In this document: in pieces, positions 1 through 64,000 of the stretch | Position numbering within the stretch: position 1 is the first letter of the stretch | How the letters are laid out: every line of letters starts with the position of its first letter | Source: Pseudoalteromonas sp. DL-6 | GTDB lineage: Bacteria; Pseudomonadota; Gammaproteobacteria; Enterobacterales; Alteromonadaceae | DNA: 64,000 nucleotides | Direction: 5' to 3' | Assembly: GCF_004328665.1 (NCBI RefSeq) | Contig: NZ_CP019770.1 | Span: 186,001 to 250,000, forward strand | Notes under the pieces: generated by a model | What the model saw: only the letters and a program-made list of their open reading frames with translations | Database searches by the model: none | Told to the model about the DNA's origin: nothing | Made by a program: the position numbers and the translations under genes

Positions 1-77
1 GTCGTAGCGACTGGAAGAAAGCTTACGTTACTCTTAAAGAAGGTAGCGAGCTGGACTTTGTCGGCGGCGCCGAGTAA
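1..77 (+). CDS. rplW: 50S ribosomal protein L23, C-terminal end (partial)
   Basis: The frame starting at base 3 reads 24 residues that match the C-terminus of L23 (ending LDFVGGAE) and stops at a double TAA at 75-80. L23 is a large-subunit protein at the exit of the nascent-peptide tunnel, where trigger factor and SRP dock. The start lies outside the window. It is the expected gene in front of rplB in the S10 operon, with a 17-base gap holding the rplB Shine-Dalgarno sequence GGGGAG. Confidence 0.95.
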
Positions 78-94
78 TAAGGGGAGTTAGAATT

Positions 95-919
95 ATGGCA
101 CTTCAAAAGTGTAAGCCAACTTCTGCGGGTCGTCGTCACCTAGTTAAAGTGGTTAACCCAGATTTACATAAGGGTAAACCTTACGCACCACTATTAGAGA
201 AAAACTCTAAATCAGGTGGTCGTAATAACAATGGTCGTATTACGGTTCGTCATATCGGTGGTGGTCATAAGCAGCATTACCGTTTAATCGATTTTAAACG
301 TACTAAAGATGGCATTCCAGCCACTGTTGAGCGTTTAGAATATGATCCAAATCGTAGCGCAAACATCGCTCTTGTATTATATGCAGACGGTGAGCGTCGT
401 TACATTATCGCACCTAAAGGCTTAAAAGCTGGCGATGCAATCCAGTCTGGTGTTGATGCACCAATCAAACCTGGTAATGCATTACCTATGCGTAATATGC
501 CTGTAGGTTCGACTGTTCACAACGTAGAATTAAAACCAGGTAAAGGTGCTCAAATTGCACGTTCTGCTGGTGCATACGTTCAAATCCTTGCTCGTGATGG
601 TCAATATGTAACATTACGTCTTCGTTCAGGCGAAGTTCGTAAAGTTGAAGCTGACTGTCGTGCTACGCTAGGTGAAGTAGGCAATGCTGAGCATATGCTT
701 CGTTCACTTGGTAAAGCAGGTGCAAATCGCTGGCGTGGTATTCGTCCGACAGTTCGTGGTGTTGCCATGAACCCGGTTGATCACCCACACGGTGGTGGTG
801 AAGGTCGTACATCTGGTGGTCGTCATCCTGTGTCTCCATGGGGTAAACCGACTAAAGGTGCTAAGACGCGTAAGAACAAGCGTACGGATAAATTTATAGT
901 ACGTCGTCGTACTAAGTAA
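95..919 (+). CDS. rplB: 50S ribosomal protein L2
   Basis: The 274-residue product has the usual L2 length and is readable as L2 throughout, including the C-terminal segment [15 protein letters not shown] that holds the conserved histidine near the peptidyl transferase centre, followed by a basic tail. L2 binds 23S rRNA and is needed for subunit association. It lies between rplW and rpsS in the S10 operon. The start is supported by GGGGAG 8 bases upstream. Codon use is strongly biased, as expected for a highly expressed gene. Confidence 0.98.
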
Positions 920-925
920 TATTGA

Positions 926-1213
<288 letters not shown>

Positions 1214-1226
1214 GAGGGGAAGATAA

Positions 1227-1559
1227 ATGCAAGCATTAGCTAAACATAAATTCGCCTCTGGTTCGGCGCAAAAAGCACGTCTAGTTGCAGATCAGATCCG
1301 CGGGTTACCTGTCGATCGCGCACTAGAAATCCTGGCGTACAGCCCGAAAAAAGCGGCTGTATTAGTTAAGAAAGTACTTGAGTCTGCTATTGCTAACGCA
1401 GAGCATAACGAAGGTGCTGACATTGATGAGCTACGTGTAACAACGATCTTTGTGGACGATGGTCCAACAATGAAACGTATTATGCCACGTGCTAAAGGAC
1501 GCGCAGACCGCATCCTTAAGCGTACAAGCCACATCACTGTTGTGGTTTCAGATAGCTAG
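1227..1559 (+). CDS. rplV: 50S ribosomal protein L22
   Basis: The product has 110 residues, the E. coli length. It shows the L22 N-terminus ([14 protein letters not shown]) and the C-terminal hairpin sequence [15 protein letters not shown] that reaches into the peptide exit tunnel; changes in this hairpin cause macrolide resistance in other bacteria. No insertion or deletion is evident in the loop. It is preceded by AGAGGGGA in the 13-base gap after rpsS. Confidence 0.98.
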
Positions 1560-1571
1560 GAGATATAAGTA

Positions 1572-2273
1572 ATGGGACAAAAAGTTCATCCTACTGGTAT
1601 TCGCCTAGGTATATCTAAACCTTGGGTTTCTACCTGGTACGCGAATTCAAAAGATTTCTCTGCACAGCTTTTTGGCGATCACAAAGTACGTACATTCCTT
1701 ACTAAGGAATTGAAAGCGGCTTCTGTGTCTAAAATCGTTATTGAGCGTCCAGCAAAATCTATCCGAGTAACTATTCACACGGCTCGTCCGGGTGTTGTTA
1801 TCGGTAAAAAAGGCGAAGACGTAGAAAAATTACGTCAAGCGGTAACTAAAATCGCTGGTGTACCTGCTCAGATTAATATTTCTGAAGTACGTAAACCAGA
1901 ACTAGATGCACAACTAGTAGCAGACGGCATTGCCTCTCAGCTAGAGCGTCGTGTTATGTTCCGTCGCGCTATGAAGCGTTCGGTACAAAATGCAATGCGC
2001 ATCGGTTCTAAAGGGATTAAAGTTGAAGTTAGCGGTCGTCTTGGCGGCGCAGAAATCGCACGTTCAGAATGGTATCGTGAAGGTCGTGTACCTCTACATA
2101 CTCTTCGTGCTGATATCGACTACGCAACTTCTGAAGCCTTAACCACTTACGGTATCATTGGTGTTAAAGTTTGGATCTTCAAAGGCGAAGTTATTGGTGG
2201 TTTACCACTAGTACAAGAGCAAGAGAAGCCAGCTAAACGCGCACCAAAGAAAGCCAAAAAAAGTGCTAAGTAG
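1572..2273 (+). CDS. rpsC: 30S ribosomal protein S3
   Basis: The 233-residue product begins [14 protein letters not shown] and carries the KH-type segment [14 protein letters not shown] (about residues 76-89), then the C-terminal S3 domain with [16 protein letters not shown]3 lines the mRNA entry tunnel and has helicase activity with S4. The tail from about residue 218 is very lysine-rich. The gene sits 12 bases after rplV with an AGGAG ribosome binding site, in the normal S10 order. Confidence 0.98.
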
Positions 2274-2285
2274 AGGTAGCGAGTA

Positions 2286-2699
2286 ATGTTACAGCCAAAA
2301 CGTACAAAATTCCGTAAAATGCATAAAGGCCGCAACCGTGGTCTAGCGCAAAACGGTAACAAAGTAAGCTTCGGTACTTTCGGTTTGAAAGCTACTGGTC
2401 GTGGCCGCATGACTGCTCGTCAAATCGAAGCAGCTCGTCGTGCTATGACACGTCACGTGAAACGTCAAGGTAAAATCTGGATCCGTGTCTTCCCTGACAA
2501 GCCGATCACAGAAAAGCCTCTTGAAGTTCGTATGGGTAAAGGTAAAGGTTCTGTTGAATATTGGGTTGCTGAAATTCAGCCTGGTAAAGTACTTTACGAA
2601 ATGGAAGGTGTTTCAGAAGAGCTTGCTCGTGAAGCGTTTAACCTTGCTGCTCGTAAGCTGCCATTCAAAACAACTTTCGTAACTCGGACGGTAATGTGA
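2286..2699 (+). CDS. rplP: 50S ribosomal protein L16
   Basis: The 137-residue product begins [19 protein letters not shown] and includes [14 protein letters not shown], the conserved loop near the A-site tRNA elbow. The arginine in that RMGKGKG loop is the residue hydroxylated by the YcfD oxygenase in E. coli. The stop codon overlaps the rpmC start (ATGTGATG), which implies translational coupling. Length equals that of E. coli L16 within one residue. Confidence 0.98.
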
Positions 2700-2890
2700 T
2701 GAAAGCAAACGAACTAAAAGATAAAAGCGTAGAAGAGCTTAATGCTGAACTTCTAGGTCTTCTTCGTGAGCAGTTTAACCTGCGCATGCAAGCAAGCACT
2801 GGTCAGCTAGCTCAGACACACACGCTAAGAACAGTACGTCGCGATATCGCGCGTGTAAAAACAATTATTAACCAGAAGGCAGGTCAATAA
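2699..2890 (+). CDS. rpmC: 50S ribosomal protein L29
   Basis: L29 is a small helical protein beside L23 at the tunnel exit. The ATG at 2699 gives 63 residues ([15 protein letters not shown]), the E. coli length. An upstream in-frame GTG at 2696 would add one methionine, but the TGATG overlap with the rplP stop and the family N-terminus favour 2699. The core REQFNLRMQ and [10 protein letters not shown] are typical. The stop overlaps the rpsQ start by one base. Confidence 0.96.
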
Positions 2891-3147
2891 TGAGCGATAA
2901 AATTCGTACTCTTCAAGGCCGTGTAATCAGCGACAAGATGGAAAAATCTTTCACTGTTGCTATCGCACGTTACGTGAAGCACCCAATCTATGGGAAATTC
3001 ATCAAACGTACGACTAAGTTACACGTACATGACGAAAATAACACTGCAAAAGCGGGTGACACTGTCACTATCCGTGAATGCGCTCCAATCTCTAAGAACA
3101 AATCTTGGACTTTGGTAGATGTTATTGAACGTCCAAAACAAGCTTAA
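2890..3147 (+). CDS. rpsQ: 30S ribosomal protein S17
   Basis: The 85-residue OB-fold protein reads [18 protein letters not shown] and [16 protein letters not shown], a full-length S17, a primary 16S rRNA binder needed early in 30S assembly. The start overlaps the rpmC stop (TAATG). It is the last gene of the S10 operon here. A strong terminator follows within 30 bases, and the next gene (3466-4008, minus) is unrelated, so rplN and the spc operon are not continuous with it. Confidence 0.98.
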
Positions 3148-3171
3148 TTTTTAATTAAGTCTGTTTTATAA

Positions 3172-3203
3172 GAAACCCCAGCTTTAGCTGGGGTTTTTTT
3201 TTT
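3172..3203 (+). terminator. Rho-independent terminator of the S10 operon
   Basis: CCCCAGC and GCTGGGG form a 7 bp GC-rich stem around a TTTA loop, flanked by A residues and followed by ten Ts. It lies 24 bases after the rpsQ stop. Confidence 0.93.
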
Positions 3204-3214
3204 GCGTTTAAAAA

Positions 3215-3256
3215 AGCTGTAAGCGGTAAGTTTTAAGCCGTCAGCCGTCAACTACT
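3215..3256. repeat. Degenerate heptamer array (AGCYGTM type)
   Basis: Directly after the S10 terminator the sequence can be divided into consecutive 7-mers: AGCTGTA, AGCGGTA, AGTTTTA, AGCCGTC, AGCCGTC and AACTACT. Similar 7-base periodicity is seen at 24795-24822 and 62737-62760, each at the 3' end of a transcription unit. The rest of the gap to 3465 shows no gene or clear signal. Confidence 0.6.
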
Positions 3257-3465
3257 CGGAGTGAATTTGAGGGCCGTAGCTTGGGTTTTTAGTCTAGAGC
3301 ACTCGAGAAAAAGCACGCCATGAATACGTAATTGTCCTAATACTTTATCAATTTGAGTGATTGTATCTGACGTTAATCGTGTTAAAAATTTCTGATATAC
3401 GACAGCATAGATTTTGGAGGTAGAGTAATACTGGAGTAATTGCCAAGAGCAACTAAATAACAGCT

Positions 3466-4008
3466 TTATAATTTACCAAACCTATGACTTTGCGAGAGTA
3501 GAGCTGCAACAATAGATAATAAAATGCATACTGCGGAAGTTACAATTAGAAAGCGGTTTTCAATTCTACTGACTTGCCTTTCGCCTACAATTTGATAGGT
3601 CACGTCCCCCTCAATAAAACGTTCGCCTTGGTATTGCTGAGTGACATTAAACGCTAAAAAATCTTCTTGCTTTGCCTGATAAGTAAAGTAGGTTTCAGCA
3701 TAAAAAATTTCATACGTTGCACATAGCCAAACCATAAGGCTAATTATTAATAGCGTAAAACTCAAAATAGGCAGTTTTTTCAGTGGCACTTTGGTTGATG
3801 TTGTTACAGGTAAATAGCAATCAAAACATGCTTCGCCATAGCATCGCTTTAGCTTTTCGATTACTTCGGGAGAGGGAATGAATTGGCCATTCTCTAGTTT
3901 TGATAAGTAAGACTGTTGGATGCCTATTTCACGTGCAGCAAATGCTTGAGTCCATTTTTTGTCTGATCGAAGACGTTTTAATTCTTTTCCTAGCGATTGC
4001 ATACCCAT
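3466..4008 (-). CDS. Membrane-anchored XRE-family transcriptional regulator
   Basis: Residues 8-63 form a Cro/C1-type helix-turn-helix domain (LGKELKRLRSDKKWTQ, then IQQSYLSKLENGQ as recognition helix). A linker with CFDCYLP follows, then a hydrophobic helix at about 78-98, an intervening roughly 50-residue loop, and a second helix at about 152-171. The product is therefore a DNA-binding protein with two predicted membrane spans. It is divergent from the secreted protein at 4189-4659 across 180 bases, which suggests local regulation. The signal sensed is unknown. Family assignment of the HTH is firm; the role is inference. Confidence 0.8.
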   Translation of the reverse strand: MGMQSLGKELKRLRSDKKWTQAFAAREIGIQQSYLSKLENGQFIPSPEVIEKLKRCYGEACFDCYLPVTTSTKVPLKKLPILSFTLLIISLMVWLCATYEIFYAETYFTYQAKQEDFLAFNVTQQYQGERFIEGDVTYQIVGERQVSRIENRFLIVTSAVCILLSIVAALLSQSHRFGKL

Positions 4009-4188
4009 ATTCTCTTCTTAATTGCAGCCACATTATTATCACTAATTAGCTAAGCCAGAGATAGAGGTCATGCCTATATTCATGCGAATGAATAAAAGAA
4101 TATCATGAATATTAATAGATTAGCGATTTTTATGGGCTACTTTAAATTATGCTAGTATTCTCAAACTAACGAAAGGATATATTGTATT
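4009..4188. promoter_or_regulatory. Shared divergent intergenic region
   Basis: This AT-rich 180-base gap separates the XRE regulator from the divergent secreted protein and must hold both promoters. A possible -10 (TATGCT or TAGTAT, about 4147-4157) lies before the right-hand gene, but no good -35 is visible. AAAGGA 11 bases before 4189 is the ribosome binding site. Confidence 0.4.
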
Positions 4189-4659
4189 ATGAAAAAACAC
4201 GTTTATTTGTTACTTAGCTCCATGGCTTTATTCTTTGTAAGTTATCAAACTAATGCTGAACCTGTTTTTGCAGTTAAAGCCGATATTTATAAATTGAAAA
4301 ATGAAATAACAATTGATAGTAAAATTTCTGAAACACTAAATTCATTGACTCCAATTCACCAACCAATGCTATTAGCTCTATTAAACGAGAGTGCACAAAT
4401 AGAAATAGGGGATAAAAAACAACTAACATCACTTGAGATAAAAGCAAACGAAGATGGATCGTTTTTCAATGCATCGATGAAGTTAAAAGATAAAACAGAT
4501 GGCCAATGGCAATCGATAACGTCTTTTATGCCTAACATTCCCAGTGGTCAAGCTGTATATTTTAGCCGTACTTTTATCGATAGTGTTTGGTTGATAAAGT
4601 TAACCGGAACACGATATGAATCAGAAGAGCTGGGTCTAGCTAGTTTTAAAAAACAATAA
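4189..4659 (+). CDS. Small secreted protein of unknown function
   Basis: The 156-residue product has a clear signal peptide (MKKHVYLLLSSMALFFVSYQ, probable cleavage after TNA-E at about residue 23) and a soluble remainder with no family I recognise. It lacks transmembrane segments after the signal and has no lipobox cysteine, so a periplasmic or extracellular location is likely. It is divergent from the membrane-anchored XRE regulator and ends at its own terminator, so it forms a one-gene unit probably under that regulator. Confidence 0.75.
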   Translation: MKKHVYLLLSSMALFFVSYQTNAEPVFAVKADIYKLKNEITIDSKISETLNSLTPIHQPMLLALLNESAQIEIGDKKQLTSLEIKANEDGSFFNASMKLKDKTDGQWQSITSFMPNIPSGQAVYFSRTFIDSVWLIKLTGTRYESEELGLASFKKQ

Positions 4660-4670
4660 TAGTAATAGCT

Positions 4671-4697
4671 GAAGTGCTAGTAAGCACTTATTTTTCT
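4671..4697 (+). terminator. Terminator after the secreted protein gene
   Basis: AAGTGCT and AGCACTT pair in a 7 bp stem around AGTA, followed by TATTTTTCT. It begins 12 bases after the stop codon at 4659. Confidence 0.8.
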
Positions 4698-4798
4698 ACT
4701 GAGGTTTAGGCTTATATTGCTAGATATCTGGATCTTGGTTTTACTCCAATTTTTAAGATGTGTTATGTACTTATTAGTAATTATAATGCGCAGTTTAT

Positions 4799-4830
4799 AA
4801 TAAAAAGCCTCTGCGTAAGCAAAGGCTTGT
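4799..4830 (-). terminator. Terminator of the secreted nuclease gene
   Basis: On the minus strand AAGCCT and AGGCTT pair around about a dozen loop bases and are followed by a T-run (AAAAA on the plus strand at 4800-4804). It lies just past the stop of the gene at 4856-6466. Confidence 0.75.
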
Positions 4831-4855
4831 GTTTTCTGCGAAGCCGGAAGCCCGT

Positions 4856-6466
4856 TTACCAAATCATCTCTACAAATTCAGGATGATCAATATACGGGTT
4901 ACGATTTCCCTGAAATTCAAACGCTGCTTGGTTGCGGTCTAATTCCATTTGGCTAACAGGATCGTTGTTATGCCACTTTAACAGCATGGCCACAACCCAG
5001 CTTTCAAATACTTGGGTACTGGTGCCATTGAGCACGTCATTACTAGCTGTAGTATTATTTTGCCAAGAACCAATCACATTTTCGTAGCGGGTTGCCATGT
5101 AAAAATAAGCACGAGCAAAGTCACCTTTAAATTCATCAATAGGTTCAAACACAGTACCGTTGTAATTAATCGCATTACTTGCTGAGCCTAATTTACTGCC
5201 GTTGGTTGAGGTAAATGAAGCGCTTGCTACTTCACCGAATGGGAAGTTGCTTCGTTTTGAATTTACATAACCGTCAGTGGCGTAAATATGATGAACATCA
5301 GAGTTCATCGGTTCAACTTTTCCACCAAACCAACTTTTAGGGAACGAATGCTCTCGGTTGTAGCAATCTGCCTCACCACTGTAGGTGCCACATTGATCGC
5401 TAACAGCTGTGTATGTGTAGCTATCAGAGCCATTGGGCTTCTCGCTGTACATATCTAAAATACTATTATCGTTTTCATAGTATTTATCACGCGCCGATGC
5501 GTCGTAAAAATTCCAAATAGCGGAATACCCCTGAGCATTATGATTATTAATAATGTTATAAAGCTCAGTTTTTAGCGTGTAACCCGATAAACCTTGGGTT
5601 GTCACATAGTAGCCGGTTGGCGTCGGTGTTGGCTCAGTGCTTCCTAATGAGAAAGCGGTAGCCTCGGTTGTTTGAAAACTAGCTCCACTGGCGAGCAATG
5701 TGCTTTCATTATTCAAGGCGTAGCTACCACTGCCATATGAACAGCAAATACCATCGCCATAGCTGTCATTAATAGTAAATGTATACTCACCATCGGCTAC
5801 GCATAATTGTTCAGTATATTGGGTGTTTGCAGCATACCCACTTCCGCTTGCAACGACACCGGTTTGGTTGTTCGCTATTTGCCAGCTGGTTTCTTCGCCG
5901 TAGTTATCTGTGGTTAGGCTAAAAGTAAGGCCGTTATCTGCGCAGCTTGGAGAGCCACTGCTGTCATTATTAGGCAAGAAGTTATCAACATAAACTAACT
6001 CGCTACCATCAAATCCCGTTGTATCATAAAAGCGTAAGCCGACATCAATGGTTTTATTACTATCAGCTGTGTAGCTGTAAGTTATACTCTGCCATTGGTT
6101 GGTTTGTGCTGGATTTGAATAGCCTTGATAACCATCTATCAACAAACGCGCCTTAAGATGGCCTTCGGTATGATACACATCTACTGAGAACTCATAAGTT
6201 TTACCCATTTCAACAGCGACTTGCTGCAAAAAATCAGTATTGCTTTGTGTGCCTGTATTAACGCTAATCGCTGCTGCTTGTGAGCCTGTGCTTACGACTG
6301 TGCTGTTGGCAGATACGTTAATACCGCTATCAATCACTGTCCACGCATCTGGGGTGTTGCCACTGTATTGTTCAAAGTTGCCATTAACCACATTAGCCAT
6401 CGCGGGTAATGAGGATAATAACAAGGTGCTCAAAAGTAATTTGTTTTTATATATACCGTGTAACAT
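4856..6466 (-). CDS. Secreted multidomain endonuclease I-family DNase
   Basis: The 536-residue product starts with a signal peptide (cleavage near AMA-NVV, residue 24). Residues 25-165 look like a jelly-roll CBM4/9-type domain (GNFEQYSGNTPDAW to SELVYVDNF). Residues about 173-275 are a second beta-rich module with paired cysteines (SYGDGICCSYGSG). The C-terminal 240 residues are endonuclease I (NucM/Vvn family): NREHSFPKSWFGG supplies the Glu-His pair, and SDVHHIYATDGYVNSKRSNFPFG supplies the metal-binding asparagine region. Endonuclease I enzymes cut DNA non-specifically. A role in extracellular DNA use is inferred. E. coli EndA is about 235 residues, so the N-terminal half is an addition. 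Confidence 0.9.
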   Translation of the reverse strand: MLHGIYKNKLLLSTLLLSSLPAMANVVNGNFEQYSGNTPDAWTVIDSGINVSANSTVVSTGSQAAAISVNTGTQSNTDFLQQVAVEMGKTYEFSVDVYHTEGHLKARLLIDGYQGYSNPAQTNQWQSITYSYTADSNKTIDVGLRFYDTTGFDGSELVYVDNFLPNNDSSGSPSCADNGLTFSLTTDNYGEETSWQIANNQTGVVASGSGYAANTQYTEQLCVADGEYTFTINDSYGDGICCSYGSGSYALNNESTLLASGASFQTTEATAFSLGSTEPTPTPTGYYVTTQGLSGYTLKTELYNIINNHNAQGYSAIWNFYDASARDKYYENDNSILDMYSEKPNGSDSYTYTAVSDQCGTYSGEADCYNREHSFPKSWFGGKVEPMNSDVHHIYATDGYVNSKRSNFPFGEVASASFTSTNGSKLGSASNAINYNGTVFEPIDEFKGDFARAYFYMATRYENVIGSWQNNTTASNDVLNGTSTQVFESWVVAMLLKWHNNDPVSQMELDRNQAAFEFQGNRNPYIDHPEFVEMIW

Positions 6467-6688
6467 AGGTGTTCCTATTTATATTTTTGCGTAATATACC
6501 TTAGAACATAAAAGTTACAAAATTGTTAAATCAAAATTTCATAAAAGACAATAAAACCCTTTTAGGCCTATTTCGTAGGTTTTCAGGTAACTTAATAACT
6601 AAATGGAATATCAAAGCAGATTCTATTCTTTTTTTATCTATGCTTAGGCGGCTATCCTGCATACTCAATTAACCTCAACAGAACTTTC

Positions 6689-6732
6689 TGAGTGAGGTGG
6701 CACTCACTTTAAACAATGTGAACAAGCATTGT
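6689..6732 (+). promoter_or_regulatory. Paired hairpins in the cysJIH leader
   Basis: TGAGTG (6689-6694) pairs with CACTCA (6701-6706), and ACAATG (6713-6718) pairs with CATTGT (6727-6732). The two small dyads lie in the 75 bases before the cysJ start and could be leader hairpins or operator half-sites. No T-run follows. Function is not known. Confidence 0.35.
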
Positions 6733-6763
6733 GTTTAACGTTCAGGGTTATGAGGAAAAATTC

Positions 6764-8578
6764 ATGTTGTTAGGTCAACTCAATGCGCTAGCAAGTCCGC
6801 TTTCGCAAGAGCAAGTACAAAAGCTACAAGGTTTAGTGGCTGAGCTTAATCCAATTCAGCAAGCCTGGGTTAGCGGCTACTTAGCTGCTAATGCTAATTC
6901 TGCAGCGCTTGGCGCGCCAGCTTCAGGTGCAACTGCAACCTCGGAGGCGGCAGCACTGACCATTTTATATGGTTCACAAACAGGTAATGCTAAAGCGGTT
7001 GCGACTAAACTTAAAGAGCAAGCTGAGTCTCGCGGCTTAGCAACAAAGCTGGTTAGCATGTCAGATTACAAACCGACTGCCCTGAAAAAAGAAAAGTTTC
7101 TAACCGTGGTTGTATCGACTTACGGCGAGGGTGAGCCACCAGAAGACGCTGAAACACTGTATGAATTTTTAATTACTAAAAAAGCGCCAAAGCTTGATGG
7201 TGTCAAAGTTGCAGTATTAGGTTTAGGTGATTCTAGCTATGAATTTTTCTGCCAAACCGCTAAAGACTTTGAAGAGCGTTTAACTAAATTAGGTGCAGAG
7301 GTTATTCATCAACGCGCCGACCTAGACGTTGATTATGATGACGAAGCAGCCACTTGGATTGAGGGCGCATTAAATGCGTTTGAAACAGACTTAAAAGCCC
7401 AGCAAGATGCAACTAGCGGTCAAGTTGTATCAATGCCATTTGGCGCTCCTGCAGCAGCGGCTAGTCAGTACACAAAGCAAAATCCGTTTGCGGCAGAGCT
7501 AAGCTTAGTGCAAAAAATTACCGGTCGTGATTCAACCAAAGATGTACGCCATGTTGAAATTTCACTAGAAGGGTCAGACATTACGTATACACCTGGTGAT
7601 TCACTCGGTATTTACTTTTTAAATGATGAAGCCCGTGTAGATGAGCTACTAGCGCAAACGCAAATTGATCCTACTAGCCGCGTTAAACTTGGCGATGAAG
7701 AACTCAGCGTACGTGATGCCTTAATTGAAAAACTAGAGCTAACACAATCCTACCCTGGCTTTGTTGAAAAGTATGCCACCGCTACAGGCACGCCTGAGCT
7801 GCTTAAACTAGTAGAAGATAAAGGCGCAATGCGCGAATACATTGAGCCTCGCCAAATCTTTGATGTGGTTGCACAAAACCCAGCTAAATTAGAAGCGCAA
7901 ACACTAGTTGATTGCCTGCGTAAATTACAAGCACGTTTATATTCAATTGCTTCTAGCCAAGCAGAGGTTGAAGATGAGGTGCATTTAACTATTGCATTAG
8001 TTGAGTTTGAAGCGTTTGGTACAGAGCATTTAGGTGGTTGTTCTGGCTATTTAGCACGCCGCGCTGAAGAAGGCTGTAAAGTAAAAGTGTTCAGTGAACA
8101 TAATGATAACTTCCGCTTACCAGTAAACGATGACACACCGATTATTATGGTTGGCCCAGGTACTGGTATTGCGCCATTTCGGGCCTTTTTACAAGAGCGT
8201 GATGCACGAGAAGCAACAGGTAAAAACTGGCTATTTTTTGGTAACCCACACTTTACTCAAGACTTCTTGTACCAAGTAGAAATTCAAGGGTACTTAAAGT
8301 CAGGTTTACTAAGTAAGGTTGATGTGGCGTTTAGTCGCGACCAAGCAGAAAAAGTTTATGTACAAGATAAGTTACGTAAAAACTCAAAAGAAGTGTTTGA
8401 TTGGTTAGAAGCGGGTGCTCATTTTTACGTGTGTGGCGATGCAAACCGCATGGCAAAGGATGTACATAATGCCTTAGTTGATATCATTAGCGAAAACACC
8501 GGTAAAAGCTATGAAGACGCAGAGCAGTACTTAAAAGACTTAAGAAGCGCAAATCGCTATCAGAAAGACGTGTACTAA
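6764..8578 (+). CDS. cysJ: Sulfite reductase [NADPH] flavoprotein alpha subunit
   Basis: CysJ passes electrons from NADPH through FAD and FMN to the CysI hemoprotein in assimilatory sulfite reduction. The ATG at 6764 is preferred over an in-frame GTG at 6731 because TGAGGA lies 7 bases before it and the product (604 residues) then matches E. coli CysJ (599). A flavodoxin-type FMN domain spans about 60-205 (YGSQTGNAK, STYGEGEPPEDA), the FAD domain about 235-450 (ARLYSIASS, GGCSGYLA), and the NADPH domain follows (MVGPGTGIAPFRAF, CGDANRMAKDV). The final YQKDVY is typical. It heads cysJIH. Confidence 0.97.
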   Translation: MLLGQLNALASPLSQEQVQKLQGLVAELNPIQQAWVSGYLAANANSAALGAPASGATATSEAAALTILYGSQTGNAKAVATKLKEQAESRGLATKLVSMSDYKPTALKKEKFLTVVVSTYGEGEPPEDAETLYEFLITKKAPKLDGVKVAVLGLGDSSYEFFCQTAKDFEERLTKLGAEVIHQRADLDVDYDDEAATWIEGALNAFETDLKAQQDATSGQVVSMPFGAPAAAASQYTKQNPFAAELSLVQKITGRDSTKDVRHVEISLEGSDITYTPGDSLGIYFLNDEARVDELLAQTQIDPTSRVKLGDEELSVRDALIEKLELTQSYPGFVEKYATATGTPELLKLVEDKGAMREYIEPRQIFDVVAQNPAKLEAQTLVDCLRKLQARLYSIASSQAEVEDEVHLTIALVEFEAFGTEHLGGCSGYLARRAEEGCKVKVFSEHNDNFRLPVNDDTPIIMVGPGTGIAPFRAFLQERDAREATGKNWLFFGNPHFTQDFLYQVEIQGYLKSGLLSKVDVAFSRDQAEKVYVQDKLRKNSKEVFDWLEAGAHFYVCGDANRMAKDVHNALVDIISENTGKSYEDAEQYLKDLRSANRYQKDVY

Positions 8579-8645
8579 GTACACATTGTTTACTTTATAA
8601 AAAGTAACGCTAACAGCCGTCACTGTAACAAATTTAGGATTAAAC

Positions 8646-10343
8646 ATGAGCGAACAAGATAAAAACGTAAAGCTTTCTGATAACGAGCGTTTGAAAAGAG
8701 AAAGCAACTTTTTACGTGGCACTATAGAGCAAGATTTAAAAGACGAGATCACCGGTGGTTTTACCGCTGATAATTTTCAGTTAATTCGTTTTCACGGCAT
8801 GTACCAGCAAGATGACCGCGATATACGTCCTGAACGTGCTAAACAAAAACTAGAACCACTGCATAATGTGATGCTACGCGCACGTATGCCTGGCGGTATT
8901 ATTAAGCCAGAGCAATGGCTAGCAATTGATAAGTTTGCTGGTGATAAAACCAGTTATGGCAGTATTCGTTTAACTACTCGCCAAACATTTCAGTTTCATG
9001 GTGTATTAAAACCCGAAATTAAAGGTATGCACCAATTACTTAATAGTGTGGGTATTGATTCAATTGCCACCGCCGGTGACGTGAACCGTAATGTATTATG
9101 TACTACCAATCCGGTTGAGTCTGAGTTACATCAAGAGGCCTATGAGTGGGCGGCAAAAATCTCTGAGCACTTATTACCTAAAACGAAGGCATACGCTGAA
9201 ATTTGGCTTAATGGCGAAAAGTCTGAAACCACAGAAGAGCCTATTTTAGGTTCAACGTATTTACCGCGTAAGTTTAAAACCACAGTGACGATCCCACCTA
9301 ATAATGAGGTGGACGTACATGCTAACGATTTAAACTTTGTGGCGATTGCTGAGGGTGGCAAACTCGTTGGTTTTAACGTACTAGTAGGCGGCGGTTTGGC
9401 GATGACCCATGGCGATACAGCAACCTATCCACGTAAAGCGGACGACTTTGGCTTTATTAGCCTAGAAGATACGTTAAAAATTGCTGAGCACGTGGTATCT
9501 GTTCAGCGTGATTGGGGTAACCGCTCAAATCGTAAAAATGCAAAAACTAAATACACTCTCGATCGTGTTGGCACTGAAGTATTTAAGGCCGAAGTTGAAA
9601 AACGCGCAGGCGTGAGCTTTGCACCAAGCCGCCCGTATGAGTTTACTCACCGAGGGGATCGTATTGGTTGGGTCGAGGGCATTGATGGTAAGCACCACTT
9701 AACCCTGTTTATTCAAAGTGGTCGTATTTTAGACTACCCTGATAAGCCGCTTAAAACAGGGTGTCGCAAAATTGCAGAAATTCATCAAGGTGATTTTCGC
9801 ATGACGGCAAATCAAAACTTAATTATTGCCGGTGTACCGGCCGATCAAAAAGCAGTAATTGAAGAAATAGCCCGCAATCATGGTTTGATTGACGATAAGG
9901 ACACTGAGCAACGCAAAAATTCAATGGCGTGTGTGGCATTACCAACCTGCCCATTAGCCATGGCCGAAGCTGAGCGTTACTTACCGAGTTTAATTGAAAG
10001 AATAGAAGGCTTATTAGCCAAGCATGGGGTGCCAAATGACAGCATTATTATGCGTGTGGTTGGTTGCCCGAATGGCTGTGGTCGTGCCATGCTAGCAGAA
10101 GCTGGATTGGTCGGCAAAGGCCCTGGTAAGTATAACGTTTATCTAGGGGGTAACACTGAGGGCACGCGTATTCCTAAGCTTTACCTTGAAAACGTTGGCG
10201 AAGAGGTTTACTTAGAAGCATTCGATAAACTCATTGGGCAATGGGTTAGTGAACGTAATGGTGGCGAGTGTTTTGGTGATTTTGTTATTCGCAAAGGTAT
10301 TGTTGCAGAAGTAAAAGTATCTGTTACCGATTTTTACGCATAA
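8646..10343 (+). CDS. cysI: Sulfite reductase [NADPH] hemoprotein beta subunit
   Basis: CysI reduces sulfite to sulfide at a siroheme coupled to a 4Fe-4S cluster. The 565-residue product carries the four cluster cysteines at 429, 435, 474 and 478 (CVALPTC and VGCPNGCGR), in the C-X5-C-X38-C-X3-C arrangement of the family. The N-terminal sulfite-binding repeats are intact ([11 protein letters not shown]). It starts 67 bases after cysJ with TTAGGA as ribosome binding site. Length matches E. coli CysI (570). Confidence 0.97.
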
Positions 10344-10385
10344 TTTAAAAGCAGCGCAAAGCGCTGGTGAGGTTTAAAGTTGACC

Positions 10386-11126
10386 ATGAGTGAATTTAAA
10401 AACATATTACAGCTAGATAAGCAAAGCCAACAGGCGATGTTAGCTGATGCGAACGGTTTGCTGGCTGACATGAGCGCAGAGCAGCGCGTTGCATGGGCGC
10501 TAGAGCACTTGCCTGACACCGCGTTTTTATCATCGAGTTTTGGTATTCAAGCCGCAGTAATGTTGCATTTAATGACATCACAGCGCCCCGATATACCTGT
10601 GGTATTAACAGATACTGGCTACTTATTTCCAGAAACCTATCAGTTTATAGAGCAAATGACTTCGCAGTTATCACTTAACTTAAAAGTGTATAAAGCGCAG
10701 CTCAGCCCTGCATGGCAAGAAGCTAAATTTGGAAAATTATGGGAGCTAGGTGAGGCAGGCATTAAGCAATACAATCAGCTTAATAAAGTAGAGCCCATGA
10801 CACGCGCTTTAAAGGAGCTGAATGCGAGCACTTGGTTTAGTGGTCTACGTCGAGATCAATCCTCAAGCCGTGCTGAAAAGCAAGTACTAGAAATAAGTCG
10901 AGGTACGGTAAAAGTGTACCCCATTATTGAATGGAATAATCGCGATGTATATCAATACCTAACAAAGCATAATTTGCCATACCACCCATTATGGGAGCAA
11001 GGCTATGTGTCGATGGGGGATGTACATACTACGCGCAAGTTAGAGCCGGGTATGAGTGAAGAGGAAACCCGCTTTTTTGGTTTGAACCGTGAGTGTGGCT
11101 TACATATTGATGGTGATGGAATTTAA
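10386..11126 (+). CDS. cysH: Phosphoadenosine phosphosulfate reductase
   Basis: CysH reduces PAPS to sulfite with thioredoxin. The 246-residue product shows [35 protein letters not shown] and the C-terminal catalytic motif ECGLHIDG with a single cysteine, as in the thioredoxin-dependent PAPS reductases rather than the cluster-binding APS reductases. Start choice is uncertain: GAGG at 10369-10372 is 13 bases before this ATG but only 7 bases before an in-frame TTG at 10380, which would add two residues. It completes cysJIH. cysC and cysQ of the same pathway lie at 62763-64000. Confidence 0.95.
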
Positions 11127-11152
11127 TTACTTTATTATTCAAAGCTATAAAA

Positions 11153-11184
11153 TAAAAAAACGCAGCCTTTGCTGCGTTTTTTAT
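11153..11184 (+). terminator. Terminator of cysJIH
   Basis: A 10 bp stem, AAAACGCAGC with GCTGCGTTTT, surrounds a CTTT loop and is followed by more T residues. It lies 30 bases after the cysH stop. Confidence 0.9.
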
Positions 11185-11260
11185 TGTTTAATATTTGCTG
11201 AATTGATTCTTTTTTATTATATTGGTTGTGATGATGGATTAAACACACAGCAGGAACGCT

Positions 11261-11791
11261 ATGAAATACTTCACCTATTTAGCAATGTCAGTGATGATAA
11301 TTGCTGTTACCTTATTGTTTTTTATTAAAAAACCCAATGGCCAGCCTTGGCTAAGTACCTCTGTTATTTACAGTGAATCAATAGAGATTAAAGATGAAAT
11401 GGTAGCGCTTTCATCTGGTGCGTTAGATAGCATTACCTTAGCAATTACCACCGCGAGTGAAAAAATCACTGGTGCTACTTTTGAGCTAGAAAATCCTAAG
11501 CCAATTTATAAATGGCAAGACGGGCAAGGACAGTGGCATTTTTCAGATGTACCAAACAAAAATGGTAAAAGCGAAGTGGTAAAGCTTAATCCCGCCGATA
11601 TCAATGTTGTGGTTGCAGAAGATACCGCCATTTTGAGTGGCAGTGCTAAATCAGCAGCACAGCCTTTTCCTCAGCGAGCGCCTGAGATATATAACAGTGA
11701 ATCAATTAATAAACTGTTTGAAGATGCTGAAAAAGCCAAAAAGAGAATAGAGCAACGCAGTAAAGAGGTCGAAAGTTTTAGCGGCTTTTAG
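11261..11791 (+). CDS. Membrane-anchored DUF4124-domain protein
   Basis: The 176-residue product has an N-terminal hydrophobic segment (residues 5-22) that is a signal anchor or signal peptide, and a DUF4124 motif at about 82-107 (IYKWQDGQGQWHFSDVPN), a short beta domain common in gammaproteobacterial envelope proteins. The C-terminal 30 residues are charged and probably helical. The start has AGGAA 6 bases upstream. The last 14 bases overlap the convergent gene at 11778-12041. Function is unknown. A second DUF4124 gene lies at 20337-20858. Confidence 0.75.
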   Translation: MKYFTYLAMSVMIIAVTLLFFIKKPNGQPWLSTSVIYSESIEIKDEMVALSSGALDSITLAITTASEKITGATFELENPKPIYKWQDGQGQWHFSDVPNKNGKSEVVKLNPADINVVVAEDTAILSGSAKSAAQPFPQRAPEIYNSESINKLFEDAEKAKKRIEQRSKEVESFSGF

Positions 11792-12041
11792 TTTTGGGGT
11801 GTTTTTGCTGTGTCTTCAAATAACGCTTTTCTGCTTCCATTAATAATATGGTTAAGTAGATTTTAGTAGGCAATGATAAAAGCACGCCAATTGCAATACA
11901 GGCAGCTGCAGTAATAATACCTTTAATGCCGTACTGGTTGGTAAAGTAGCTCGATACAATTAAACCATGGCCTGTCACTATTAAGCATAACCCAAGCAAA
12001 ATCGATGTTTTAAGTAGTCTTATTATTACAATTGAAGACAT
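11778..12041 (-). CDS. Small two-span membrane protein, unknown function
   Basis: I chose the ATG at 12041 because AGAGG lies 6 bases upstream, and the longer frame from 12113 begins with a poor context. The 87-residue product has two hydrophobic stretches (about 10-30 and 38-60) and a basic tail. No family is recognised. Its 3' end overlaps the convergent DUF4124 gene by 14 bases. Confidence 0.6.
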   Translation of the reverse strand: MSSIVIIRLLKTSILLGLCLIVTGHGLIVSSYFTNQYGIKGIITAAACIAIGVLLSLPTKIYLTILLMEAEKRYLKTQQKHPKTKSR

Positions 12042-12128
12042 AACGGCCTCTGCGCAGCGTGTCTTCTTAGTGTATGGAGTCTTTATAAAGCGATATTGAT
12101 TTAGCGCAAGCATCCATTAATAATATAA

Positions 12129-12165
12129 AAAAGCCCAGCTCATTACTGAGCTGGGCTGCATTTTC
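12129..12165 (-). terminator. Terminator after acnA
   Basis: An 11 bp stem, AGCCCAGCTCA with TGAGCTGGGCT around TTAC, has an A-run on the plus-strand left side, that is a T-run for minus-strand transcription leaving acnA. Confidence 0.88.
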
Positions 12166-12176
12166 GTTTTAAGTTG

Positions 12177-14921
12177 TTAGTCGAGCATATTGCGAAGTAC
12201 GTACTGCAAAATACCACCATGTTTGTAGTAGTCCCACTCTTTCGGAGTATCAATACGCACATCGGCACTAAAGCTAACTTGTTTACCTTCACTGTTAGTC
12301 GCAATCACACTGACTTCGTCGGTTTTATCGTATAACCCTTGAATATCAAATTGCTCTTGCCCAGTTAAGCCTAGTGACTCATGGCTTTCACCTTCTTTAA
12401 ATTGTAAAGGAAGTACGCCCATACCAATTAAATTAGAGCGGTGAATACGCTCATAGCTTTGTGCTATCACAGCTTTAATACCGAGTAATAATGAGCCTTT
12501 TGCAGCCCAATCTCGTGAGGAGCCGGTACCATATTCTTTACCTGCTAGAACCACTAAGGGTGTTCCACTTTCTTGATATGCCATTGCCGCATCATAAATA
12601 CTTTCTAGCTTATCATCAGGTTGAGTGCGGGTAACACCGCCCTCGGTACCAGGGGCTAGTAAGTTTTTAAGGCGCACATTAGCGAATGTACCGCGCATCA
12701 TTACTTCGTGATTACCACGGCGAGAACCATAAGAGTTAAATTGTGCTTTTTCAACCCCATTTTCTTGGAGGTAAAGCCCTGCGGGTGCCTCTGCCTTAAT
12801 TGCACCTGCTGGTGAAATATGATCGGTAGTCACCGAGTCACCTAGTTTAGCTAGACAACGCGCACCCTCAATAGTTGGAATGCCCGGTGGTTCAACACTC
12901 ATACCATCAAAGAAAGGGGCTTTTTTAATATAAGTCGAAGCACTGTCCCAATCGTAAAGTTTACCATCAGGTATTTGAATTTTTTGCCAGCGACTGTCGC
13001 CATCGTAAACATTGGCGTAGCTTTTTTCGAACATCTCTTTAGTTACCGTACTTTTTACTAGTTCACTTACTTCTTTAACGCTCGGCCAAATATTTTTAAG
13101 GTAAATATCGTTACCATGCTTATCTTGCGCGAGTGGCTCGTTGTACACATCAATATCGGTTCTACCCGCTATGGCATAGGCAACCACTAAAGGAGGCGAC
13201 GCTAAAAAGTTCATTTTAACATCTTGATGTATGCGCCCCTCAAAGTTACGGTTACCCGATAAAATTGAGCTTACAACTAATTTATGCTTTTGAATCGCCT
13301 CACTAATTTCATCGGCTAGTGGACCTGAATTACCAATACATGTGGTACAGCCATAACCAACTAAATTAAAGCCGAGTGCATCTAGGTCATCCATCAACCC
13401 TGCCTTTTCAAGGTAATCGGTGACCACTTGCGAACCTGGCGCAAGTGAGGTTTTAACCCAAGGTTTTACGTTGATACCTAATTGACGTGCTTTTTGCGCT
13501 ACTAAACCGGCAGCTAAAATAACACTTGGGTTAGATGTGTTTGTACAGCTAGTAATTGCAGCAATAACACAGGCACCATCATTTAACTCAAATTCTTCTC
13601 CATTAAAGTTTACTTTTGCTGCGCCCATAAACTGCGCTTCATCGGTAGGCTCATCAGGGTTGGTAGTAGGGCCTTCGCTTTCAATACGCGCTTGCTCTTC
13701 ATCGCTTTTATCACGTTTAGCCATACGCTCGTCTTGGAAATCTTTTAAATGCTGACCAATAACATCGCCGGCTTTGTCCAGAGTAATTCTGTCTTGCGGA
13801 CGTTTTGGGCCTGCAAGGCTAGGCACAACATCATCTAAAGTTAGCTCTAGCTTATCGGTATAATGTGCTTCGTCGCCATCTTTACGCCATAAGCCTTGGT
13901 GTTTAGCGTAATCTTCAATAAGTTTAAGCTGCTTCTCATCGCGATTAGTTAAGCGTAAGTAATTAATCGTTTCCTCATCAATAGGGAAAATACCACAGGT
14001 TGCGCCATACTCTGGCGCCATATTAGCGATAGTTGCTCTATCGGCAAGTGGTAAGTCGGCAAGGCCGTCACCATAAAACTCAACAAACTTACCTACCACA
14101 CCGTGGTTACGCAGCATTTCAGTAACAGTAAGTACTAAATCGGTTGCTGTAGTGCCCTCAGGTAAGCGACCATTTAATTTAACACCCACAACCTGTGGAA
14201 TGAGCAAGCTAATAGGTTGGCCAAGCATAGCGGCTTCGGCTTCAATGCCGCCTACACCCCAGCCAAGTACGCCTAAACCATTAATCATCGTTGTATGAGA
14301 ATCTGTACCGACTAGTGTATCTGGGTAGGCTAACGATTTGCCGTTTTTTGTATCATTAAATACTACGCGGGCTAAATACTCTAAATTCACTTGGTGAACT
14401 ATACCGGTTGCAGGTGGTACAACTTTTAAGTTATCAAATGCGGTTTGTCCCCAACGTAAGAATTCGTAACGCTCTTTGTTTCGCTCATATTCTAATTTTG
14501 AGTTTAAGTCGAATGAACCATCTTTACCGTAACCATCCACTTGCACCGAGTGATCGATTACCAGCTCAGCAGGAGAAAGTGGGTTTATTTTTGCAGGATC
14601 ACCACCGAGTTTTTCCATCGCATCACGCATGGCAGCTAAATCAACAATTGCAGGGACACCAGTGAAATCTTGCATTACTACGCGGGCTGGAGTAAACGCC
14701 ACCTCGGCAGAGGGCTTCGCTTTTGGATCCCAATCTAATAAGGCCTGAATATCTTGTTCTTTAATATTCACACCATCTTCGTTACGTAGTAAGTTTTCTA
14801 GCAATACTTTTAACGAGAAAGGCAGGCGTTTGGCTTTATCGCCAAGTCCCATGAGCGAGTTGATATGATACTGCTCGCCATTGATAGTGAGCTGTTGTTG
14901 GGTGTCGAAACTATTTTTCAT
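12177..14921 (-). CDS. acnA: Aconitate hydratase A
   Basis: AcnA interconverts citrate and isocitrate in the TCA cycle using a 4Fe-4S cluster. The ATG at 14921 is preferred over an in-frame TTG at 14936 because AAGGGA lies 7 bases upstream; this gives 914 residues (E. coli AcnA has 891). Cluster and active-site motifs are present: [42 protein letters not shown] and [14 protein letters not shown] charged segment around residues 395-435 ([16 protein letters not shown]) looks like a linker expansion. The gene is monocistronic. The other aconitase, acnB, is at 40949-43546. Confidence 0.97.
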
Positions 14922-15121
14922 TATTTGTCCCTTCAATAAATTAGATTAATATTCTTGTAAAAGTGACCTCTGTAGTGATTTGCAAAGTGTGTACCATGAT
15001 AAAAAATACCATATTGTATAATTTATTTTGGTCGTTATTTGAATAGAGATGAAGGCCAAAAGTTAAAATTCAAGGGATACTCTGAGTAATAATTGGCCAC
15101 AAAACTAAACTTAAAAAAGTG

Positions 15122-15550
15122 CTATTTAAAGTAGTCCTGTTGTTTTAAATGGAAACTTAAATACACCAATGCAATCGCGATTATGGTGACTGCAATAGGC
15201 ATAAAAATAGCGCTAATACCAAACAAGTTGATGCTATTAATAATCATAAAATTATAGTATTGCTGAGCTAAAACCGCTGCCAAAGAGATTATTAATGTTA
15301 ATCTGGCTAGTGACTTTTTGAATAACAAAAGTACGCATCCTAATGCGCCGCCAAATACCGCAATAGCAAACGCTAAAGTAGCCCATAGAGGTTGGCTGTT
15401 ATAAGCAAGTTGTTGTTCTTCAGTTAGTTTACTTATCATCTCTGGAGAGAGAAACAGCTGCATGACAAATGCAAGAATACCTAATATGTTCCATAGTAAG
15501 GCAGTAATAAGTACGGGTTTTATCCAACGGTTTTCGGTGTTTTCTGACAT
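15122..15550 (-). CDS. Four-span membrane protein, unknown function
   Basis: The 142-residue product has four hydrophobic segments at about 12-32, 56-77, 85-102 and 108-132 and short charged termini. I do not recognise a family with certainty. It stands alone between acnA and the S4-domain gene. ATG at 15550 is the only sensible start (MSENTENRWIKP), although no strong Shine-Dalgarno sequence is visible. Confidence 0.65.
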   Translation of the reverse strand: MSENTENRWIKPVLITALLWNILGILAFVMQLFLSPEMISKLTEEQQLAYNSQPLWATLAFAIAVFGGALGCVLLLFKKSLARLTLIISLAAVLAQQYYNFMIINSINLFGISAIFMPIAVTIIAIALVYLSFHLKQQDYFK

Positions 15551-15590
15551 GTAAGCATCTATTTTTTATTATTGATATTCTATTAAAGAA

Positions 15591-15621
15591 TAAAAAAGCC
15601 AGTGATGCAAACTGGCTTTTA
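15591..15621 (-). terminator. Terminator after the S4-domain gene
   Basis: AAAAGCCAGT pairs with ACTGGCTTTT around GATGCAA; on the minus strand a T-run follows. It lies about 26 bases past the stop at 15647. Confidence 0.85.
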
Positions 15622-15646
15622 ATAACACATATAACTTAAGCAAATG

Positions 15647-16033
15647 TTAGCCAAATGAAATAGGGCGACGACCCGTTTTTTCATCAACTTTAGGCTTTTT
15701 AGTGCGTTTGCGTTTATTTTTAGCCGGCTCTGTTGTTGCTACTGGCGCGGCTTTTTCTGCTGTAACTGTTTCATCAATAACTGGACGTTCTGCTGGAGTG
15801 GCATCTTCACTTAACGTTAATTGAAACACCTCGCCATCAAATGTAAGTACATCACCGCTGTATAATTTTTTCCGTTTGATTGTACAAATTTCATGGTTAA
15901 CACCGACATAGCCTTCGCTAATTAGGTTTTTTGCTTGACCACCACCTTCAACAAGATCTAATACCTTTAATAATTTGCACAGCTCTATAGGTTCTTCTTC
16001 TAACTCAACTTCAATATATTCTTCGTTCATCAT
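15647..16033 (-). CDS. S4-domain RNA-binding protein, YbcJ-like
   Basis: Residues 15-75 form an S4 RNA-binding domain (IELCKLLKVLDLVEGGGQAKNL, then ISEGYVGVNHEICTIKRKKLYSGD). The closest family is the YbcJ/ribosome-associated S4 group, about 70 residues in E. coli. Here a low-complexity Ala/Glu/Lys tail is added, ending in a basic stretch (KNKRKRTKKPKVDEKTGRR) that probably adds RNA affinity. The role in ribosome biogenesis or quality control is inferred from the family. Two ATGs lie together at 16033 and 16030. Confidence 0.82.
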   Translation of the reverse strand: MMNEEYIEVELEEEPIELCKLLKVLDLVEGGGQAKNLISEGYVGVNHEICTIKRKKLYSGDVLTFDGEVFQLTLSEDATPAERPVIDETVTAEKAAPVATTEPAKNKRKRTKKPKVDEKTGRRPISFG

Positions 16034-16274
16034 GTTTCTCAGTGGGGGTGGTATTAGCTGTAGTATAAAGGCTCAGTGGCTATTTTGCACCAAAGTGAGC
16101 TTGTTAGGTGAGTTGATTATGTGATTTTTTATGAAACTTTTTATCTCTTTTTATAGTCTTTAAAAAAACTGAAGTAATTCAGGGTTAAGCTTCACGCGAA
16201 AAAAATTACACATTGGCGCGCTAATTGCCAATATCGGCCGTATAAGAGATTGAATATAAATAATGGAGTAAAAC

Positions 16275-16556
16275 ATGGGCATAAGATTAGCGATGAAAAA
16301 AGAGCTAATGGGCTTAGAGCATTCAGACATGTTAACTGCTGACGATGTTAGAGCACACTTAGCTCAGCAGGTGAAAGAAGACACTGAACGAGGGTTTTCA
16401 GTTATCTCCAATTTTAATGACACCCATAGTCAGTTAGTCAGCGGGCTAAATACCAAGCAAAGTGAGCTTGAATTTGAGCGCCATCGATTATTTAACGAAG
16501 TGCTTTATAAGCGACAAAGTGTTGATGCATGGTTAAATAACCAAAGCTCAGGTTAA
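16275..16556 (+). CDS. Small hypothetical cytoplasmic protein
   Basis: The 93-residue product is hydrophilic, with no signal peptide or membrane span, and is probably mostly helical (residues 25-85). GGAG lies 8 bases before the ATG. I recognise no domain. It stands between the divergent S4-domain gene and a lipoprotein gene 72 bases downstream on the same strand. Confidence 0.6.
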   Translation: MGIRLAMKKELMGLEHSDMLTADDVRAHLAQQVKEDTERGFSVISNFNDTHSQLVSGLNTKQSELEFERHRLFNEVLYKRQSVDAWLNNQSSG

Positions 16557-16628
16557 ACGACCAGATCTATTAAGTTGCCATTTAGCATTGCTCTCTATAG
16601 ACTACACTTGTAATCTAAGGGGGTGATA

Positions 16629-17294
16629 ATGAAAAATGGAATTTTAGCGTGTGCACTCATGCTACTGCTGAGTGCATGCCAACAACCTACAGTGTATATA
16701 TTTAGTAAAGGTTTATCGGACTTACAGCGCCAGCAGTTAGAGGTTGCGCTTAAAACACAATCCCTACCTTACGAATATGTTGAGCATGACATTCCTCGGG
16801 AATTTGGCGTAGCTACTTTACTATTATCAAATGATAGAATTTTACGCAAAGAAACAGAGCAGTTAGCTACTATTATGCAGGGGTTAGGCTATCAACCCGA
16901 AATTAGCTACACCACACGCGCAAATCACTTTTATGGTGATGGTAATATTGGTTTTTATCTAAAAAATACTGATGCGGACGACGCTTTTACCATGCCTTCT
17001 CGGTTGCGAACAACCCAGTGCGAAAAAGATGAGTTTAATGACCAAGTCGTAACCTTTACTGATCAACATGCTGAGTTCACATTAATCAGCGGCGCAAAAG
17101 TCACATTGAAATGGGAATATTTATACGGCTATTTGGTTATTTACTACAGCAATTATTCACAAACCTACACTCACTCACAGCCATTGGTTGAGACTCCTTT
17201 TGGCGACAAACCATCAGACACATATACCATAACAGCTCATGTAAATAAGCCAGGCTGGCTTAATTGCTCAATGCAGGTTGTTTATATGGATTAA
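16629..17294 (+). CDS. Putative lipoprotein, unknown function
   Basis: The ATG at 16629 is chosen because AAGGGGG ends 5 bases upstream; a GTG at 16623 would add two residues. The 221-residue product has a lipoprotein signal with lipobox LLSAC, modified cysteine at residue 17. Glutamines follow the cysteine, so outer membrane retention is plausible. The mature part is probably alpha/beta with four later cysteines or fewer, and no family is recognised. It is convergent with the cyclic-nucleotide-binding gene, 8 bases away. Confidence 0.7.
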   Translation: MKNGILACALMLLLSACQQPTVYIFSKGLSDLQRQQLEVALKTQSLPYEYVEHDIPREFGVATLLLSNDRILRKETEQLATIMQGLGYQPEISYTTRANHFYGDGNIGFYLKNTDADDAFTMPSRLRTTQCEKDEFNDQVVTFTDQHAEFTLISGAKVTLKWEYLYGYLVIYYSNYSQTYTHSQPLVETPFGDKPSDTYTITAHVNKPGWLNCSMQVVYMD

Positions 17295-17302
17295 GTTAAC
17301 TG

Positions 17303-17761
17303 TTAACCGTGCTCTTCTATATGCTCCGAGAGTTTTGCAATGCGCAGGCTCATACCTTCAATAATACGGTCTTTAATTTTTTCGCGTATGACATTAGGTA
17401 GGCGGGTGAGAGCATCGGCAGTAATAGCCAGTACTATGGCGCTTTCTTTGGCGCGTGCATTAATACTGCGCTCTCGGTTATTAATAAATGCACCTTCACC
17501 AATAAATTCGCCAGGCTCTATACTACCCAGTTCCAGCAGGTGATTGTGTTTAAACACCATTAAAGATCCACTGAGCACAATAAACAGTCGCTTGTCGTTA
17601 TCAAACTCTTTAAATAAAAACTGATTTTTATTTATTAAATAAAGTAAACCAAACGACTCAAGCAAAACCTGGCGCTCATTGAGTGTGAATTCTTTAAAAA
17701 AATCTAAGCGATTTATAATTTCCATTTGCTTAAACAAAGGGATGTTTTCAATTAACTTCAT
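17303..17761 (-). CDS. Stand-alone cyclic nucleotide-binding domain protein
   Basis: The 152-residue product is a single Crp-type cNMP-binding domain (about residues 18-125) with LFIVLSGSLMVF and the phosphate-binding cassette region GEFIGEGAFINNRERSINARA-like (about 87-106). There is no C-terminal helix-turn-helix, only a helical tail to residue 152, so it is not a direct DNA binder. It follows ntrC on the same strand after 22 bases and may be the last gene of that unit. Ligand and partner are not known. Confidence 0.78.
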   Translation of the reverse strand: MKLIENIPLFKQMEIINRLDFFKEFTLNERQVLLESFGLLYLINKNQFLFKEFDNDKRLFIVLSGSLMVFKHNHLLELGSIEPGEFIGEGAFINNRERSINARAKESAIVLAITADALTRLPNVIREKIKDRIIEGMSLRIAKLSEHIEEHG

Positions 17762-17783
17762 GCTTTCTCTATGCTTCTAACAA

Positions 17784-19169
17784 TCAGCTAATATTGCGCT
17801 CTTTTAATTTTCGGGTCAACGTATTGCGACCCCAACCAATTTTTACGGCAGCTTCTTGCTTATGGCCAGAACAATTAGCGAGGGCTGTTTTGATTAAGCG
17901 GGTTTCTAGCTGGGCTTGAATATCCGGCCAAATATTTTCTTTACCTTGTTTAAATTCTTGATTAAGCCACTGCTGAAATGAATCTAGCCAATCGCCTTCT
18001 TGGGTTGCGGCGGCATTATCAATAATTTCAGGAGGTAAATCTTGCTCGCCAATCAGCTCTCCAGGCGCCATAACGGTTAACCAGCGGCAGGTGTTTTCAA
18101 GTTGACGAACATTCCCAGGCCAATTAAATAAACACAGTTGCTTAATTGCTTTAGGGCTTAATACTTTGCTATCTACTTGCAGGTCTTTTGCACTTTTATG
18201 TAAAAAGTGTAGCGCTAAGCGCTCTATATCTTCAGGGCGCTCGCGTAAGGCAGGTAAACGTAGGCGAACCACGTTTAAACGATGAAATAAATCATCTCTA
18301 AACTTACCTTGTTTTACCAGCTCTTCTAAATTTTGATGGGTGGCAGCAATAATGCGTACATCTACTTTTATACTTTGATGACCCCCCACGCGATAAAATT
18401 CGCCATCGGCTAATACGCGCAATAAGCGGGTTTGTACATCCAGTGGCATATCACCGATTTCATCCAAAAATAAGGTACCGCCATTGGCTTGTTCAAAGCG
18501 ACCTTTACGCACGCTATCTGCCCCTGTAAAAGCGCCTTTTTCGTGGCCAAACAGTTCAGATTCAACTAATTCTTTAGGGATGGCGGCCATATTAAGGGCA
18601 ATAAATTGATTTTCTTTACGCGGGCTGTGGTTATGCAAAGCGCTGGCAACCAGCTCTTTACCAGTACCTGACTCACCGTTGATGAGTACGCTCATACTTG
18701 ATGCTGACAGCTTACCTATAGCACGAAACACTTCCTGCATAGCCGGGGCTTCGCCAATAATATGGGCACTTTTTGGCGGGGCGGTTTTTCGTTTGGTTTT
18801 TTTGGTCGAATTAGCACGATAGGCGCTTTCCACCAGTGCAACCGCTTCATTTAAATCAAACGGTTTAGCTAAGTACTCAAATGCGCCTTTTTGGAATGCA
18901 TTAACGGCTGAATCAAGGTCTGAGTGGGCGGTCATAATGATCACAGGTAGCCCTGGCGTTTGCTCTGCTATTAGCTCAAGTAATGCCATACCGTCCATGC
19001 CAGGCATTCGTACATCGGAAATTAATACGCTAGGTTGACTAAATTTTAGCGCGTTAAGTACATTTTGCGCATCTGCAAAACTTTCTACTTCAAACCCTGC
19101 GCGAGTCAGTGCTTTTTCTAGTACAAAGCGAATTGAGGCATCATCATCTACAAGCCAAGCTGTTTTCAT
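17784..19169 (-). CDS. glnG (ntrC): Nitrogen regulation response regulator NtrC
   Basis: NtrC activates sigma-54 promoters under nitrogen limitation. The 461-residue product has a receiver domain with phospho-acceptor Asp52 ([10 protein letters not shown]) and Lys102, a sigma-54 AAA+ domain with Walker A GESGTGKE at about 165-172 and the sigma-54-contacting GAFTGA at 212-217, and a C-terminal Fis-type helix-turn-helix ([19 protein letters not shown]). It follows ntrB after 15 bases. Target sites fitting NtrC lie before ntrB and glnA in this window. Confidence 0.96.
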
Positions 19170-19184
19170 GCAAACTCCAAAGTA

Positions 19185-20255
19185 TTAATCTGTAAACGGC
19201 AGATAAATATTAAATTCAGTATGTCCCGGCCAACTATCACATTCGATATAGCCGTCATGTTGATCAATCAAGGTTTGCGCTATAGATAATCCAAGTCCCG
19301 AGCCACCTTCTTTATTGGTGGTCATAGGGTAAAATAAGGTGTCGCGTAAATTGGCATCAATACCCGGGCCGTTATCCATGACTTGAATAAGCAGTGCCTT
19401 TTTAGGGGCTTTGCCAGGACGACGATGCTGGTAATTAATCCGCGTTTTTATTTTTATTTTACCACCATCTACCAATGCTTGTTGTGCATTACGCACAATG
19501 TTTAGCACTACTTGTTGAACTTTGCTCTGATCAATATAAACATCAGGAATACTCGGGTCGTAGTCTTTAACTAACCTAATATCGCGGTTGTTATCCAAGG
19601 TACTGAGTTTTACAACCGACTCTAATGTTTGATGTATATTGCCATACGATTTTTGCGGTAGCTGATTAGGCCCAAGGAGCCTATCAACTAATTCACGTAA
19701 TCGATCGGCTTGTTCAATTATCAGTTCTGCACATTGATCTCTTTCTTGCTGATCACCTTCATACTGCAATAATTGCGCCGCCCCGCGAATTCCACCCAGT
19801 GGGTTTTTAATTTCATGGGCTAAACCGCGAATTAAGTTGCGTGCAGCTTGGTATTGATGCATTTGGTTTGAAACTTGATCGTGCTTAATTTCGTCATCGG
19901 TTTGTCGACATTCAAATAAAATATAAAAGGTGTTGTTATGCTTTATTCGTCGCGTGCTGACCGCTAATTTTGCATGGCGAGAATCGATGAATACCACGTC
20001 AGCTCTATGCTGGTGGCAGTCTACACCATCAACTAACGAATACTGTGCAATACGTTTTAAGTCGATAGAGTGGTAATTGAATAAGTCGTCGAACGCTTGC
20101 CCGAGTAGGCGCTTTTCGCCTAAACCAAGTAATTCACTAGCACTGGTGTTGGCGTAAATAAGCGTAAAGCTTTCATCAAGTAACATCAGGGCGGTGGTTT
20201 GGTTTTGCCAAATTATATTTAGTAGCTCTGGGCTAAAATGTGTCTTATTAATCAT
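19185..20255 (-). CDS. glnL (ntrB): Nitrogen regulation sensor kinase NtrB
   Basis: NtrB phosphorylates or dephosphorylates NtrC according to PII state. The 356-residue product has an N-terminal PAS domain (about 10-115), a HisKA segment with His147 (RGLAHEIKNPLGGIRGAAQL), and an HATPase domain with N box, DNGPGID and GGSGLGLSIAQ. It is cytoplasmic, as expected. A near-perfect NtrC site ends 5 bases before the start codon and takes the place of a normal Shine-Dalgarno sequence, so autoregulation is likely. ntrC follows directly. Confidence 0.95.
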   Translation of the reverse strand: MINKTHFSPELLNIIWQNQTTALMLLDESFTLIYANTSASELLGLGEKRLLGQAFDDLFNYHSIDLKRIAQYSLVDGVDCHQHRADVVFIDSRHAKLAVSTRRIKHNNTFYILFECRQTDDEIKHDQVSNQMHQYQAARNLIRGLAHEIKNPLGGIRGAAQLLQYEGDQQERDQCAELIIEQADRLRELVDRLLGPNQLPQKSYGNIHQTLESVVKLSTLDNNRDIRLVKDYDPSIPDVYIDQSKVQQVVLNIVRNAQQALVDGGKIKIKTRINYQHRRPGKAPKKALLIQVMDNGPGIDANLRDTLFYPMTTNKEGGSGLGLSIAQTLIDQHDGYIECDSWPGHTEFNIYLPFTD

Positions 20256-20259
20256 TATT

Positions 20260-20274
20260 GCACCATTTTAGTGC
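20260..20274 (-). promoter_or_regulatory. NtrC-binding site immediately upstream of ntrB
   Basis: On the minus strand GCACTAAAATGGTGC is a full dyad matching the NtrC consensus GCAC-N7-GTGC, with TGGTGC as the strong half. It lies 5-19 bases before the ntrB start codon, within the probable ribosome-binding region. In E. coli NtrC also represses the internal glnL promoter from a site close to it. Confidence 0.85.
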
Positions 20275-20336
20275 GCCTGGGGAGGTAGGCAAGGTTTTTA
20301 GTAAAATATACGCTAATTATACGTATTTAACTGCAA

Positions 20337-20858
20337 TTACCGACCTATATTAAGGCCTTTACGATGCATAAAAAATACACTGTCAGGGCTAGTTGCAATT
20401 ATTTGATTTTGTTTATTATAAAGTTTAACTTGCAGTGTATGTTGGCCGCGTTCTACATCTCTTAACGCCAGGGTGGTGGTATCACTGGGTTCACCAATAG
20501 CAATGCCATTTAAAAACAAGCCAATAGTAAATCCAGCTTCAAAGCGAGGAGCGATCTGAGTTGAAACGTACACTGAACCGGTGTTTTCTCTTATAGTTTG
20601 GTTGGGCTCTGGTGATGTAATACTAATTTTAAACTTGACCGCTGTTTTAGTCGGTGAAGTATCAAGAATGTCAGTATTTGTTGCAGGCATGTTTAAGTGT
20701 TGGCTGGTGAGCTTAACCTCCTTGGCGCCAGGTTGAGGGGTATCTGAAAAAACCAGCACACCATTTTTGTCTTTCCATGCATAAATTTTTTTATTGCTTG
20801 CATGGCTATTAACACTTAACACTAAAGCTATTAATAGCAACAAAACCTTACCTACCAT
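20337..20858 (-). CDS. Secreted DUF4124-domain protein
   Basis: From the ATG at 20858 the product has 173 residues; an ATG at 20873 would add five, and Shine-Dalgarno evidence (AGGGTGG) slightly favours 20858. It has a signal peptide (MVGKVLLLLIALVLSVNSHA), a DUF4124 motif (IYAWKDKNGVLVFSDTP) at about 24-40, and a C-terminal beta-sandwich-like region (about 75-165: TSPEPNQTIRENTGSVYV, RGQHTLQVKLYN). It lies between glnA and ntrB on the same strand. A link to nitrogen control is not shown. Confidence 0.78.
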   Translation of the reverse strand: MVGKVLLLLIALVLSVNSHASNKKIYAWKDKNGVLVFSDTPQPGAKEVKLTSQHLNMPATNTDILDTSPTKTAVKFKISITSPEPNQTIRENTGSVYVSTQIAPRFEAGFTIGLFLNGIAIGEPSDTTTLALRDVERGQHTLQVKLYNKQNQIIATSPDSVFFMHRKGLNIGR

Positions 20859-20916
20859 CCTGCCACCCTGCATTGTTTAAACTTACTTCACTTTAGTGTA
20901 GAACCGTTAAATTTGC

Positions 20917-20945
20917 CATAAAAAAAGCCCGCAAAGCGGGCTTAA
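20917..20945 (-). terminator. Terminator after glnA
   Basis: AAGCCCGC and GCGGGCTT pair around AAA; the minus-strand side continues into seven Ts. It separates glnA from the downstream DUF4124-ntrBC unit. Confidence 0.9.
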
Positions 20946-20972
20946 AACACACATTATTTATCGGTTAATAAA

Positions 20973-22379
20973 TTAACAGCTGTAGTACATTTCAAACTCA
21001 ACTGGGTGAGTCGTCATGTTAAGTTTTTCAACTTCTTTTGACTTAAGTGCAATGTAAGCATCAATGAGGTCATTAGTGAATACGCCACCTTGGTTTAAGA
21101 ACTCACGGTCTGCATCTAATGCCGCTAGTGCTTCATCTAGTGATGATGCCACAGTTGGAATTTCTGCTGCTTCTTCAGCTGGTAAGTCATATAAATCCTT
21201 ATCCATGGCATCGCCAGGGTGGATTTTGTTTTTAATTCCGTCAAGGCCTGCCATAAGCATTGCAGAGAAAGCAAGGTATGGGTTAGCAGTTGGATCTGGG
21301 AAGCGTACTTCAATACGGCGACCTTTTGCAGATGGAACCACTGGAATACGGATTGACGCTGAACGGTTACGTGCAGAGTATGCAAGCATTACTGGTGCTT
21401 CAAAACCTGGCACTAAACGTTTGTACGAGTTAGTTGACGCGTTAGCAAAAGCGTTGATTGCTTTAGCATGTTTGATGATACCGCCAATGTAGTAAAGCGC
21501 GTCTTCAGAAAGGCCGCCGTACTTATCACCTGCGAATAAGTTTACGCCGTCTTTAGCTAAAGATTGGTGACAGTGCATACCAGAACCGTTATCACCAACA
21601 ACAGGCTTAGGCATAAACGTTGCTGTCTTTCCGTATAAATGAGCCATGTTATGGATAACATATTTCATTTCTTGGATTTCATCTGCTTTTAAAACCATAG
21701 TGTTAAAGCGAGTTGCGATCTCGTTTTGACCGGCAGTCGCCACTTCGTGGTGATGCGCTTCAACAACTTGGCCCATTTCTTCTAACACTAAACATGTTGC
21801 AGAGCGCCAATCTTGGAAGTCATCTACTGGTGCAACTGGGAAGTAACCGCCTTTAACACCTGGACGGTGGCCTGTGTTGCCATCTGCATATTCTTTATCT
21901 GAGTTCCAAGCTGCTTGCTTAGAATCAATTTTATACATTGAACCTGACATGTCAGATTTGTATTTAACGTCGTCAAATACGAAAAATTCTGGTTCTGGAC
22001 CGAATAAAACGGTGTCAGCAATACCGGTAGAACGCATGTACTCTTCAGCGCGTTTAGCTACTGAACGAGGGTCGCGCTCATAACCTTGTAATGTAGAAGG
22101 CTCAACCACGTCACAACGAACGATAAGTGTTGTTTCTTCTGTGAAAGGGTCAAGCTTGATTGAATCTGCATCAGGTAGTAATACCATGTCTGATTCATTA
22201 ATGCCTTTCCAGCCAGCAATTGAAGAACCGTCGAACATCTTTCCATCTTCAAAAAAGTCTTCATCAACTTGATGATGAGGAATAGAAACATGTTGCTCTT
22301 TACCTTTTGTGTCAGTAAAGCGTAAATCAATGAACTTAACGTCATTTTCTTTAATAAAATCTAAAACCGATTGTGACAT
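20973..22379 (-). CDS. glnA: Glutamine synthetase, type I
   Basis: GlnA makes glutamine from glutamate, ammonia and ATP. The 468-residue product matches the E. coli length (469) and shows the signatures [31 protein letters not shown] and the adenylylation region [15 protein letters not shown], whose tyrosine is the GlnE target. AGGA lies before the start. Upstream are a sigma-54 promoter (22437-22451) and NtrC sites, so transcription is expected to rise under nitrogen limitation. Confidence 0.98.
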
Positions 22380-22436
22380 GTGTCCTCCAACTATTGGGTT
22401 TTATTATTGCTGCTTAGATACTTTAAATACCTATAA

Positions 22437-22451
22437 GCTGATTTTGTGCCA
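22437..22451 (-). promoter_or_regulatory. Sigma-54 promoter of glnA (-24/-12)
   Basis: The minus strand reads TGGCACAAAATCAGC, with the invariant GG and GC at the correct 10-base spacing of the sigma-54 consensus TGGCAC-N5-TTGC. The inferred transcription start is near 22425, about 45 bases before the glnA start codon. Confidence 0.85.
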
Positions 22452-22513
22452 CTATTATAATTTGTTGTTTTTTATGTGAAAATATATAAACAGTATAAAG
22501 GCGGCATAGATTA

Positions 22514-22552
22514 AGCACTGTTTTGGTGCGTAATAATTCCAAAACGGTGCAA
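22514..22552 (-). promoter_or_regulatory. NtrC enhancer sites upstream of glnA
   Basis: AGCACTGTTTTGGTGC (22514-22529, read on the plus strand) is a full NtrC dyad and differs at only two positions from a known type of E. coli glnAp2 site. A weaker second site with the half CGGTGC lies at 22537-22552. They are about 65-115 bases upstream of the -24 element, a usual enhancer distance. Confidence 0.8.
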
Positions 22553-22887
22553 CATTTACAGGGTTATAATTGCTTGCAAATTAATCACCTTAGACTAACA
22601 CAAAGAAAATGCAAAATACGCAGTAAAGTCGCTTTAAATTAATCCAAAACCACCTTTTGAGATTAATTTATAAAAATTAATCATCAAAATTAATTATTTT
22701 AAAACAAAGAGTTAATTATTTTATTGCGAAAGTTTGAAATTTTATTTTGGATAAACTTTCATCCATTCCATTTATAGGGGATAATATGCGCCCTTTTAAA
22801 TCCTATGCTGGGACATCTCGTGAAAGCGCAGGTGAGTACGTATAGCCCCCTGCAGGATCAATGAGATCAATTTCTCTGAGTGAACAT
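22553..22887. other. Intergenic region between glnA and typA
   Basis: The gap is very AT-rich from 22600 to 22790. TATAGGGGATAATATG at about 22772-22787 contains a likely typA -10 (GATAAT), with no convincing -35. The transcribed leader from about 22790 holds a GCAGG/CCTGC hairpin (22828-22855). No small gene is supported. Confidence 0.35.
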
Positions 22888-24711
22888 ATGAGTATCGAAA
22901 AGTTAAGAAATATAGCAATTATCGCCCACGTTGACCACGGTAAAACAACACTGGTTGATAAACTACTTGAGCAATCAGGTACATTAGAAACACGCGGCGG
23001 TAATGAAGAGCGCGTGATGGATTCAAACGACATTGAAAAAGAACGTGGTATTACCATTTTAGCGAAAAACACCGCTATCTCTTGGAATGATTACCATATC
23101 AATATCGTAGATACTCCTGGACACGCCGACTTCGGTGGTGAAGTTGAACGCGTACTTTCGATGGCTGACTCAGTACTACTACTTGTTGACGCTCAAGAAG
23201 GCCCAATGCCACAAACGCGTTTCGTAACGCAAAAGGCATTCGCGCAAGGCTTAAAGCCAATCGTTGTTATCAATAAAATTGATAAGCCAGGTGCTCGCCC
23301 TGATTGGGTTATGGATCAAATCTTTGATTTATTCGACAACCTAGGCGCAACTGATGAACAGTTAGACTTTAAAGTAATCTACGCATCAGCAATCAATGGT
23401 TGGGCTACATTAGATTTAGACGAAGCATCAGATAACATGGAACCTATGTTCAAGATGATCGTTGACGAAGTATCACCACCGGATGCAGATCCTGAAGGTG
23501 ACTTCCAAATGCAGATTTCACAGCTTGATTACAACTCTTATAAAGGTGTAATTGGTATTGGTCGTATTAAACGCGGTTCAGTTGTACCTAACCAACAAGT
23601 TACGATTATTAGCGCTGACGGGTCTAAACGTAACGGTAAAATTGGTTCAGTACAAAGCTACTTAGGTCTTGAACGTATTGAAACTGATAAAGCTTACGCT
23701 GGTAACATCGTAACGGTAACGGGTCTTGGCGAGCTTAAGATTTCAGATACGCTTTGTTGTCCTAACAACGTTGAAGCATTACCTCCATTAAGTGTTGATG
23801 AGCCAACAGTAACGATGACGTTCTCTGTAAATAACTCACCTTTCTGTGGTAAAGAAGGTAAGTTTGTAACATCACGTAACATTCGTGAGCGTTTAGACAA
23901 AGAATTAGTACACAACGTTGCACTTCGCGTTGCAGATACAGATAACCCAGATAGCTTCCGTGTATCGGGTCGTGGTGAATTACACCTAGGTATCTTAATC
24001 GAGAACATGCGTCGTGAAGGTTATGAGTTAGCTGTATCTCGTCCAGAAGTTATCTTACGTACTGTTGATGGTGTGTTAGAAGAACCGTATGAAACACTAA
24101 CTATTGACTGTGAAGAAGCGCACCAGGGTTCTATCATGGAGCAAATTGGTCTTCGTAAAGGTGAACTTACTGACATGGCCCCAGATGGTAAAGGCCGTAT
24201 GCGTTTGGACTTTATGATCCCAAGCCGTGGCTTAATCGGTTTCCAAACTGAGTTCATGACATTAACGTCGGGCTCTGGTTTACTTTACCATACGTTCGAT
24301 CACTACGGCCCGCACAAAGGTGGCGAGCTAGGTGTTCGTAAGAACGGCGTAATGATTGCAAACGCAACAGGTAAAGCACTTACTAACGCATTATTTAACT
24401 TACAAGAGCGCGGCCGTTTATTTATCGGTCACGGTGTTGAAGTTTATGAAGGTATGGTTATCGGTATTCATAGCCGTGATAACGACCTTACAGTTAACGC
24501 GCTTAAAGGTAAGCAACTTACTAACGTTCGTGCATCTGGTACAGATGAAGCACAAACACTTACACCAGCACTTAACTATTCACTTGAGCAAGCGCTTGAG
24601 TTTATTGCTGATGATGAGTTAGTAGAAGTTACACCTGAGAACATTCGTATTCGTAAGCGTCATTTAACTGAAAATGAGCGTAAACGTGCGGGTCGTGCTC
24701 CCAAATCATAA
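22888..24711 (+). CDS. typA: Ribosome-associated GTPase TypA/BipA
   Basis: BipA is a translational GTPase that supports 50S assembly and growth under stress or cold. The start at 22888 ([12 protein letters not shown]) gives 607 residues, exactly the E. coli length; the frame extends upstream to an ATG at 22861, which would add nine residues. G1 is AHVDHGKTT, then the switch region [24 protein letters not shown] and [13 protein letters not shown]. The C-terminal BipA-specific domain is complete ([29 protein letters not shown]). Codon use is strongly biased, which suggests high expression. Confidence 0.97.
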
Positions 24712-24736
24712 TCTATTAATTTAGAATAATGATTTT

Positions 24737-24775
24737 AAAAGCCGCTGTATTGCAAAATACAGCGGCTTTTTTGTG
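24737..24775 (+). terminator. Terminator of typA
   Basis: A long stem, AAAGCCGCTGTATT with AATACAGCGGCTTT around GCAA, is followed by T residues 26 bases after the stop codon. Confidence 0.93.
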
Positions 24776-24794
24776 TTTGGAAACAAGCGCTGTT

Positions 24795-24822
24795 AGCTAT
24801 AAGTCGTCAGCTGTCAGATTAG
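24795..24822. repeat. Degenerate heptamer array
   Basis: Consecutive 7-mers AGCTATA, AGTCGTC, AGCTGTC and AGATTAG follow the typA terminator. They are the same family as at 3215-3256 and 62737-62760. Confidence 0.5.
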
Positions 24823-25050
24823 AACAGTGTTATTGGGTAGCTTGGTTGTTAATATGGCTATTGGGTGAAAGCCGCTAGACTTTATAAACCATGCAATACA
24901 ATCTTTTCCTCTAAAAGCGCAGCGCCTCTATCCGCTTTGTAGATAATTTACTTAAAAAATCTTTTCACAAAGAGGAGAAAATGAGAAGTCAATGAGGAAG
25001 GGGCGAAACAATTGAAATGTAAGGCTGCTGAGTTTATTGGTAGGGTATTT

Positions 25051-25087
25051 TTTTGTTGGGTTTCGCTTCGCTCAACCCAACCTACGT
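25051..25087. repeat. REP-like palindromic repeat
   Basis: GTTGGGTT (25055-25062) and AACCCAAC (25074-25081) form an 8 bp stem around a TCGCTTCGCTC-type loop, followed by CTACG. This motif is a widespread dispersed repeat of gammaproteobacteria. Its minus-strand translation gives the familiar spurious peptide VGWVERSET. The remainder of the gap from 24823 to 25050 shows no gene. Confidence 0.7.
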
Positions 25088-25098
25088 TTTCAATTACC

Positions 25099-25836
25099 TT
25101 ATTGGAAATTACTTTTTGGCAGTAGAGTAATTTTGCCAAATACGCTGGCGTCTATAAATCCTCGGTTGCGGTCACCGTTCACTGGCTCTACTTCGTGTGA
25201 GCCCATGAAGTGTTCGCGCACTTCGCTGCCATCGTTATCGCAATAGGCGAGCATAAAACCAATAACGTGTTTTTCAGTTAATTTAAGTGGTGTATTTTGC
25301 GCGCCTTCTTGGAAATTATTTGGGTAGAGTTTTATTGCCACTTCCCAAGTGATGTTATAGGGCGCGGTGGTATTGCGTTTCCAGTTACTAACTAAGTGGT
25401 CGGTATATAAATGCGCTTTTTTATCAGGCCCATAATCGGCAGCTTGGTTATCAAGGCCAATATGATAAGCAAATGCTGTATGGTTAAATTGGTGATTACC
25501 GCCAGATGCGTCACTATCTATAAACACTTCTAAGGCATCATCGTCCCAGTATTTATCCGTTGGATCTGGGTGAGTATCAATAAGCACATCATCACTAATG
25601 TCTGCTTGTAAATACAAGTAGTTTTCATCCCACAAAAGACGATAGCGACCTTTAAAATCCTTGTCTGAGTCTGGTAGGGTGCCGTCCATTAAGTATGGCA
25701 TATTATGCCAAGTGGCTTTGTCCCATGCACTTTCAGAAACCCCATCAATAGTAATAGCTGTTGGTGTATGACTAACGTCAATAGCCATGATTGGCTGGGT
25801 AAAAAGTAAGCTAAAAGCGAGTAGTGTTTTTTTCAT
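25099..25836 (-). CDS. Secreted CBM9-like sugar-binding protein
   Basis: The 245-residue product has a signal peptide (cleavage near IMA-IDV, residue 18). The rest resembles a family 9 carbohydrate-binding / DOMON-like fold: ITIDGVSESAWDKA, YRLLWDENYLYLQADISDDVL, DDALEVFIDSD and ITWEVAIKLYP are typical strands. No catalytic module is attached, so it is probably an accessory binding protein in the periplasm or outside the cell. Its ligand is not known. It is monocistronic. Confidence 0.8.
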   Translation of the reverse strand: MKKTLLAFSLLFTQPIMAIDVSHTPTAITIDGVSESAWDKATWHNMPYLMDGTLPDSDKDFKGRYRLLWDENYLYLQADISDDVLIDTHPDPTDKYWDDDALEVFIDSDASGGNHQFNHTAFAYHIGLDNQAADYGPDKKAHLYTDHLVSNWKRNTTAPYNITWEVAIKLYPNNFQEGAQNTPLKLTEKHVIGFMLAYCDNDGSEVREHFMGSHEVEPVNGDRNRGFIDASVFGKITLLPKSNFQ

Positions 25837-25913
25837 TAATCATCTCATCAATTAAGGATGATTTAGCTTGGCTTAAATAGCAATCAAAAACAATCTCGTA
25901 GTCTATTTTTATA

Positions 25914-26339
25914 CTAACTGATTGTGCCTGCTATGCTGTCTTTTAATGCGAGCATTAATAAATGCGCACTTTCTCCAGACATTTTAAAAGGATTAAAATC
26001 AATGGAGCCTGAAAACTTGAGATTCAGTGATTCGGTTACCTTAGATTGCGGTACATAGCCCATTGACCATTTTTCAAACTCTCTTTCAGGAATTTGGGTA
26101 TAGTTGAGCATAATTACATTGTGGTGACGCTTGTCGTTTAATATTTGTTGGTAGGTATTATTTACAGCCGTTCTAGAGCCTTCAAGGCATTGTAAAAAGT
26201 AATCATTGCTAAAACATAACATGCCGGTGACGTTTGTTTTTACATTGTAGGTTCGGGCACTTTGTAAGATACTTTCTATATCTTCAGGCCCAAAACCACT
26301 ACTTATTTTACTGGCGTAAATGAGTCGCACAAGAAACAT
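25914..26339 (-). CDS. BLUF-domain blue-light photoreceptor
   Basis: BLUF domains bind FAD and switch a hydrogen-bond network on blue light. The 141-residue product is a single BLUF domain plus a short C-terminal extension. Key residues are in register with AppA: Tyr8 (LIYAS), Asn32 and the VTG motif, Gln50 (FLQCLEG, 42 residues after Tyr8 as in AppA) and Trp91-Ser-Met93. There is no output domain such as EAL or GGDEF, so it must act through a partner, as PixD does. The partner is not evident among the neighbours. Confidence 0.92.
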   Translation of the reverse strand: MFLVRLIYASKISSGFGPEDIESILQSARTYNVKTNVTGMLCFSNDYFLQCLEGSRTAVNNTYQQILNDKRHHNVIMLNYTQIPEREFEKWSMGYVPQSKVTESLNLKFSGSIDFNPFKMSGESAHLLMLALKDSIAGTIS

Positions 26340-26412
26340 AAAATCTCCTCACTATTTAGTTAATTAAACATAGTTCAGCAGAGAAGTTATTGCTAATTAT
26401 GTAAATGACTGA

Positions 26413-27504
26413 TTAAAGTTTAATACTTTCACCTTCATTTAAAATATACAGGGGTATTTTCGAGTCCATTTTTTTATGCATATGTAATAAACGCAGTAAA
26501 GCGGAGTGACTCGTGCGATCGCCCATTTTCCATGTTGAGTTACCATATCCCCAAGGTATCATTATTTTGCAGTTGAGCTCCTGTGCTGCTGTTAGAGCGT
26601 CTTCTGGGGTTGTATGAACGTAACGATACCAGTTAGGGTTATCTTCGCTGTAGTAAGACGCTATCGGCATTAAGCACACATCAATATCGCCATATTTTTG
26701 CTGTATATCGCTGAAGTGTTTTGAGTAGCCAGTGTCGCCTGCAAAAAATAAGGTGCTGCCATTTTGTTCAAGTAGCCAGCCATTCCACAGATCTTTATCG
26801 TTGTCTTCATAAATAAAGGGCACTAACACACGGCTGCTAAAGTGGTGTGCAGGTAGCGCATGAATAGTTAAATCATCAATTTTAGTACTTGCATACCATG
26901 CCATTTCGCTAATATTAAAGCCATCACTAGGAAAATTATCAGCCATGCCAAGAGGTGTTAAATAACGCGGTTGGCGGCCTATTTCCTCAATATCTGCTTT
27001 ATTAAAATGATCGTAATGAAGGTGAGAGTAAATAACCGCATCTAAATGGGTAAGCTCGTCAGATGTTAGCCAATCGCCAGGTTGTCGATAAATACCACCT
27101 GCGAGCTTAAAGCCCAGTGCTACAGGTGAATCGAATTGCGCTTTTACAGGATCAAAGACCACTTGCTGCCCGTTAGGGGTGCTGATCATAAACCCCGCAT
27201 GGCCTAGCCAACGAACGGTGTAATTTGTGTCTAGTTTTGGGTTTGGCTGTTTCTCTTGATACTGGCATTGTTCACCCTCGGTTTCGCAGAGAACGTTGAT
27301 GTGTGCAGGATAACAATCATTTTCACAGCTGATAGGGTAGCTTTTTTTACCAGGATAAAGGTTATGATAGCGACCCCTATGCTCACCGTGTTGATTTAGT
27401 GGAACAAGGGTATCTGGACCTGCAATAACATTAACATTATTCGCTGTGCTACAGGCCACCAGAAGGCTGTAGACAAAGGTTAAACAGAGCGTATATAGTT
27501 TCAT
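26413..27504 (-). CDS. Metallo-beta-lactamase-fold lipoprotein (UlaG/NAPE-PLD-like)
   Basis: The 363-residue product has a lipoprotein signal with the modified cysteine at residue 18 (LLVAC). An insert with paired cysteines (residues 60-80) precedes the metallo-hydrolase domain, which contains WLGHAGFMI, the metal motif HLHYDH (His161, His163, Asp165, His166), PAHHFSSR and FFAGDTGYS. The layout is that of the NAPE-phospholipase D / UlaG-like lactonase branch. The substrate is unknown; a lipid or lactone hydrolase is plausible. Confidence 0.85.
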   Translation of the reverse strand: MKLYTLCLTFVYSLLVACSTANNVNVIAGPDTLVPLNQHGEHRGRYHNLYPGKKSYPISCENDCYPAHINVLCETEGEQCQYQEKQPNPKLDTNYTVRWLGHAGFMISTPNGQQVVFDPVKAQFDSPVALGFKLAGGIYRQPGDWLTSDELTHLDAVIYSHLHYDHFNKADIEEIGRQPRYLTPLGMADNFPSDGFNISEMAWYASTKIDDLTIHALPAHHFSSRVLVPFIYEDNDKDLWNGWLLEQNGSTLFFAGDTGYSKHFSDIQQKYGDIDVCLMPIASYYSEDNPNWYRYVHTTPEDALTAAQELNCKIMIPWGYGNSTWKMGDRTSHSALLRLLHMHKKMDSKIPLYILNEGESIKL

Positions 27505-27587
27505 GGTTTTTAATTGTTATTTTTAACTTGCTGAAAGTGTAACAAAAGCGGGACATTAAAAAAGTATAAAAAGTAACAAAAATGTGT

Positions 27588-27618
27588 ATAAAAAAGCCCG
27601 CTATTTTTAGCGGGCTTA
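27588..27618 (-). terminator. Terminator after the DUF2959 gene
   Basis: AAGCCCGCTA pairs with TAGCGGGCTT around TTTT, and the minus strand continues into a T-run. It lies 22 bases beyond the stop at 27640. Confidence 0.88.
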
Positions 27619-27639
27619 GAGTAAATGCTAATACGCTTC

Positions 27640-28293
27640 TTAGGCTTTATTCATTTGCTCAATAAACTTATTTGAGTCTTCAATCGACTTATTCATGTCA
27701 TTCATGAGTAACTGAATATCACGTTTTAAGTTAGTAAATTCCCCTTTAATAGCGGAAACTGCCTGTGCATTTAAGTTGTGTTTTAAATACAGTACATTAT
27801 CTTTTAGTGATGACAGCACGGGTTCCATTTTACTTTCAGCACTGCGCATTGAGCGAAGTAACTGACTAAACTGGCGCTCAGTCGTCTGTAGCTTTTTATT
27901 ACTCTCACGTTTTAATGAAGCGCTTTTGTATTGCTCTAGTTCATCACGCCATTCCTCAAACAACGCATCAGCAACATCCTCTACTTTATTGATATTGGTT
28001 GATACATCATTTGCAGCTTGCAGGCTGGATTCGTAATCATCATTGAGTTGATTGTAAGCATCTTGTAATTCGCCACCATCAAAATTAATTAACGTAGTAA
28101 GGCGTTCGAGTGCTGATTGAAATTCTTCTTGCGACTCTTGTTGTGAGTCTTTTGTTTCTTCAACGCGGTCAATTAAAATGTCACGTTTATGAACACCTAC
28201 TTTTTCCATTGCCGAATAATAAGCAGACTGACAACCAGACAGCATCAGCATTAACGAGAGTATGGCTGTCCCTAATAATGTTTGTTTTTTCAT
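27640..28293 (-). CDS. DUF2959 lipoprotein, coiled-coil
   Basis: The 217-residue product carries a lipobox LSGC (cysteine 21) followed by the signature YYSAMEKVGVHKRDIL of the DUF2959 family. Most of the remainder is predicted coiled coil (about 45-115 and 125-210) with high Glu, Gln and Ser. A location at the inner face of the outer membrane is inferred. Function is unknown. It is divergent from yihY with 86 bases between. Confidence 0.85.
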   Translation of the reverse strand: MKKQTLLGTAILSLMLMLSGCQSAYYSAMEKVGVHKRDILIDRVEETKDSQQESQEEFQSALERLTTLINFDGGELQDAYNQLNDDYESSLQAANDVSTNINKVEDVADALFEEWRDELEQYKSASLKRESNKKLQTTERQFSQLLRSMRSAESKMEPVLSSLKDNVLYLKHNLNAQAVSAIKGEFTNLKRDIQLLMNDMNKSIEDSNKFIEQMNKA

Positions 28294-28379
28294 CTGAATT
28301 CCTATTTACGAGTGTTAATGCTGTAAATTATGGCCTTGATTGTTATTATAATCAAAAGCTCACCAACAAAGTTAATTGT

Positions 28380-29261
28380 ATGAATGATAAGCTCTCCCAT
28401 TATAAACAGCAAGTTAAGGTGTTTCTAAAACAGCAACCAGGCTGGTGGATGCAATATTTAAATCGCTGTATAGACGATCAAATAACCATTAATGCAGGGT
28501 ATTTAGCATACGTTACCTTGTTGTCGCTAGTTCCGTTGATAGCGGTTGGTGTAGCAATATTCTCTGCTTTTCCAGGGTTTGAATCCACCCGCTTAGCCAT
28601 TGAAAGTTTTTTATTTACTAACTTTGTGCCGACTTCTTCCGATGTTATTAAAGAACATATTAGCTCGTTTGCTGGTAATGCTAATCAAATGACGGCGGTA
28701 GGTATTGGCTTTTTGGCAGCCATTGCCTTGCTACTTATTCGTAATGTAGATGCCACGCTAAACCGTATTTGGCGAGTAAAGAAAAAACGCCCAATGATGA
28801 TATCGTTTGCTGTGTATTGGATGGTACTGAGTTTGGGGCCTGTACTACTGGGTGCGAGTATTGGTGTCACCTCTTATATTGTGTCACTAGTGTCGTTTGC
28901 CGATCAGGGGATCCCAGGGTTTAGTGGTTTCTTATTAAAGCTTCTACCGTATGCTATCTCTATGGCTGGTTTTATTATGTTGTATACCTTAGTACCGAAT
29001 ACGCGTGTTTCATTTAGGGCGGCTATTCCTGGTGCACTGTTTGCTGCATTGTTATTTGAGCTAACCAAAAAAGGCTTTGCTTTATATATTAGCCATTTTC
29101 CATCATATGAAGTGATTTATGGTGCGGTAGCGACCATTCCTATTTTGTTTGTATGGGTGTACTTGTCGTGGGTAGTGGTGCTACTAGGTGCTGAATTTAC
29201 CGTGTGTATTAACATGCAACATTATAATAAAAAAGAGCAACAAGCAGAGGATAGTGAGTAA
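28380..29261 (+). CDS. yihY: YihY/BrkB-family inner membrane protein
   Basis: The start at 28380 (MNDKLSHYKQQ) gives 293 residues, near E. coli YihY (290). The open frame extends 90 codons upstream through the DUF2959 gene on the other strand, which is not credible. The product has about six membrane spans and the conserved motifs YLAYVTLLSLVPL, NRIWRVKKKR and LYTLVPNTRVSFRAAIPGA. The family was once called RNase BN, an assignment now rejected; its function is uncertain. The stop abuts the dtd start, so the two are probably cotranscribed. Confidence 0.9.
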   Translation: MNDKLSHYKQQVKVFLKQQPGWWMQYLNRCIDDQITINAGYLAYVTLLSLVPLIAVGVAIFSAFPGFESTRLAIESFLFTNFVPTSSDVIKEHISSFAGNANQMTAVGIGFLAAIALLLIRNVDATLNRIWRVKKKRPMMISFAVYWMVLSLGPVLLGASIGVTSYIVSLVSFADQGIPGFSGFLLKLLPYAISMAGFIMLYTLVPNTRVSFRAAIPGALFAALLFELTKKGFALYISHFPSYEVIYGAVATIPILFVWVYLSWVVVLLGAEFTVCINMQHYNKKEQQAEDSE

Positions 29262-29699
29262 ATGCAGGGGCTAATTCAACGGGTAACACACGCCAGTGTG
29301 GCAATAGAGCAACAGGTCGTTGGTGAAATAAAACAAGGTATTGTATTACTGCTAGGTATTGAAAAAGAAGACGATGAGCGTGTTGCTGATAAACTACTAC
29401 ACAAAGTCAGCAATTATCGAATTTTTAGTGATGAACACGATAAAATGAACCTCAGCCTGAAGGATATACAAGGCGAGCTATTAGTCATATCGCAATTTAC
29501 ACTTGCAGCTAATACCAAAAAAGGCATGCGTCCTAGTTTTTCATCGGCAGCCACACCAGACCAAGCGCAAGCATTATATAATTACTTTGTTGAGCAAGCC
29601 AAATTACTCGGTATTAAGGTCGCTACCGGTGTATTTGCAGCCGATATGCAGGTTAGTTTATGTAACGACGGTCCGGTTACCTTCAACTTAACCGCTTAA
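29262..29699 (+). CDS. dtd: D-aminoacyl-tRNA deacylase
   Basis: Dtd removes D-amino acids, and glycine mischarged on tRNA-Ala, from tRNAs. The 145-residue product equals the E. coli length and has [13 protein letters not shown], the catalytic SQFTLAA and the cross-subunit Gly-cisPro motif NDGPVTF. Its ATG directly follows the yihY stop (TAAATG), a pairing also seen in other gammaproteobacteria. The last bases overlap the convergent gene at 29696. Confidence 0.96.
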
Positions 29700-30442
29700 A
29701 GTGTTTTTTCAACAACCACAATGTGATTCACAAATCCGGTGATTTTTTTAATACTAACTGCTTCCCCAAACACGCGCTTAAGCACAAGTCGTAGCTGTGT
29801 AAGTTGGGAGGTATGTTGCGATAAAAAGTTAATAAATAAGATGCCCCGCTGAGCAAGCGCATCATAAATTGTTTGATAAAAACATAAATCAAATAAGAAT
29901 CTAGGGGCGTCTAGTTCACTAAATAAATCTAAAATAATCCAATCTATATTCACCGCTGACTTTAAAACTGTTTGTGCGTCTTCACAGTAAATCTGCTCTT
30001 GTTCACCAAGGGCAAAAAATTCTTGATAACACTCAATTATATGAGGGTTTTTTTCTACTGAAGTCAGCTGCGCTTGAGGGAACTGTTCTAATAAGTAATT
30101 ACGTATAGCACCGCCACCTAAACCAAGCTCAAGTATTTTTTTAGGCGCTGGCCGTTGCTGCCAAACTGTTGCCAAATAAGCAAGGTGAGGAAATAGTAAT
30201 GTGTGCGGGTTCTCCATTAAAATCACCGATTGCAAGGTGTTGTTAATGAGTAGCCAACGCAGTTGTTGATGCTCTCGAACTTGTATATTTATGCCATGTT
30301 GATTATGCCAATAAAGTAACTGGCCTAGCGATGAACTATGCTCAATAAAGTGCCTGCTGATCAGGCCACTGCTATCATGGATATATTTATTCATGGTATT
30401 GAGCATAAACCAGCAGCGGTAAAGCGCAATCGGTTTTGTCAT
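29696..30442 (-). CDS. Spermidine synthase-like Rossmann-fold protein
   Basis: The 248-residue product contains [19 protein letters not shown] and [18 protein letters not shown], the nucleotide-binding loop and acidic strand of the spermidine synthase / methyltransferase fold, and [17 protein letters not shown]. The N-terminal strand region is short and the usual aminopropyltransferase gatekeeping residues cannot be recognised, so it may not make polyamines. An internal ATG ([10 protein letters not shown]) 16 codons in is an alternative start. speD is elsewhere, at 57796. Confidence 0.72.
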
Positions 30443-30564
30443 TAATTTTTTACAATAATTTATGAGAAACCAAAGTCGTATTTGCAGTTTTATCCAGATC
30501 GAGTATGGTGTTTTTCACAAAATGCACAGCGTAATATCTTTAATTTTTAATTTATGGAGTCCGT

Positions 30565-31458
30565 ATGTTTCAAGTGAGCACCCCTCAAAGTAGTGAAGAC
30601 TGGCAAGCCTATTATCAATTACGCTGGCAAGTTTTACGTGCACAATGGGGCGAACCTCGTGGTTCTGAGCAAGATGATTTAGAGCAAGAAGCTGAACATC
30701 GCTTTATTAAAAATAAAGCAGGTGAAGTATTGGGTGTAGCGCGTTTGCACTTTAATAACCAGCAACAAGCTCAAGTACGTTATATGGCGGTTGCAGAAGG
30801 TAACCGCAATCAACATATTGGTAGCCGCTTGTTACATGAACTCGAAAAAATAGCGTGGAATCAAGATGCTGATGAGTTGGTGCTGTTTGCTCGCGAACGT
30901 GCTCTGGAATTTTATCAGCGCCATGGCTACGAAAATAAAGAAAAAGCGCATTTAGCCTATGGTGATGTTCAGCATTATAAAATGGTTAAGCTTAAGCCGA
31001 GTGAACCAGGTTGGTTTCGTCACCCTAATTGGACTCAAGTACTGCAAAATACATGGCGTGAATCAATCCCTATTAGTGATGCAATGGGGATAAAAGTAGA
31101 AAGCTACACTGATTGGCAATTTACTACTCGGGCAGATTTAAATGCTAACTTAAACTTACACAACACCATGTTTGCGGGCTCTATTTATAGCCTAGCTACA
31201 CTAACGGGTTGGGGAGCAACGTATTTAGCATTAAAAGAAGCCGGACTTGAGGGCAATATAGTGTTAGCCGATGCTAATATTAAATATTTAAAACCACTGA
31301 ATACCGACCCTAAAGGCTGTGTTGATATTCAAACCTGTAAAGGTAACTTAATGGAGTTACAAGAGTCGGGTAAGGCGAGCTATTTAGTACCAGTAACCAT
31401 TTTTGATGGTGACCAAGTAGTTGCCCAGTTTGAAGGGCAGTTTGTGGTTAAAAAGTGA
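30565..31458 (+). CDS. GNAT-thioesterase fusion, YiiD-like
   Basis: Residues 1-145 are a GNAT acetyltransferase domain (RYMAVAEGNRNQHIGSRLLHELE, EFYQRHGYEN). Residues about 150-297 are a hotdog thioesterase-like domain (LNLHNTMFAGSIYSLATLTGWGA). This two-domain order and length match E. coli YiiD. That protein has been reported, to my recollection, as a malonyl-ACP decarboxylase that helps start fatty acid synthesis; I did not verify this. ATGGAG is the ribosome binding site. It ends at its own terminator. Confidence 0.85.
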   Translation: MFQVSTPQSSEDWQAYYQLRWQVLRAQWGEPRGSEQDDLEQEAEHRFIKNKAGEVLGVARLHFNNQQQAQVRYMAVAEGNRNQHIGSRLLHELEKIAWNQDADELVLFARERALEFYQRHGYENKEKAHLAYGDVQHYKMVKLKPSEPGWFRHPNWTQVLQNTWRESIPISDAMGIKVESYTDWQFTTRADLNANLNLHNTMFAGSIYSLATLTGWGATYLALKEAGLEGNIVLADANIKYLKPLNTDPKGCVDIQTCKGNLMELQESGKASYLVPVTIFDGDQVVAQFEGQFVVKK

Positions 31459-31468
31459 TAAAATAAAC

Positions 31469-31502
31469 GAAAAAGCCAAGCGAGTTGCTTGGCTTTTTTT
31501 AT
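31469..31502 (+). terminator. Terminator of the YiiD-like gene
   Basis: AAAAGCCAAGC pairs with GCTTGGCTTTT around GAGTT, followed by further Ts; it starts 10 bases after the stop. Confidence 0.92.
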
Positions 31503-31511
31503 AAGCATTTT

Positions 31512-32543
31512 TTACAGCAAGTCAGTTAGTAATATACCGACACCAAAGCGTTCAATGTCGGCGTTATAGTCTATTAAACTCTCGCCATAGCCATTAAAGT
31601 ACTGCGCATAGCCGCGTACTCTTCCCCATAGAGGGAATGACCAATCAAGCTGAATTGCCCCGCGGTTATCTGAATTTAAATTATTACGAGTCATAAAACT
31701 AAATTCATGATCGTGAAAGCGATACGCGCCACCAAATTCAAAGTAACCCATGTATTTATAGATATCAGGGTTATCGTCACCTCGTGCATCTAACGGCGCG
31801 GGCTTTTTGTTTTCAGGAATGCGATACCAAGGTTTAAAGCTAAATACAAAGCCGTCTTTTTCCCAAATGAAATCGGCATAAATGCGATTCCAAGAACGCG
31901 AGTTTGGTTGACTACGACCATTAGATTGGTGCGAAATACCAATGGCTATTGCCATTTCATCGCCCCATAAAACGTTTTCAGGGTCTAAGTAATTAATCCA
32001 AAATACTTCTGGTTCGTAATTTGTCTCACGAAAAGGGGAGGAAATATCGTCGTTATATACTTGCCAGTATGACTGCAGCGTAAAGCCAAAAAATATGGCT
32101 TGGTCTGAGTCGGCAAACTCATCATATAAAGGCACTTTAATTGATAGCTGATATTTAGCTTCGAGGTTATCGAGAGGGTCACCATCTTTTTTATCAGTTA
32201 ATTCTGCAAATCCATCAAACGGGCGAGTGTTTGGGTTCGACATATAAGAAACCGGTAAAATATAATTACGTTTATGCGGTGTAATTACATTACGATTTTT
32301 TTTACCAACCGCTTCACGGGCTTGGCGTTTGTCGATAGCCGTTAGCTGCTTGTTTTCCTCAACGGCAGAGCATTTTTCGCGTAATTGATCGAGAGTTTGT
32401 TTACCGTCTCCACCGATCACTTCATTTAAAATACATTGCTTAACCAGCTCAAGTTCATTGTTTTGCTCGTTTTTTACTGTTTCTTGTGCAATAACAGCAG
32501 TGCTTAGTAATGTTGAGAGTAGTATCCAGTGGCGCCAACTCAT
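31512..32543 (-). CDS. pldA: Outer membrane phospholipase A (OMPLA)
   Basis: The start at 32543 (MSWRHWILLSTLLS) has AAAGGA 7 bases upstream; the frame extends to 32606 without support. The 343-residue product has a signal peptide (cleavage near VIA-QET), a non-barrel N-terminal region to about residue 95, and the OMPLA barrel. Catalytic residues are in register with E. coli: His205 and Ser207 (GISHQSNGRS), and Asn219 14 residues after the histidine (SWNR). OMPLA hydrolyses phospholipids that reach the outer leaflet. The C-terminal strand ends GVGILLTDLL. Confidence 0.93.
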   Translation of the reverse strand: MSWRHWILLSTLLSTAVIAQETVKNEQNNELELVKQCILNEVIGGDGKQTLDQLREKCSAVEENKQLTAIDKRQAREAVGKKNRNVITPHKRNYILPVSYMSNPNTRPFDGFAELTDKKDGDPLDNLEAKYQLSIKVPLYDEFADSDQAIFFGFTLQSYWQVYNDDISSPFRETNYEPEVFWINYLDPENVLWGDEMAIAIGISHQSNGRSQPNSRSWNRIYADFIWEKDGFVFSFKPWYRIPENKKPAPLDARGDDNPDIYKYMGYFEFGGAYRFHDHEFSFMTRNNLNSDNRGAIQLDWSFPLWGRVRGYAQYFNGYGESLIDYNADIERFGVGILLTDLL

Positions 32544-32644
32544 TATAATTCCTTTGTAAGTGAGGGAAGTAATATATTTGTGGTAATTATAACGCCTTTT
32601 TAACACATATACGGTGAACTTGTCCTGAACTTTAATATGGCAAA

Positions 32645-32674
32645 AAAGAAAAGCGACCTAGGTCGCTTTTACTG
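32645..32674 (-). terminator. Terminator of the lysine-riboswitch operon
   Basis: AAAAGCGACC and GGTCGCTTTT form a 10 bp perfect palindrome around TA; the minus strand continues into Ts. It lies about 55 bases past the stop at 32729. Confidence 0.8.
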
Positions 32675-32728
32675 GATAACTAGCTAATAACGCGCTAGTT
32701 AGACTCTCACGCAATGAGAAGGGGTGAG

Positions 32729-33850
32729 CTAAAGCTCAAAAACGTTTGTAAAAAACTTATAAAGTTCAGTTCCTTGGTTCACACTGGCTGAGGCAAAGTG
32801 CAATATTGCAATCGCATCAAGATCAAAGCTTAATGTTTGCAGTGGTTGCTCGCTTAAGTAGCGTTCCATTCGCAGTATTTTTGCTATCGGTTCGCCCGCT
32901 TTAATGTGACCACCAAGCGGTGCTAGGTATTCAACCATGCCACCCATAGGCGCATAGTAAGCAATATAATCATTTAGTTGGCAGCCATATCTTGTCATCA
33001 CTTTGGGCTTGTAGGGCGCATCAGCAAATACCTGTTTGTGATTAAGGTAACTTAAAATACTTTGAGCATCGTCAAGTGCCGCGCTTAAATCTATTTTCTC
33101 TTGGCTGCCAAGCTCTACCGTAAAGGCTTCAACTTGCACGTTAAATTCACGGCCTTGCTGAGCAAGTTGCTCGCTAAGTTGCCACCATGGACAAAAACTG
33201 GCTTCATCCATTGCGCCATCAAAGTCATTAGGGATCACTAGCACATGGGGAATATTAAAGTAACACGCACTTTCAGTGGCATATTCAGGGCAATATAAGT
33301 GCTGACTAGAAATAGGGCCGGTGTGTAAATCTAAAACAATATCAGCTTGATGCGCTAGTCTTTGTAAGTTTAGCGCTATGCGTTTACCCGTTGTTAAACG
33401 ATAGTCTGGGCCATTAAGTTGTTGCTCAACGTCACTAATTAGCGCTGCTTTAAACGCTGTTTTTAGAATCTGATCATCGGCATCGCTATACTGCTTTGCA
33501 AACTGTGATGCAAGCTGATTATTACAGTGATACATACGATTCCAATTTGTGCCGGTAATAGGATCGAATCGGCCAAGCGTAAATTCGCCTGACTTTTGAT
33601 TACAGCCAATGGGGTTAGCGTAGGGAACTAAGGTAATATCACCTTTTAAATTAAGGTTTTTTAGCTGTTCAAGTAGCTGATAAATAACCGCGTTACCTTG
33701 CACTTCGGCGCCATGCATATTAGCTTGTATATACACACTTGGGCCCGTGCCATCGCCTTTTAAACGATACACAGGAATGGTCAGTGGTAGGCCATTTGCT
33801 ACTTCACCAACTACAATGTTTTCTTGGCTTATAGCTGTGGTGTTATTCAT
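32729..33850 (-). CDS. M14/AstE-AspA family deacylase, candidate succinyl-DAP desuccinylase
   Basis: The 373-residue product is a zinc amidohydrolase of the succinylglutamate desuccinylase/aspartoacylase family. Zinc ligands are His46 and Glu49 (ANMHGAEVQGN) and His176 (DLHTG). The substrate-binding NWNR is at 102-105, and the likely catalytic Glu is 246 (TVELGS). The C-terminal domain is the usual beta barrel. It is the last gene of the lysine-riboswitch operon, 5 bases after the lysA-like gene. Removal of the succinyl group left by the dapD-like enzyme, in place of DapE, is my inference. AstE function is less likely, as the ast genes are elsewhere. Confidence 0.82.
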   Translation of the reverse strand: MNNTTAISQENIVVGEVANGLPLTIPVYRLKGDGTGPSVYIQANMHGAEVQGNAVIYQLLEQLKNLNLKGDITLVPYANPIGCNQKSGEFTLGRFDPITGTNWNRMYHCNNQLASQFAKQYSDADDQILKTAFKAALISDVEQQLNGPDYRLTTGKRIALNLQRLAHQADIVLDLHTGPISSQHLYCPEYATESACYFNIPHVLVIPNDFDGAMDEASFCPWWQLSEQLAQQGREFNVQVEAFTVELGSQEKIDLSAALDDAQSILSYLNHKQVFADAPYKPKVMTRYGCQLNDYIAYYAPMGGMVEYLAPLGGHIKAGEPIAKILRMERYLSEQPLQTLSFDLDAIAILHFASASVNQGTELYKFFTNVFEL

Positions 33851-33855
33851 CTTTT

Positions 33856-35061
33856 TTACCTCAAGTAGTGGCTTGCATCTTCTGCTTGGCGAATACAGTT
33901 GATTTCGCCATGGTGTATAACATATTCACCGGCCAGTTCATGACATAAAAAGTACGGCATGCTTTCGGTAAAACCATAAGCACCGCATTGACTAAACACC
34001 AGCCAGTCATGTTCATTTAAATCGCCCGGCAATTGGTGCTCCCCTAAGCAATCCAGCGCGGTACATAATGGCCCATATAGGCTCATTGATTGGTTTACTG
34101 CGTTTGAATCTCGTAATAAACGCGCAGGGAAATTTTGACTGGTGACCGCTGGGCGCAATAAATGATTAATACCGCCGCTCATAATCACCTGTTGTTGACT
34201 GTAGTTTAATTTGCGTTCAACCACAGGTGTGGCGTAGTGGCCGCATTCGCCGACAGCATAGCGACCTAGTTCCATCCACAGCTCTTTAACACCCGCATCG
34301 CGTTTAATTTTTGCAAGGGCTGCTATTAATGCATCCCAGCTTAAAGTCGGATCATTAAGGGTGTAAGGAATACCTAAGCCGCCACCTAAATCCAGAATAT
34401 TAAGGTTAATACTTAAATGCTCAGCAAGTTGCCTTAACGGCGCAATCATTTGCGCCCACAGATCGGCAAGTTTGTCGCTGCTGAGCATGTTACCCCACTG
34501 AAAAATATGTAGGCCATCAAAGCTCAGTGCTGTGTAGTCATTAGTATTTAGCGATTGCCATTCATCGCAGCCAAGCCCAAATGGGGTGAGGCTGTCGCCA
34601 CCTAGTGGGTTTTTATCACCCTCGGGCCAGCGTAATTGAACACGCAGCAAAACCTGTAACTGACACTGCTGGGCAATCGCTTGCTCGTTGAGCCAACGTA
34701 CCTGATTGAGACTTTCGGCCACAAAGGTACGTACGCCACGCGCAATAAAGTGCTTAATTTGTTTAGGGCTTTTTGCAGGCCCCGTGTTGAGCACGCGTTC
34801 ACTGTTAATTCCTTGGGCAAGTACTTGCTCAAGCTCGCCTTTACTGGCGACATCAAAGTTAAAACCAGCGTTATCTAAGCGATGGATCACGCTAGATAAC
34901 GGGTTCGCTTTAACTGCATACCAGAGTTTTACCTCGGTTTGTGCCACTAAACGGGTTAAATGTGTGTTCAATGAATCAAGATCATAAACAAAAAAGGGCG
35001 TATCAAGTTGGCTTGCTAGCTTATCAATAGCGCTTTTAACGGGCGTGCTCAAAAAGGTCAT
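33856..35061 (-). CDS. LysA-like PLP decarboxylase (fold type III)
   Basis: The 401-residue product has the PLP lysine Lys51 in YAVKANP, the phosphate loop GGGLG (226-230) and the ending SQCGAYGFTESM of alanine-racemase-fold decarboxylases. Two motifs differ from E. coli LysA: EPGR is replaced by ELGR (264-267), and the substrate-binding CESGD is replaced by CTALD (Cys333). The latter resembles the siderophore and exosortase-associated decarboxylases more than housekeeping LysA. Its place under a lysine riboswitch still argues for meso-diaminopimelate as substrate. The start overlaps the dapD-like stop by one base (TAATG). Confidence 0.82.
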   Translation of the reverse strand: MTFLSTPVKSAIDKLASQLDTPFFVYDLDSLNTHLTRLVAQTEVKLWYAVKANPLSSVIHRLDNAGFNFDVASKGELEQVLAQGINSERVLNTGPAKSPKQIKHFIARGVRTFVAESLNQVRWLNEQAIAQQCQLQVLLRVQLRWPEGDKNPLGGDSLTPFGLGCDEWQSLNTNDYTALSFDGLHIFQWGNMLSSDKLADLWAQMIAPLRQLAEHLSINLNILDLGGGLGIPYTLNDPTLSWDALIAALAKIKRDAGVKELWMELGRYAVGECGHYATPVVERKLNYSQQQVIMSGGINHLLRPAVTSQNFPARLLRDSNAVNQSMSLYGPLCTALDCLGEHQLPGDLNEHDWLVFSQCGAYGFTESMPYFLCHELAGEYVIHHGEINCIRQAEDASHYLR

Positions 35062-35801
35062 TAACGTAAAACCTCTTCCAGAAGTAATGATGCGTCACTT
35101 TGCTCGTCACGGTATTTAACAATTAAGGCACACGACATACTTAAGCCTTGAGCACGTGCCCAGTCGTTTGACGCAGGGCGAGAACCTGGGATCACAATCG
35201 CATATTCAGGGATTGCTTCGCCTTTATCAAGCTGGCGCTCATTAACGCAGTCATAAACAGGGATGGTTGCAGATAAGCGAACACCTGGGGCAAGTACCGC
35301 GCCTTTTTTAACCACCACGCCTTCAACAATCACACAGCCTGCACCGATGAATGCATCGTCTTCTATGACCACAGGGTTGGCGCCAATAGGCTCAAGTACC
35401 CCGCCTAATTGTACCGCAGCGCTCAAATGAACATTTTTACCCACTTGCGCACATGAGCCAACCAATGCGTGGCTATCTACCATAGTCCCCTCGTCAATAA
35501 AGGCGCCAATATTTACGTACGCAGGTGGCATAATAATAGTGCCTTTGGCGACATGTGCACCACGACGTACACTTGAACCACCTGGCACCATGCGAACGCC
35601 TGCTGTGGCTTCAAAGCATTGCGGCGCTAGATTATGTTTATCAACAAAGCCACCAGGAAACTCCATGTTAGTGCCGTTTTTAAACGCCTCTAAAATGCCT
35701 TGCTTTACTTCTACGTTAGCGTGCCATTGGCCGTTTTCGTCTTGTGTTGCTGCGCGAACTGCGCCCGTTTCTAAATTATTTAATAGTTCTAACCAGCTCA
35801 T
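35061..35801 (-). CDS. DapD-like tetrahydrodipicolinate N-succinyltransferase
   Basis: DapD acylates tetrahydrodipicolinate with succinyl-CoA in the diaminopimelate pathway. The 246-residue product has left-handed beta-helix hexapeptide repeats and the DapD core EGTMVDSHALVGSCAQVGKN, GGVLEPIGANPVVIEDDAFIG and the C-terminal PGSRP. E. coli DapD has 274 residues; the helical N-terminal domain is shortened here, so this is a divergent copy. Upstream it follows the dapA-like gene by 15 bases. The gene pair dapD-like/lysA-like also occurs in tabtoxin loci (tabB/tabA), an alternative reading. Confidence 0.85.
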   Translation of the reverse strand: MSWLELLNNLETGAVRAATQDENGQWHANVEVKQGILEAFKNGTNMEFPGGFVDKHNLAPQCFEATAGVRMVPGGSSVRRGAHVAKGTIIMPPAYVNIGAFIDEGTMVDSHALVGSCAQVGKNVHLSAAVQLGGVLEPIGANPVVIEDDAFIGAGCVIVEGVVVKKGAVLAPGVRLSATIPVYDCVNERQLDKGEAIPEYAIVIPGSRPASNDWARAQGLSMSCALIVKYRDEQSDASLLLEEVLR

Positions 35802-35816
35802 TATAAAAACCTGTAT

Positions 35817-36701
35817 TTAATGCCAAGATAAAATGGTGTTGTTTGCCGATGAAATGTCATCTGTGTGTGTCAGCTCAAGGTGTGTTAAAGGTGGACGTAA
35901 ATGCGGACTGCTAATACGCCCTTGTAAATGCATTAACACTTTGACTGGGATAGGGTTTGCTACTGAAAATAAGCTATTGATAGCGCTAGACCACTGGGCA
36001 AAAAGATTAGGGTGTTGGCCGCTTAAACTGCGCTTTACAAACTCATGAGTTTGCACTGGCCATGCATTGGCTGCAACCGACACTAAACCTTTTGCACCTG
36101 CTTGGGCAAAATAAGGCATGAGGGCATCGTCACCACTAAAAATGGCTAATTCAGGCGCTGCTTGTCGATAGGCTTCAAATTGAGAAATACAGCCACTGGC
36201 CTCTTTAAGTGCCCATAAATTTTTATGTTGTTTGAGGTTTTCAATGGTTGCAATAGGAATGCTAACCGCGCTACGTCCTGGCACATTATAAAGCATACAA
36301 GGGTGAGAACTGGCATCTAGCAGGCTTTCAAACCAATGCGTTTGCCCCAGTGCGCCTGGTTTGGCGTACAAAGGTGATCCAAGTAAAAAACCATGAATAG
36401 GCAGTTGGTTGCAGTAGTTAACCCATTCAAGCTGCTGCTTTAAGTTACTACCACCGACTGCAACCATAAGCGGGACGCTCGGCTGTAATTGGCAGACATG
36501 CTCTACGATGGCTTGCTGCTCTTTTAGGGTAAGGGCTAACCCTTCGCCAGTGCTACCAAGTAATAAAATGCCATTGTTAGCGGCTTCTTGCTCGGCCACC
36601 AAGGTATTTAAGGTTGCGTAATCAACTAGGCCATTTTGATCAAATGGGGTGATCAGTGCAGTCCATAAATGGAAATTGTTAATATTGAAGTTGTTGATCA
36701 T
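35817..36701 (-). CDS. dapA: DapA-like 4-hydroxy-tetrahydrodipicolinate synthase
   Basis: DapA condenses pyruvate with aspartate semialdehyde at the entry of the lysine branch. The 294-residue product has the Schiff-base Lys166 (LWALKEASG), Tyr138 and Arg143 (YNVPGRSA) and the threonine loop as GSTGEG (50-54), where E. coli has GTTGES. It is the first gene of the operon, about 360 bases after the predicted transcription start, behind a lysine riboswitch. Another, housekeeping dapA may exist outside the window. Confidence 0.88.
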   Translation of the reverse strand: MINNFNINNFHLWTALITPFDQNGLVDYATLNTLVAEQEAANNGILLLGSTGEGLALTLKEQQAIVEHVCQLQPSVPLMVAVGGSNLKQQLEWVNYCNQLPIHGFLLGSPLYAKPGALGQTHWFESLLDASSHPCMLYNVPGRSAVSIPIATIENLKQHKNLWALKEASGCISQFEAYRQAAPELAIFSGDDALMPYFAQAGAKGLVSVAANAWPVQTHEFVKRSLSGQHPNLFAQWSSAINSLFSVANPIPVKVLMHLQGRISSPHLRPPLTHLELTHTDDISSANNTILSWH

Positions 36702-36800
36702 CTCTCACGAACTTATAGGGCATTCGTCGAGTTATTGGCGGGTATTTAGGGTGCCGGACTCTTTGAATGTATTTATAATTCGAAGAGCGAATGGGCTTAA

Positions 36801-36825
36801 ATAATAAGGCGCACGGCCTTATTAT
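36801..36825 (-). promoter_or_regulatory. Hairpin in the riboswitch expression platform
   Basis: ATAATAAGG and CCTTATTAT form a 9 bp stem with a 7-base loop, 8 bases after the 3' strand of aptamer helix P1. On the minus strand it is followed by TTAAGCC, so the U-run is weak. It may be a terminator or part of a switching structure that controls entry into dapA. Confidence 0.5.
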
Positions 36826-36832
36826 ACTAAGA

Positions 36833-37003
36833 CCAGAAGCTCTCCACCAAATATGTTATTGGTGACAGTCGCTAGGATTCAACCTAGTCGCCCGAAGTAA
36901 CCTTTCACAAAAAAGTATTACCTCTCGGCGTTAATTCCCCTCACGTATGCTCAATGGAGTTTGCGCTCCTAACATACGCTACCTGAATAACGCACCTCTT
37001 CCA
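36833..37003 (-). promoter_or_regulatory. Lysine riboswitch (L box) aptamer
   Basis: Read on the minus strand, the conserved elements appear in order: GGAAGAGGTGCG, CAGGTAGCGTATG, GAGGGGAATTAACGCCGA, GTGAAAGGTTACTTCGGGCGAC, GACTGTC and GGTGGAGAGCTTCTGG-type closure. CTGGAAG at the 5' end pairs with CTTCTGG at the 3' end to form P1 with two wobbles. This is the lysine aptamer architecture known from lysC and dapA leaders. Lysine binding is expected to switch off the operon downstream. Confidence 0.9.
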
Positions 37004-37066
37004 GCCCTTTGCACTTGCTATTGAAAAATCAATCAGCAAATACAATGTAATAGGGTAAGTGTGGCG

Positions 37067-37096
37067 ATTAAACCACTTTAGCCGTCTAGGTGTCAA
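37067..37096 (-). promoter_or_regulatory. Sigma-70 promoter of the lysine-riboswitch operon
   Basis: On the minus strand a perfect -35 TTGACA (37091-37096) is separated by 18 bases from -10 TTTAAT (37067-37072). Transcription would start near 37060, about 57 bases before the aptamer. Confidence 0.7.
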
Positions 37097-37195
37097 GTGA
37101 CTAAATACAGATAGATTCATCCCAATTGACAGTTATTACGTATTGGCTACTTTTCTCGTACACTAGCCTCATAGCAGAAGTAAGGTATTAAGCAG

Positions 37196-37900
37196 ATGGA
37201 AAAATTTAGCGATATTTATAAGCGTGCAGTAGAGCGAAAGGGCTCTGAAAAAATGCTTAAATTATTACTCGCAAAACCTTTATCAACAAAGCAACTCGTC
37301 ACATTAAGTGATGATGATTGGCTAGAAGAATTTACGCGGAAGGTTTTTCAAAGTGGTTTTTATTGGTCGGTGATCAACAGTAAATGGGCCGGATTTAGAG
37401 AGGTTTTTTGGGATTTCAGTGTTGAAAAACTATTGATGATGCCACCAGACATGTTAGAGCAAAAAGCCAGTGATGAGCGGATTGTACGCAATTATAAAAA
37501 AGTAAAAACCATTACTGAAAATGCGTATATGATCCACGAGGTTGCAGCGCAACACGGCAGCTTTAGTCAGTTTATTGCTAACTGGCCAAGTGAGGATATT
37601 ATTGGCTTGTGGGCCTATTTAAAAAAGCATGGTGCGAGGCTTGGTGGTAATACCGGTCCTTATGCGTTGCGTGCCTTAGGAAAAGATACTTTTTTACTTT
37701 CAAGGGATGTAGAGAGCTATTTGCGTGCCCATAAAATTATAGACGGTGGCTTACAAACTAAAAAGTCACTGATTGCAGCGCAGGCATTCTTCAATGAGCT
37801 ACAGCAACAAAGCGGCTTAAGTATGCAAGAGCTAAGCTTAATTGTCGCTTATGGTGTCGGCGATAACCGTGTAGGTATAAGCCAACAACAACAGGATTAA
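37196..37900 (+). CDS. DNA-3-methyladenine glycosylase I-like protein
   Basis: The 234-residue product resembles the TagI family: the segments FQSGFYWSVINSKWAGFREVFWDF (given in part: SGFYWSVI, AGFREVFWDF) and RIVRNYKKVKTITENA are its core. TagI removes 3-methyladenine from alkylated DNA. The zinc-binding Cys/His residues at the ends of E. coli TagI are not seen here (the N-terminus MEKFSDIYKRA lacks Cys), so substrate scope may differ. It is 2 bases upstream of selO and probably cotranscribed. Confidence 0.8.
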   Translation: MEKFSDIYKRAVERKGSEKMLKLLLAKPLSTKQLVTLSDDDWLEEFTRKVFQSGFYWSVINSKWAGFREVFWDFSVEKLLMMPPDMLEQKASDERIVRNYKKVKTITENAYMIHEVAAQHGSFSQFIANWPSEDIIGLWAYLKKHGARLGGNTGPYALRALGKDTFLLSRDVESYLRAHKIIDGGLQTKKSLIAAQAFFNELQQQSGLSMQELSLIVAYGVGDNRVGISQQQQD

Positions 37901-37902
37901 AC

Positions 37903-39315
37903 ATGAAATTAGTGCCAAGGTATACCGACATTGGTGAGGGGTTTGCAATTAGCGATCATCCAGCCAAGGTGGCAGCGCCACAATTATTGTTATGGAATGA
38001 GCCCTTAGCCGAACAATTTAATATACAAGTGAATGCTGATTCTCGGGCAAGTGTATTCAGCGGTAATGAGCCCCAAGCTGTTTCTGCAGTTGCACTTGGG
38101 TATTCGGGGCATCAGTTTGGTCACTTTTCTCCGCGCTTAGGAGACGGGCGAGCGCATTTACTTGGCGCGATCAGTGATGATAAAAACCAGCTTTGGGATG
38201 TGCAGTTAAAAGGCGCTGGCGCTACGCCATTTTCGCGTGGTGGCGATGGGCGCTGTGCATTAGGCCCTGCTATTCGCGAGTACGTAATGAGCGAAGCAAT
38301 GTACGCGCTTGGTATTCCAACTACGCGTTGTTTAGCCGTGGTTGGTAGTGGCGAAACCGTTTATCGTAACCCGCCTCAACCTGGCGCTATTGTAACGCGA
38401 CTCGCGAGTAGTCATATTCGAGTGGGGTCGTTTCAATATTTAGCCACCCAAGGCGATGTTACCAGTTTAAAAAACTTAGCCGACTTAGCCATTCAAAGAC
38501 ATTACCCTGAAATTAACAGCACTGGCGCCCAGCGTTACTTGGATTTTTTAGCGGCGGTGATTAGTCGTCAGGTTAACTTAGTCATAAGCTGGATGAGGGT
38601 GGGATTTATTCATGGGGTAATGAATACCGACAACACCTTAATTAGTGGTGAAACCATAGATTACGGCCCATGTGCCATGATGAACCAGTTTGATTTTGAT
38701 ACCGTGTTTAGCTCTATTGATAAGCAAGGACGATACGCATTTGGCAATCAGCCAAACATGGCGAGTTGGAACTGCGCTCGCTTAGCAGAGAGTTTAATGG
38801 CACTAATAAGTGACGATGATGAGCAAGCTGTAGCAATGCTGACACCTATCATTGCAGACTTTTCGACCCAATTTAATCAACAGTTTAGCACCATGTGGGT
38901 ACAAAAGTTAGGACTAAAAGCATCATCTTATGAGCAACACAATGAGCTGGTGGGAGAGTTACTTGGATTACTTAAAGAGCACCAGCTAGATTACACTAAT
39001 ACCTTTGATGCACTCACTGAATCGTTAAATGGTCAGAGTAAAATACCGCTAGCACTTGGTGAGTGGGTAAAGCAGTGGCAGGCACACACAGATGAGCATA
39101 GCTATCAGGTGATGCGACAAGCCAACCCAAGTGTTATTCCACGTAATCATATTATTGAAGAGATTATTTCTCAGTACATAACACAGGGTGAAAGTGAGAT
39201 GCTTACACGATTTTTTGATGTGTTAGCAACCCCTTATGCGAGCCATGGGCAAGCCAGTGAGTTTAAAGAAGCTCCGAAAGATGATAAGAATTACCGTACT
39301 TTTTGTGGTACTTAA
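37903..39315 (+). CDS. selO: Protein adenylyltransferase SelO (YdiU family)
   Basis: SelO is a pseudokinase-fold enzyme that transfers AMP to Ser, Thr or Tyr of proteins and is linked to redox stress. The 470-residue product shows YSGHQFGHFSPRLGDGRA, DVQLKGAGATPFSRGGDGR, GFIHGVMNTDN and DYGPCAMMNQFD. The C-terminus YRTFCGT has cysteine where some homologues carry selenocysteine or cysteine. Length agrees with E. coli YdiU (478). It starts 2 bases after the TagI-like stop. Confidence 0.94.
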   Translation: MKLVPRYTDIGEGFAISDHPAKVAAPQLLLWNEPLAEQFNIQVNADSRASVFSGNEPQAVSAVALGYSGHQFGHFSPRLGDGRAHLLGAISDDKNQLWDVQLKGAGATPFSRGGDGRCALGPAIREYVMSEAMYALGIPTTRCLAVVGSGETVYRNPPQPGAIVTRLASSHIRVGSFQYLATQGDVTSLKNLADLAIQRHYPEINSTGAQRYLDFLAAVISRQVNLVISWMRVGFIHGVMNTDNTLISGETIDYGPCAMMNQFDFDTVFSSIDKQGRYAFGNQPNMASWNCARLAESLMALISDDDEQAVAMLTPIIADFSTQFNQQFSTMWVQKLGLKASSYEQHNELVGELLGLLKEHQLDYTNTFDALTESLNGQSKIPLALGEWVKQWQAHTDEHSYQVMRQANPSVIPRNHIIEEIISQYITQGESEMLTRFFDVLATPYASHGQASEFKEAPKDDKNYRTFCGT

Positions 39316-39636
39316 GTATGGTTTTATGAGTTTGGGAATGAACATAAAAGGTCATTTTTTACCCTGGCGATGTTCATTCATAGAGCAAACTATGAACGGG
39401 TGATACCATAATACCCACAAAGGCCAGTGATCGTATGGGGTTTAAAGCGATTGTTTGCTATTTGGACTAGTATTGGTTGATCAACACTTTTATAGGCTAA
39501 TTTAATTATCTTGAGATATTAAAAATATATTCTACGTTAAGTATTGATTAACAAAGGCTAAGCTATTGTATAGATAAGTTAGAAGAGCTAGCAATGTTTA
39601 GCTACATTTTTTAGTTGTTAAAATGGGAAGAAAACA
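39316..39636. other. Intergenic region with overlapping dyads upstream of the OmpA-type gene
   Basis: A perfect 10 bp inverted repeat, GAATGAACAT (39336-39345) and ATGTTCATTC (39370-39379), overlaps a second perfect 7 bp dyad, TTCATAG (39377-39383) and CTATGAA (39390-39396). The two stems share bases and cannot both form fully. No T-run follows. The promoter of the porin gene probably lies at 39540-39590, but I cannot fix it. Confidence 0.5.
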
Positions 39637-40695
39637 ATGAAATTAAAATCACTTACAATTGCCATTGCGTTAGCTGCAACTAGCGCATCTACTTTTGCTG
39701 CCGAGCAAGAAGGTTTTTACATCGGCGCATTTGGCGACTACTACGATGCTTCATGGAAAAACATGCGTGAGCAAGCTGGCCTTGACGTGAATGAGTCAAC
39801 AGGTTGGGGTGCTGAATTAGGTTACCGCTTTAATGATTACTGGAGCGCGCGTTTAGAGTACGCAGATCTAGACTTCAATGCTCATGACAAAGTGCTTAAC
39901 AATCGCAACGATATTGACGGCGAACGTTACGGTATCGATGCGCTTTACCACTTTGGTGGCGGTCCTTTTTACGGTTTATTCGGTCTGAAAGATATTGATG
40001 TTGTTGATGACAACACGTTTGTAAACGCAGGTGTAGGTTACCGACACTTTGTTACAGACAACTTCTTTGTAAATGCTGAAACCAGCGTTTACCAAGGTTT
40101 AGACAAAGGCTACACAGATGTTGGCGCAAAATTAGGTATTAACTACTTCTTTGGCCAAAAATCAGCGCCAGTAGCAGTGGTTGAGCCAGCACCTGAGCCA
40201 GAAATTGTTCCAGTACCAGTAACACCTGTAGACACTGACAAAGACAGTATTCCAGATATTGATGATAAATGTGCTAACACACCGATGACAGATGCGGTTG
40301 ATAGCGATGGCTGTACACTTTATGAAGATACTGAAGTAACAGTAAGCTTGTTAGTGACATTCCCTAACAATGATTCATCTGTATCTAATCAATACTTAAA
40401 TGATATTGATGCAGTGGCTTCTTTCTTGAACGATCACCCTGATACAACAGTATTACTTGAAGGTCACACTTCAGAAGTAGGTAAAGCATCTTACAACAAG
40501 TGGTTATCTAAAAAACGTGCTGATGCAGTAGCTAAAAAGCTAATTGCTGATGGTATTGCAGAAGATCGCATTACAACAGCTGGTTTAGGTGAAGAGCGTC
40601 TTAAAAATCCAGCAAATACGGCAGAAGCTCACGCTGAAAACCGTCGCGTTGAAGCAAAAGTAAAATCTATTAAACGTGTAAAAGTACTACGTTAA
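39637..40695 (+). CDS. ompA: OmpA-family outer membrane protein
   Basis: The 352-residue product has a signal peptide (cleavage at FAA-EQE, residue 22), an eight-strand-type beta barrel to about residue 175 (GFYIGAFGDYY, NYFFGQK), a proline-rich hinge (EPAPEPEIVPVPVTP), a calcium-type TSP3 repeat (DTDKDSIPDIDDKC) and a C-terminal peptidoglycan-binding OmpA domain (LEGHTSEVGKASYNKWLSKKRA). It anchors the outer membrane to the cell wall. Codon bias suggests high expression. A terminator follows within 20 bases. Confidence 0.93.
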   Translation: MKLKSLTIAIALAATSASTFAAEQEGFYIGAFGDYYDASWKNMREQAGLDVNESTGWGAELGYRFNDYWSARLEYADLDFNAHDKVLNNRNDIDGERYGIDALYHFGGGPFYGLFGLKDIDVVDDNTFVNAGVGYRHFVTDNFFVNAETSVYQGLDKGYTDVGAKLGINYFFGQKSAPVAVVEPAPEPEIVPVPVTPVDTDKDSIPDIDDKCANTPMTDAVDSDGCTLYEDTEVTVSLLVTFPNNDSSVSNQYLNDIDAVASFLNDHPDTTVLLEGHTSEVGKASYNKWLSKKRADAVAKKLIADGIAEDRITTAGLGEERLKNPANTAEAHAENRRVEAKVKSIKRVKVLR

Positions 40696-40711
40696 TAGTT
40701 TTATAATTGAG

Positions 40712-40741
40712 TAAAAACCCAGCTTAGGCTGGGTTTTTTTA
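40712..40741 (+). terminator. Terminator of the OmpA-type gene
   Basis: AAAACCCAGC and GCTGGGTTTT pair around TTAG, followed by Ts. Confidence 0.93.
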
Positions 40742-40948
40742 TGCCAGTAATAGGTATTCATGAAAGTTGATTTTACTTAACCTACTATTCATATTATTAA
40801 TAATGGATATAACTAGTTGCCCAGGTGGATGGATTTTAATCTATACATAAAAGCTTTATAATTGAGCGTTAGAATACTATAAGTATTGGGCTATAGTGTA
40901 TTTTGTAAACACTACCGAATACTTTCACGTCACCAAGAGGGCAATACT

Positions 40949-43546
40949 GTGCTACAAGAATATCGTAAACACGTAGAAGAACGTGCCGCGTTAGGTATCG
41001 TACCAGCGCCATTAGATGCTCAGCAAACGGCTGATCTTATTGAGCTAATTAAAACTCCACCGGCAGGCGAAGAAGAATTCGTCCTAGAACTACTAATCAA
41101 CCGTGTACCACCGGGTGTTGATGATGCAGCCTATATTAAAGCTGGGTTTTTAGCGGCAGTTGCAAAAGGTGAAGCAGTCTCTCCACTTCTCTCTAAAGAA
41201 AAAGCAGCTGAATTGCTAGGTACTATGCTTGGTGGATACAATATCGCGCCAATGGTTGACCTACTTGATGACGAAGCGTTAGCGCCAATCGTAGTTAAGG
41301 GCCTCGCAAACACTTTATTAATGTTTGATGCGTTTTACGATGTAGAAGAAAAAGCAAAAGCAGGTAATACATACGCCAAACAAATTATTGAGTCTTGGGC
41401 TGCCGCAGAATGGTTTACTAATAAGCCAGCTGTTGCTGAAAAAATCTCGGTTACTGTATTTAAAGTCACTGGTGAGACAAACACTGATGACTTATCACCC
41501 GCTCCAGATGCATGGTCACGCCCTGATATCCCACTTCACGCACTAGCGATGCTTAAAACAGAACGTGATGGTATTAACCCTGATAAAAACGGTGAAGTAG
41601 GTCCTGTCACTCAACTTGAAGAATTAAAAACTAAAGGGTTACCACTTGCTTACGTAGGTGATGTTGTTGGTACCGGGTCTTCACGTAAATCTGCTACTAA
41701 CTCCGTGCTTTGGTTTATGGGTGCTGACATCCCATTTGTCCCAAATAAGCGCGTAGGTGGTGTCTGTTTAGGTAACAAGATTGCGCCTATCTTTTTCAAT
41801 ACAATGGAAGACTCGGGTGCATTACCAATCGAATTAAATGTTGATGAATTCAACATGGGTGATCAAATAGATATTTACCCTTATGAAGGTGTTGTTAAGC
41901 GCCACGGTACTGATGACGTGATCTCTACGTTTGCACTTAAATCAGAGGTCATTCTTGATGAGGTTCGTGCTGGTGGTCGTATTCCACTGATCATTGGTCG
42001 CGGCCTTACAGACAAAGCACGTACGTCTCTAGGTTTAGGTGCAACTGACGTATTTAAAGTACCCGCGGTAACTGAAGTATCAGATAAAGGCTTTACACTT
42101 GCGCAAAAAATGGTGGGTAAAGCATGTAACGTTGCCGGTATTCGTCCAGGCCAATATTGTGAACCTAAAATGACCACGGTTGGCTCGCAAGATACCACCG
42201 GTCCTATGACACGTGATGAGCTTAAAGATTTAGCCTGTTTAGGTTTCTCTGCAGATTTAACTATGCAGTCTTTTTGTCATACATCGGCTTACCCTAAACC
42301 AATTGACGTAAACACGCATCATACACTTCCTGATTTTATTATGAACCGTGGCGGTGTATCGCTTCGTCCAGGTGATGGTGTAATTCACTCATGGTTGAAC
42401 CGTATGTTATTGCCAGACACCGTAGGTACCGGTGGTGATTCGCATACGCGTTTCCCATTAGGTATTTCATTTCCTGCGGGTTCGGGTGCGGTCGCATTTG
42501 CAGCAGCAACGGGTGTTATGCCACTTGATATGCCTGAATCGATTTTGGTTCGCTTTAAAGGTGAAATGCAACCAGGTATCACGTTACGTGATCTTGTTCA
42601 TGCTATCCCTTACTACGGTATTAAAGAAGGCCTATTAACGGTTGAGAAGAAAGGCAAAATCAACGAATTCTCTGGCCGTATTCTAGAAATTGAAGGGGTT
42701 GAGCACTTAACCGTTGAGCAAGCATTTGAACTATCAGATGCATCAGCAGAGCGTTCAGCCGCAGGTTGTACTGTTAAGCTTTCTAAAGAGTCGATCAGCG
42801 AATACCTTGAGTCTAACATTGTTATGCTTAAGTGGATGATTTCTGAAGGTTACGGTGATGTACGTACGATTGAACGCCGCATTACTGCAATGCAAGAATG
42901 GCTAGCTAATCCAGAACTAATGGAAGCGGACAAAGATGCAGAGTACAAGCATGTGCTTGAAATCGACTTAGCCGAGATTAAAGAGCCAGTACTGTGTGCG
43001 CCAAATGATCCAGATGATGCGCGTTTACTATCTGACGTTACAGGTGAGAAAATTGATGAGGTATTTATCGGTTCTTGTATGACTAACATTGGTCACTTCC
43101 GTGCAGCAGGTAAATTACTCGATGGTTTTACAGGTCGTATCCCAACACAGCTTTGGGTTGCACCACCAACGAAAATGGACAAAGACCAACTTACAGACGA
43201 GGGTTACTACGGTATCTTTGGTCGTGTTGGAGCACGTATTGAAACGCCAGGGTGTTCATTGTGTATGGGTAACCAAGCACGTGTTGCAGATAAAGCAACG
43301 GTTGTGTCTACTTCCACACGTAACTTCCCTAACCGTTTAGGCACAGGCGCAAACGTATTCTTAGCTTCAGCAGAGCTGGCAGCAGTAGCGGCAATTTTAG
43401 GTAAATTACCTACACCTGCTGAGTACCAAGAATATGCAGCGAAAATCAATGCAACGGCAGCAGATACCTACCGTTACTTGAACTTCCACCGTATGCCTCA
43501 GTACACTAAAAAAGCAGACAACGTAATTATTCAACAAGCTGTATAA
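40949..43546 (+). CDS. acnB: Aconitate hydratase B
   Basis: AcnB is the main vegetative aconitase and 2-methylisocitrate dehydratase of enterobacteria. The GTG at 40949 is chosen: AAGAGGG ends 7 bases upstream, and the product is then exactly 865 residues, the E. coli length, beginning [16 protein letters not shown]. The frame extends upstream to 40886 without support. It has the N-terminal HEAT-like domain of AcnB and the cluster motifs [19 protein letters not shown] and [12 protein letters not shown]. It is monocistronic. Confidence 0.97.
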
Positions 43547-43560
43547 TTTATAGAGTTTGT

Positions 43561-43589
43561 TTAAAAACCCGCTTCGGCGGGTTTTTTAT
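43561..43589 (+). terminator. Terminator of acnB
   Basis: AAAACCCGC and GCGGGTTTT pair around a TTCG tetraloop, followed by Ts, 15 bases after the stop. Confidence 0.93.
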
Positions 43590-43746
43590 TAGCTAAATTA
43601 AATATTAGATAGATAATGCTAAATTTATTCGATGATTGTATTAACTTGCGTTAAATGCCGTTATTATTATGGTTAATAAAGCAAAAAATCCTCTCTATAT
43701 GCATTAAAATCCCTGCCAATATTATCATTATTATAAGCAGGATTTT

Positions 43747-44379
43747 ATGACCGCATTAAACAACCAGAATTTACTGCAACTTCGTTTTATTAACCAAGCC
43801 AACATTGATTTGGTTAAGCCTTCTTTTGATAACTTACCTGCAAACCCATATGCAGATGGTGCGTTTCGTAAACGCCGTTATTCAGTGGTTAAACTACAAA
43901 ATGGTGAGCTTAATCTTCAAGCGACTAAAGCGTTTGTGCAAGACGATTCAATTAATACCTTTCAAGGTAATGTTGAACGTACTTACGAAAATTTAGAGCA
44001 AAGCTTGCTTGAGTCTGAGGGTATGAAAAGTATTGTTAGCGAATTTTGTGCGATTACCGGTATTGATGCAGATCGTGATATCGAAATTCACCAATTTAGA
44101 ATGCTTGCCATTGATAGCGATACGCCTGCGGCTCCTGAAGGTGTGCATCAAGACGGGTTTGACCATGTATGCGTATGTGGTGTTTCTCATGAAAATTTAG
44201 AAGGTGGTGAGCTATTGGTTTATGAAAACCAACAAGCAGAACCGTGTTTTAAAATGGAAATAAAAGACGGCATGTTTGCACTAATTAATGACCGTCAGGT
44301 ATGGCATAACGCCACGCCAATGAACAAAATTGATGCTAACAAATCAGGTTACCTGGATTGTTTTGTACTAACTGCTTAA
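43747..44379 (+). CDS. 2-oxoglutarate/Fe(II) dioxygenase (IDO-like family)
   Basis: The 210-residue product belongs, by motif, to the 2OG-Fe oxygenase group that includes the Bacillus L-isoleucine dioxygenase. Iron ligands are His134 and Asp136 (EGVHQDGFDHV) and distal His187 (QVWHNATPM). The family hydroxylates free amino acids such as isoleucine, methionine or leucine; the substrate here is not known. It starts 10 bases upstream of the PLP-enzyme gene and is likely cotranscribed, which suggests that the PLP enzyme acts on a hydroxylated amino acid. Confidence 0.85.
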   Translation: MTALNNQNLLQLRFINQANIDLVKPSFDNLPANPYADGAFRKRRYSVVKLQNGELNLQATKAFVQDDSINTFQGNVERTYENLEQSLLESEGMKSIVSEFCAITGIDADRDIEIHQFRMLAIDSDTPAAPEGVHQDGFDHVCVCGVSHENLEGGELLVYENQQAEPCFKMEIKDGMFALINDRQVWHNATPMNKIDANKSGYLDCFVLTA

Positions 44380-44389
44380 GAGAAATAAA

Positions 44390-45625
44390 ATGAATTTAAT
44401 GCAATTGCGCGCGCAATTTCCCGCTTTAATGCAAACGGTTGATGGCAAGTCACCGGTATTTTTAGATGGGCCAGGTGGCTCACAAGTACCCCAGCCGGTA
44501 CTGAGTGCCATGACCGCTTATTTAGGGCATTACAATTCAAACTTGGGCGGTGCGTTTTTCTCAAGTGACAAAACGGTTGAGCTGATGGCTAATGCGCGTC
44601 AAGCGGCGGCTGATTTGTTAAATGCGCCGAGTGCACAAAATATTGTGTTTGGTCCGAACATGACCAGCCTAACATTTAGCTTTAGTCGCGCGATTTCACG
44701 CGACTGGCAAGCTGGCGATGAAATTATTGTGACCAATGCAGATCATTTTTCAAATGTATCGTCTTGGCAGCAAGCCGCTGAGGATAAAGGCGCAGTGGTT
44801 AACACAGCGCTTATTAACGAAGCCGATTGCAGTTTAGATATGGCGCATTTTGAAAGCCTATTAAACAGTAATACTAAATTAGTTGCCGTTACTTATGCCT
44901 CAAATACCACAGGCTCTATTAACGATATTAAACGTATTATAGAGCTTGCTCACAATGTCGGTGCATTGGTGTATGTTGATGCTGTGCATTATGCCCCTCA
45001 TGAACTAATCGATGTGCAAGCGTTAGATTGTGACTTTTTAGCTTGTTCTGCATATAAGTTTTTTGGCCCGCACTTAGGCATGGTTTATGGTAAAACTGAG
45101 CACTTAGAAGGGTTTACACCTTATAAAGTAGAGCCAGCAAAAGATGTTGCACCAGGTCGCTGGGAAACCGGCACACAAAGTTTTGAAGCACTAGCTGGCT
45201 TTATTGCGGCGGTTGATTACATTGCGGCAATTAGCGAGCTTAATGACAGTCACTCACGCCGAGAAAAACTGCGTGTTGCGTTTGAAAAAACGAAGCAACA
45301 CGAGATGGCGCTTAGTGAATACTTTTTAACACGCCTGGTTAATTACCCACGTATTAAATTGTTTGGTATTGATGACTTAGCACGCTTAAGTGAGCGTACC
45401 CCTACGTTTGCACTAACCTTTGAAGGGTTAGAGCCTCGCCAAGTGTCTGAATTTTTGGGCAAACAACATGTATGTGTATGGGATGGTAATTTTTACGCCC
45501 AAGGTTTATGCAAACAACTTGGTGTGCTTGATAAGGGCGGCGTAGTACGCATTGGTTGCATGCATTACAACACCCTAGAAGAAATGGACACGCTATTTAA
45601 CTTGTTTGATGAGCTGCTAGGTTAA
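44390..45625 (+). CDS. SufS-like class V aminotransferase-fold PLP enzyme
   Basis: The 411-residue product is a cysteine desulfurase-like protein of the Vibrio VC1184 type. The Schiff-base lysine is Lys223 (CSAYKFFGPH), with Asp197 (VYVDAVHYAPH) and the phosphate-binding region around NMTSLTF. The active-site cysteine loop of true desulfurases is not clear (VRIGCMHYN near the C-terminus is in another position), so it may be a lyase or transaminase. It follows the 2OG dioxygenase by 10 bases and has a terminator after it. Confidence 0.82.
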   Translation: MNLMQLRAQFPALMQTVDGKSPVFLDGPGGSQVPQPVLSAMTAYLGHYNSNLGGAFFSSDKTVELMANARQAAADLLNAPSAQNIVFGPNMTSLTFSFSRAISRDWQAGDEIIVTNADHFSNVSSWQQAAEDKGAVVNTALINEADCSLDMAHFESLLNSNTKLVAVTYASNTTGSINDIKRIIELAHNVGALVYVDAVHYAPHELIDVQALDCDFLACSAYKFFGPHLGMVYGKTEHLEGFTPYKVEPAKDVAPGRWETGTQSFEALAGFIAAVDYIAAISELNDSHSRREKLRVAFEKTKQHEMALSEYFLTRLVNYPRIKLFGIDDLARLSERTPTFALTFEGLEPRQVSEFLGKQHVCVWDGNFYAQGLCKQLGVLDKGGVVRIGCMHYNTLEEMDTLFNLFDELLG

Positions 45626-45646
45626 ACCCTTATTTATTCAACACTT

Positions 45647-45685
45647 TTAAAGCCATAAGTAAAAATTACTTATGGCTTTTTTATT
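45647..45685 (+). terminator. Terminator of the dioxygenase-PLP enzyme unit
   Basis: AAAGCCATAAGTAA and TTACTTATGGCTTT form a 14 bp stem around AAA, followed by Ts. It may also serve the convergent gene, since the left arm is A-rich. Confidence 0.9.
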
Positions 45686-45695
45686 GGCTGATTAC

Positions 45696-46400
45696 CTAGC
45701 TTTGCGGCGTTCCATAAATTTGCTCTGCTCGATTAAACAAAACCCATGAGGTTAAAATATACTTATCGTTTGATACTGGCTTATTGCCTCTATGTGTATG
45801 CGTGAAATACCCTGGGGCAACCACCATGGAGCCTTTTTTAGGGGCTATTTTTTTATTTTGATAATAAAACTCGGTTTCTCCGCCTTCCTCAACATCATTT
45901 AAATAAAACATAAATAACAACACCCGATGCAACGCTTCGTTATGCTGTAACTGCGGATACACCTCACTATGCCAATACGGATAGCCCCCTTTATTGATCT
46001 CATATTTTTGTGCTTGAATATTACCGAGCCTAAAAATTTGCTGCACCAGTAAAGGCAGTTGTGGTTTACCTACTTCGTCATAATTGGCATGAGTTAAATC
46101 TACCGGCTGGCCTGTTTTTGGGTGATACACTTTTAAACCAAATGCCCCAATCATCATAAAAATATGTTCTTCGATGTATTTAAAAACATACTGTGCAGTG
46201 GTTTGTTGAATGTGTTTTAATTGTTCTGCGTATTCAGGATGATTGTTTAAGTGCAGGTCGTGGCTATCTTTTTTATTAAGATCAACGCCGCCCGATGTCA
46301 TCCCTTGTTTAATATGCGGGCTTTGAGAAAAGGTAGTGATAAAGTTATCACAAAAGTCACTGCTGAGCGCGTTGTCATACACGCGGATAAAGTCCGTCAT
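45696..46400 (-). CDS. 2-oxoglutarate/Fe(II) oxygenase, prolyl 4-hydroxylase-like
   Basis: The 234-residue product has the iron ligands His144 and Glu146 (YWHSEVYPQ) and distal His203 (FTHTHRGNKPVS), with Lys213 as likely 2-oxoglutarate anchor. HxE in place of HxD is less usual but occurs. Strand motifs VLLFMFYLNDVEEGGETEF and KGSMVVAPG are typical of the P4H/PKHD oxygenase group. It is unrelated in detail to the dioxygenase at 43747. The substrate is unknown. It is divergent from the thioesterase gene, 30 bases away. Confidence 0.83.
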   Translation of the reverse strand: MTDFIRVYDNALSSDFCDNFITTFSQSPHIKQGMTSGGVDLNKKDSHDLHLNNHPEYAEQLKHIQQTTAQYVFKYIEEHIFMMIGAFGLKVYHPKTGQPVDLTHANYDEVGKPQLPLLVQQIFRLGNIQAQKYEINKGGYPYWHSEVYPQLQHNEALHRVLLFMFYLNDVEEGGETEFYYQNKKIAPKKGSMVVAPGYFTHTHRGNKPVSNDKYILTSWVLFNRAEQIYGTPQS

Positions 46401-46430
46401 GAGTTACCTGTTTAATTATTATGGATTATT

Positions 46431-46829
46431 ATGTTTACTGAAAAAGTGATGCCGCGCTTTAGCGAAACGGATGCACTCGGACACATCAACAATACCGTAC
46501 TCCCTGTTTGGTTTGAAGCCGCCCGAGTACCTATTTTTAAATTTTTTACCCCTGATCTTAATCCTCACAACTGGAAGTTAATTATTGCTAAGGTTGAAGT
46601 GTCGTTTGTCGGCGAGCTATTTTATGCTCATGAGGTGACAATTAACACCAGCATAGAGCAGATTGGTAATAGCTCATTTGTGATCCGCCAAGAAGCCTGG
46701 CAGCAAGATAAGTGTTGCGCTATTGGTAAAACGGTCATGGTACGTTATGACTTTGCCAGCAAAACAAAGCAAATGCTTTCGGCTGATGAAAAAGCTGCAT
46801 TAACACAGCACCTTGTTGCAACGAGTTAA
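46431..46829 (+). CDS. Acyl-CoA thioesterase, 4HBT hotdog family
   Basis: The 132-residue product has the 4-hydroxybenzoyl-CoA-thioesterase-type motif RFSETDALGHINN with likely catalytic Asp14, then VSFVGELFYAHEVTI. It is a YbgC/FadM-like hotdog enzyme that would cleave acyl-CoA or acyl-ACP. The substrate cannot be told from sequence. It is divergent from the prolyl-hydroxylase-like gene and is followed by the MITE-like element at 46861. Confidence 0.85.
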   Translation: MFTEKVMPRFSETDALGHINNTVLPVWFEAARVPIFKFFTPDLNPHNWKLIIAKVEVSFVGELFYAHEVTINTSIEQIGNSSFVIRQEAWQQDKCCAIGKTVMVRYDFASKTKQMLSADEKAALTQHLVATS

Positions 46830-46860
46830 TCGCAGCTTAGCTGTGGCAAGCAGGGTGTAA

Positions 46861-47123
46861 GGGCCTGTTGACCTTTCAAGGTTAAATTTACAGCAGTCTT
46901 TTTGGTATTTAGGCAAGGCAGAGCCTATGTAGTGTGGTTATTCCCCATAAATAGGCGATAACGTAGCATCAATGCCAAATAGGCACTGCCCAAAGGGTTC
47001 TGCCTAGGGTCTATTGACTCTTTGTTGCTCGGTTTTTACTTAGCCCACTAGGTCACAAACCTCGCGCCGCGATTAAATAGCCCCTAGTTTGAATAAATTT
47101 TAATCCGCAAGATCAACAGGCCC
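46861..47123. mobile_element. MITE-like element with GGGCCTGTTGA terminal inverted repeats
   Basis: The 263 bp element has no coding capacity. Its left end is GGGCCTGTTGACCTT, and its right end is the inverse of GGGCCTGTTGATCTT; weaker matching (TTAAA-TTT) continues to about 29 bp. A third copy of the end, GGGTCTATTGAC, lies inside at 47008-47019 in the left-end orientation. No clear target duplication is visible. The right end lies inside glpD and supplies its last codons and stop. I infer mobilisation by a transposase elsewhere in the genome. Confidence 0.8.
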
Positions 47124-48603
47124 TAGTCAAATATTGCCCCAAGGCAATGACTTGTTTTTCAGTAAAGCGTAGTCCGAGCTTAGTTCTGCGCCACAATATA
47201 TCTGCGCTGTTTTTTGCCCATTCATGGTTAACTAAGTAATCAACTTCTTGTGCATATAAGCCATGGCCAAAGTGATAACCTAAATCGCCGATTGCTTGGC
47301 TTTTACCCAATAATTGAAAACTAAGCGTGCCATAGCTGCGAGCCATACGTTTTAAGGTGTCGGTTGGCAGCCAAGGATAGCTGCTTTCTAACTGAGCGAT
47401 AAGGTATGCTTGGTTACTAAAGTCGCCGCCTGGTAAAGGGGTGTTTTTCGTCCACGAGCCACTCATTTTTGGGTAAAAAGGCGCTAACTTATTGACGGCA
47501 TTTTCTGCAAGCTTTCTATAAGTGGTAATTTTGCCACCAAACACACTTAATAATGGAGCATGATCAGCCTCATTATTTAATATCAGTTTGTAATCGCGGG
47601 TGACTGCTTGGGCATCTGTTGATTTGTCATCTAACAGCGGGCGCACGCCACTAAACGTGTGCACAATATCCGCTTCGCTTATTGGCTTTTTAAAGTAATG
47701 ATTAGTAATACTGATCAGGTACTCGATTTCTTGCTCACTAATTTTTACATCAGTAATATCGCCGGTGTACTCTTCATCCGTGGTGCCAATCAGTGAGTAA
47801 TCTTGCTCATAAGGAATCACAAATACAATACGGTTATCTTCATTTTGTAAAATATAGGCAACTGGCTGGCTATGAATTCGAGGCACCACAATGTGACTGC
47901 CTTTTACAAGACGAACAGTATGTGGTGTGGGCTGGGTAAATACATCTTCAAATAATGATGCTACCCAAGGGCCTGCAGCATTCACAATACTTTTAGCCTT
48001 AATGTTTAGGTGTTGTTTGCTGGCTTGCTGCTCTAAAATCACATCCCAATAGTCTGCGTTACGGATGGCTTTAATACAGCGCGTGCGTGTTGCAATGGTG
48101 GCACCCAAATTATGCGCTGCTTGTGCGTTTAAAATCACTAAACGTGCGTCATCAACCCAGCCGTCTGCGTATTCAAAGCCTTGGATAATGCTGCTGTTAA
48201 GAACACTATCGCTGTTAAACTCAATCGCCTTTGAAGCGTGTAAAGTATTACGCTTGGCTAGGTGGTCGTAAATAAATAACCCAACACGAATCATCCATGG
48301 CGAACGCAAATGTGCTTGGTGCGGCAGTCGAAAAGACAGTGGCCACATAATATGCGGTGCTTTTTTTAACAGTACTTCACGCTCACGCAAGGCCTCTCTT
48401 ACCAATCTAAATTGATAGTTCTCTAAATAGCGAAGCCCGCCATGAATAAGTTTGCTGCTATTAGAAGAGGTAGCAGAGGCTAAATCGTTCTGCTCACATA
48501 AGAGTACTTTTAAGCCACGACCACTAGCATCGGCTGCAATGCCAGCGCCATTAATACCGCCGCCAATAATGAGTAAGTCATATTCGTTATCGTGTACGCT
48601 CAT
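47113..48603 (-). CDS. glpD: Aerobic glycerol-3-phosphate dehydrogenase
   Basis: GlpD oxidises glycerol-3-phosphate to dihydroxyacetone phosphate and passes electrons to the quinone pool at the inner membrane. The 496-residue product has the FAD motif GGGINGAGIA (14-23), SSKLIHGGLRYLE and GGKITTYRKLAENA. After WRRTKLG the C-terminus is about eight residues shorter than in E. coli, and its last codons (ACT AGG GCC TGT TGA) run into the terminal repeat of the MITE-like element, which provides the stop. The fold is probably intact. It follows glpK after 6 bases. Confidence 0.95.
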   Translation of the reverse strand: MSVHDNEYDLLIIGGGINGAGIAADASGRGLKVLLCEQNDLASATSSNSSKLIHGGLRYLENYQFRLVREALREREVLLKKAPHIMWPLSFRLPHQAHLRSPWMIRVGLFIYDHLAKRNTLHASKAIEFNSDSVLNSSIIQGFEYADGWVDDARLVILNAQAAHNLGATIATRTRCIKAIRNADYWDVILEQQASKQHLNIKAKSIVNAAGPWVASLFEDVFTQPTPHTVRLVKGSHIVVPRIHSQPVAYILQNEDNRIVFVIPYEQDYSLIGTTDEEYTGDITDVKISEQEIEYLISITNHYFKKPISEADIVHTFSGVRPLLDDKSTDAQAVTRDYKLILNNEADHAPLLSVFGGKITTYRKLAENAVNKLAPFYPKMSGSWTKNTPLPGGDFSNQAYLIAQLESSYPWLPTDTLKRMARSYGTLSFQLLGKSQAIGDLGYHFGHGLYAQEVDYLVNHEWAKNSADILWRRTKLGLRFTEKQVIALGQYLTRAC

Positions 48604-48609
48604 AGATTC

Positions 48610-50115
48610 TTAGTCACTCTCGTCGTCAGTGCTATTAGAAAGTCTAACTTGTGCAATGCAATGTAGCCACTTTGCATATAAATCGTTGCGCTCTTCACTG
48701 CTCATGGTGGGTTCAAAGCGACGATCGCTTTTCCACATGCTGGCAAGCTGCGCCGTTGATTTATAAACCCCAGTTTGTAGGCCTGCTAAGTAGGCAACCC
48801 CCAATGAAGTGGTTTCAGTTAAGGTTGGGCGCTCAACACTGGCACCTAAAATGTTAGCTAAAAATGCCATGGCCCAATTATTGTTTGCCATGCCGCCATC
48901 AACTCTTAAAATACCAGGACGAAGCCCGTCACCCTCCATAGCTTTTTGTAAATCTTTGGTTTGATAACCCACTGACTGTAAGGCGGCTGCCACAATGGTG
49001 CTAATGCCTGAGTCTCGGGTTAGGCCTAAAATAGCACCTCTTGCATTTGCATCCCAATAGGGCGCACCTAAGCCGGTAAACGAGGGGACTAAAAACACCC
49101 CATGATCTAAAGGAACATCTTTGACAAGCGCTTCACTTTCTCCCGCGTTTTCTAATAACTTTAAGCCTTCTACTATCCATTGCATGGTGGCACCTGCCAT
49201 AAAAATGCTGCCTTCAATCGCATAGGTGGGTTTGCCGTTGAGCCGATATGCAAGAGTGGTTAATAACCGGTTATTTGACTTAAGCGCTTTTTCACCAGTG
49301 TTAAGCATTAAAAAGCAGCCCGTACCGTAGGTACTTTTTGCCATACCTTCTTCAAAACAGGCTTGACCAATTAAAGCGGCTTGCTGATCGCCAGCAATAC
49401 CACAAATAGGAATTTCACCACCGAACAACTCGCTGCTTGTCATTCCAAAATCAGCCGCTGAGTCCATTACCTCAGGTAACATAGTCAGTGGAATATCAAA
49501 TAAAGCCAGCAACTCTTCATCCCAGCATTGCTGATGAATATTAAACAGTAAAGTTCGTGAGGCATTGGTGGCATCGGTTTTATGAGCTTTCCCGTTAGTG
49601 AGTTGCCATAGTAGGTAACTATCAACAGTGCCAAAGGCCAGTTCACCTTCGTGTGCTTGCTCTTTGGCGCCGGTGACGTTATCTAAAATCCAACGGATTT
49701 TGGTTGCAGAAAAGTAAGGGTCGAGTACTAAACCGGTTTTATCATTCACCATTTGTGTATGTCCAGCATGACGTAAACTATCGCAATATTCACTGGTACG
49801 TCGATCTTGCCACACGATCGCGTTATAAATAGGTTGCCCAGTTTTTTTATTCCACACTAAAGTGGTCTCTCGCTGATTAGCAATGCCGATGGCAATTATA
49901 TCGGCGGCAGTCACTCGTTGCTGCGCTAAGAGGTTTTTAACGCTGGTTAATACAGTTTGCCAAATATCTACAGGATCGTGTTCAACCCAACCATTTTTTA
50001 CAAAATGCTGAGGGAAGGTTTGTTGAGCACTCCCTATCACCTGTGCATCTTTGCTATATAAAATAGCCCGAGAGCTTGTTGTTCCTTGATCAATCGAGAG
50101 TAAGTATTTAGCCAT
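48610..50115 (-). CDS. glpK: Glycerol kinase
   Basis: GlpK phosphorylates glycerol to glycerol-3-phosphate. The 501-residue product begins [20 protein letters not shown] and has [24 protein letters not shown] and [20 protein letters not shown], the FGGY kinase signatures. Length equals E. coli GlpK (502). It is upstream of glpD with a 6-base gap. No glpF or glpR is adjacent. A TAAAGA/TCTTTA dyad lies about 30 bases before the start, but no GlpR site is recognised. Confidence 0.97.
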
Positions 50116-50283
50116 AAAAAATAACGTTGTTTAATTTAGATAAAGATAGCTTGTCTTTAAGCTAAGTAAATAGCAATGCTTTTGCACCATGATGGTTAAA
50201 GTTATGATTAGCATAGGGTAGGAAAGGGGAAATGAAAATTTAATTTTGGCGGCTATTACTTAATAGACGCCAAATAATAGCAA

Positions 50284-50526
50284 TTAATTAGCAGCCGTTA
50301 ATTGTTGATGTAACCAATCTTTCAATATCATTCTGTCATGCTTTAGCTGCTGCATAGCGTCGTCATCGATAGGTGAGTCTTGTAGCTCAAGTACCCGAAT
50401 TTCTTTATCGATTTCATTATATTGTTTTGCTTTGGTTGCAAAGTTTTCATCATTTGCATTGAGTTTTGCAATAGTTTGCGTGTAATCAGGAAAGTCTTTA
50501 GTTAATGAATGGTCTTCGCCTAACAT
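50284..50526 (-). CDS. YdcH-family protein (DUF465)
   Basis: The 80-residue helical product matches the DUF465/YdcH pattern: EDHSLTKDFPDY, a middle KQYNEIDKEIRVLE and the closing LKHDRMILKDWLHQQL. The family has no established function. AAGGAG lies 5 bases before the ATG. It is monocistronic between glpK and the divergent pabA. Confidence 0.85.
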   Translation of the reverse strand: MLGEDHSLTKDFPDYTQTIAKLNANDENFATKAKQYNEIDKEIRVLELQDSPIDDDAMQQLKHDRMILKDWLHQQLTAAN

Positions 50527-50767
50527 AGGTTACTCCTTGCTTATACGTATTTAATACTCTGTTGAATAATGCAGGTCACTTTATTTATAGATAGTCTGTG
50601 ACTGCCCAATTACTCATACAATAGAGCTTGGGCTGATTTAAAATAAATCAACCATTGCTGATTGTAAGTCGGCTATTTGTATTTGCTGGGCTGCAAAACA
50701 CTGACACCTGCAAAGCCTTCAGTTAGAATATGCCTGCAATTCCTAATTACTTTGAGTACTCTATTAC

Positions 50768-51349
50768 ATGCTTTTAATGATCGATAACTACGATTCGTTT
50801 ACCTACAATTTGGTACAGTATTTTCAACGATTAGATCAAGAAGTGTTGGTAAAACGTAACGACCAAATAACACTGAGCGAAATTAAACAGTTAAACCCCG
50901 ATCACATTGTTATTTCTCCAGGCCCTAAAAGCCCTAATGAGGCTGGGGTTTCGTTATCTGTGGTGGAGCAATTTAAAGGAACTTATCCTATATTAGGTAT
51001 TTGCCTAGGGCATCAAACGATTGCTCAGGTACTCGGCGGGAAAGTAGTGCGAGCTAAACAGGTGATGCATGGCAAAACATCGCCAATATATCATCAGCAT
51101 CAAGGTATGTTTAAAGGTTTACCTAACCCGCTGACAGTGTGCCGCTACCATTCTTTAATTGTTGAAGCACACTCATTGCCTAAAGCGCTAGAAGTCACAG
51201 CGTGGACTCAAAGCAACACTGGGCAGCGTGATGAAATTATGGGATTATTACATAACGAGCTCGCGCTCGAAGGCGTGCAATTTCATCCTGAAGCAATTTT
51301 GACAGAGCAAGGCTTAGCTTTACTTGATAACTTTTTAACACGCTTCTAG
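50768..51349 (+). CDS. pabA: Aminodeoxychorismate synthase glutamine amidotransferase subunit
   Basis: PabA releases ammonia from glutamine for 4-amino-4-deoxychorismate synthesis in the folate pathway. The 193-residue class I amidotransferase has the nucleophile Cys79 (GICLGHQ) and the His-Glu pair near the C-terminus (VQFHPEAIL), with [15 protein letters not shown] at the start. It could also be read as a TrpG; the absence of trp genes nearby and its place ahead of the argD/astC gene favour pabA. Confidence 0.9.
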
Positions 51350-51393
51350 GCTTATACCTGCAAGCTATTTACTTTTTCCCTAAGATAGAGCTT

Positions 51394-52554
51394 ATGACCG
51401 ACACATTGCAGCAACAGCGTATTGTTAACGTGCTACATCAACGAGCGCATGATTTGCTACTGGGTCATAGTTTTGCCAACCAGCAAATAGGCTTTATTCA
51501 TACCTTAGATCTCAATGATGGTAAACCGGTTAAAAATCGTACCTTATTAGAAGTCGAAGTGGCTGCGCAGCAAAAGCGTCAACAAAAAAGCACTTCACAT
51601 CAAAAGTTGCAGGCAAAAACCAGTCAAAAATTACATACGGTTATTGAGACCGTGATGGCCAAGCGCCTTGAAGACATAGACTCTGTTATTAAAGACACTA
51701 TTGGCATAGATGACAATGTGCCCGCGATACTTGATATTCTTGCAACTCGTGCGGCATCGGTTGGTCGTTTAGAGCCGTTAATTAACGACTTAAATTGGCT
51801 TGGACGAGAGTTGGTTACCTTAGTTAATTTACCTTTTTATCGTAAGCAACGCAGTAAAAGTACCTCAGTCAAAGTAGACACCCCAGCACTGGCATTACGC
51901 TACGTCGGTTTAGATAACTTACAACTGGTAGTGCCTACTTTTTGTGTGCGTCACTGGATGCCACACAGCACAGCACCATTTCCGCTATTAAAGCGCAGAT
52001 TAAAAGACAACACCATGTCCTGTGCCATTGCGGCGCAAACGCTTGCTCAACTTAATGGGGTAAACCCCATGCATGCATTTACCCTGGGCATGTTACTGAA
52101 TGTGGGGCAAATTGCTTTAGTACGTTTATATTTAAAAGTGTTTGATCAGGTATGGCAACGCAAAGTACAGCGTGCTCGTGAAGAAGGTGACAAAAACCTA
52201 CATACCGCGTTATTGGAGTTAAAGCCCGACCCGCTATTTTTAACGACACTGCTGAATGAAAAATCATTGCTTGTTAGCGCTAAGGTGATTGAGAGCATGT
52301 CATTTAAATATTTGCCGTTTGACAGTGTTATGCAGCAGTTAGTGAATGGAGTAGCAAAGGGCGATAGTTTATTGCCATTAGCGCAAGTAATTTTAAAAGC
52401 GCGTTGTTACTCTCAATACTTAAATTTAAAAGAGCACCAGCTTATTGAAGACGATGAATTACAAAGCTGGTTTAGCTATTATCAGTTCACTAAAAAAGAG
52501 TTAGATATCTTACAAACGGGCAATTTTACTAATTTGGCACTGCAAATTGATTAA
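51394..52554 (+). CDS. HDOD-domain protein
   Basis: The 386-residue product has an HDOD core (about residues 120-330): INDLNWLGRELVTLVNLPF, ALRYVGLDNLQLVVPTF and FTLGMLLNVGQIALVRLY. HDOD proteins are HD-like regulators that have usually lost the metal-binding His/Asp, as seems true here. A basic Gln/Lys-rich segment occupies about 60-80. It follows pabA by 44 bases. The target is not known; signalling or stress roles are common in the family. Confidence 0.75.
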   Translation: MTDTLQQQRIVNVLHQRAHDLLLGHSFANQQIGFIHTLDLNDGKPVKNRTLLEVEVAAQQKRQQKSTSHQKLQAKTSQKLHTVIETVMAKRLEDIDSVIKDTIGIDDNVPAILDILATRAASVGRLEPLINDLNWLGRELVTLVNLPFYRKQRSKSTSVKVDTPALALRYVGLDNLQLVVPTFCVRHWMPHSTAPFPLLKRRLKDNTMSCAIAAQTLAQLNGVNPMHAFTLGMLLNVGQIALVRLYLKVFDQVWQRKVQRAREEGDKNLHTALLELKPDPLFLTTLLNEKSLLVSAKVIESMSFKYLPFDSVMQQLVNGVAKGDSLLPLAQVILKARCYSQYLNLKEHQLIEDDELQSWFSYYQFTKKELDILQTGNFTNLALQID

Positions 52555-54129
<1,575 letters not shown>

Positions 54130-54214
54130 TCGCTAATTTAACTTCTCTAAGGGCAAACATTGTTTGCCCTTGCAGTTCCTATTTACCGTTATATATAAGG
54201 GAGTAAGCGGATTC

Positions 54215-55231
54215 ATGATGATCCTTCGCCCAATCCAAAAAAGTGATTATGCAGCTTTAGTAACCATCGCCGACGAGTCGGGACATGGCTTTACTTCTTT
54301 ACCTAATAACGAAGAGTTATTACAAAAGAAGATTGCACATTCTGTTAATTCATTTACAAAAACCACGTCACAACCCGGTGATGAAGGGTACTTATTTGTA
54401 CTTGAAGACACTGAAACTGGCGAAGTAGTTGGTACTTCAGGTATTGAAGCGGCAGTTGGCTTAGATGACGCATTTTATCATTACCATTTGAGTAAAGTGA
54501 TTCACTCTTCGCGCACGCTAGATGTATATAAAGCGGTAGATATTCTCACCCTTTGTAACGACTACACTGGGGCTACAGAGCTGTGTACGCTGTTTTTAAA
54601 AGACGGCTATCGTAAAAATTGTAACGGTAAGCTGCTTTCAAAAGCACGCTTTATGTTTATAAAACAACACCAGCAACGCTTTGCACAAACCGTTATCGCA
54701 GAAATGCGTGGCGTATCTGACGAAAACGGCAGTAGCCCATTTTGGCAATGGCTTGAAGAACACTTTTTCTCAATGGATTTCCCAACGGCAGATTACCTAA
54801 CGGGAATCGGGCAAAAAGTGTTTATTGCGGAGTTAATGCCTAAATACCCAATTTACGTCAATTTATTGAGTAAAGAAGCGCAAGCGGTTATTGGTCAAGT
54901 ACACGATAATACGCGCCCAGCTATTCAGTTATTAAAAAGCGAAGGCTTTACCTTTAATGGTTACGTTGACATTTTTGATGCGGGTCCAACCGTTGAAGCA
55001 AAAGTAGATAACATTGCCACCGTTCGTAATGCACAAAACTTTAGTGTTGAAATTGGCGAGATGACAGGCGATACCATGGTATTACTAGCCAATGATAAGC
55101 TTGAAGACTTTAGAGCAACCGTAGCGCCAATGGCATTTGATTCGCGTTCTAATAGCCTGGTGCTTACGCAAGAACTTGCTGATGCATTACATTTAAAATC
55201 GGGCGATTTTGTTACTGCTACCCCAGTTTAA
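54215..55231 (+). CDS. astA: Arginine N-succinyltransferase
   Basis: AstA transfers succinyl from succinyl-CoA to arginine, the first step of the AST pathway. The start at 54215 (MMILRPIQKSDYAALV) matches the E. coli N-terminus MMVIRP and has AGCGGA just upstream; the frame extends to 54164 without support. The 338-residue product shows GFTSLP, VHASK-like IHSSRTLDVY, MDFPTADYLTG and IAELMPKYPIY. It is between astC and astD. Confidence 0.95.
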   Translation: MMILRPIQKSDYAALVTIADESGHGFTSLPNNEELLQKKIAHSVNSFTKTTSQPGDEGYLFVLEDTETGEVVGTSGIEAAVGLDDAFYHYHLSKVIHSSRTLDVYKAVDILTLCNDYTGATELCTLFLKDGYRKNCNGKLLSKARFMFIKQHQQRFAQTVIAEMRGVSDENGSSPFWQWLEEHFFSMDFPTADYLTGIGQKVFIAELMPKYPIYVNLLSKEAQAVIGQVHDNTRPAIQLLKSEGFTFNGYVDIFDAGPTVEAKVDNIATVRNAQNFSVEIGEMTGDTMVLLANDKLEDFRATVAPMAFDSRSNSLVLTQELADALHLKSGDFVTATPV

Positions 55232-55246
55232 TTTAGGAGAAAGTAT

Positions 55247-56716
55247 ATGACTCATCCTGCACAATTTATTAATGGTCAATGGTCACAAGGCCAAGGCACA
55301 GAATTTAATTCAGTTAACCCTGCAAATAACGACGTTATTTGGCAGGCATCAGCTGCAAGCGCAGAGCAAGTAGATAGCGCTGTAGCATCAGCACGTGAAG
55401 CATTTTATAGCTGGGCTGATAAAAGCTTTAGTGAGCGTTTAGAAATTGTAAAAACCTTTGCTGCAACATTAAAAGAGCACAGTGAAGAGCTAGCGGTTGC
55501 TATTGCACAAGAAACAGGTAAACCACTTTGGGAAACACGTACTGAAGCGGGCGCTATGGTAGGTAAAATTGCCATTGCTGAAAAAGCATTTTTAGATCGT
55601 ACAGGTGATGTTGAAAACGCCATGCCGCAAGGTCGTGCGATGATCCGTCATAAGCCACATGGTGTTGTTGCTGTATTTGGTCCTTATAACTTCCCTGGGC
55701 ACTTACCAAATGGCCACATTGTACCTGCACTTTTAGCTGGTAATACTGTGGTATTTAAACCCTCTGAACTTACACCTATGGTGGCTGAGCTAACCCTTAA
55801 ACTATGGGAAAAAGCCGGTTTACCAGCAGGGGTTATTAACTTAGTACAAGGTGAAGTAGAAACAGGTAAAGCATTGGCGTCACACAAAGGCATTGATGGT
55901 TTATTCTTTACTGGGTCTTCACGTACGGGTCATATTTTACATGAACAGTTCGCAGGTCAACCAGGCAAGATTTTAGCGCTTGAAATGGGTGGTAATAATC
56001 CGCTAATCGTTAAAGATGCAGAAGATACCCTCGCTGTAGTGCATGATATTGTGCAGTCTGCGTTTATCTCAAGCGGCCAACGTTGTACATGTGCGCGTAA
56101 ACTATTTTTACCAACCGGCGCTAAAGGCGATGAAATTTTAGCGCGCTTAATTACAGCGACTAAAGCAATTAAAGTTGGTAACTACGACGATGCTGACCAA
56201 CCATTTATGGGCTCAATGATATCAGCGGCCGCTGCGGCTGGTATGGTTAAAGCACAAGATGAGTTAAAAGCCATGGGTGGAGAAGTATTAGTTGAGCTTG
56301 AGCACACAGCAAATACAGGTTTTGTTACACCGGGTATTATTGAGTGTACAAATATTAATGACTTCCCAGATGAAGAGCATTTTGGTCCACTTTTAAAAGT
56401 ATTCCGCTTTGACGATTTTGACCAAGCGATTGATAAAGCAAACGACACTAGCTTTGGTTTATCAGCAGGTTTACTAAGTGATAACCAAGCTGATTACGAT
56501 CATTTCTTACGTCGTATTCGTGCGGGTATTGTTAACTGGAACCGCCCAATTACAGGTGCTTCAAGTGCTGCACCGTTTGGTGGTATTGGTGCCTCAGGTA
56601 ATCACAGAGCAAGCGCTTATTACGCTGCCGATTACTGTGCATACCCTGTTGCGTCTGTGGAACTTGAAAAAGTAACCATGCCGGCAACATTAAGCCCAGG
56701 CTTAAAAATAGATTAA
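55247..56716 (+). CDS. astD: N-succinylglutamate 5-semialdehyde dehydrogenase
   Basis: AstD oxidises succinylglutamate semialdehyde with NAD+, the fourth AST step. The 489-residue aldehyde dehydrogenase has the catalytic Cys280 ([13 protein letters not shown]), the glutamate motif [10 protein letters not shown] and the NAD-binding FTGSSRTG. E. coli AstD has 492 residues. It starts 15 bases after astA with TAGGAGA as ribosome binding site. astB and astE, which complete the pathway, are not in this window. Confidence 0.96.
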
Positions 56717-56752
56717 GTACTCTGAACATTAGTTAAGTACGACTTAATTAGT

Positions 56753-56781
56753 ATAAAAGCAGCTTCGGCTGCTTTTTTTGT
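56753..56781 (+). terminator. Terminator of the astCAD unit
   Basis: AAAGCAGC and GCTGCTTT pair around a TTCG tetraloop, followed by seven Ts. Confidence 0.92.
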
Positions 56782-56859
56782 ATTGCAATCTCACAAAGCT
56801 AGCAATTATCAGTGCTTTCTGCTTAAATTAAGCATTAGTAATTGCGAGGTAAATAAACA

Positions 56860-57198
56860 ATGGTTTTAAACAGGCAAGGGTACGATGATTTAATAATGTA
56901 CCTAACTCAGAATTTAGCGATGTTTGAGAAACCAGGCGAAATAAAGCCCGGCGCACCAACCGTTATTGAGTTAATTGAAGATGTCATTGCCGAAAATGTG
57001 ATACTCATTTGCCAACAGCATCCTGACCTTTCTACTGAGCAACGTAGCCAAATTGTACGCGAAGTTGATGGTATTGTTTACGATTTACAAGAAGTACTTA
57101 GTAGTGTGACTTCCCACACTGTTACAGTCGAACAGCATGCTTTTATTGACGAGTTTGCTGGGCTAGTCAAAAACTTATTTGATAACGCAATTAATTAA
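56860..57198 (+). CDS. DUF3802-like protein
   Basis: The 112-residue helical product, with QRSQIVREVDGIVYDLQEVL and FIDEFAGLVKNLFD, resembles the DUF3802 family that sits downstream of astD in Shewanella and Vibrio relatives. This rests on memory of the family and was not checked by a search. No signal peptide or membrane span is present. Function is unknown. GCGAGGT lies before the start. Confidence 0.7.
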   Translation: MVLNRQGYDDLIMYLTQNLAMFEKPGEIKPGAPTVIELIEDVIAENVILICQQHPDLSTEQRSQIVREVDGIVYDLQEVLSSVTSHTVTVEQHAFIDEFAGLVKNLFDNAIN

Positions 57199-57293
57199 TA
57201 GTCCCCCTTTAAAAACCACGCTTTATTCGCTATTTAATTTTAAATACGCGTGAGTGTCTACGTGTAATGAATATAAATTATTGAGATAAAACA

Positions 57294-57707
57294 ATGCAAG
57301 CAAATGTAAAATGGGTTGAAGGTAATACGTATATAGGTCGCTCTAACAGCAACCATAATGTGGTATTTGATGCGGGTAGTGATGGAGCTGCACCGAGTCC
57401 AATGGAAATGGTACTGATGTCTGTGGGTGGTTGTTCGTCGGTTGATGTTGTTAGCATTTTAAAAAAAACCAAACAAGACTTCTCATCAGTTGATGTGCAG
57501 TTAACTGCTGAGCGAGCAGAAACAGCCCCGCGGGTGTTTACAAAAATTAATTTACACTTTGTTGTAACTGGTAATAATGTCTCTGAAAAACACTTAGAAC
57601 GAGCGGTTTCGCTTTCCGCTGAAAAGTATTGTTCTGTTGCATTAATGCTTGATAAAACAGTAGAAATTACTCATAGCCACGAAGTTGTTCAAGATCAGGG
57701 AAAATAA
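57294..57707 (+). CDS. OsmC-family protein, YhfA-like
   Basis: The 137-residue product has the OsmC fold with the two conserved redox cysteines in VGGCSSVDVV (about residue 48) and EKYCSVALML (about residue 114). Well-studied OsmC and Ohr members reduce organic hydroperoxides; the YhfA subgroup is less well defined. The gene lies 88 bases upstream of speD on the same strand. Confidence 0.87.
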   Translation: MQANVKWVEGNTYIGRSNSNHNVVFDAGSDGAAPSPMEMVLMSVGGCSSVDVVSILKKTKQDFSSVDVQLTAERAETAPRVFTKINLHFVVTGNNVSEKHLERAVSLSAEKYCSVALMLDKTVEITHSHEVVQDQGK

Positions 57708-57795
57708 CGCTTTTTCCGTGAGTGAAATTCGTATAAAATCCGCGAACTTTTCATTCTGCAGGTGCAGATTTCACTAATTTATAGGTTGGTTTATT

Positions 57796-58608
57796 ATGAA
57801 CAAACCCTTCGATAAACTTAAACTTCATGGCTTTAATAATTTAACCAAAAGCTTAAGCTTTAGTATTTACGATATTTGCTATGCAAAAACAGAGCAACAA
57901 CGTAAAGAATACATAGAATATATCGATGAGCAGTATAGTGCAGATAGACTAACCGACATTTTAGGCGATGTGGTTGATATTATTGGTGCCAATATATTAA
58001 ACGTTGCACGTCAAGATTACGAGCCACAAGGTGCCAGCGTAACTATTTTAGTTTCAGAAGAGCCGGTAGAAGAGCAGCAAAATTATGATGCTGATGAAGC
58101 GCCAGGACCATTACCTGACTCAGTGGTTGCACACCTTGATAAAAGCCATATATGCGTTCACACATACCCTGAAGCACACCCTGATGATGGCATTTGTACT
58201 TTCCGTGCGGATATTGAAGTATCAACCTGTGGCATTATTTCACCACTTAAAGCGTTAAACTTCTTAATTCATAGTCTTGAGTCTGATGTGGTAACGATTG
58301 ATTACCGTGTACGTGGCTTTACCCGTGATGTAAACGGCGTTAAACATTACATTGATCATGCAATTAACTCGATTCAAAACTTCATGACAGAAGATACCAA
58401 AGAAGCGTACCAAATGATGGACGTGAACGTGTATCAAGAAAATCTGTTCCACACCAAAATGATGTTAAAAGAAACCGACTTAAACACCTATTTATTTGGT
58501 ATTTCTACAGATGATTTGTCAGATGACGAAGAAGAAGAAATTCGTTCAAAACTGACGCGTGAAATGCAAGAAATATTCTATGGCCGTAATCTGCCAGATA
58601 CAGAATAA
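57796..58608 (+). CDS. speD: S-adenosylmethionine decarboxylase proenzyme
   Basis: SpeD makes decarboxylated SAM, the aminopropyl donor for spermidine. The 270-residue product is the E. coli-type (group 1) enzyme, with the self-cleavage site at Lys-Ser117 ([15 protein letters not shown]), where Ser117 becomes the pyruvoyl group, and [20 protein letters not shown]. The canonical partner speE is not adjacent. The spermidine-synthase-like gene at 29696 is remote and of uncertain activity. Confidence 0.96.
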
Positions 58609-58624
58609 TAGCAACGCATTAAAT

Positions 58625-58654
58625 AAAAATGGCGCTCACTGAGCGCCATTTTTG
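58625..58654 (+). terminator. Terminator of speD
   Basis: AAAAATGGCGCT and AGCGCCATTTTT form a 12 bp stem around CACTG. Its symmetry may let it serve the convergent M24 peptidase gene as well. Confidence 0.9.
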
Positions 58655-58670
58655 TATGTGTTGTTTAATG

Positions 58671-60008
58671 TTACTTAACGAGTAATAACTCGGTTTGCCG
58701 GCCATTGAGATACCACACACCGGTTTTATCAAACATGGCGTCTTCTTCTAGCATTATTTTTATTTCTTTATTCCACGGTTTTATAAACACCGCATTGTTA
58801 AGCTCAATAGAATATGCCGTGTTTAAATGCAGCGGGTAATCGCCATCCCCCGGTACACCTTGCTGAGCATCCCACATACCTAATGTAGTGCCAGCTGCAT
58901 GACCATGATAGCCAAGCGGGTGAGTATAAATAGTGGGCTTTAACCCCTGTGCAATGGCTTTTTCACGGGCGGCTTTTAAAACCTGATTACCTGTTTTACC
59001 AGCTGTAAATTCAGCTGTAAAAATGTCTTGTAGCTTATTACCCTTTTTTAACGCATCAACTAGGTAATCGGGAGCTTTTGTCTCGCCTGGTTTTAAAACA
59101 TACGCGTGTTGTTGAGTGTCGGTATTTAAGCGCAAATAATTAATGCCAAAATCGACATGTAATAAGTCGCCTGCTTGAATAACATTATCGGCATAGCCGT
59201 TGGTAAAGCTGTCTTCATGGTCGAACGATTTGCTGTCGGCGCGTTGTATTGCAATGCTAGGATGAAACCACGTTTGCAGCTTAAGCTCCCTTACCCGCTC
59301 TCTAAACCACCACACTAAATCGTCGCTGGTTGTCTCTCCAACCGTAATGGTATTACTGGAGAATCCCTCAGCAATAATATGATGGGCAATAGATACAATA
59401 TGCTTATACATATCTACTTCTTCGGGAATACGTTGTTCAAGCCATGAAACAGCCAGCGGCTCGGCTGATATTATTTTGCTTTGATATGGTTTAGGTAGGG
59501 TAGACATTAATTGTTTATAATCGCCCAGTACCAAGCCATCGGCATGAGCCCAGTCTGTTGATGTATTAAGGGCAATATTTCGTGGTTGGTATTGCTCAAT
59601 TAGCTCATTAAGTGCGCGCCACTGATTGGGCAGTGCTTGCTTATCCCAGGCCTTTTTAAAGATGCTTCCTATTTTGTAAGGTGCAATTGCAAAGGCGTCA
59701 ACACCGCCTTGTTTGTTAACTGCAAATAATAAAATAGTGGTGCGCCTTGCCGAGAGCCATGTAGCAGGCAGCATGGTTTTTAATATCGGGTCTTCATTAT
59801 ATTCGCGGCTTATCATTAGCCACATATCTATATTGTGTTGCTGCATTAATGTGGGCAATAACGTTTTAATACGTTTTTCGGTAATGCTATCGATAAACGC
59901 GGCCCTTTCCTTCATTGATAAAATAGTAGGAGGCTCAGCGGCTTTAATTACAGGGCTAAGGAGTATGAGTATAAAAGTGAGTAAAAAAACGCATTTATTG
60001 TTTTGCAT
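58671..60008 (-). CDS. Secreted M24-family Xaa-Pro peptidase-like protein
   Basis: The 445-residue product has a signal peptide (cleavage near KAA-EPP, residue 24). A creatinase-like N-terminal domain precedes the pita-bread M24 domain. The five metal ligands can be followed: Asp in LHVDFGI, Asp in LNTDTQQ, His in HPLGYHGHA, Glu in SIELNN and Glu in MLEEDAM. It is probably a periplasmic aminopeptidase acting on Xaa-Pro peptides; the exact substrate is inferred only. Confidence 0.87.
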   Translation of the reverse strand: MQNNKCVFLLTFILILLSPVIKAAEPPTILSMKERAAFIDSITEKRIKTLLPTLMQQHNIDMWLMISREYNEDPILKTMLPATWLSARRTTILLFAVNKQGGVDAFAIAPYKIGSIFKKAWDKQALPNQWRALNELIEQYQPRNIALNTSTDWAHADGLVLGDYKQLMSTLPKPYQSKIISAEPLAVSWLEQRIPEEVDMYKHIVSIAHHIIAEGFSSNTITVGETTSDDLVWWFRERVRELKLQTWFHPSIAIQRADSKSFDHEDSFTNGYADNVIQAGDLLHVDFGINYLRLNTDTQQHAYVLKPGETKAPDYLVDALKKGNKLQDIFTAEFTAGKTGNQVLKAAREKAIAQGLKPTIYTHPLGYHGHAAGTTLGMWDAQQGVPGDGDYPLHLNTAYSIELNNAVFIKPWNKEIKIMLEEDAMFDKTGVWYLNGRQTELLLVK

Positions 60009-60092
60009 AGTTGGCTTATTTTTAGGCGAATATATAAGCTAACATTGCACAATCAACAATATAAACAAAGCATTTGCGATAAACCGCAGGCA

Positions 60093-60127
60093 TAAAAAAA
60101 CCCAGCAAAATGCGCTGGGCTTTTGTA
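60093..60127 (-). terminator. Terminator of the serine permease gene
   Basis: On the minus strand CCCAGC pairs with GCTGGG around GCATTTT and is followed by seven Ts. It lies 18 bases past the stop at 60139. Confidence 0.88.
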
Positions 60128-60138
60128 ATAAATACTGC

Positions 60139-61410
60139 TTAGCTAAGCATGCTGTACAGTAACGCACACACTGCTAATGAACCAACAGCCAGTACAAATA
60201 AGGTACTTAAACGGTTACGGTATTTTTGTAAGCTAGGCACTTTATAAACTGCAATCATTGGCATAATGAATAAAATCATCGCAATGATTGGGCCTGATAA
60301 CTGATCCATCATATCTAGTATGCTTGGGTTTTTAACCGCGCAGAACCAAATAGCGAAAAACATCAGTACCGCACCCACTTTATCAGCCACTTTAGGGCTC
60401 ATGCTTGAGTGTTTAGTCACTAACCCAGTAAAGCTTTCGCGTGCCCCTAAAAAGTGGCCTAAAAACGACGACATTATCGCAATAAAGGCAACCAAAGGCC
60501 CCAGCGTTGCAATAAATGAGTTTTCTGTAATATTAGCCAAGTAAGATAAAACAGAGACGTTTGCCGCTTTTGCTGCAGCCATTTGGTCTCCGGTAAGCGA
60601 TAACACACATGAGAACACAAATAACAAAACAAAGGTGATCAGTAATAAGCTGGTACGTTTTAGAATTGCTTCTGACTTAGACGTTGCTAGGTCATCGTAG
60701 TGACTGCGTTGTTTATTAACAAAGCTTGAAATAGCTGCTGCATGGCTAAACGAAAACACAATAATAGGAATCGATAACCAAAGTGTTTTACTAAAGCTAC
60801 CTAGCTCAGGCAAGGCTGTATCGGGCATTTGCCAACTTGGGATTAAATACAAAGACAAAAAGAATAAAATACCTACTAACGGGTAAACTAAAATAGCAAA
60901 GGCGCGCAGCATTAAGCGTTCACCGCCCATCATTAAGCCAATCATAACAGCAACAAGTACACCTGAAAGCACAACGCGTGACGGCGACTCCATTCCTAAT
61001 TGATTGACCATAAAGCTGTCTACCGTATTGGTTAAACCCACACCGTAAATGAGCAAAATAGGAAAAATTGATAAAAAGTATAACAAGGAGATCAGTCGAC
61101 CCGCGTTTACGCCAAAGTGTTCTTCTACTACATCGGTAAAGTCAGCATCTTTATTTTTTGATGATAATACAAAACGCGCCAAACCACGGTGCGCCAAAAA
61201 GGTCATAGGAAAGGCTAAACACGCCATAATAATCAGCGGCCAAAAACCACCAATACCAATATTAATCGGTAAAAATAAAATACCAGCACCCACTGCGGTG
61301 CCAAAAAGGCTCAGTGTCCACTGCGTATCATGCAGGTTCCATTTTGATTTAGACGTGTGTGCGTCTTGTGCTGGTGCATTTGAAAGCGTTGCACCTTGAG
61401 ATGTTGTCAT
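60139..61410 (-). CDS. sdaC: Serine transporter of the HAAAP family, SdaC-like
   Basis: The 423-residue product from the ATG at 61410 (MTTSQGATLS) matches E. coli SdaC (429) in length; the frame extends to 61470 without support. It has about eleven membrane spans and strong local identity to SdaC: GTAVGAGILFLPINIG, AFPMTFLAHRGLARFVLSS, SFLGHFLGARE and NPSILDM. SdaC is a proton-coupled serine importer. A serine deaminase gene is not adjacent. Substrate specificity is inferred from similarity. Confidence 0.88.
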   Translation of the reverse strand: MTTSQGATLSNAPAQDAHTSKSKWNLHDTQWTLSLFGTAVGAGILFLPINIGIGGFWPLIIMACLAFPMTFLAHRGLARFVLSSKNKDADFTDVVEEHFGVNAGRLISLLYFLSIFPILLIYGVGLTNTVDSFMVNQLGMESPSRVVLSGVLVAVMIGLMMGGERLMLRAFAILVYPLVGILFFLSLYLIPSWQMPDTALPELGSFSKTLWLSIPIIVFSFSHAAAISSFVNKQRSHYDDLATSKSEAILKRTSLLLITFVLLFVFSCVLSLTGDQMAAAKAANVSVLSYLANITENSFIATLGPLVAFIAIMSSFLGHFLGARESFTGLVTKHSSMSPKVADKVGAVLMFFAIWFCAVKNPSILDMMDQLSGPIIAMILFIMPMIAVYKVPSLQKYRNRLSTLFVLAVGSLAVCALLYSMLS

Positions 61411-61887
61411 GTGTGTGTATCCATTATTTATCATAATAATTGCGCCGAAGAATATAGTTTTTAACCACACATTTCATGTGTTTTTATGTCGTGGATATAA
61501 ATTTGTTGTAGCGTATTAGTTACTGACTGTCACGAATATGAAACAGTGCTCAAAAGGCAAGCAATTAGCGCGGGAATATGCCGCGAAATGAGTGAATAAT
61601 CAGCATGATTGGTGTGAAAGGCGAGACATACAATCTGAAAAGTTATTTTCAAGTCAATGTGTACTTGATATAGATTAACTCAGTGAATGATTGATAAGTG
61701 TACTTATGAGAATTGAGAATACTTGCTCACTTTCTTGACCAGTTAATTTATAGCTAACAACTCAAAACGGGTTTTATCCTGTAATATTGAAGCCATTAAT
61801 CGGAACTTCATAAGAGATTTTTTCTAAACTCGGTTATACTTTCTACAATTCAATAAGCCAAATGAAGTAAATAGGCCGCTAATTGCA
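61411..61887. other. Long AT-rich intergenic region
   Basis: This 477-base gap separates divergent genes. It holds a direct repeat GTGTACTT at 61659-61666 and 61699-61706 (40 bases apart) and a TCAAGT/ACTTGA dyad at about 61649-61668. GGTTATACTTTC near 61838 is a possible -10 for the hydrolase gene. No small gene is supported. Confidence 0.35.
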
Positions 61888-62685
61888 ATGAGCAAAGACA
61901 TTCTTTTCCATACTATTTTTGTGCACGAAACCAGTAAAACATGGGTAGTATTTGTCCATGGCGCAGGGGGTAGTTCGGCAATCTGGTTTCGTCAGCTAAA
62001 AGCTTATAAAAAAGAATATAATGTGTTGTTGCTTGATCTTCGTGGTCACGGTAAATCTAATGATCTATTACAAAACTTTGTAGATAATAATTACTCATTT
62101 AATAATGTCTCTAAAGACATTATTAATGTGTTAGATCATAACAATATCACCAGCGCACACTTTGTTGGTATTTCATTGGGCACAATTCTTATTCGAAATA
62201 TTGCAGAAATCGCCCCGCAATATGTTTCTAGCATGGTGCTAGGTGGAGCGGTTACTCGTTTTAACACTCGAAGTAATACCTTGGTTTATTTAGGCAATAC
62301 CTTTAAACACTTGTTGCCTTACATGTGGCTGTATCGTTTATTTGCTTTTATTATGATGCCGAAAAAGCGTCATAAAGAGTCTCGACTTTTGTTTGTTCGT
62401 GAAGCAAAACGCTTGTGCCAAAAAGAGTTTATAAAATGGTTTAAATTAGCCATGGACGTAAATCCTTTAATGCAGTATTTCAAAGAAAAAGACATTGATA
62501 TACCCATTCTTTACATTATGGGTAAAGAAGATCACATGTTCCTTGGCCCGGTTAAAGAAATGGTAAAGCGCCATAAAAATAGCGTACTGCAAACAATTCA
62601 CCATTGCGGCCATGTTTGTAACGTGGAACGCCCAGACTTATTCAATCAACACTCGCTTGCTTTTATCGCCCAACAAAATCGTTAG
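61888..62685 (+). CDS. Alpha/beta hydrolase
   Basis: The 265-residue product has the alpha/beta hydrolase fold with oxyanion motif VHGAGGSSAIW, nucleophile Ser96 (VGISLGT), acid Asp215 (MGKEDHMF) and His242 (HHCGHVCNVE). There is no signal peptide. A cap region with a long hydrophobic stretch (about 135-158) may give membrane contact. The substrate cannot be told. The ATG has no strong Shine-Dalgarno sequence; AGTAAATAGG is distant. Confidence 0.85.
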   Translation: MSKDILFHTIFVHETSKTWVVFVHGAGGSSAIWFRQLKAYKKEYNVLLLDLRGHGKSNDLLQNFVDNNYSFNNVSKDIINVLDHNNITSAHFVGISLGTILIRNIAEIAPQYVSSMVLGGAVTRFNTRSNTLVYLGNTFKHLLPYMWLYRLFAFIMMPKKRHKESRLLFVREAKRLCQKEFIKWFKLAMDVNPLMQYFKEKDIDIPILYIMGKEDHMFLGPVKEMVKRHKNSVLQTIHHCGHVCNVERPDLFNQHSLAFIAQQNR

Positions 62686-62736
62686 GGTTGTAGAAGGAAT
62701 AAACCCAACGGGATATAGAGCTGCTCGCGACACTAA

Positions 62737-62760
62737 GCCCGCAGCCCGTAGCCCGTAGCG
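62737..62760. repeat. Tandem heptamer AGCCCGT repeat
   Basis: Three near-identical units, AGCCCGC, AGCCCGT and AGCCCGT, plus AGC, lie between the convergent hydrolase and cysQ genes. They belong to the same 7-base family as at 3215 and 24795. Confidence 0.75.
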
Positions 62761-62762
62761 TT

Positions 62763-63533
62763 TTATTCTTCTATCGCACTCACCACAAAATACGGATTTA
62801 AGTATTCATCTTTGGTGTTGTAAATAAGCGGGCTGCCATCAAGTTGAGTGACTTTTGCACCGGCTATTTCGGCAATCGCATGGCCTGCTCCTGTATCCCA
62901 TTCACAAGTTGGGCCTAAGCGCGGGTAAATGTCGGCACTGCCTTCGGCGACTAAACACAGTTTAAGTGAGCTGCCTTTTGACACCATTTCAACCTCATCA
63001 AAGCGTTTTACAAATTCAGCTAAATCAGGAGAGGGGTGCGAGCGACTGCCTACAACACGAATAAGGCCTTTGTTAGACTTGGTGGTGACTTTAAGCTCGA
63101 TGCGCTCATCGCCTTTATCTTTAAAAGCACCAATGGCTTCAGCGGCTATGTACGATACACCTAGCGCAGGGGCATCAACCACAGCTAAAACTGGTTTGCC
63201 GTTTTCGATTAGGGCAATATTAACGGTAAACTCGCCGTTCTTTTTAATAAATTCTTTGGTGCCATCAATTGGGTCAACCAGCCAATAGCTTTTCCATGTT
63301 TGGCGTACGTCCCAACCAATATCGGCGCTTTCTTCACTAAGCACAGGAATGTCTGGGGTGAGCTTTTTTAGTCCGGCAATAATGATTTTATGAGCTGCTA
63401 AGTCGGCGTCGGTTACGGGGCTTTCATCAGCTTTGTATTCAACGTTAAAGTCTTTGTTGTAAATACCCATAATCGCGCTTCCCGCTTCGCGAGCGAGAAT
63501 AAGGGTTTCTTCTAGCAGTTCAGTTTGGTTCAT
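62763..63533 (-). CDS. cysQ: 3'(2'),5'-bisphosphate nucleotidase
   Basis: CysQ removes the 3' phosphate from PAP and PAPS, relieving inhibition during sulfate assimilation. The 256-residue inositol-monophosphatase-fold enzyme has the metal ligands SEES (67-69), DPIDGT (87-92) and WDTGAGHAIAE. It lies 9 bases downstream of cysC on the minus strand, and both act together with cysH at 10386. Confidence 0.95.
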   Translation of the reverse strand: MNQTELLEETLILAREAGSAIMGIYNKDFNVEYKADESPVTDADLAAHKIIIAGLKKLTPDIPVLSEESADIGWDVRQTWKSYWLVDPIDGTKEFIKKNGEFTVNIALIENGKPVLAVVDAPALGVSYIAAEAIGAFKDKGDERIELKVTTKSNKGLIRVVGSRSHPSPDLAEFVKRFDEVEMVSKGSSLKLCLVAEGSADIYPRLGPTCEWDTGAGHAIAEIAGAKVTQLDGSPLIYNTKDEYLNPYFVVSAIEE

Positions 63534-63542
63534 TAGATGGGC

Positions 63543-64000
63543 CTATAGTATATGCTGATGTTTTAGATACGTTATCAGTTGAGCTACCGATTGGTCTAGG
63601 GTGTTTTTACTGGTATCTAAAATTATTTCAGGATTAACTGGCGGCTGGTAAGTAGAATCAATCCCGGTAAAGTGTTTAATTTCACCGGCGCGCGCCTTTT
63701 TATATAAGCCTTTTGGGTCGCGACTTTCACACACCTCAAGAGGGGTGTCGATGAATACCTCGATAAATTCACCCTCATCAACTAACTCACGAACCATGTC
63801 GCGCTCAGCTTTAAAAGGAGATATAAACGCAGTAAGGACTAACAAACCAGCGTCAACCATTAGCTTGGCGGTTTCGCCTACGCGGCGGATATTTTCAACG
63901 CGATCGGCATCACTAAAGCCTAAATCTTTACATAAACCATGGCGTACATTGTCGCCATCAAGTAGGTACGTGTGCGCACCTTGCTGATTGAGTGCTGCTT
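63543..64000 (-). CDS. cysC: Adenylyl-sulfate kinase, 3' part (partial)
   Basis: CysC phosphorylates APS to PAPS. The readable 152 residues continue to the window edge without a stop and include [54 protein letters not shown] and [17 protein letters not shown]. The N-terminal Walker A loop lies beyond base 64000, so the start is not in the window. An internal ATG at 63860 is not the true start. cysQ follows by 9 bases. Confidence 0.95.

Follow-up and report, generated by a model that had tools for sequence, protein, structure and literature searches.

The locus studied here raises the question of what a hydrolase does at the end of an operon that carries dapA-, dapD- and lysA-like genes of lysine synthesis under a lysine riboswitch, but contains no dapE. 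As an antibacterial target DapE has received much attention, and the desuccinylation step of the lysine pathway is commonly assigned to it. The first-pass annotation of the window (the whole 64,000-nucleotide stretch of Pseudoalteromonas sp. DL-6 DNA that was analysed) had proposed that this hydrolase, here called M14, desuccinylates N-succinyl-diaminopimelate (N-succinyl-DAP) in place of DapE, with a second copy of the pathway or a lysine-derived product as the main alternative. A second desuccinylase of another fold, if true, would bear on the DapE-only assumption. It might also show where to look in other genomes that seem to lack a dapE gene. For Pedobacter, GapMind lists no convincing DapE candidate according to the excerpt of the source used (PMC7311316).

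Structure of the operon

Four genes lie head-to-tail on the minus strand from 36701 to 32729 in the order dapA2-dapD2-lysA2-M14 (Table 1). The upstream lysine riboswitch named in the first-pass annotation is confirmed by a full-length RF00168 aptamer (cut-off 30 bits), and the length of the short DapD, the family of the last gene and the AstC/ArgD-type protein at 52924 were likewise given correctly. DapA2 scores above the cut-off of 206.15 of the DapA equivalog. The leader hairpin is present in the MFE fold of 36702-37010, with a z of -4.11 that refers to the entire stretch, and was not among the matches of a consensus terminator scan; together with the T-rich stretch it is a possible expression platform. 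The hairpin behind M14 is likely the operon end, with terminator-like matches of this kind being expected by chance at the same rate. Just two RF00168 matches were found in the genome, one 5' of the dapA2 operon and one 5' of lysC. In the latter unit M14 was not seen, the examined locus ending just past lysC.

Table 1. Features of the lysine operon and the transaminase gene in the window.
Feature	Position	Strand	Evidence
Lysine riboswitch aptamer RF00168	36829..37008	-	cmscan 101.6 bits, model 1-182/182
Leader between aptamer and dapA2	36702..36828	-	hairpin ~36825-36801, then weak T-rich stretch
dapA2, 4-hydroxy-tetrahydrodipicolinate synthase, 294 aa	35817..36701	-	TIGR00674 260.6 bits
dapD2, short tetrahydrodipicolinate N-acyl(succinyl)transferase, 246 aa	35061..35801	-	NF008808 293
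lysA2, alanine-racemase-fold PLP decarboxylase, LysA-divergent, 401 aa	33856..35061	-	TIGR01048 189.5, below 297.9
M14, AstE/aspartoacylase-fold hydrolase, 373 aa	32729..33850	-	PF24827 1.2e-29
Terminator-like hairpin 3' of M14	32649..32670	-	9-pair stem, T-rich tail
ArgD/AstC/DapC-type transaminase	52924..54129	+	NF003468 735.1 vs 522

The M14 hydrolase

M14 matches the fold model AstE_AspA_cat (PF24827) of the succinylglutamate desuccinylase/aspartoacylase family. Its residues His46, Glu49 and His176, which we take from family knowledge to be the zinc ligands, are invariant in 20/20 aligned relatives, as are E246, R94, N102, N104 and R105, and the catalytic residues are common to lysine-linked and stand-alone copies, including the copy of the relative G195 discussed below. 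The solved relatives 3fmc (455.5 bits) and 3lwu (445.8 bits) match over nearly the full length and are labelled "(putative) succinylglutamate desuccinylase/aspartoacylase", i.e. with superfamily-type names only. At E<=1e-3, M14 matched neither the M20 family (DapE type) nor the NCBIfam AstE model, and the deacetylase DoeB was its sole NCBIfam match (33.1 bits vs a cut-off of 402.7); NCBIfam holds no equivalog that covers M14, DoeB being the nearest. M14 has the fold, the His-Glu-His site and the presumed hydrolysis of N-acyl amino acids in common with AstE, aspartoacylase and DoeB, but it does not match the AstE equivalog, lies far below that of DoeB and occurs in a lysine-riboswitch context. 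With DapE it shares the proposed reaction, metal-dependent hydrolysis and lysine-pathway partners, whereas the folds differ.

Gene partners of M14 in relatives

All loci of relatives were retrieved via M14, so that the presence of M14 is given by selection while the variety of its lysine partners is not; operons of the same kind without M14 would therefore have escaped notice. Among 80 such loci, dapD2 and lysA2 lie upstream of M14 in 79, and dapA2 as well in 75, and this four-gene arrangement is not due to chance. M14 is the last gene in riboswitch operons of the composition lysC-M14, dapA-M14, dapD-lysA-M14, dapA-dapD-lysA-M14 and lysC-dapA-dapD-lysA-M14. RF00168 was detected at the operon in 31 of the 40 scanned M14 loci; the nine loci without it comprise stand-alone M14 genes (L126, L128, L130, L132, L136, L143, L204, L210) and L205. 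A lysC gene directly 5' of M14 on the same strand occurs in 11/137 M14 loci, all 11 with the riboswitch, and in family f16 lysC precedes dapA2 in 6/6 loci (riboswitch in 4/4 scanned). Four fetched loci carry dapA2-M14 only, again with the riboswitch in 4/4, and LysA2, which was looked for in these four genomes, was absent from all of them; thus, the lysine link of M14 is independent of LysA2. In one large clade M14 stands alone, without lysC, dapA2, dapD2 or lysA2. Neither dapF nor dapE was found in any of the 137 M14 loci.

DapE in the own genome and its loss in relatives

The absence of DapE stated in the first-pass annotation applies to the operon but not to the genome, which encodes a canonical dapE (G000:C1:1409768-1410874, 552.7 bits) and a second protein barely over the cut-off of the DapE model (364.1 vs 361.8). 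Canonical dapD (482.6) and canonical lysA (538) are present as well, so the second copy of the pathway, put forward there as an alternative, does exist. Furthermore, DapE coexists with M14 in 119/122 family genomes carrying M14, and M14 would therefore be redundant in those genomes. The one clean loss of DapE was observed in G195 (completeness 100%), where no DapE-like match was obtained at E<=1e-20, the identical search being positive in 11/14 control genomes. In three sisters dapE sits between neighbours that in G195 lie only 33 bp apart on a single contig; DapD, LysA and M14 are intact in G195, as is a dapF-like gene. The remaining M14-bearing genomes with DapE losses are less complete (G118 97%, G223 92%, G076 84%), and in G136 (88%) DapD is present, with DapE and M14 both missing. 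Because of the varied riboswitch operons and the dapE loss in G195, we read M14 as an enzyme of lysine synthesis. Hence, the proposed desuccinylation in this pathway gains support, whereas the replacement of DapE does not hold for the own genome or for the 119/122 M14-bearing family genomes that have DapE.

Proposed function of the operon

Judged from sequence, it seems somewhat more probable than its negation that the operon is a second, lysine-repressed lysine branch, with M14 as N-succinyl-LL-DAP desuccinylase parallel to DapE. We infer the substrates and the direction of regulation throughout this branch. DapA2 would form 4-hydroxy-tetrahydrodipicolinate, to be reduced by DapB, which is encoded elsewhere, and DapD2 would acylate the reduced product, probably with succinyl-CoA. 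The second amino group would come from an ArgD/AstC-type transaminase; the gene product at 52924, which exceeds the cut-off of the acetylornithine/succinyldiaminopimelate transaminase model NF003468, could supply this step. M14 would then remove the succinyl group from N-succinyl-LL-DAP, alongside DapE and not for want of it, and LysA2 would perform the closing step to lysine. Abundant lysine would switch off this gene set through the riboswitch, and cell-wall DAP would meanwhile be made via the canonical genes, which have no lysine riboswitch. In lineages losing dapE, M14 alone could do the desuccinylation. The reading that fits best is therefore a desuccinylase under lysine control that would be able to take over from DapE.

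LysA2 and a possible route without free DAP

LysA2 stays below the LysA equivalog. The Glu of the CE motif is replaced by Thr (CT) in 107/107 copies and the Tyr position of RPxLY is occupied by Thr in 104 and by Ala in 3 of them, while the two Arg of LysA (ELGR, LRP) are kept. The lost Glu and Tyr are presumably located near the distal amine or distal end of meso-DAP. With the LysA2 profile, the best PDB match is 6knh (SbnH, 189.6 bits), followed by BtrK (166), and every DAPDC listed scores under both (155.5-98.3 bits, E<=1e-25); in the structure comparison the Z for the SbnH/BtrK group is tied with that for DAPDC. These nearest solved relatives by profile also have CT in place of CE, but they act in siderophore and antibiotic pathways, whereas LysA2 is found in a lysine setting. 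SbnH decarboxylates N-citryl-L-2,3-diaminopropionate, an N-acyl amino acid, and the substrate of BtrK is carrier-bound glutamate, as given in an excerpt of PMC7857480. By its residues, the operon LysA is a distinct subfamily and not an ordinary LysA, a point absent from the first-pass annotation.

The residue losses and SbnH as best match therefore leave room for a DAP-free route, in which LysA2 would turn N-succinyl-LL-DAP into N2-succinyl-L-lysine and M14 would free L-lysine, with DapE, DapF and canonical LysA being bypassed. The order of the four genes equals the order of these reactions, and the lack of dapF and dapE in the M14 loci is in line with it. We regard this route as a tentative but serious candidate. 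The same tentative standing is given to a combination of the DAP-free DapD2-LysA2-M14 trio with M14 as a non-homologous second desuccinylase that has displaced DapE at least in the lineage of G195. If LysA2 uses a succinylated intermediate, lysine could be made without free diaminopimelate, i.e. by a new branch of the textbook pathway, and its supply would no longer be coupled to the DAP pool for the cell wall.

The acyl donor of DapD2 and weaker alternatives

DapD2 scores over NF008808 (293 vs 204) and below TIGR00965 (182.9 vs 375.4). The Glu of RSE is changed to Val or Ile in 97/97 copies and the Asp of MVD is retained in 97/97; we take these Asp and Glu positions to be D141 and E189 of the DapD active site. 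In addition, SGG is altered to SAA or SAG, and His or Asn takes the place of the Trp in MVDTW. Such changes, and DoeB as the only NCBIfam relative of M14 at E<=1e-3, would fit an N-acetyl variant, with acetyl-CoA or a different acyl donor for DapD2, N-acyl-LL-DAP deacylation by M14 and a branch kept chemically apart from the succinyl one. However, NF008808 is a succinyltransferase model and DapD2 remains far under the acetyl model TIGR03532 (99.5 vs 231.75), its PDB matches lean to succinyltransferases (174.1 vs 90.3 bits), and the one DapD found each in G003, G052 and G087, which have dapA2-M14 only, is of the canonical TIGR00965 type. Therefore, we consider the N-acetyl variant improbable.

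Tabtoxin clusters include lysA- and dapD-like genes, and the duplicates of dapA, dapD and lysA with divergent active sites could likewise point to a tabtoxin-like or other lysine-derived compound. Nevertheless, the lysine riboswitch, the leading position of lysC in the operons of one family, the broad conservation and the reduced lysC-M14 and dapA-M14 forms argue against it, and no further biosynthetic or export genes were noticed in the neighbouring ORFs read, which makes such a product very improbable. That the organism lacks DapE and M14 fills the gap, as the dapE-free operon might suggest, is refuted for the own genome by its canonical dapE and hardly deserves credence, although a related version survives for G195. 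Equally implausible is M14 as AstE, the N-succinylglutamate desuccinylase of the arginine succinyltransferase pathway: the fold superfamily is shared, and astC/argD, astA and astD lie inside the window with no astE seen adjoining them, but the AstE model gave no match at E<=1e-3 and the riboswitch and gene partners are those of lysine.

Relation to described operons and structures

The Pseudoalteromonas lysine riboswitch operon printed as dapA-dapD-lysA-hypothetical1-hypothetical2 (PMC5584792) is the operon analysed here. In the excerpt of that source, M14 is unnamed, the operon is taken as having arisen in Pseudoalteromonas, and nothing is said on DapE, lysC-M14 or dapA-M14. In locus L199, M14 is encoded after a riboswitch and lysC, and over the segments compared by eye its sequence is almost the same as that of 3fmc.

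A canonical and a lysine-regulated gene set

In the first-pass annotation, DapE, the classical M20-family N-succinyl-LL-diaminopimelate (DAP) desuccinylase, was noted as absent from the operon and as possibly replaced by M14, the AstE/aspartoacylase-fold hydrolase encoded last in it. The absence does not hold for the genome: the genome-wide search revealed a canonical dapE (552.7 bits) in the own genome (3.9 Mb, two contigs), which also contains canonical dapD (482.6 bits) and lysA (538 bits, adjoining a dapF-like gene). The sole other match to the lysine riboswitch RF00168 was found upstream of the gene for lysine-sensitive aspartokinase 3. Taken together, these searches reveal canonical dapD, dapE and lysA without a lysine riboswitch plus a lysine-regulated second set. 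We favour M14 as an N-succinyl-LL-DAP desuccinylase in a lysine-repressed branch parallel to the ordinary pathway, where it would act alongside DapE. A second own-genome protein scored barely above the dapE cut-off (364.1 vs 361.8).

The fold of the operon leader is more stable than those of 100 shuffled sequences (z -4.11); it includes, 5' of dapA2, a hairpin that is absent from the list of the consensus terminator scan and is possibly a transcription switch.

Features of the operon, its surroundings and compared loci
Feature	Sequence	Position	Strand	Remark
Lysine riboswitch, complete	window	37008-36829	-	101.6 bits
dapA2	window	36701-35817	-	first gene after riboswitch
dapD2	window	35801-35061	-	after dapA2
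lysA2	window	35061-33856	-	after dapD2
M14	window	33850-32729	-	after lysA2
Terminator-like hairpin	window	32670-32649	-	3' of M14; such matches not commoner than in shuffles
Divergent gene	window	37196-37900		product has weak similarity to Tag, a methyladenine glycosylase (36.8 bits; cut-off 232.5)
astC/argD, astA, astD, grouped	window	52924-56716		arginine succinyltransferase pathway; astB, astE not recognised beside them (following ORFs judged by eye)
Second DapE-like M20 protein	G000:C1 (L002)	1008663-1009766		flanked by MATE-type transporter-like and acyltransferase-like genes (by eye)
arsC-like gene	G195, L223	7568-7921		
vanY-like gene	G195, L223	7955-8635		
DapD	G195, L224	4311-5144		
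dapF-like gene and lysA	G195, L225			
M14	G195, L210	8754-9923		
Apparent dapA remnant, 117 aa	L090	5497-5850		between riboswitch and dapD2
Other AstE_AspA-like protein	L230	364-1422		closest to DoeB (90.4 bits vs cut-off 402.7)
Other AstE_AspA-like protein	L231	627-1730		
Other AstE_AspA-like protein	L232	647-1738		
Other AstE_AspA-like protein	L233	717-1751		
M14 match, one in-frame TAG	G077:C10	1834-2853		genus g36

According to excerpts of PMC5584792, Pseudoalteromonas has a dapA-dapD-lysA-hypothetical1-hypothetical2 operon under a lysine riboswitch, and in Colwellia psychrerythraea the riboswitch lies 5' of dapD, which agrees with the dapA-less loci of this survey. Riboswitch-lysC in Shewanella has already been published as well (excerpt of PMC2659441). 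A connection between M14 and lysine synthesis was not recognised in the literature searched, largely outside subscription journals.

Gene neighbourhoods of M14

All compared loci were retrieved via M14, hence its own constancy is by selection, which is not the case for the neighbour types. The four-gene order, whose survey had been suggested on first reading, proved conserved, with dapD2 and lysA2 in 79 and dapA2 in 75 of 80 loci and the order identical. M14 stands with dapA2 alone in L146, L147, L148 and L160, and dapA2 is absent from the dapD2-lysA2-M14 loci L082, L087 and L150; the remnant in L090 suggests that dapA loss is under way. At L205, a dapB-like gene lies 5' of dapD2-lysA2-M14 (TIGR00036, 106.7 bits, below the cut-off of 122).

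The neighbour scan covered 137 loci (80 of the first set, 56 from further relatives and L210). In 11 of them (L140-L142, L198-L203, L206, L207) the aspartokinase gene lysC is the immediate 5' neighbour of M14 and shares its strand, and in family f16 it heads dapA2-dapD2-lysA2-M14 in 6/6 loci (L192-L197); NCBIfam also names LysC in L140, L192 and L199. Two LysC-like matches (L051, L052) are 3.6-5 kb from M14 on the opposite strand, as is the sole ArgD-like gene, 6.7 kb off in L152. Neither dapE nor dapF was found in any of the 137 loci. RF00168 occurs at the operon in 31 of 40 loci scanned for RNA families; the nine without it are eight stand-alone M14 loci and L205.

Operon types cluster in a tree of 61 M14 proteins, built by a quick method that leaves 25/58 inner branches open and gives L205 a very long branch. 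In this tree the dapA2-M14 form takes two positions among four-gene relatives, though well-supported branches force just one origin. M14 stands alone in a clade with 44-51% identity. The in-frame TAG in G077, whose fellow g36 members have lysC-M14, may be decay or a sequencing error.

DapE across the family and its loss in G195

Of 196 family genomes, 122 including the own genome encode an M14 of full length (best E no higher than 2.1e-70, counted by hand), and 191 have DapE above cut-off, among them 119 of the 122. DapD above the TIGR00965 cut-off was not found in 11/196 (G004, G047, G048, G054, G089, G090, G097, G117, G141, G161, G180), which possibly use another DapD type (TIGR03536); ten keep DapE above cut-off, the exception being G097, which has neither. 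G048 (85% complete) contains the four-gene operon, and its best DapD match is weak (1.0e-64), like that of DapD2. The other AstE_AspA-like protein of family genomes is mostly encoded next to an ATP-grasp-like gene.

The one clean case of DapE loss is G195 (completeness 100, contamination 1), where no protein matched the DapE model at E<=1e-20, a threshold at which 11/14 control genomes match. The position was located via the dapE locus of its sister G179 (L208): dapE sits between arsC-like and vanY-like genes in G179, G002 and G160, and in G195 these two are separated by 33 bp on one contig, with the outer neighbours on either side in place. G195 keeps DapD, a dapF-like gene, lysA and an M14 with conserved catalytic residues. 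A cell with DapD and LysA and without DapE requires an alternative desuccinylase, for which M14 is the obvious candidate. Canonical DapE is also missing from the M14-bearing genomes G118 (97% complete), G223 (92%, outside the family) and G076 (84%), where assembly gaps could be the cause; G136 (88%) has DapD and neither DapE nor M14. In GapMind, DapE is an unexplained gap in Pedobacter, as are DapC and DapE, or DapL, in Echinicola (excerpt of PMC7311316), for which M14-type enzymes are possible fillers to seek.

DapD2, LysA2 and the substrate of M14

DapD2 matches the succinyltransferase model NF008808 and not TIGR00965. The Asp of its MVD motif is retained in 97/97 sequences; the Glu of RSE, an active-site residue, is replaced by Val or Ile in all 97, which makes the acyl donor uncertain. 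Family scores favour a succinyl group.

By its sequence, LysA2 is not an ordinary LysA. It scores under the LysA equivalog cut-off (189.5 vs 297.9), and canonical LysA stands alongside in 52/54 genomes listed with LysA2-type loci, missing in G120 (78% complete) and G286 (93%, about 450 contigs). LysA holds the distal carboxylate of meso-DAP by two Arg and a Tyr, and the distal amine by a Glu. Compared with three canonical LysA, 107 distinct LysA2 sequences show no variation at the PLP lysine, the CE-motif Cys or the Arg of both ELGR and LRP, whereas Thr takes the place of the CE-motif Glu in all 107 and of the RPxLY Tyr in 104, the other 3 having Ala. A 33-sequence LysA2 profile matched SbnH best (189.6 bits) and BtrK next (166), both above the DAP decarboxylases listed (155.5 to 98.3); their substrates are N-citryl-L-2,3-diaminopropionate and carrier-bound glutamate, respectively (excerpt of PMC7857480). 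Scores of the AlphaFold2 model (pLDDT 87.2) against solved structures were tied, hence structure favours neither the SbnH/BtrK group nor the DAP decarboxylases.

A bolder reading is that LysA2 precedes M14 and decarboxylates the succinylated intermediate, such that lysine would be made without free DAP; loss of the CE-motif Glu is consistent with a substrate acylated at the distal amine. LysA2 was not found in the four dapA2-M14 genomes, and G003, G052 and G087 have a single, canonical DapD each (the fourth, G139, has a second TIGR00965 match), which argues that ordinary DapD supplies the M14 substrate. Both the favoured desuccinylation of N-succinyl-LL-DAP and the bolder reading are compatible with M14, because both substrates bear the N-succinyl group on the same L-amino acid centre.
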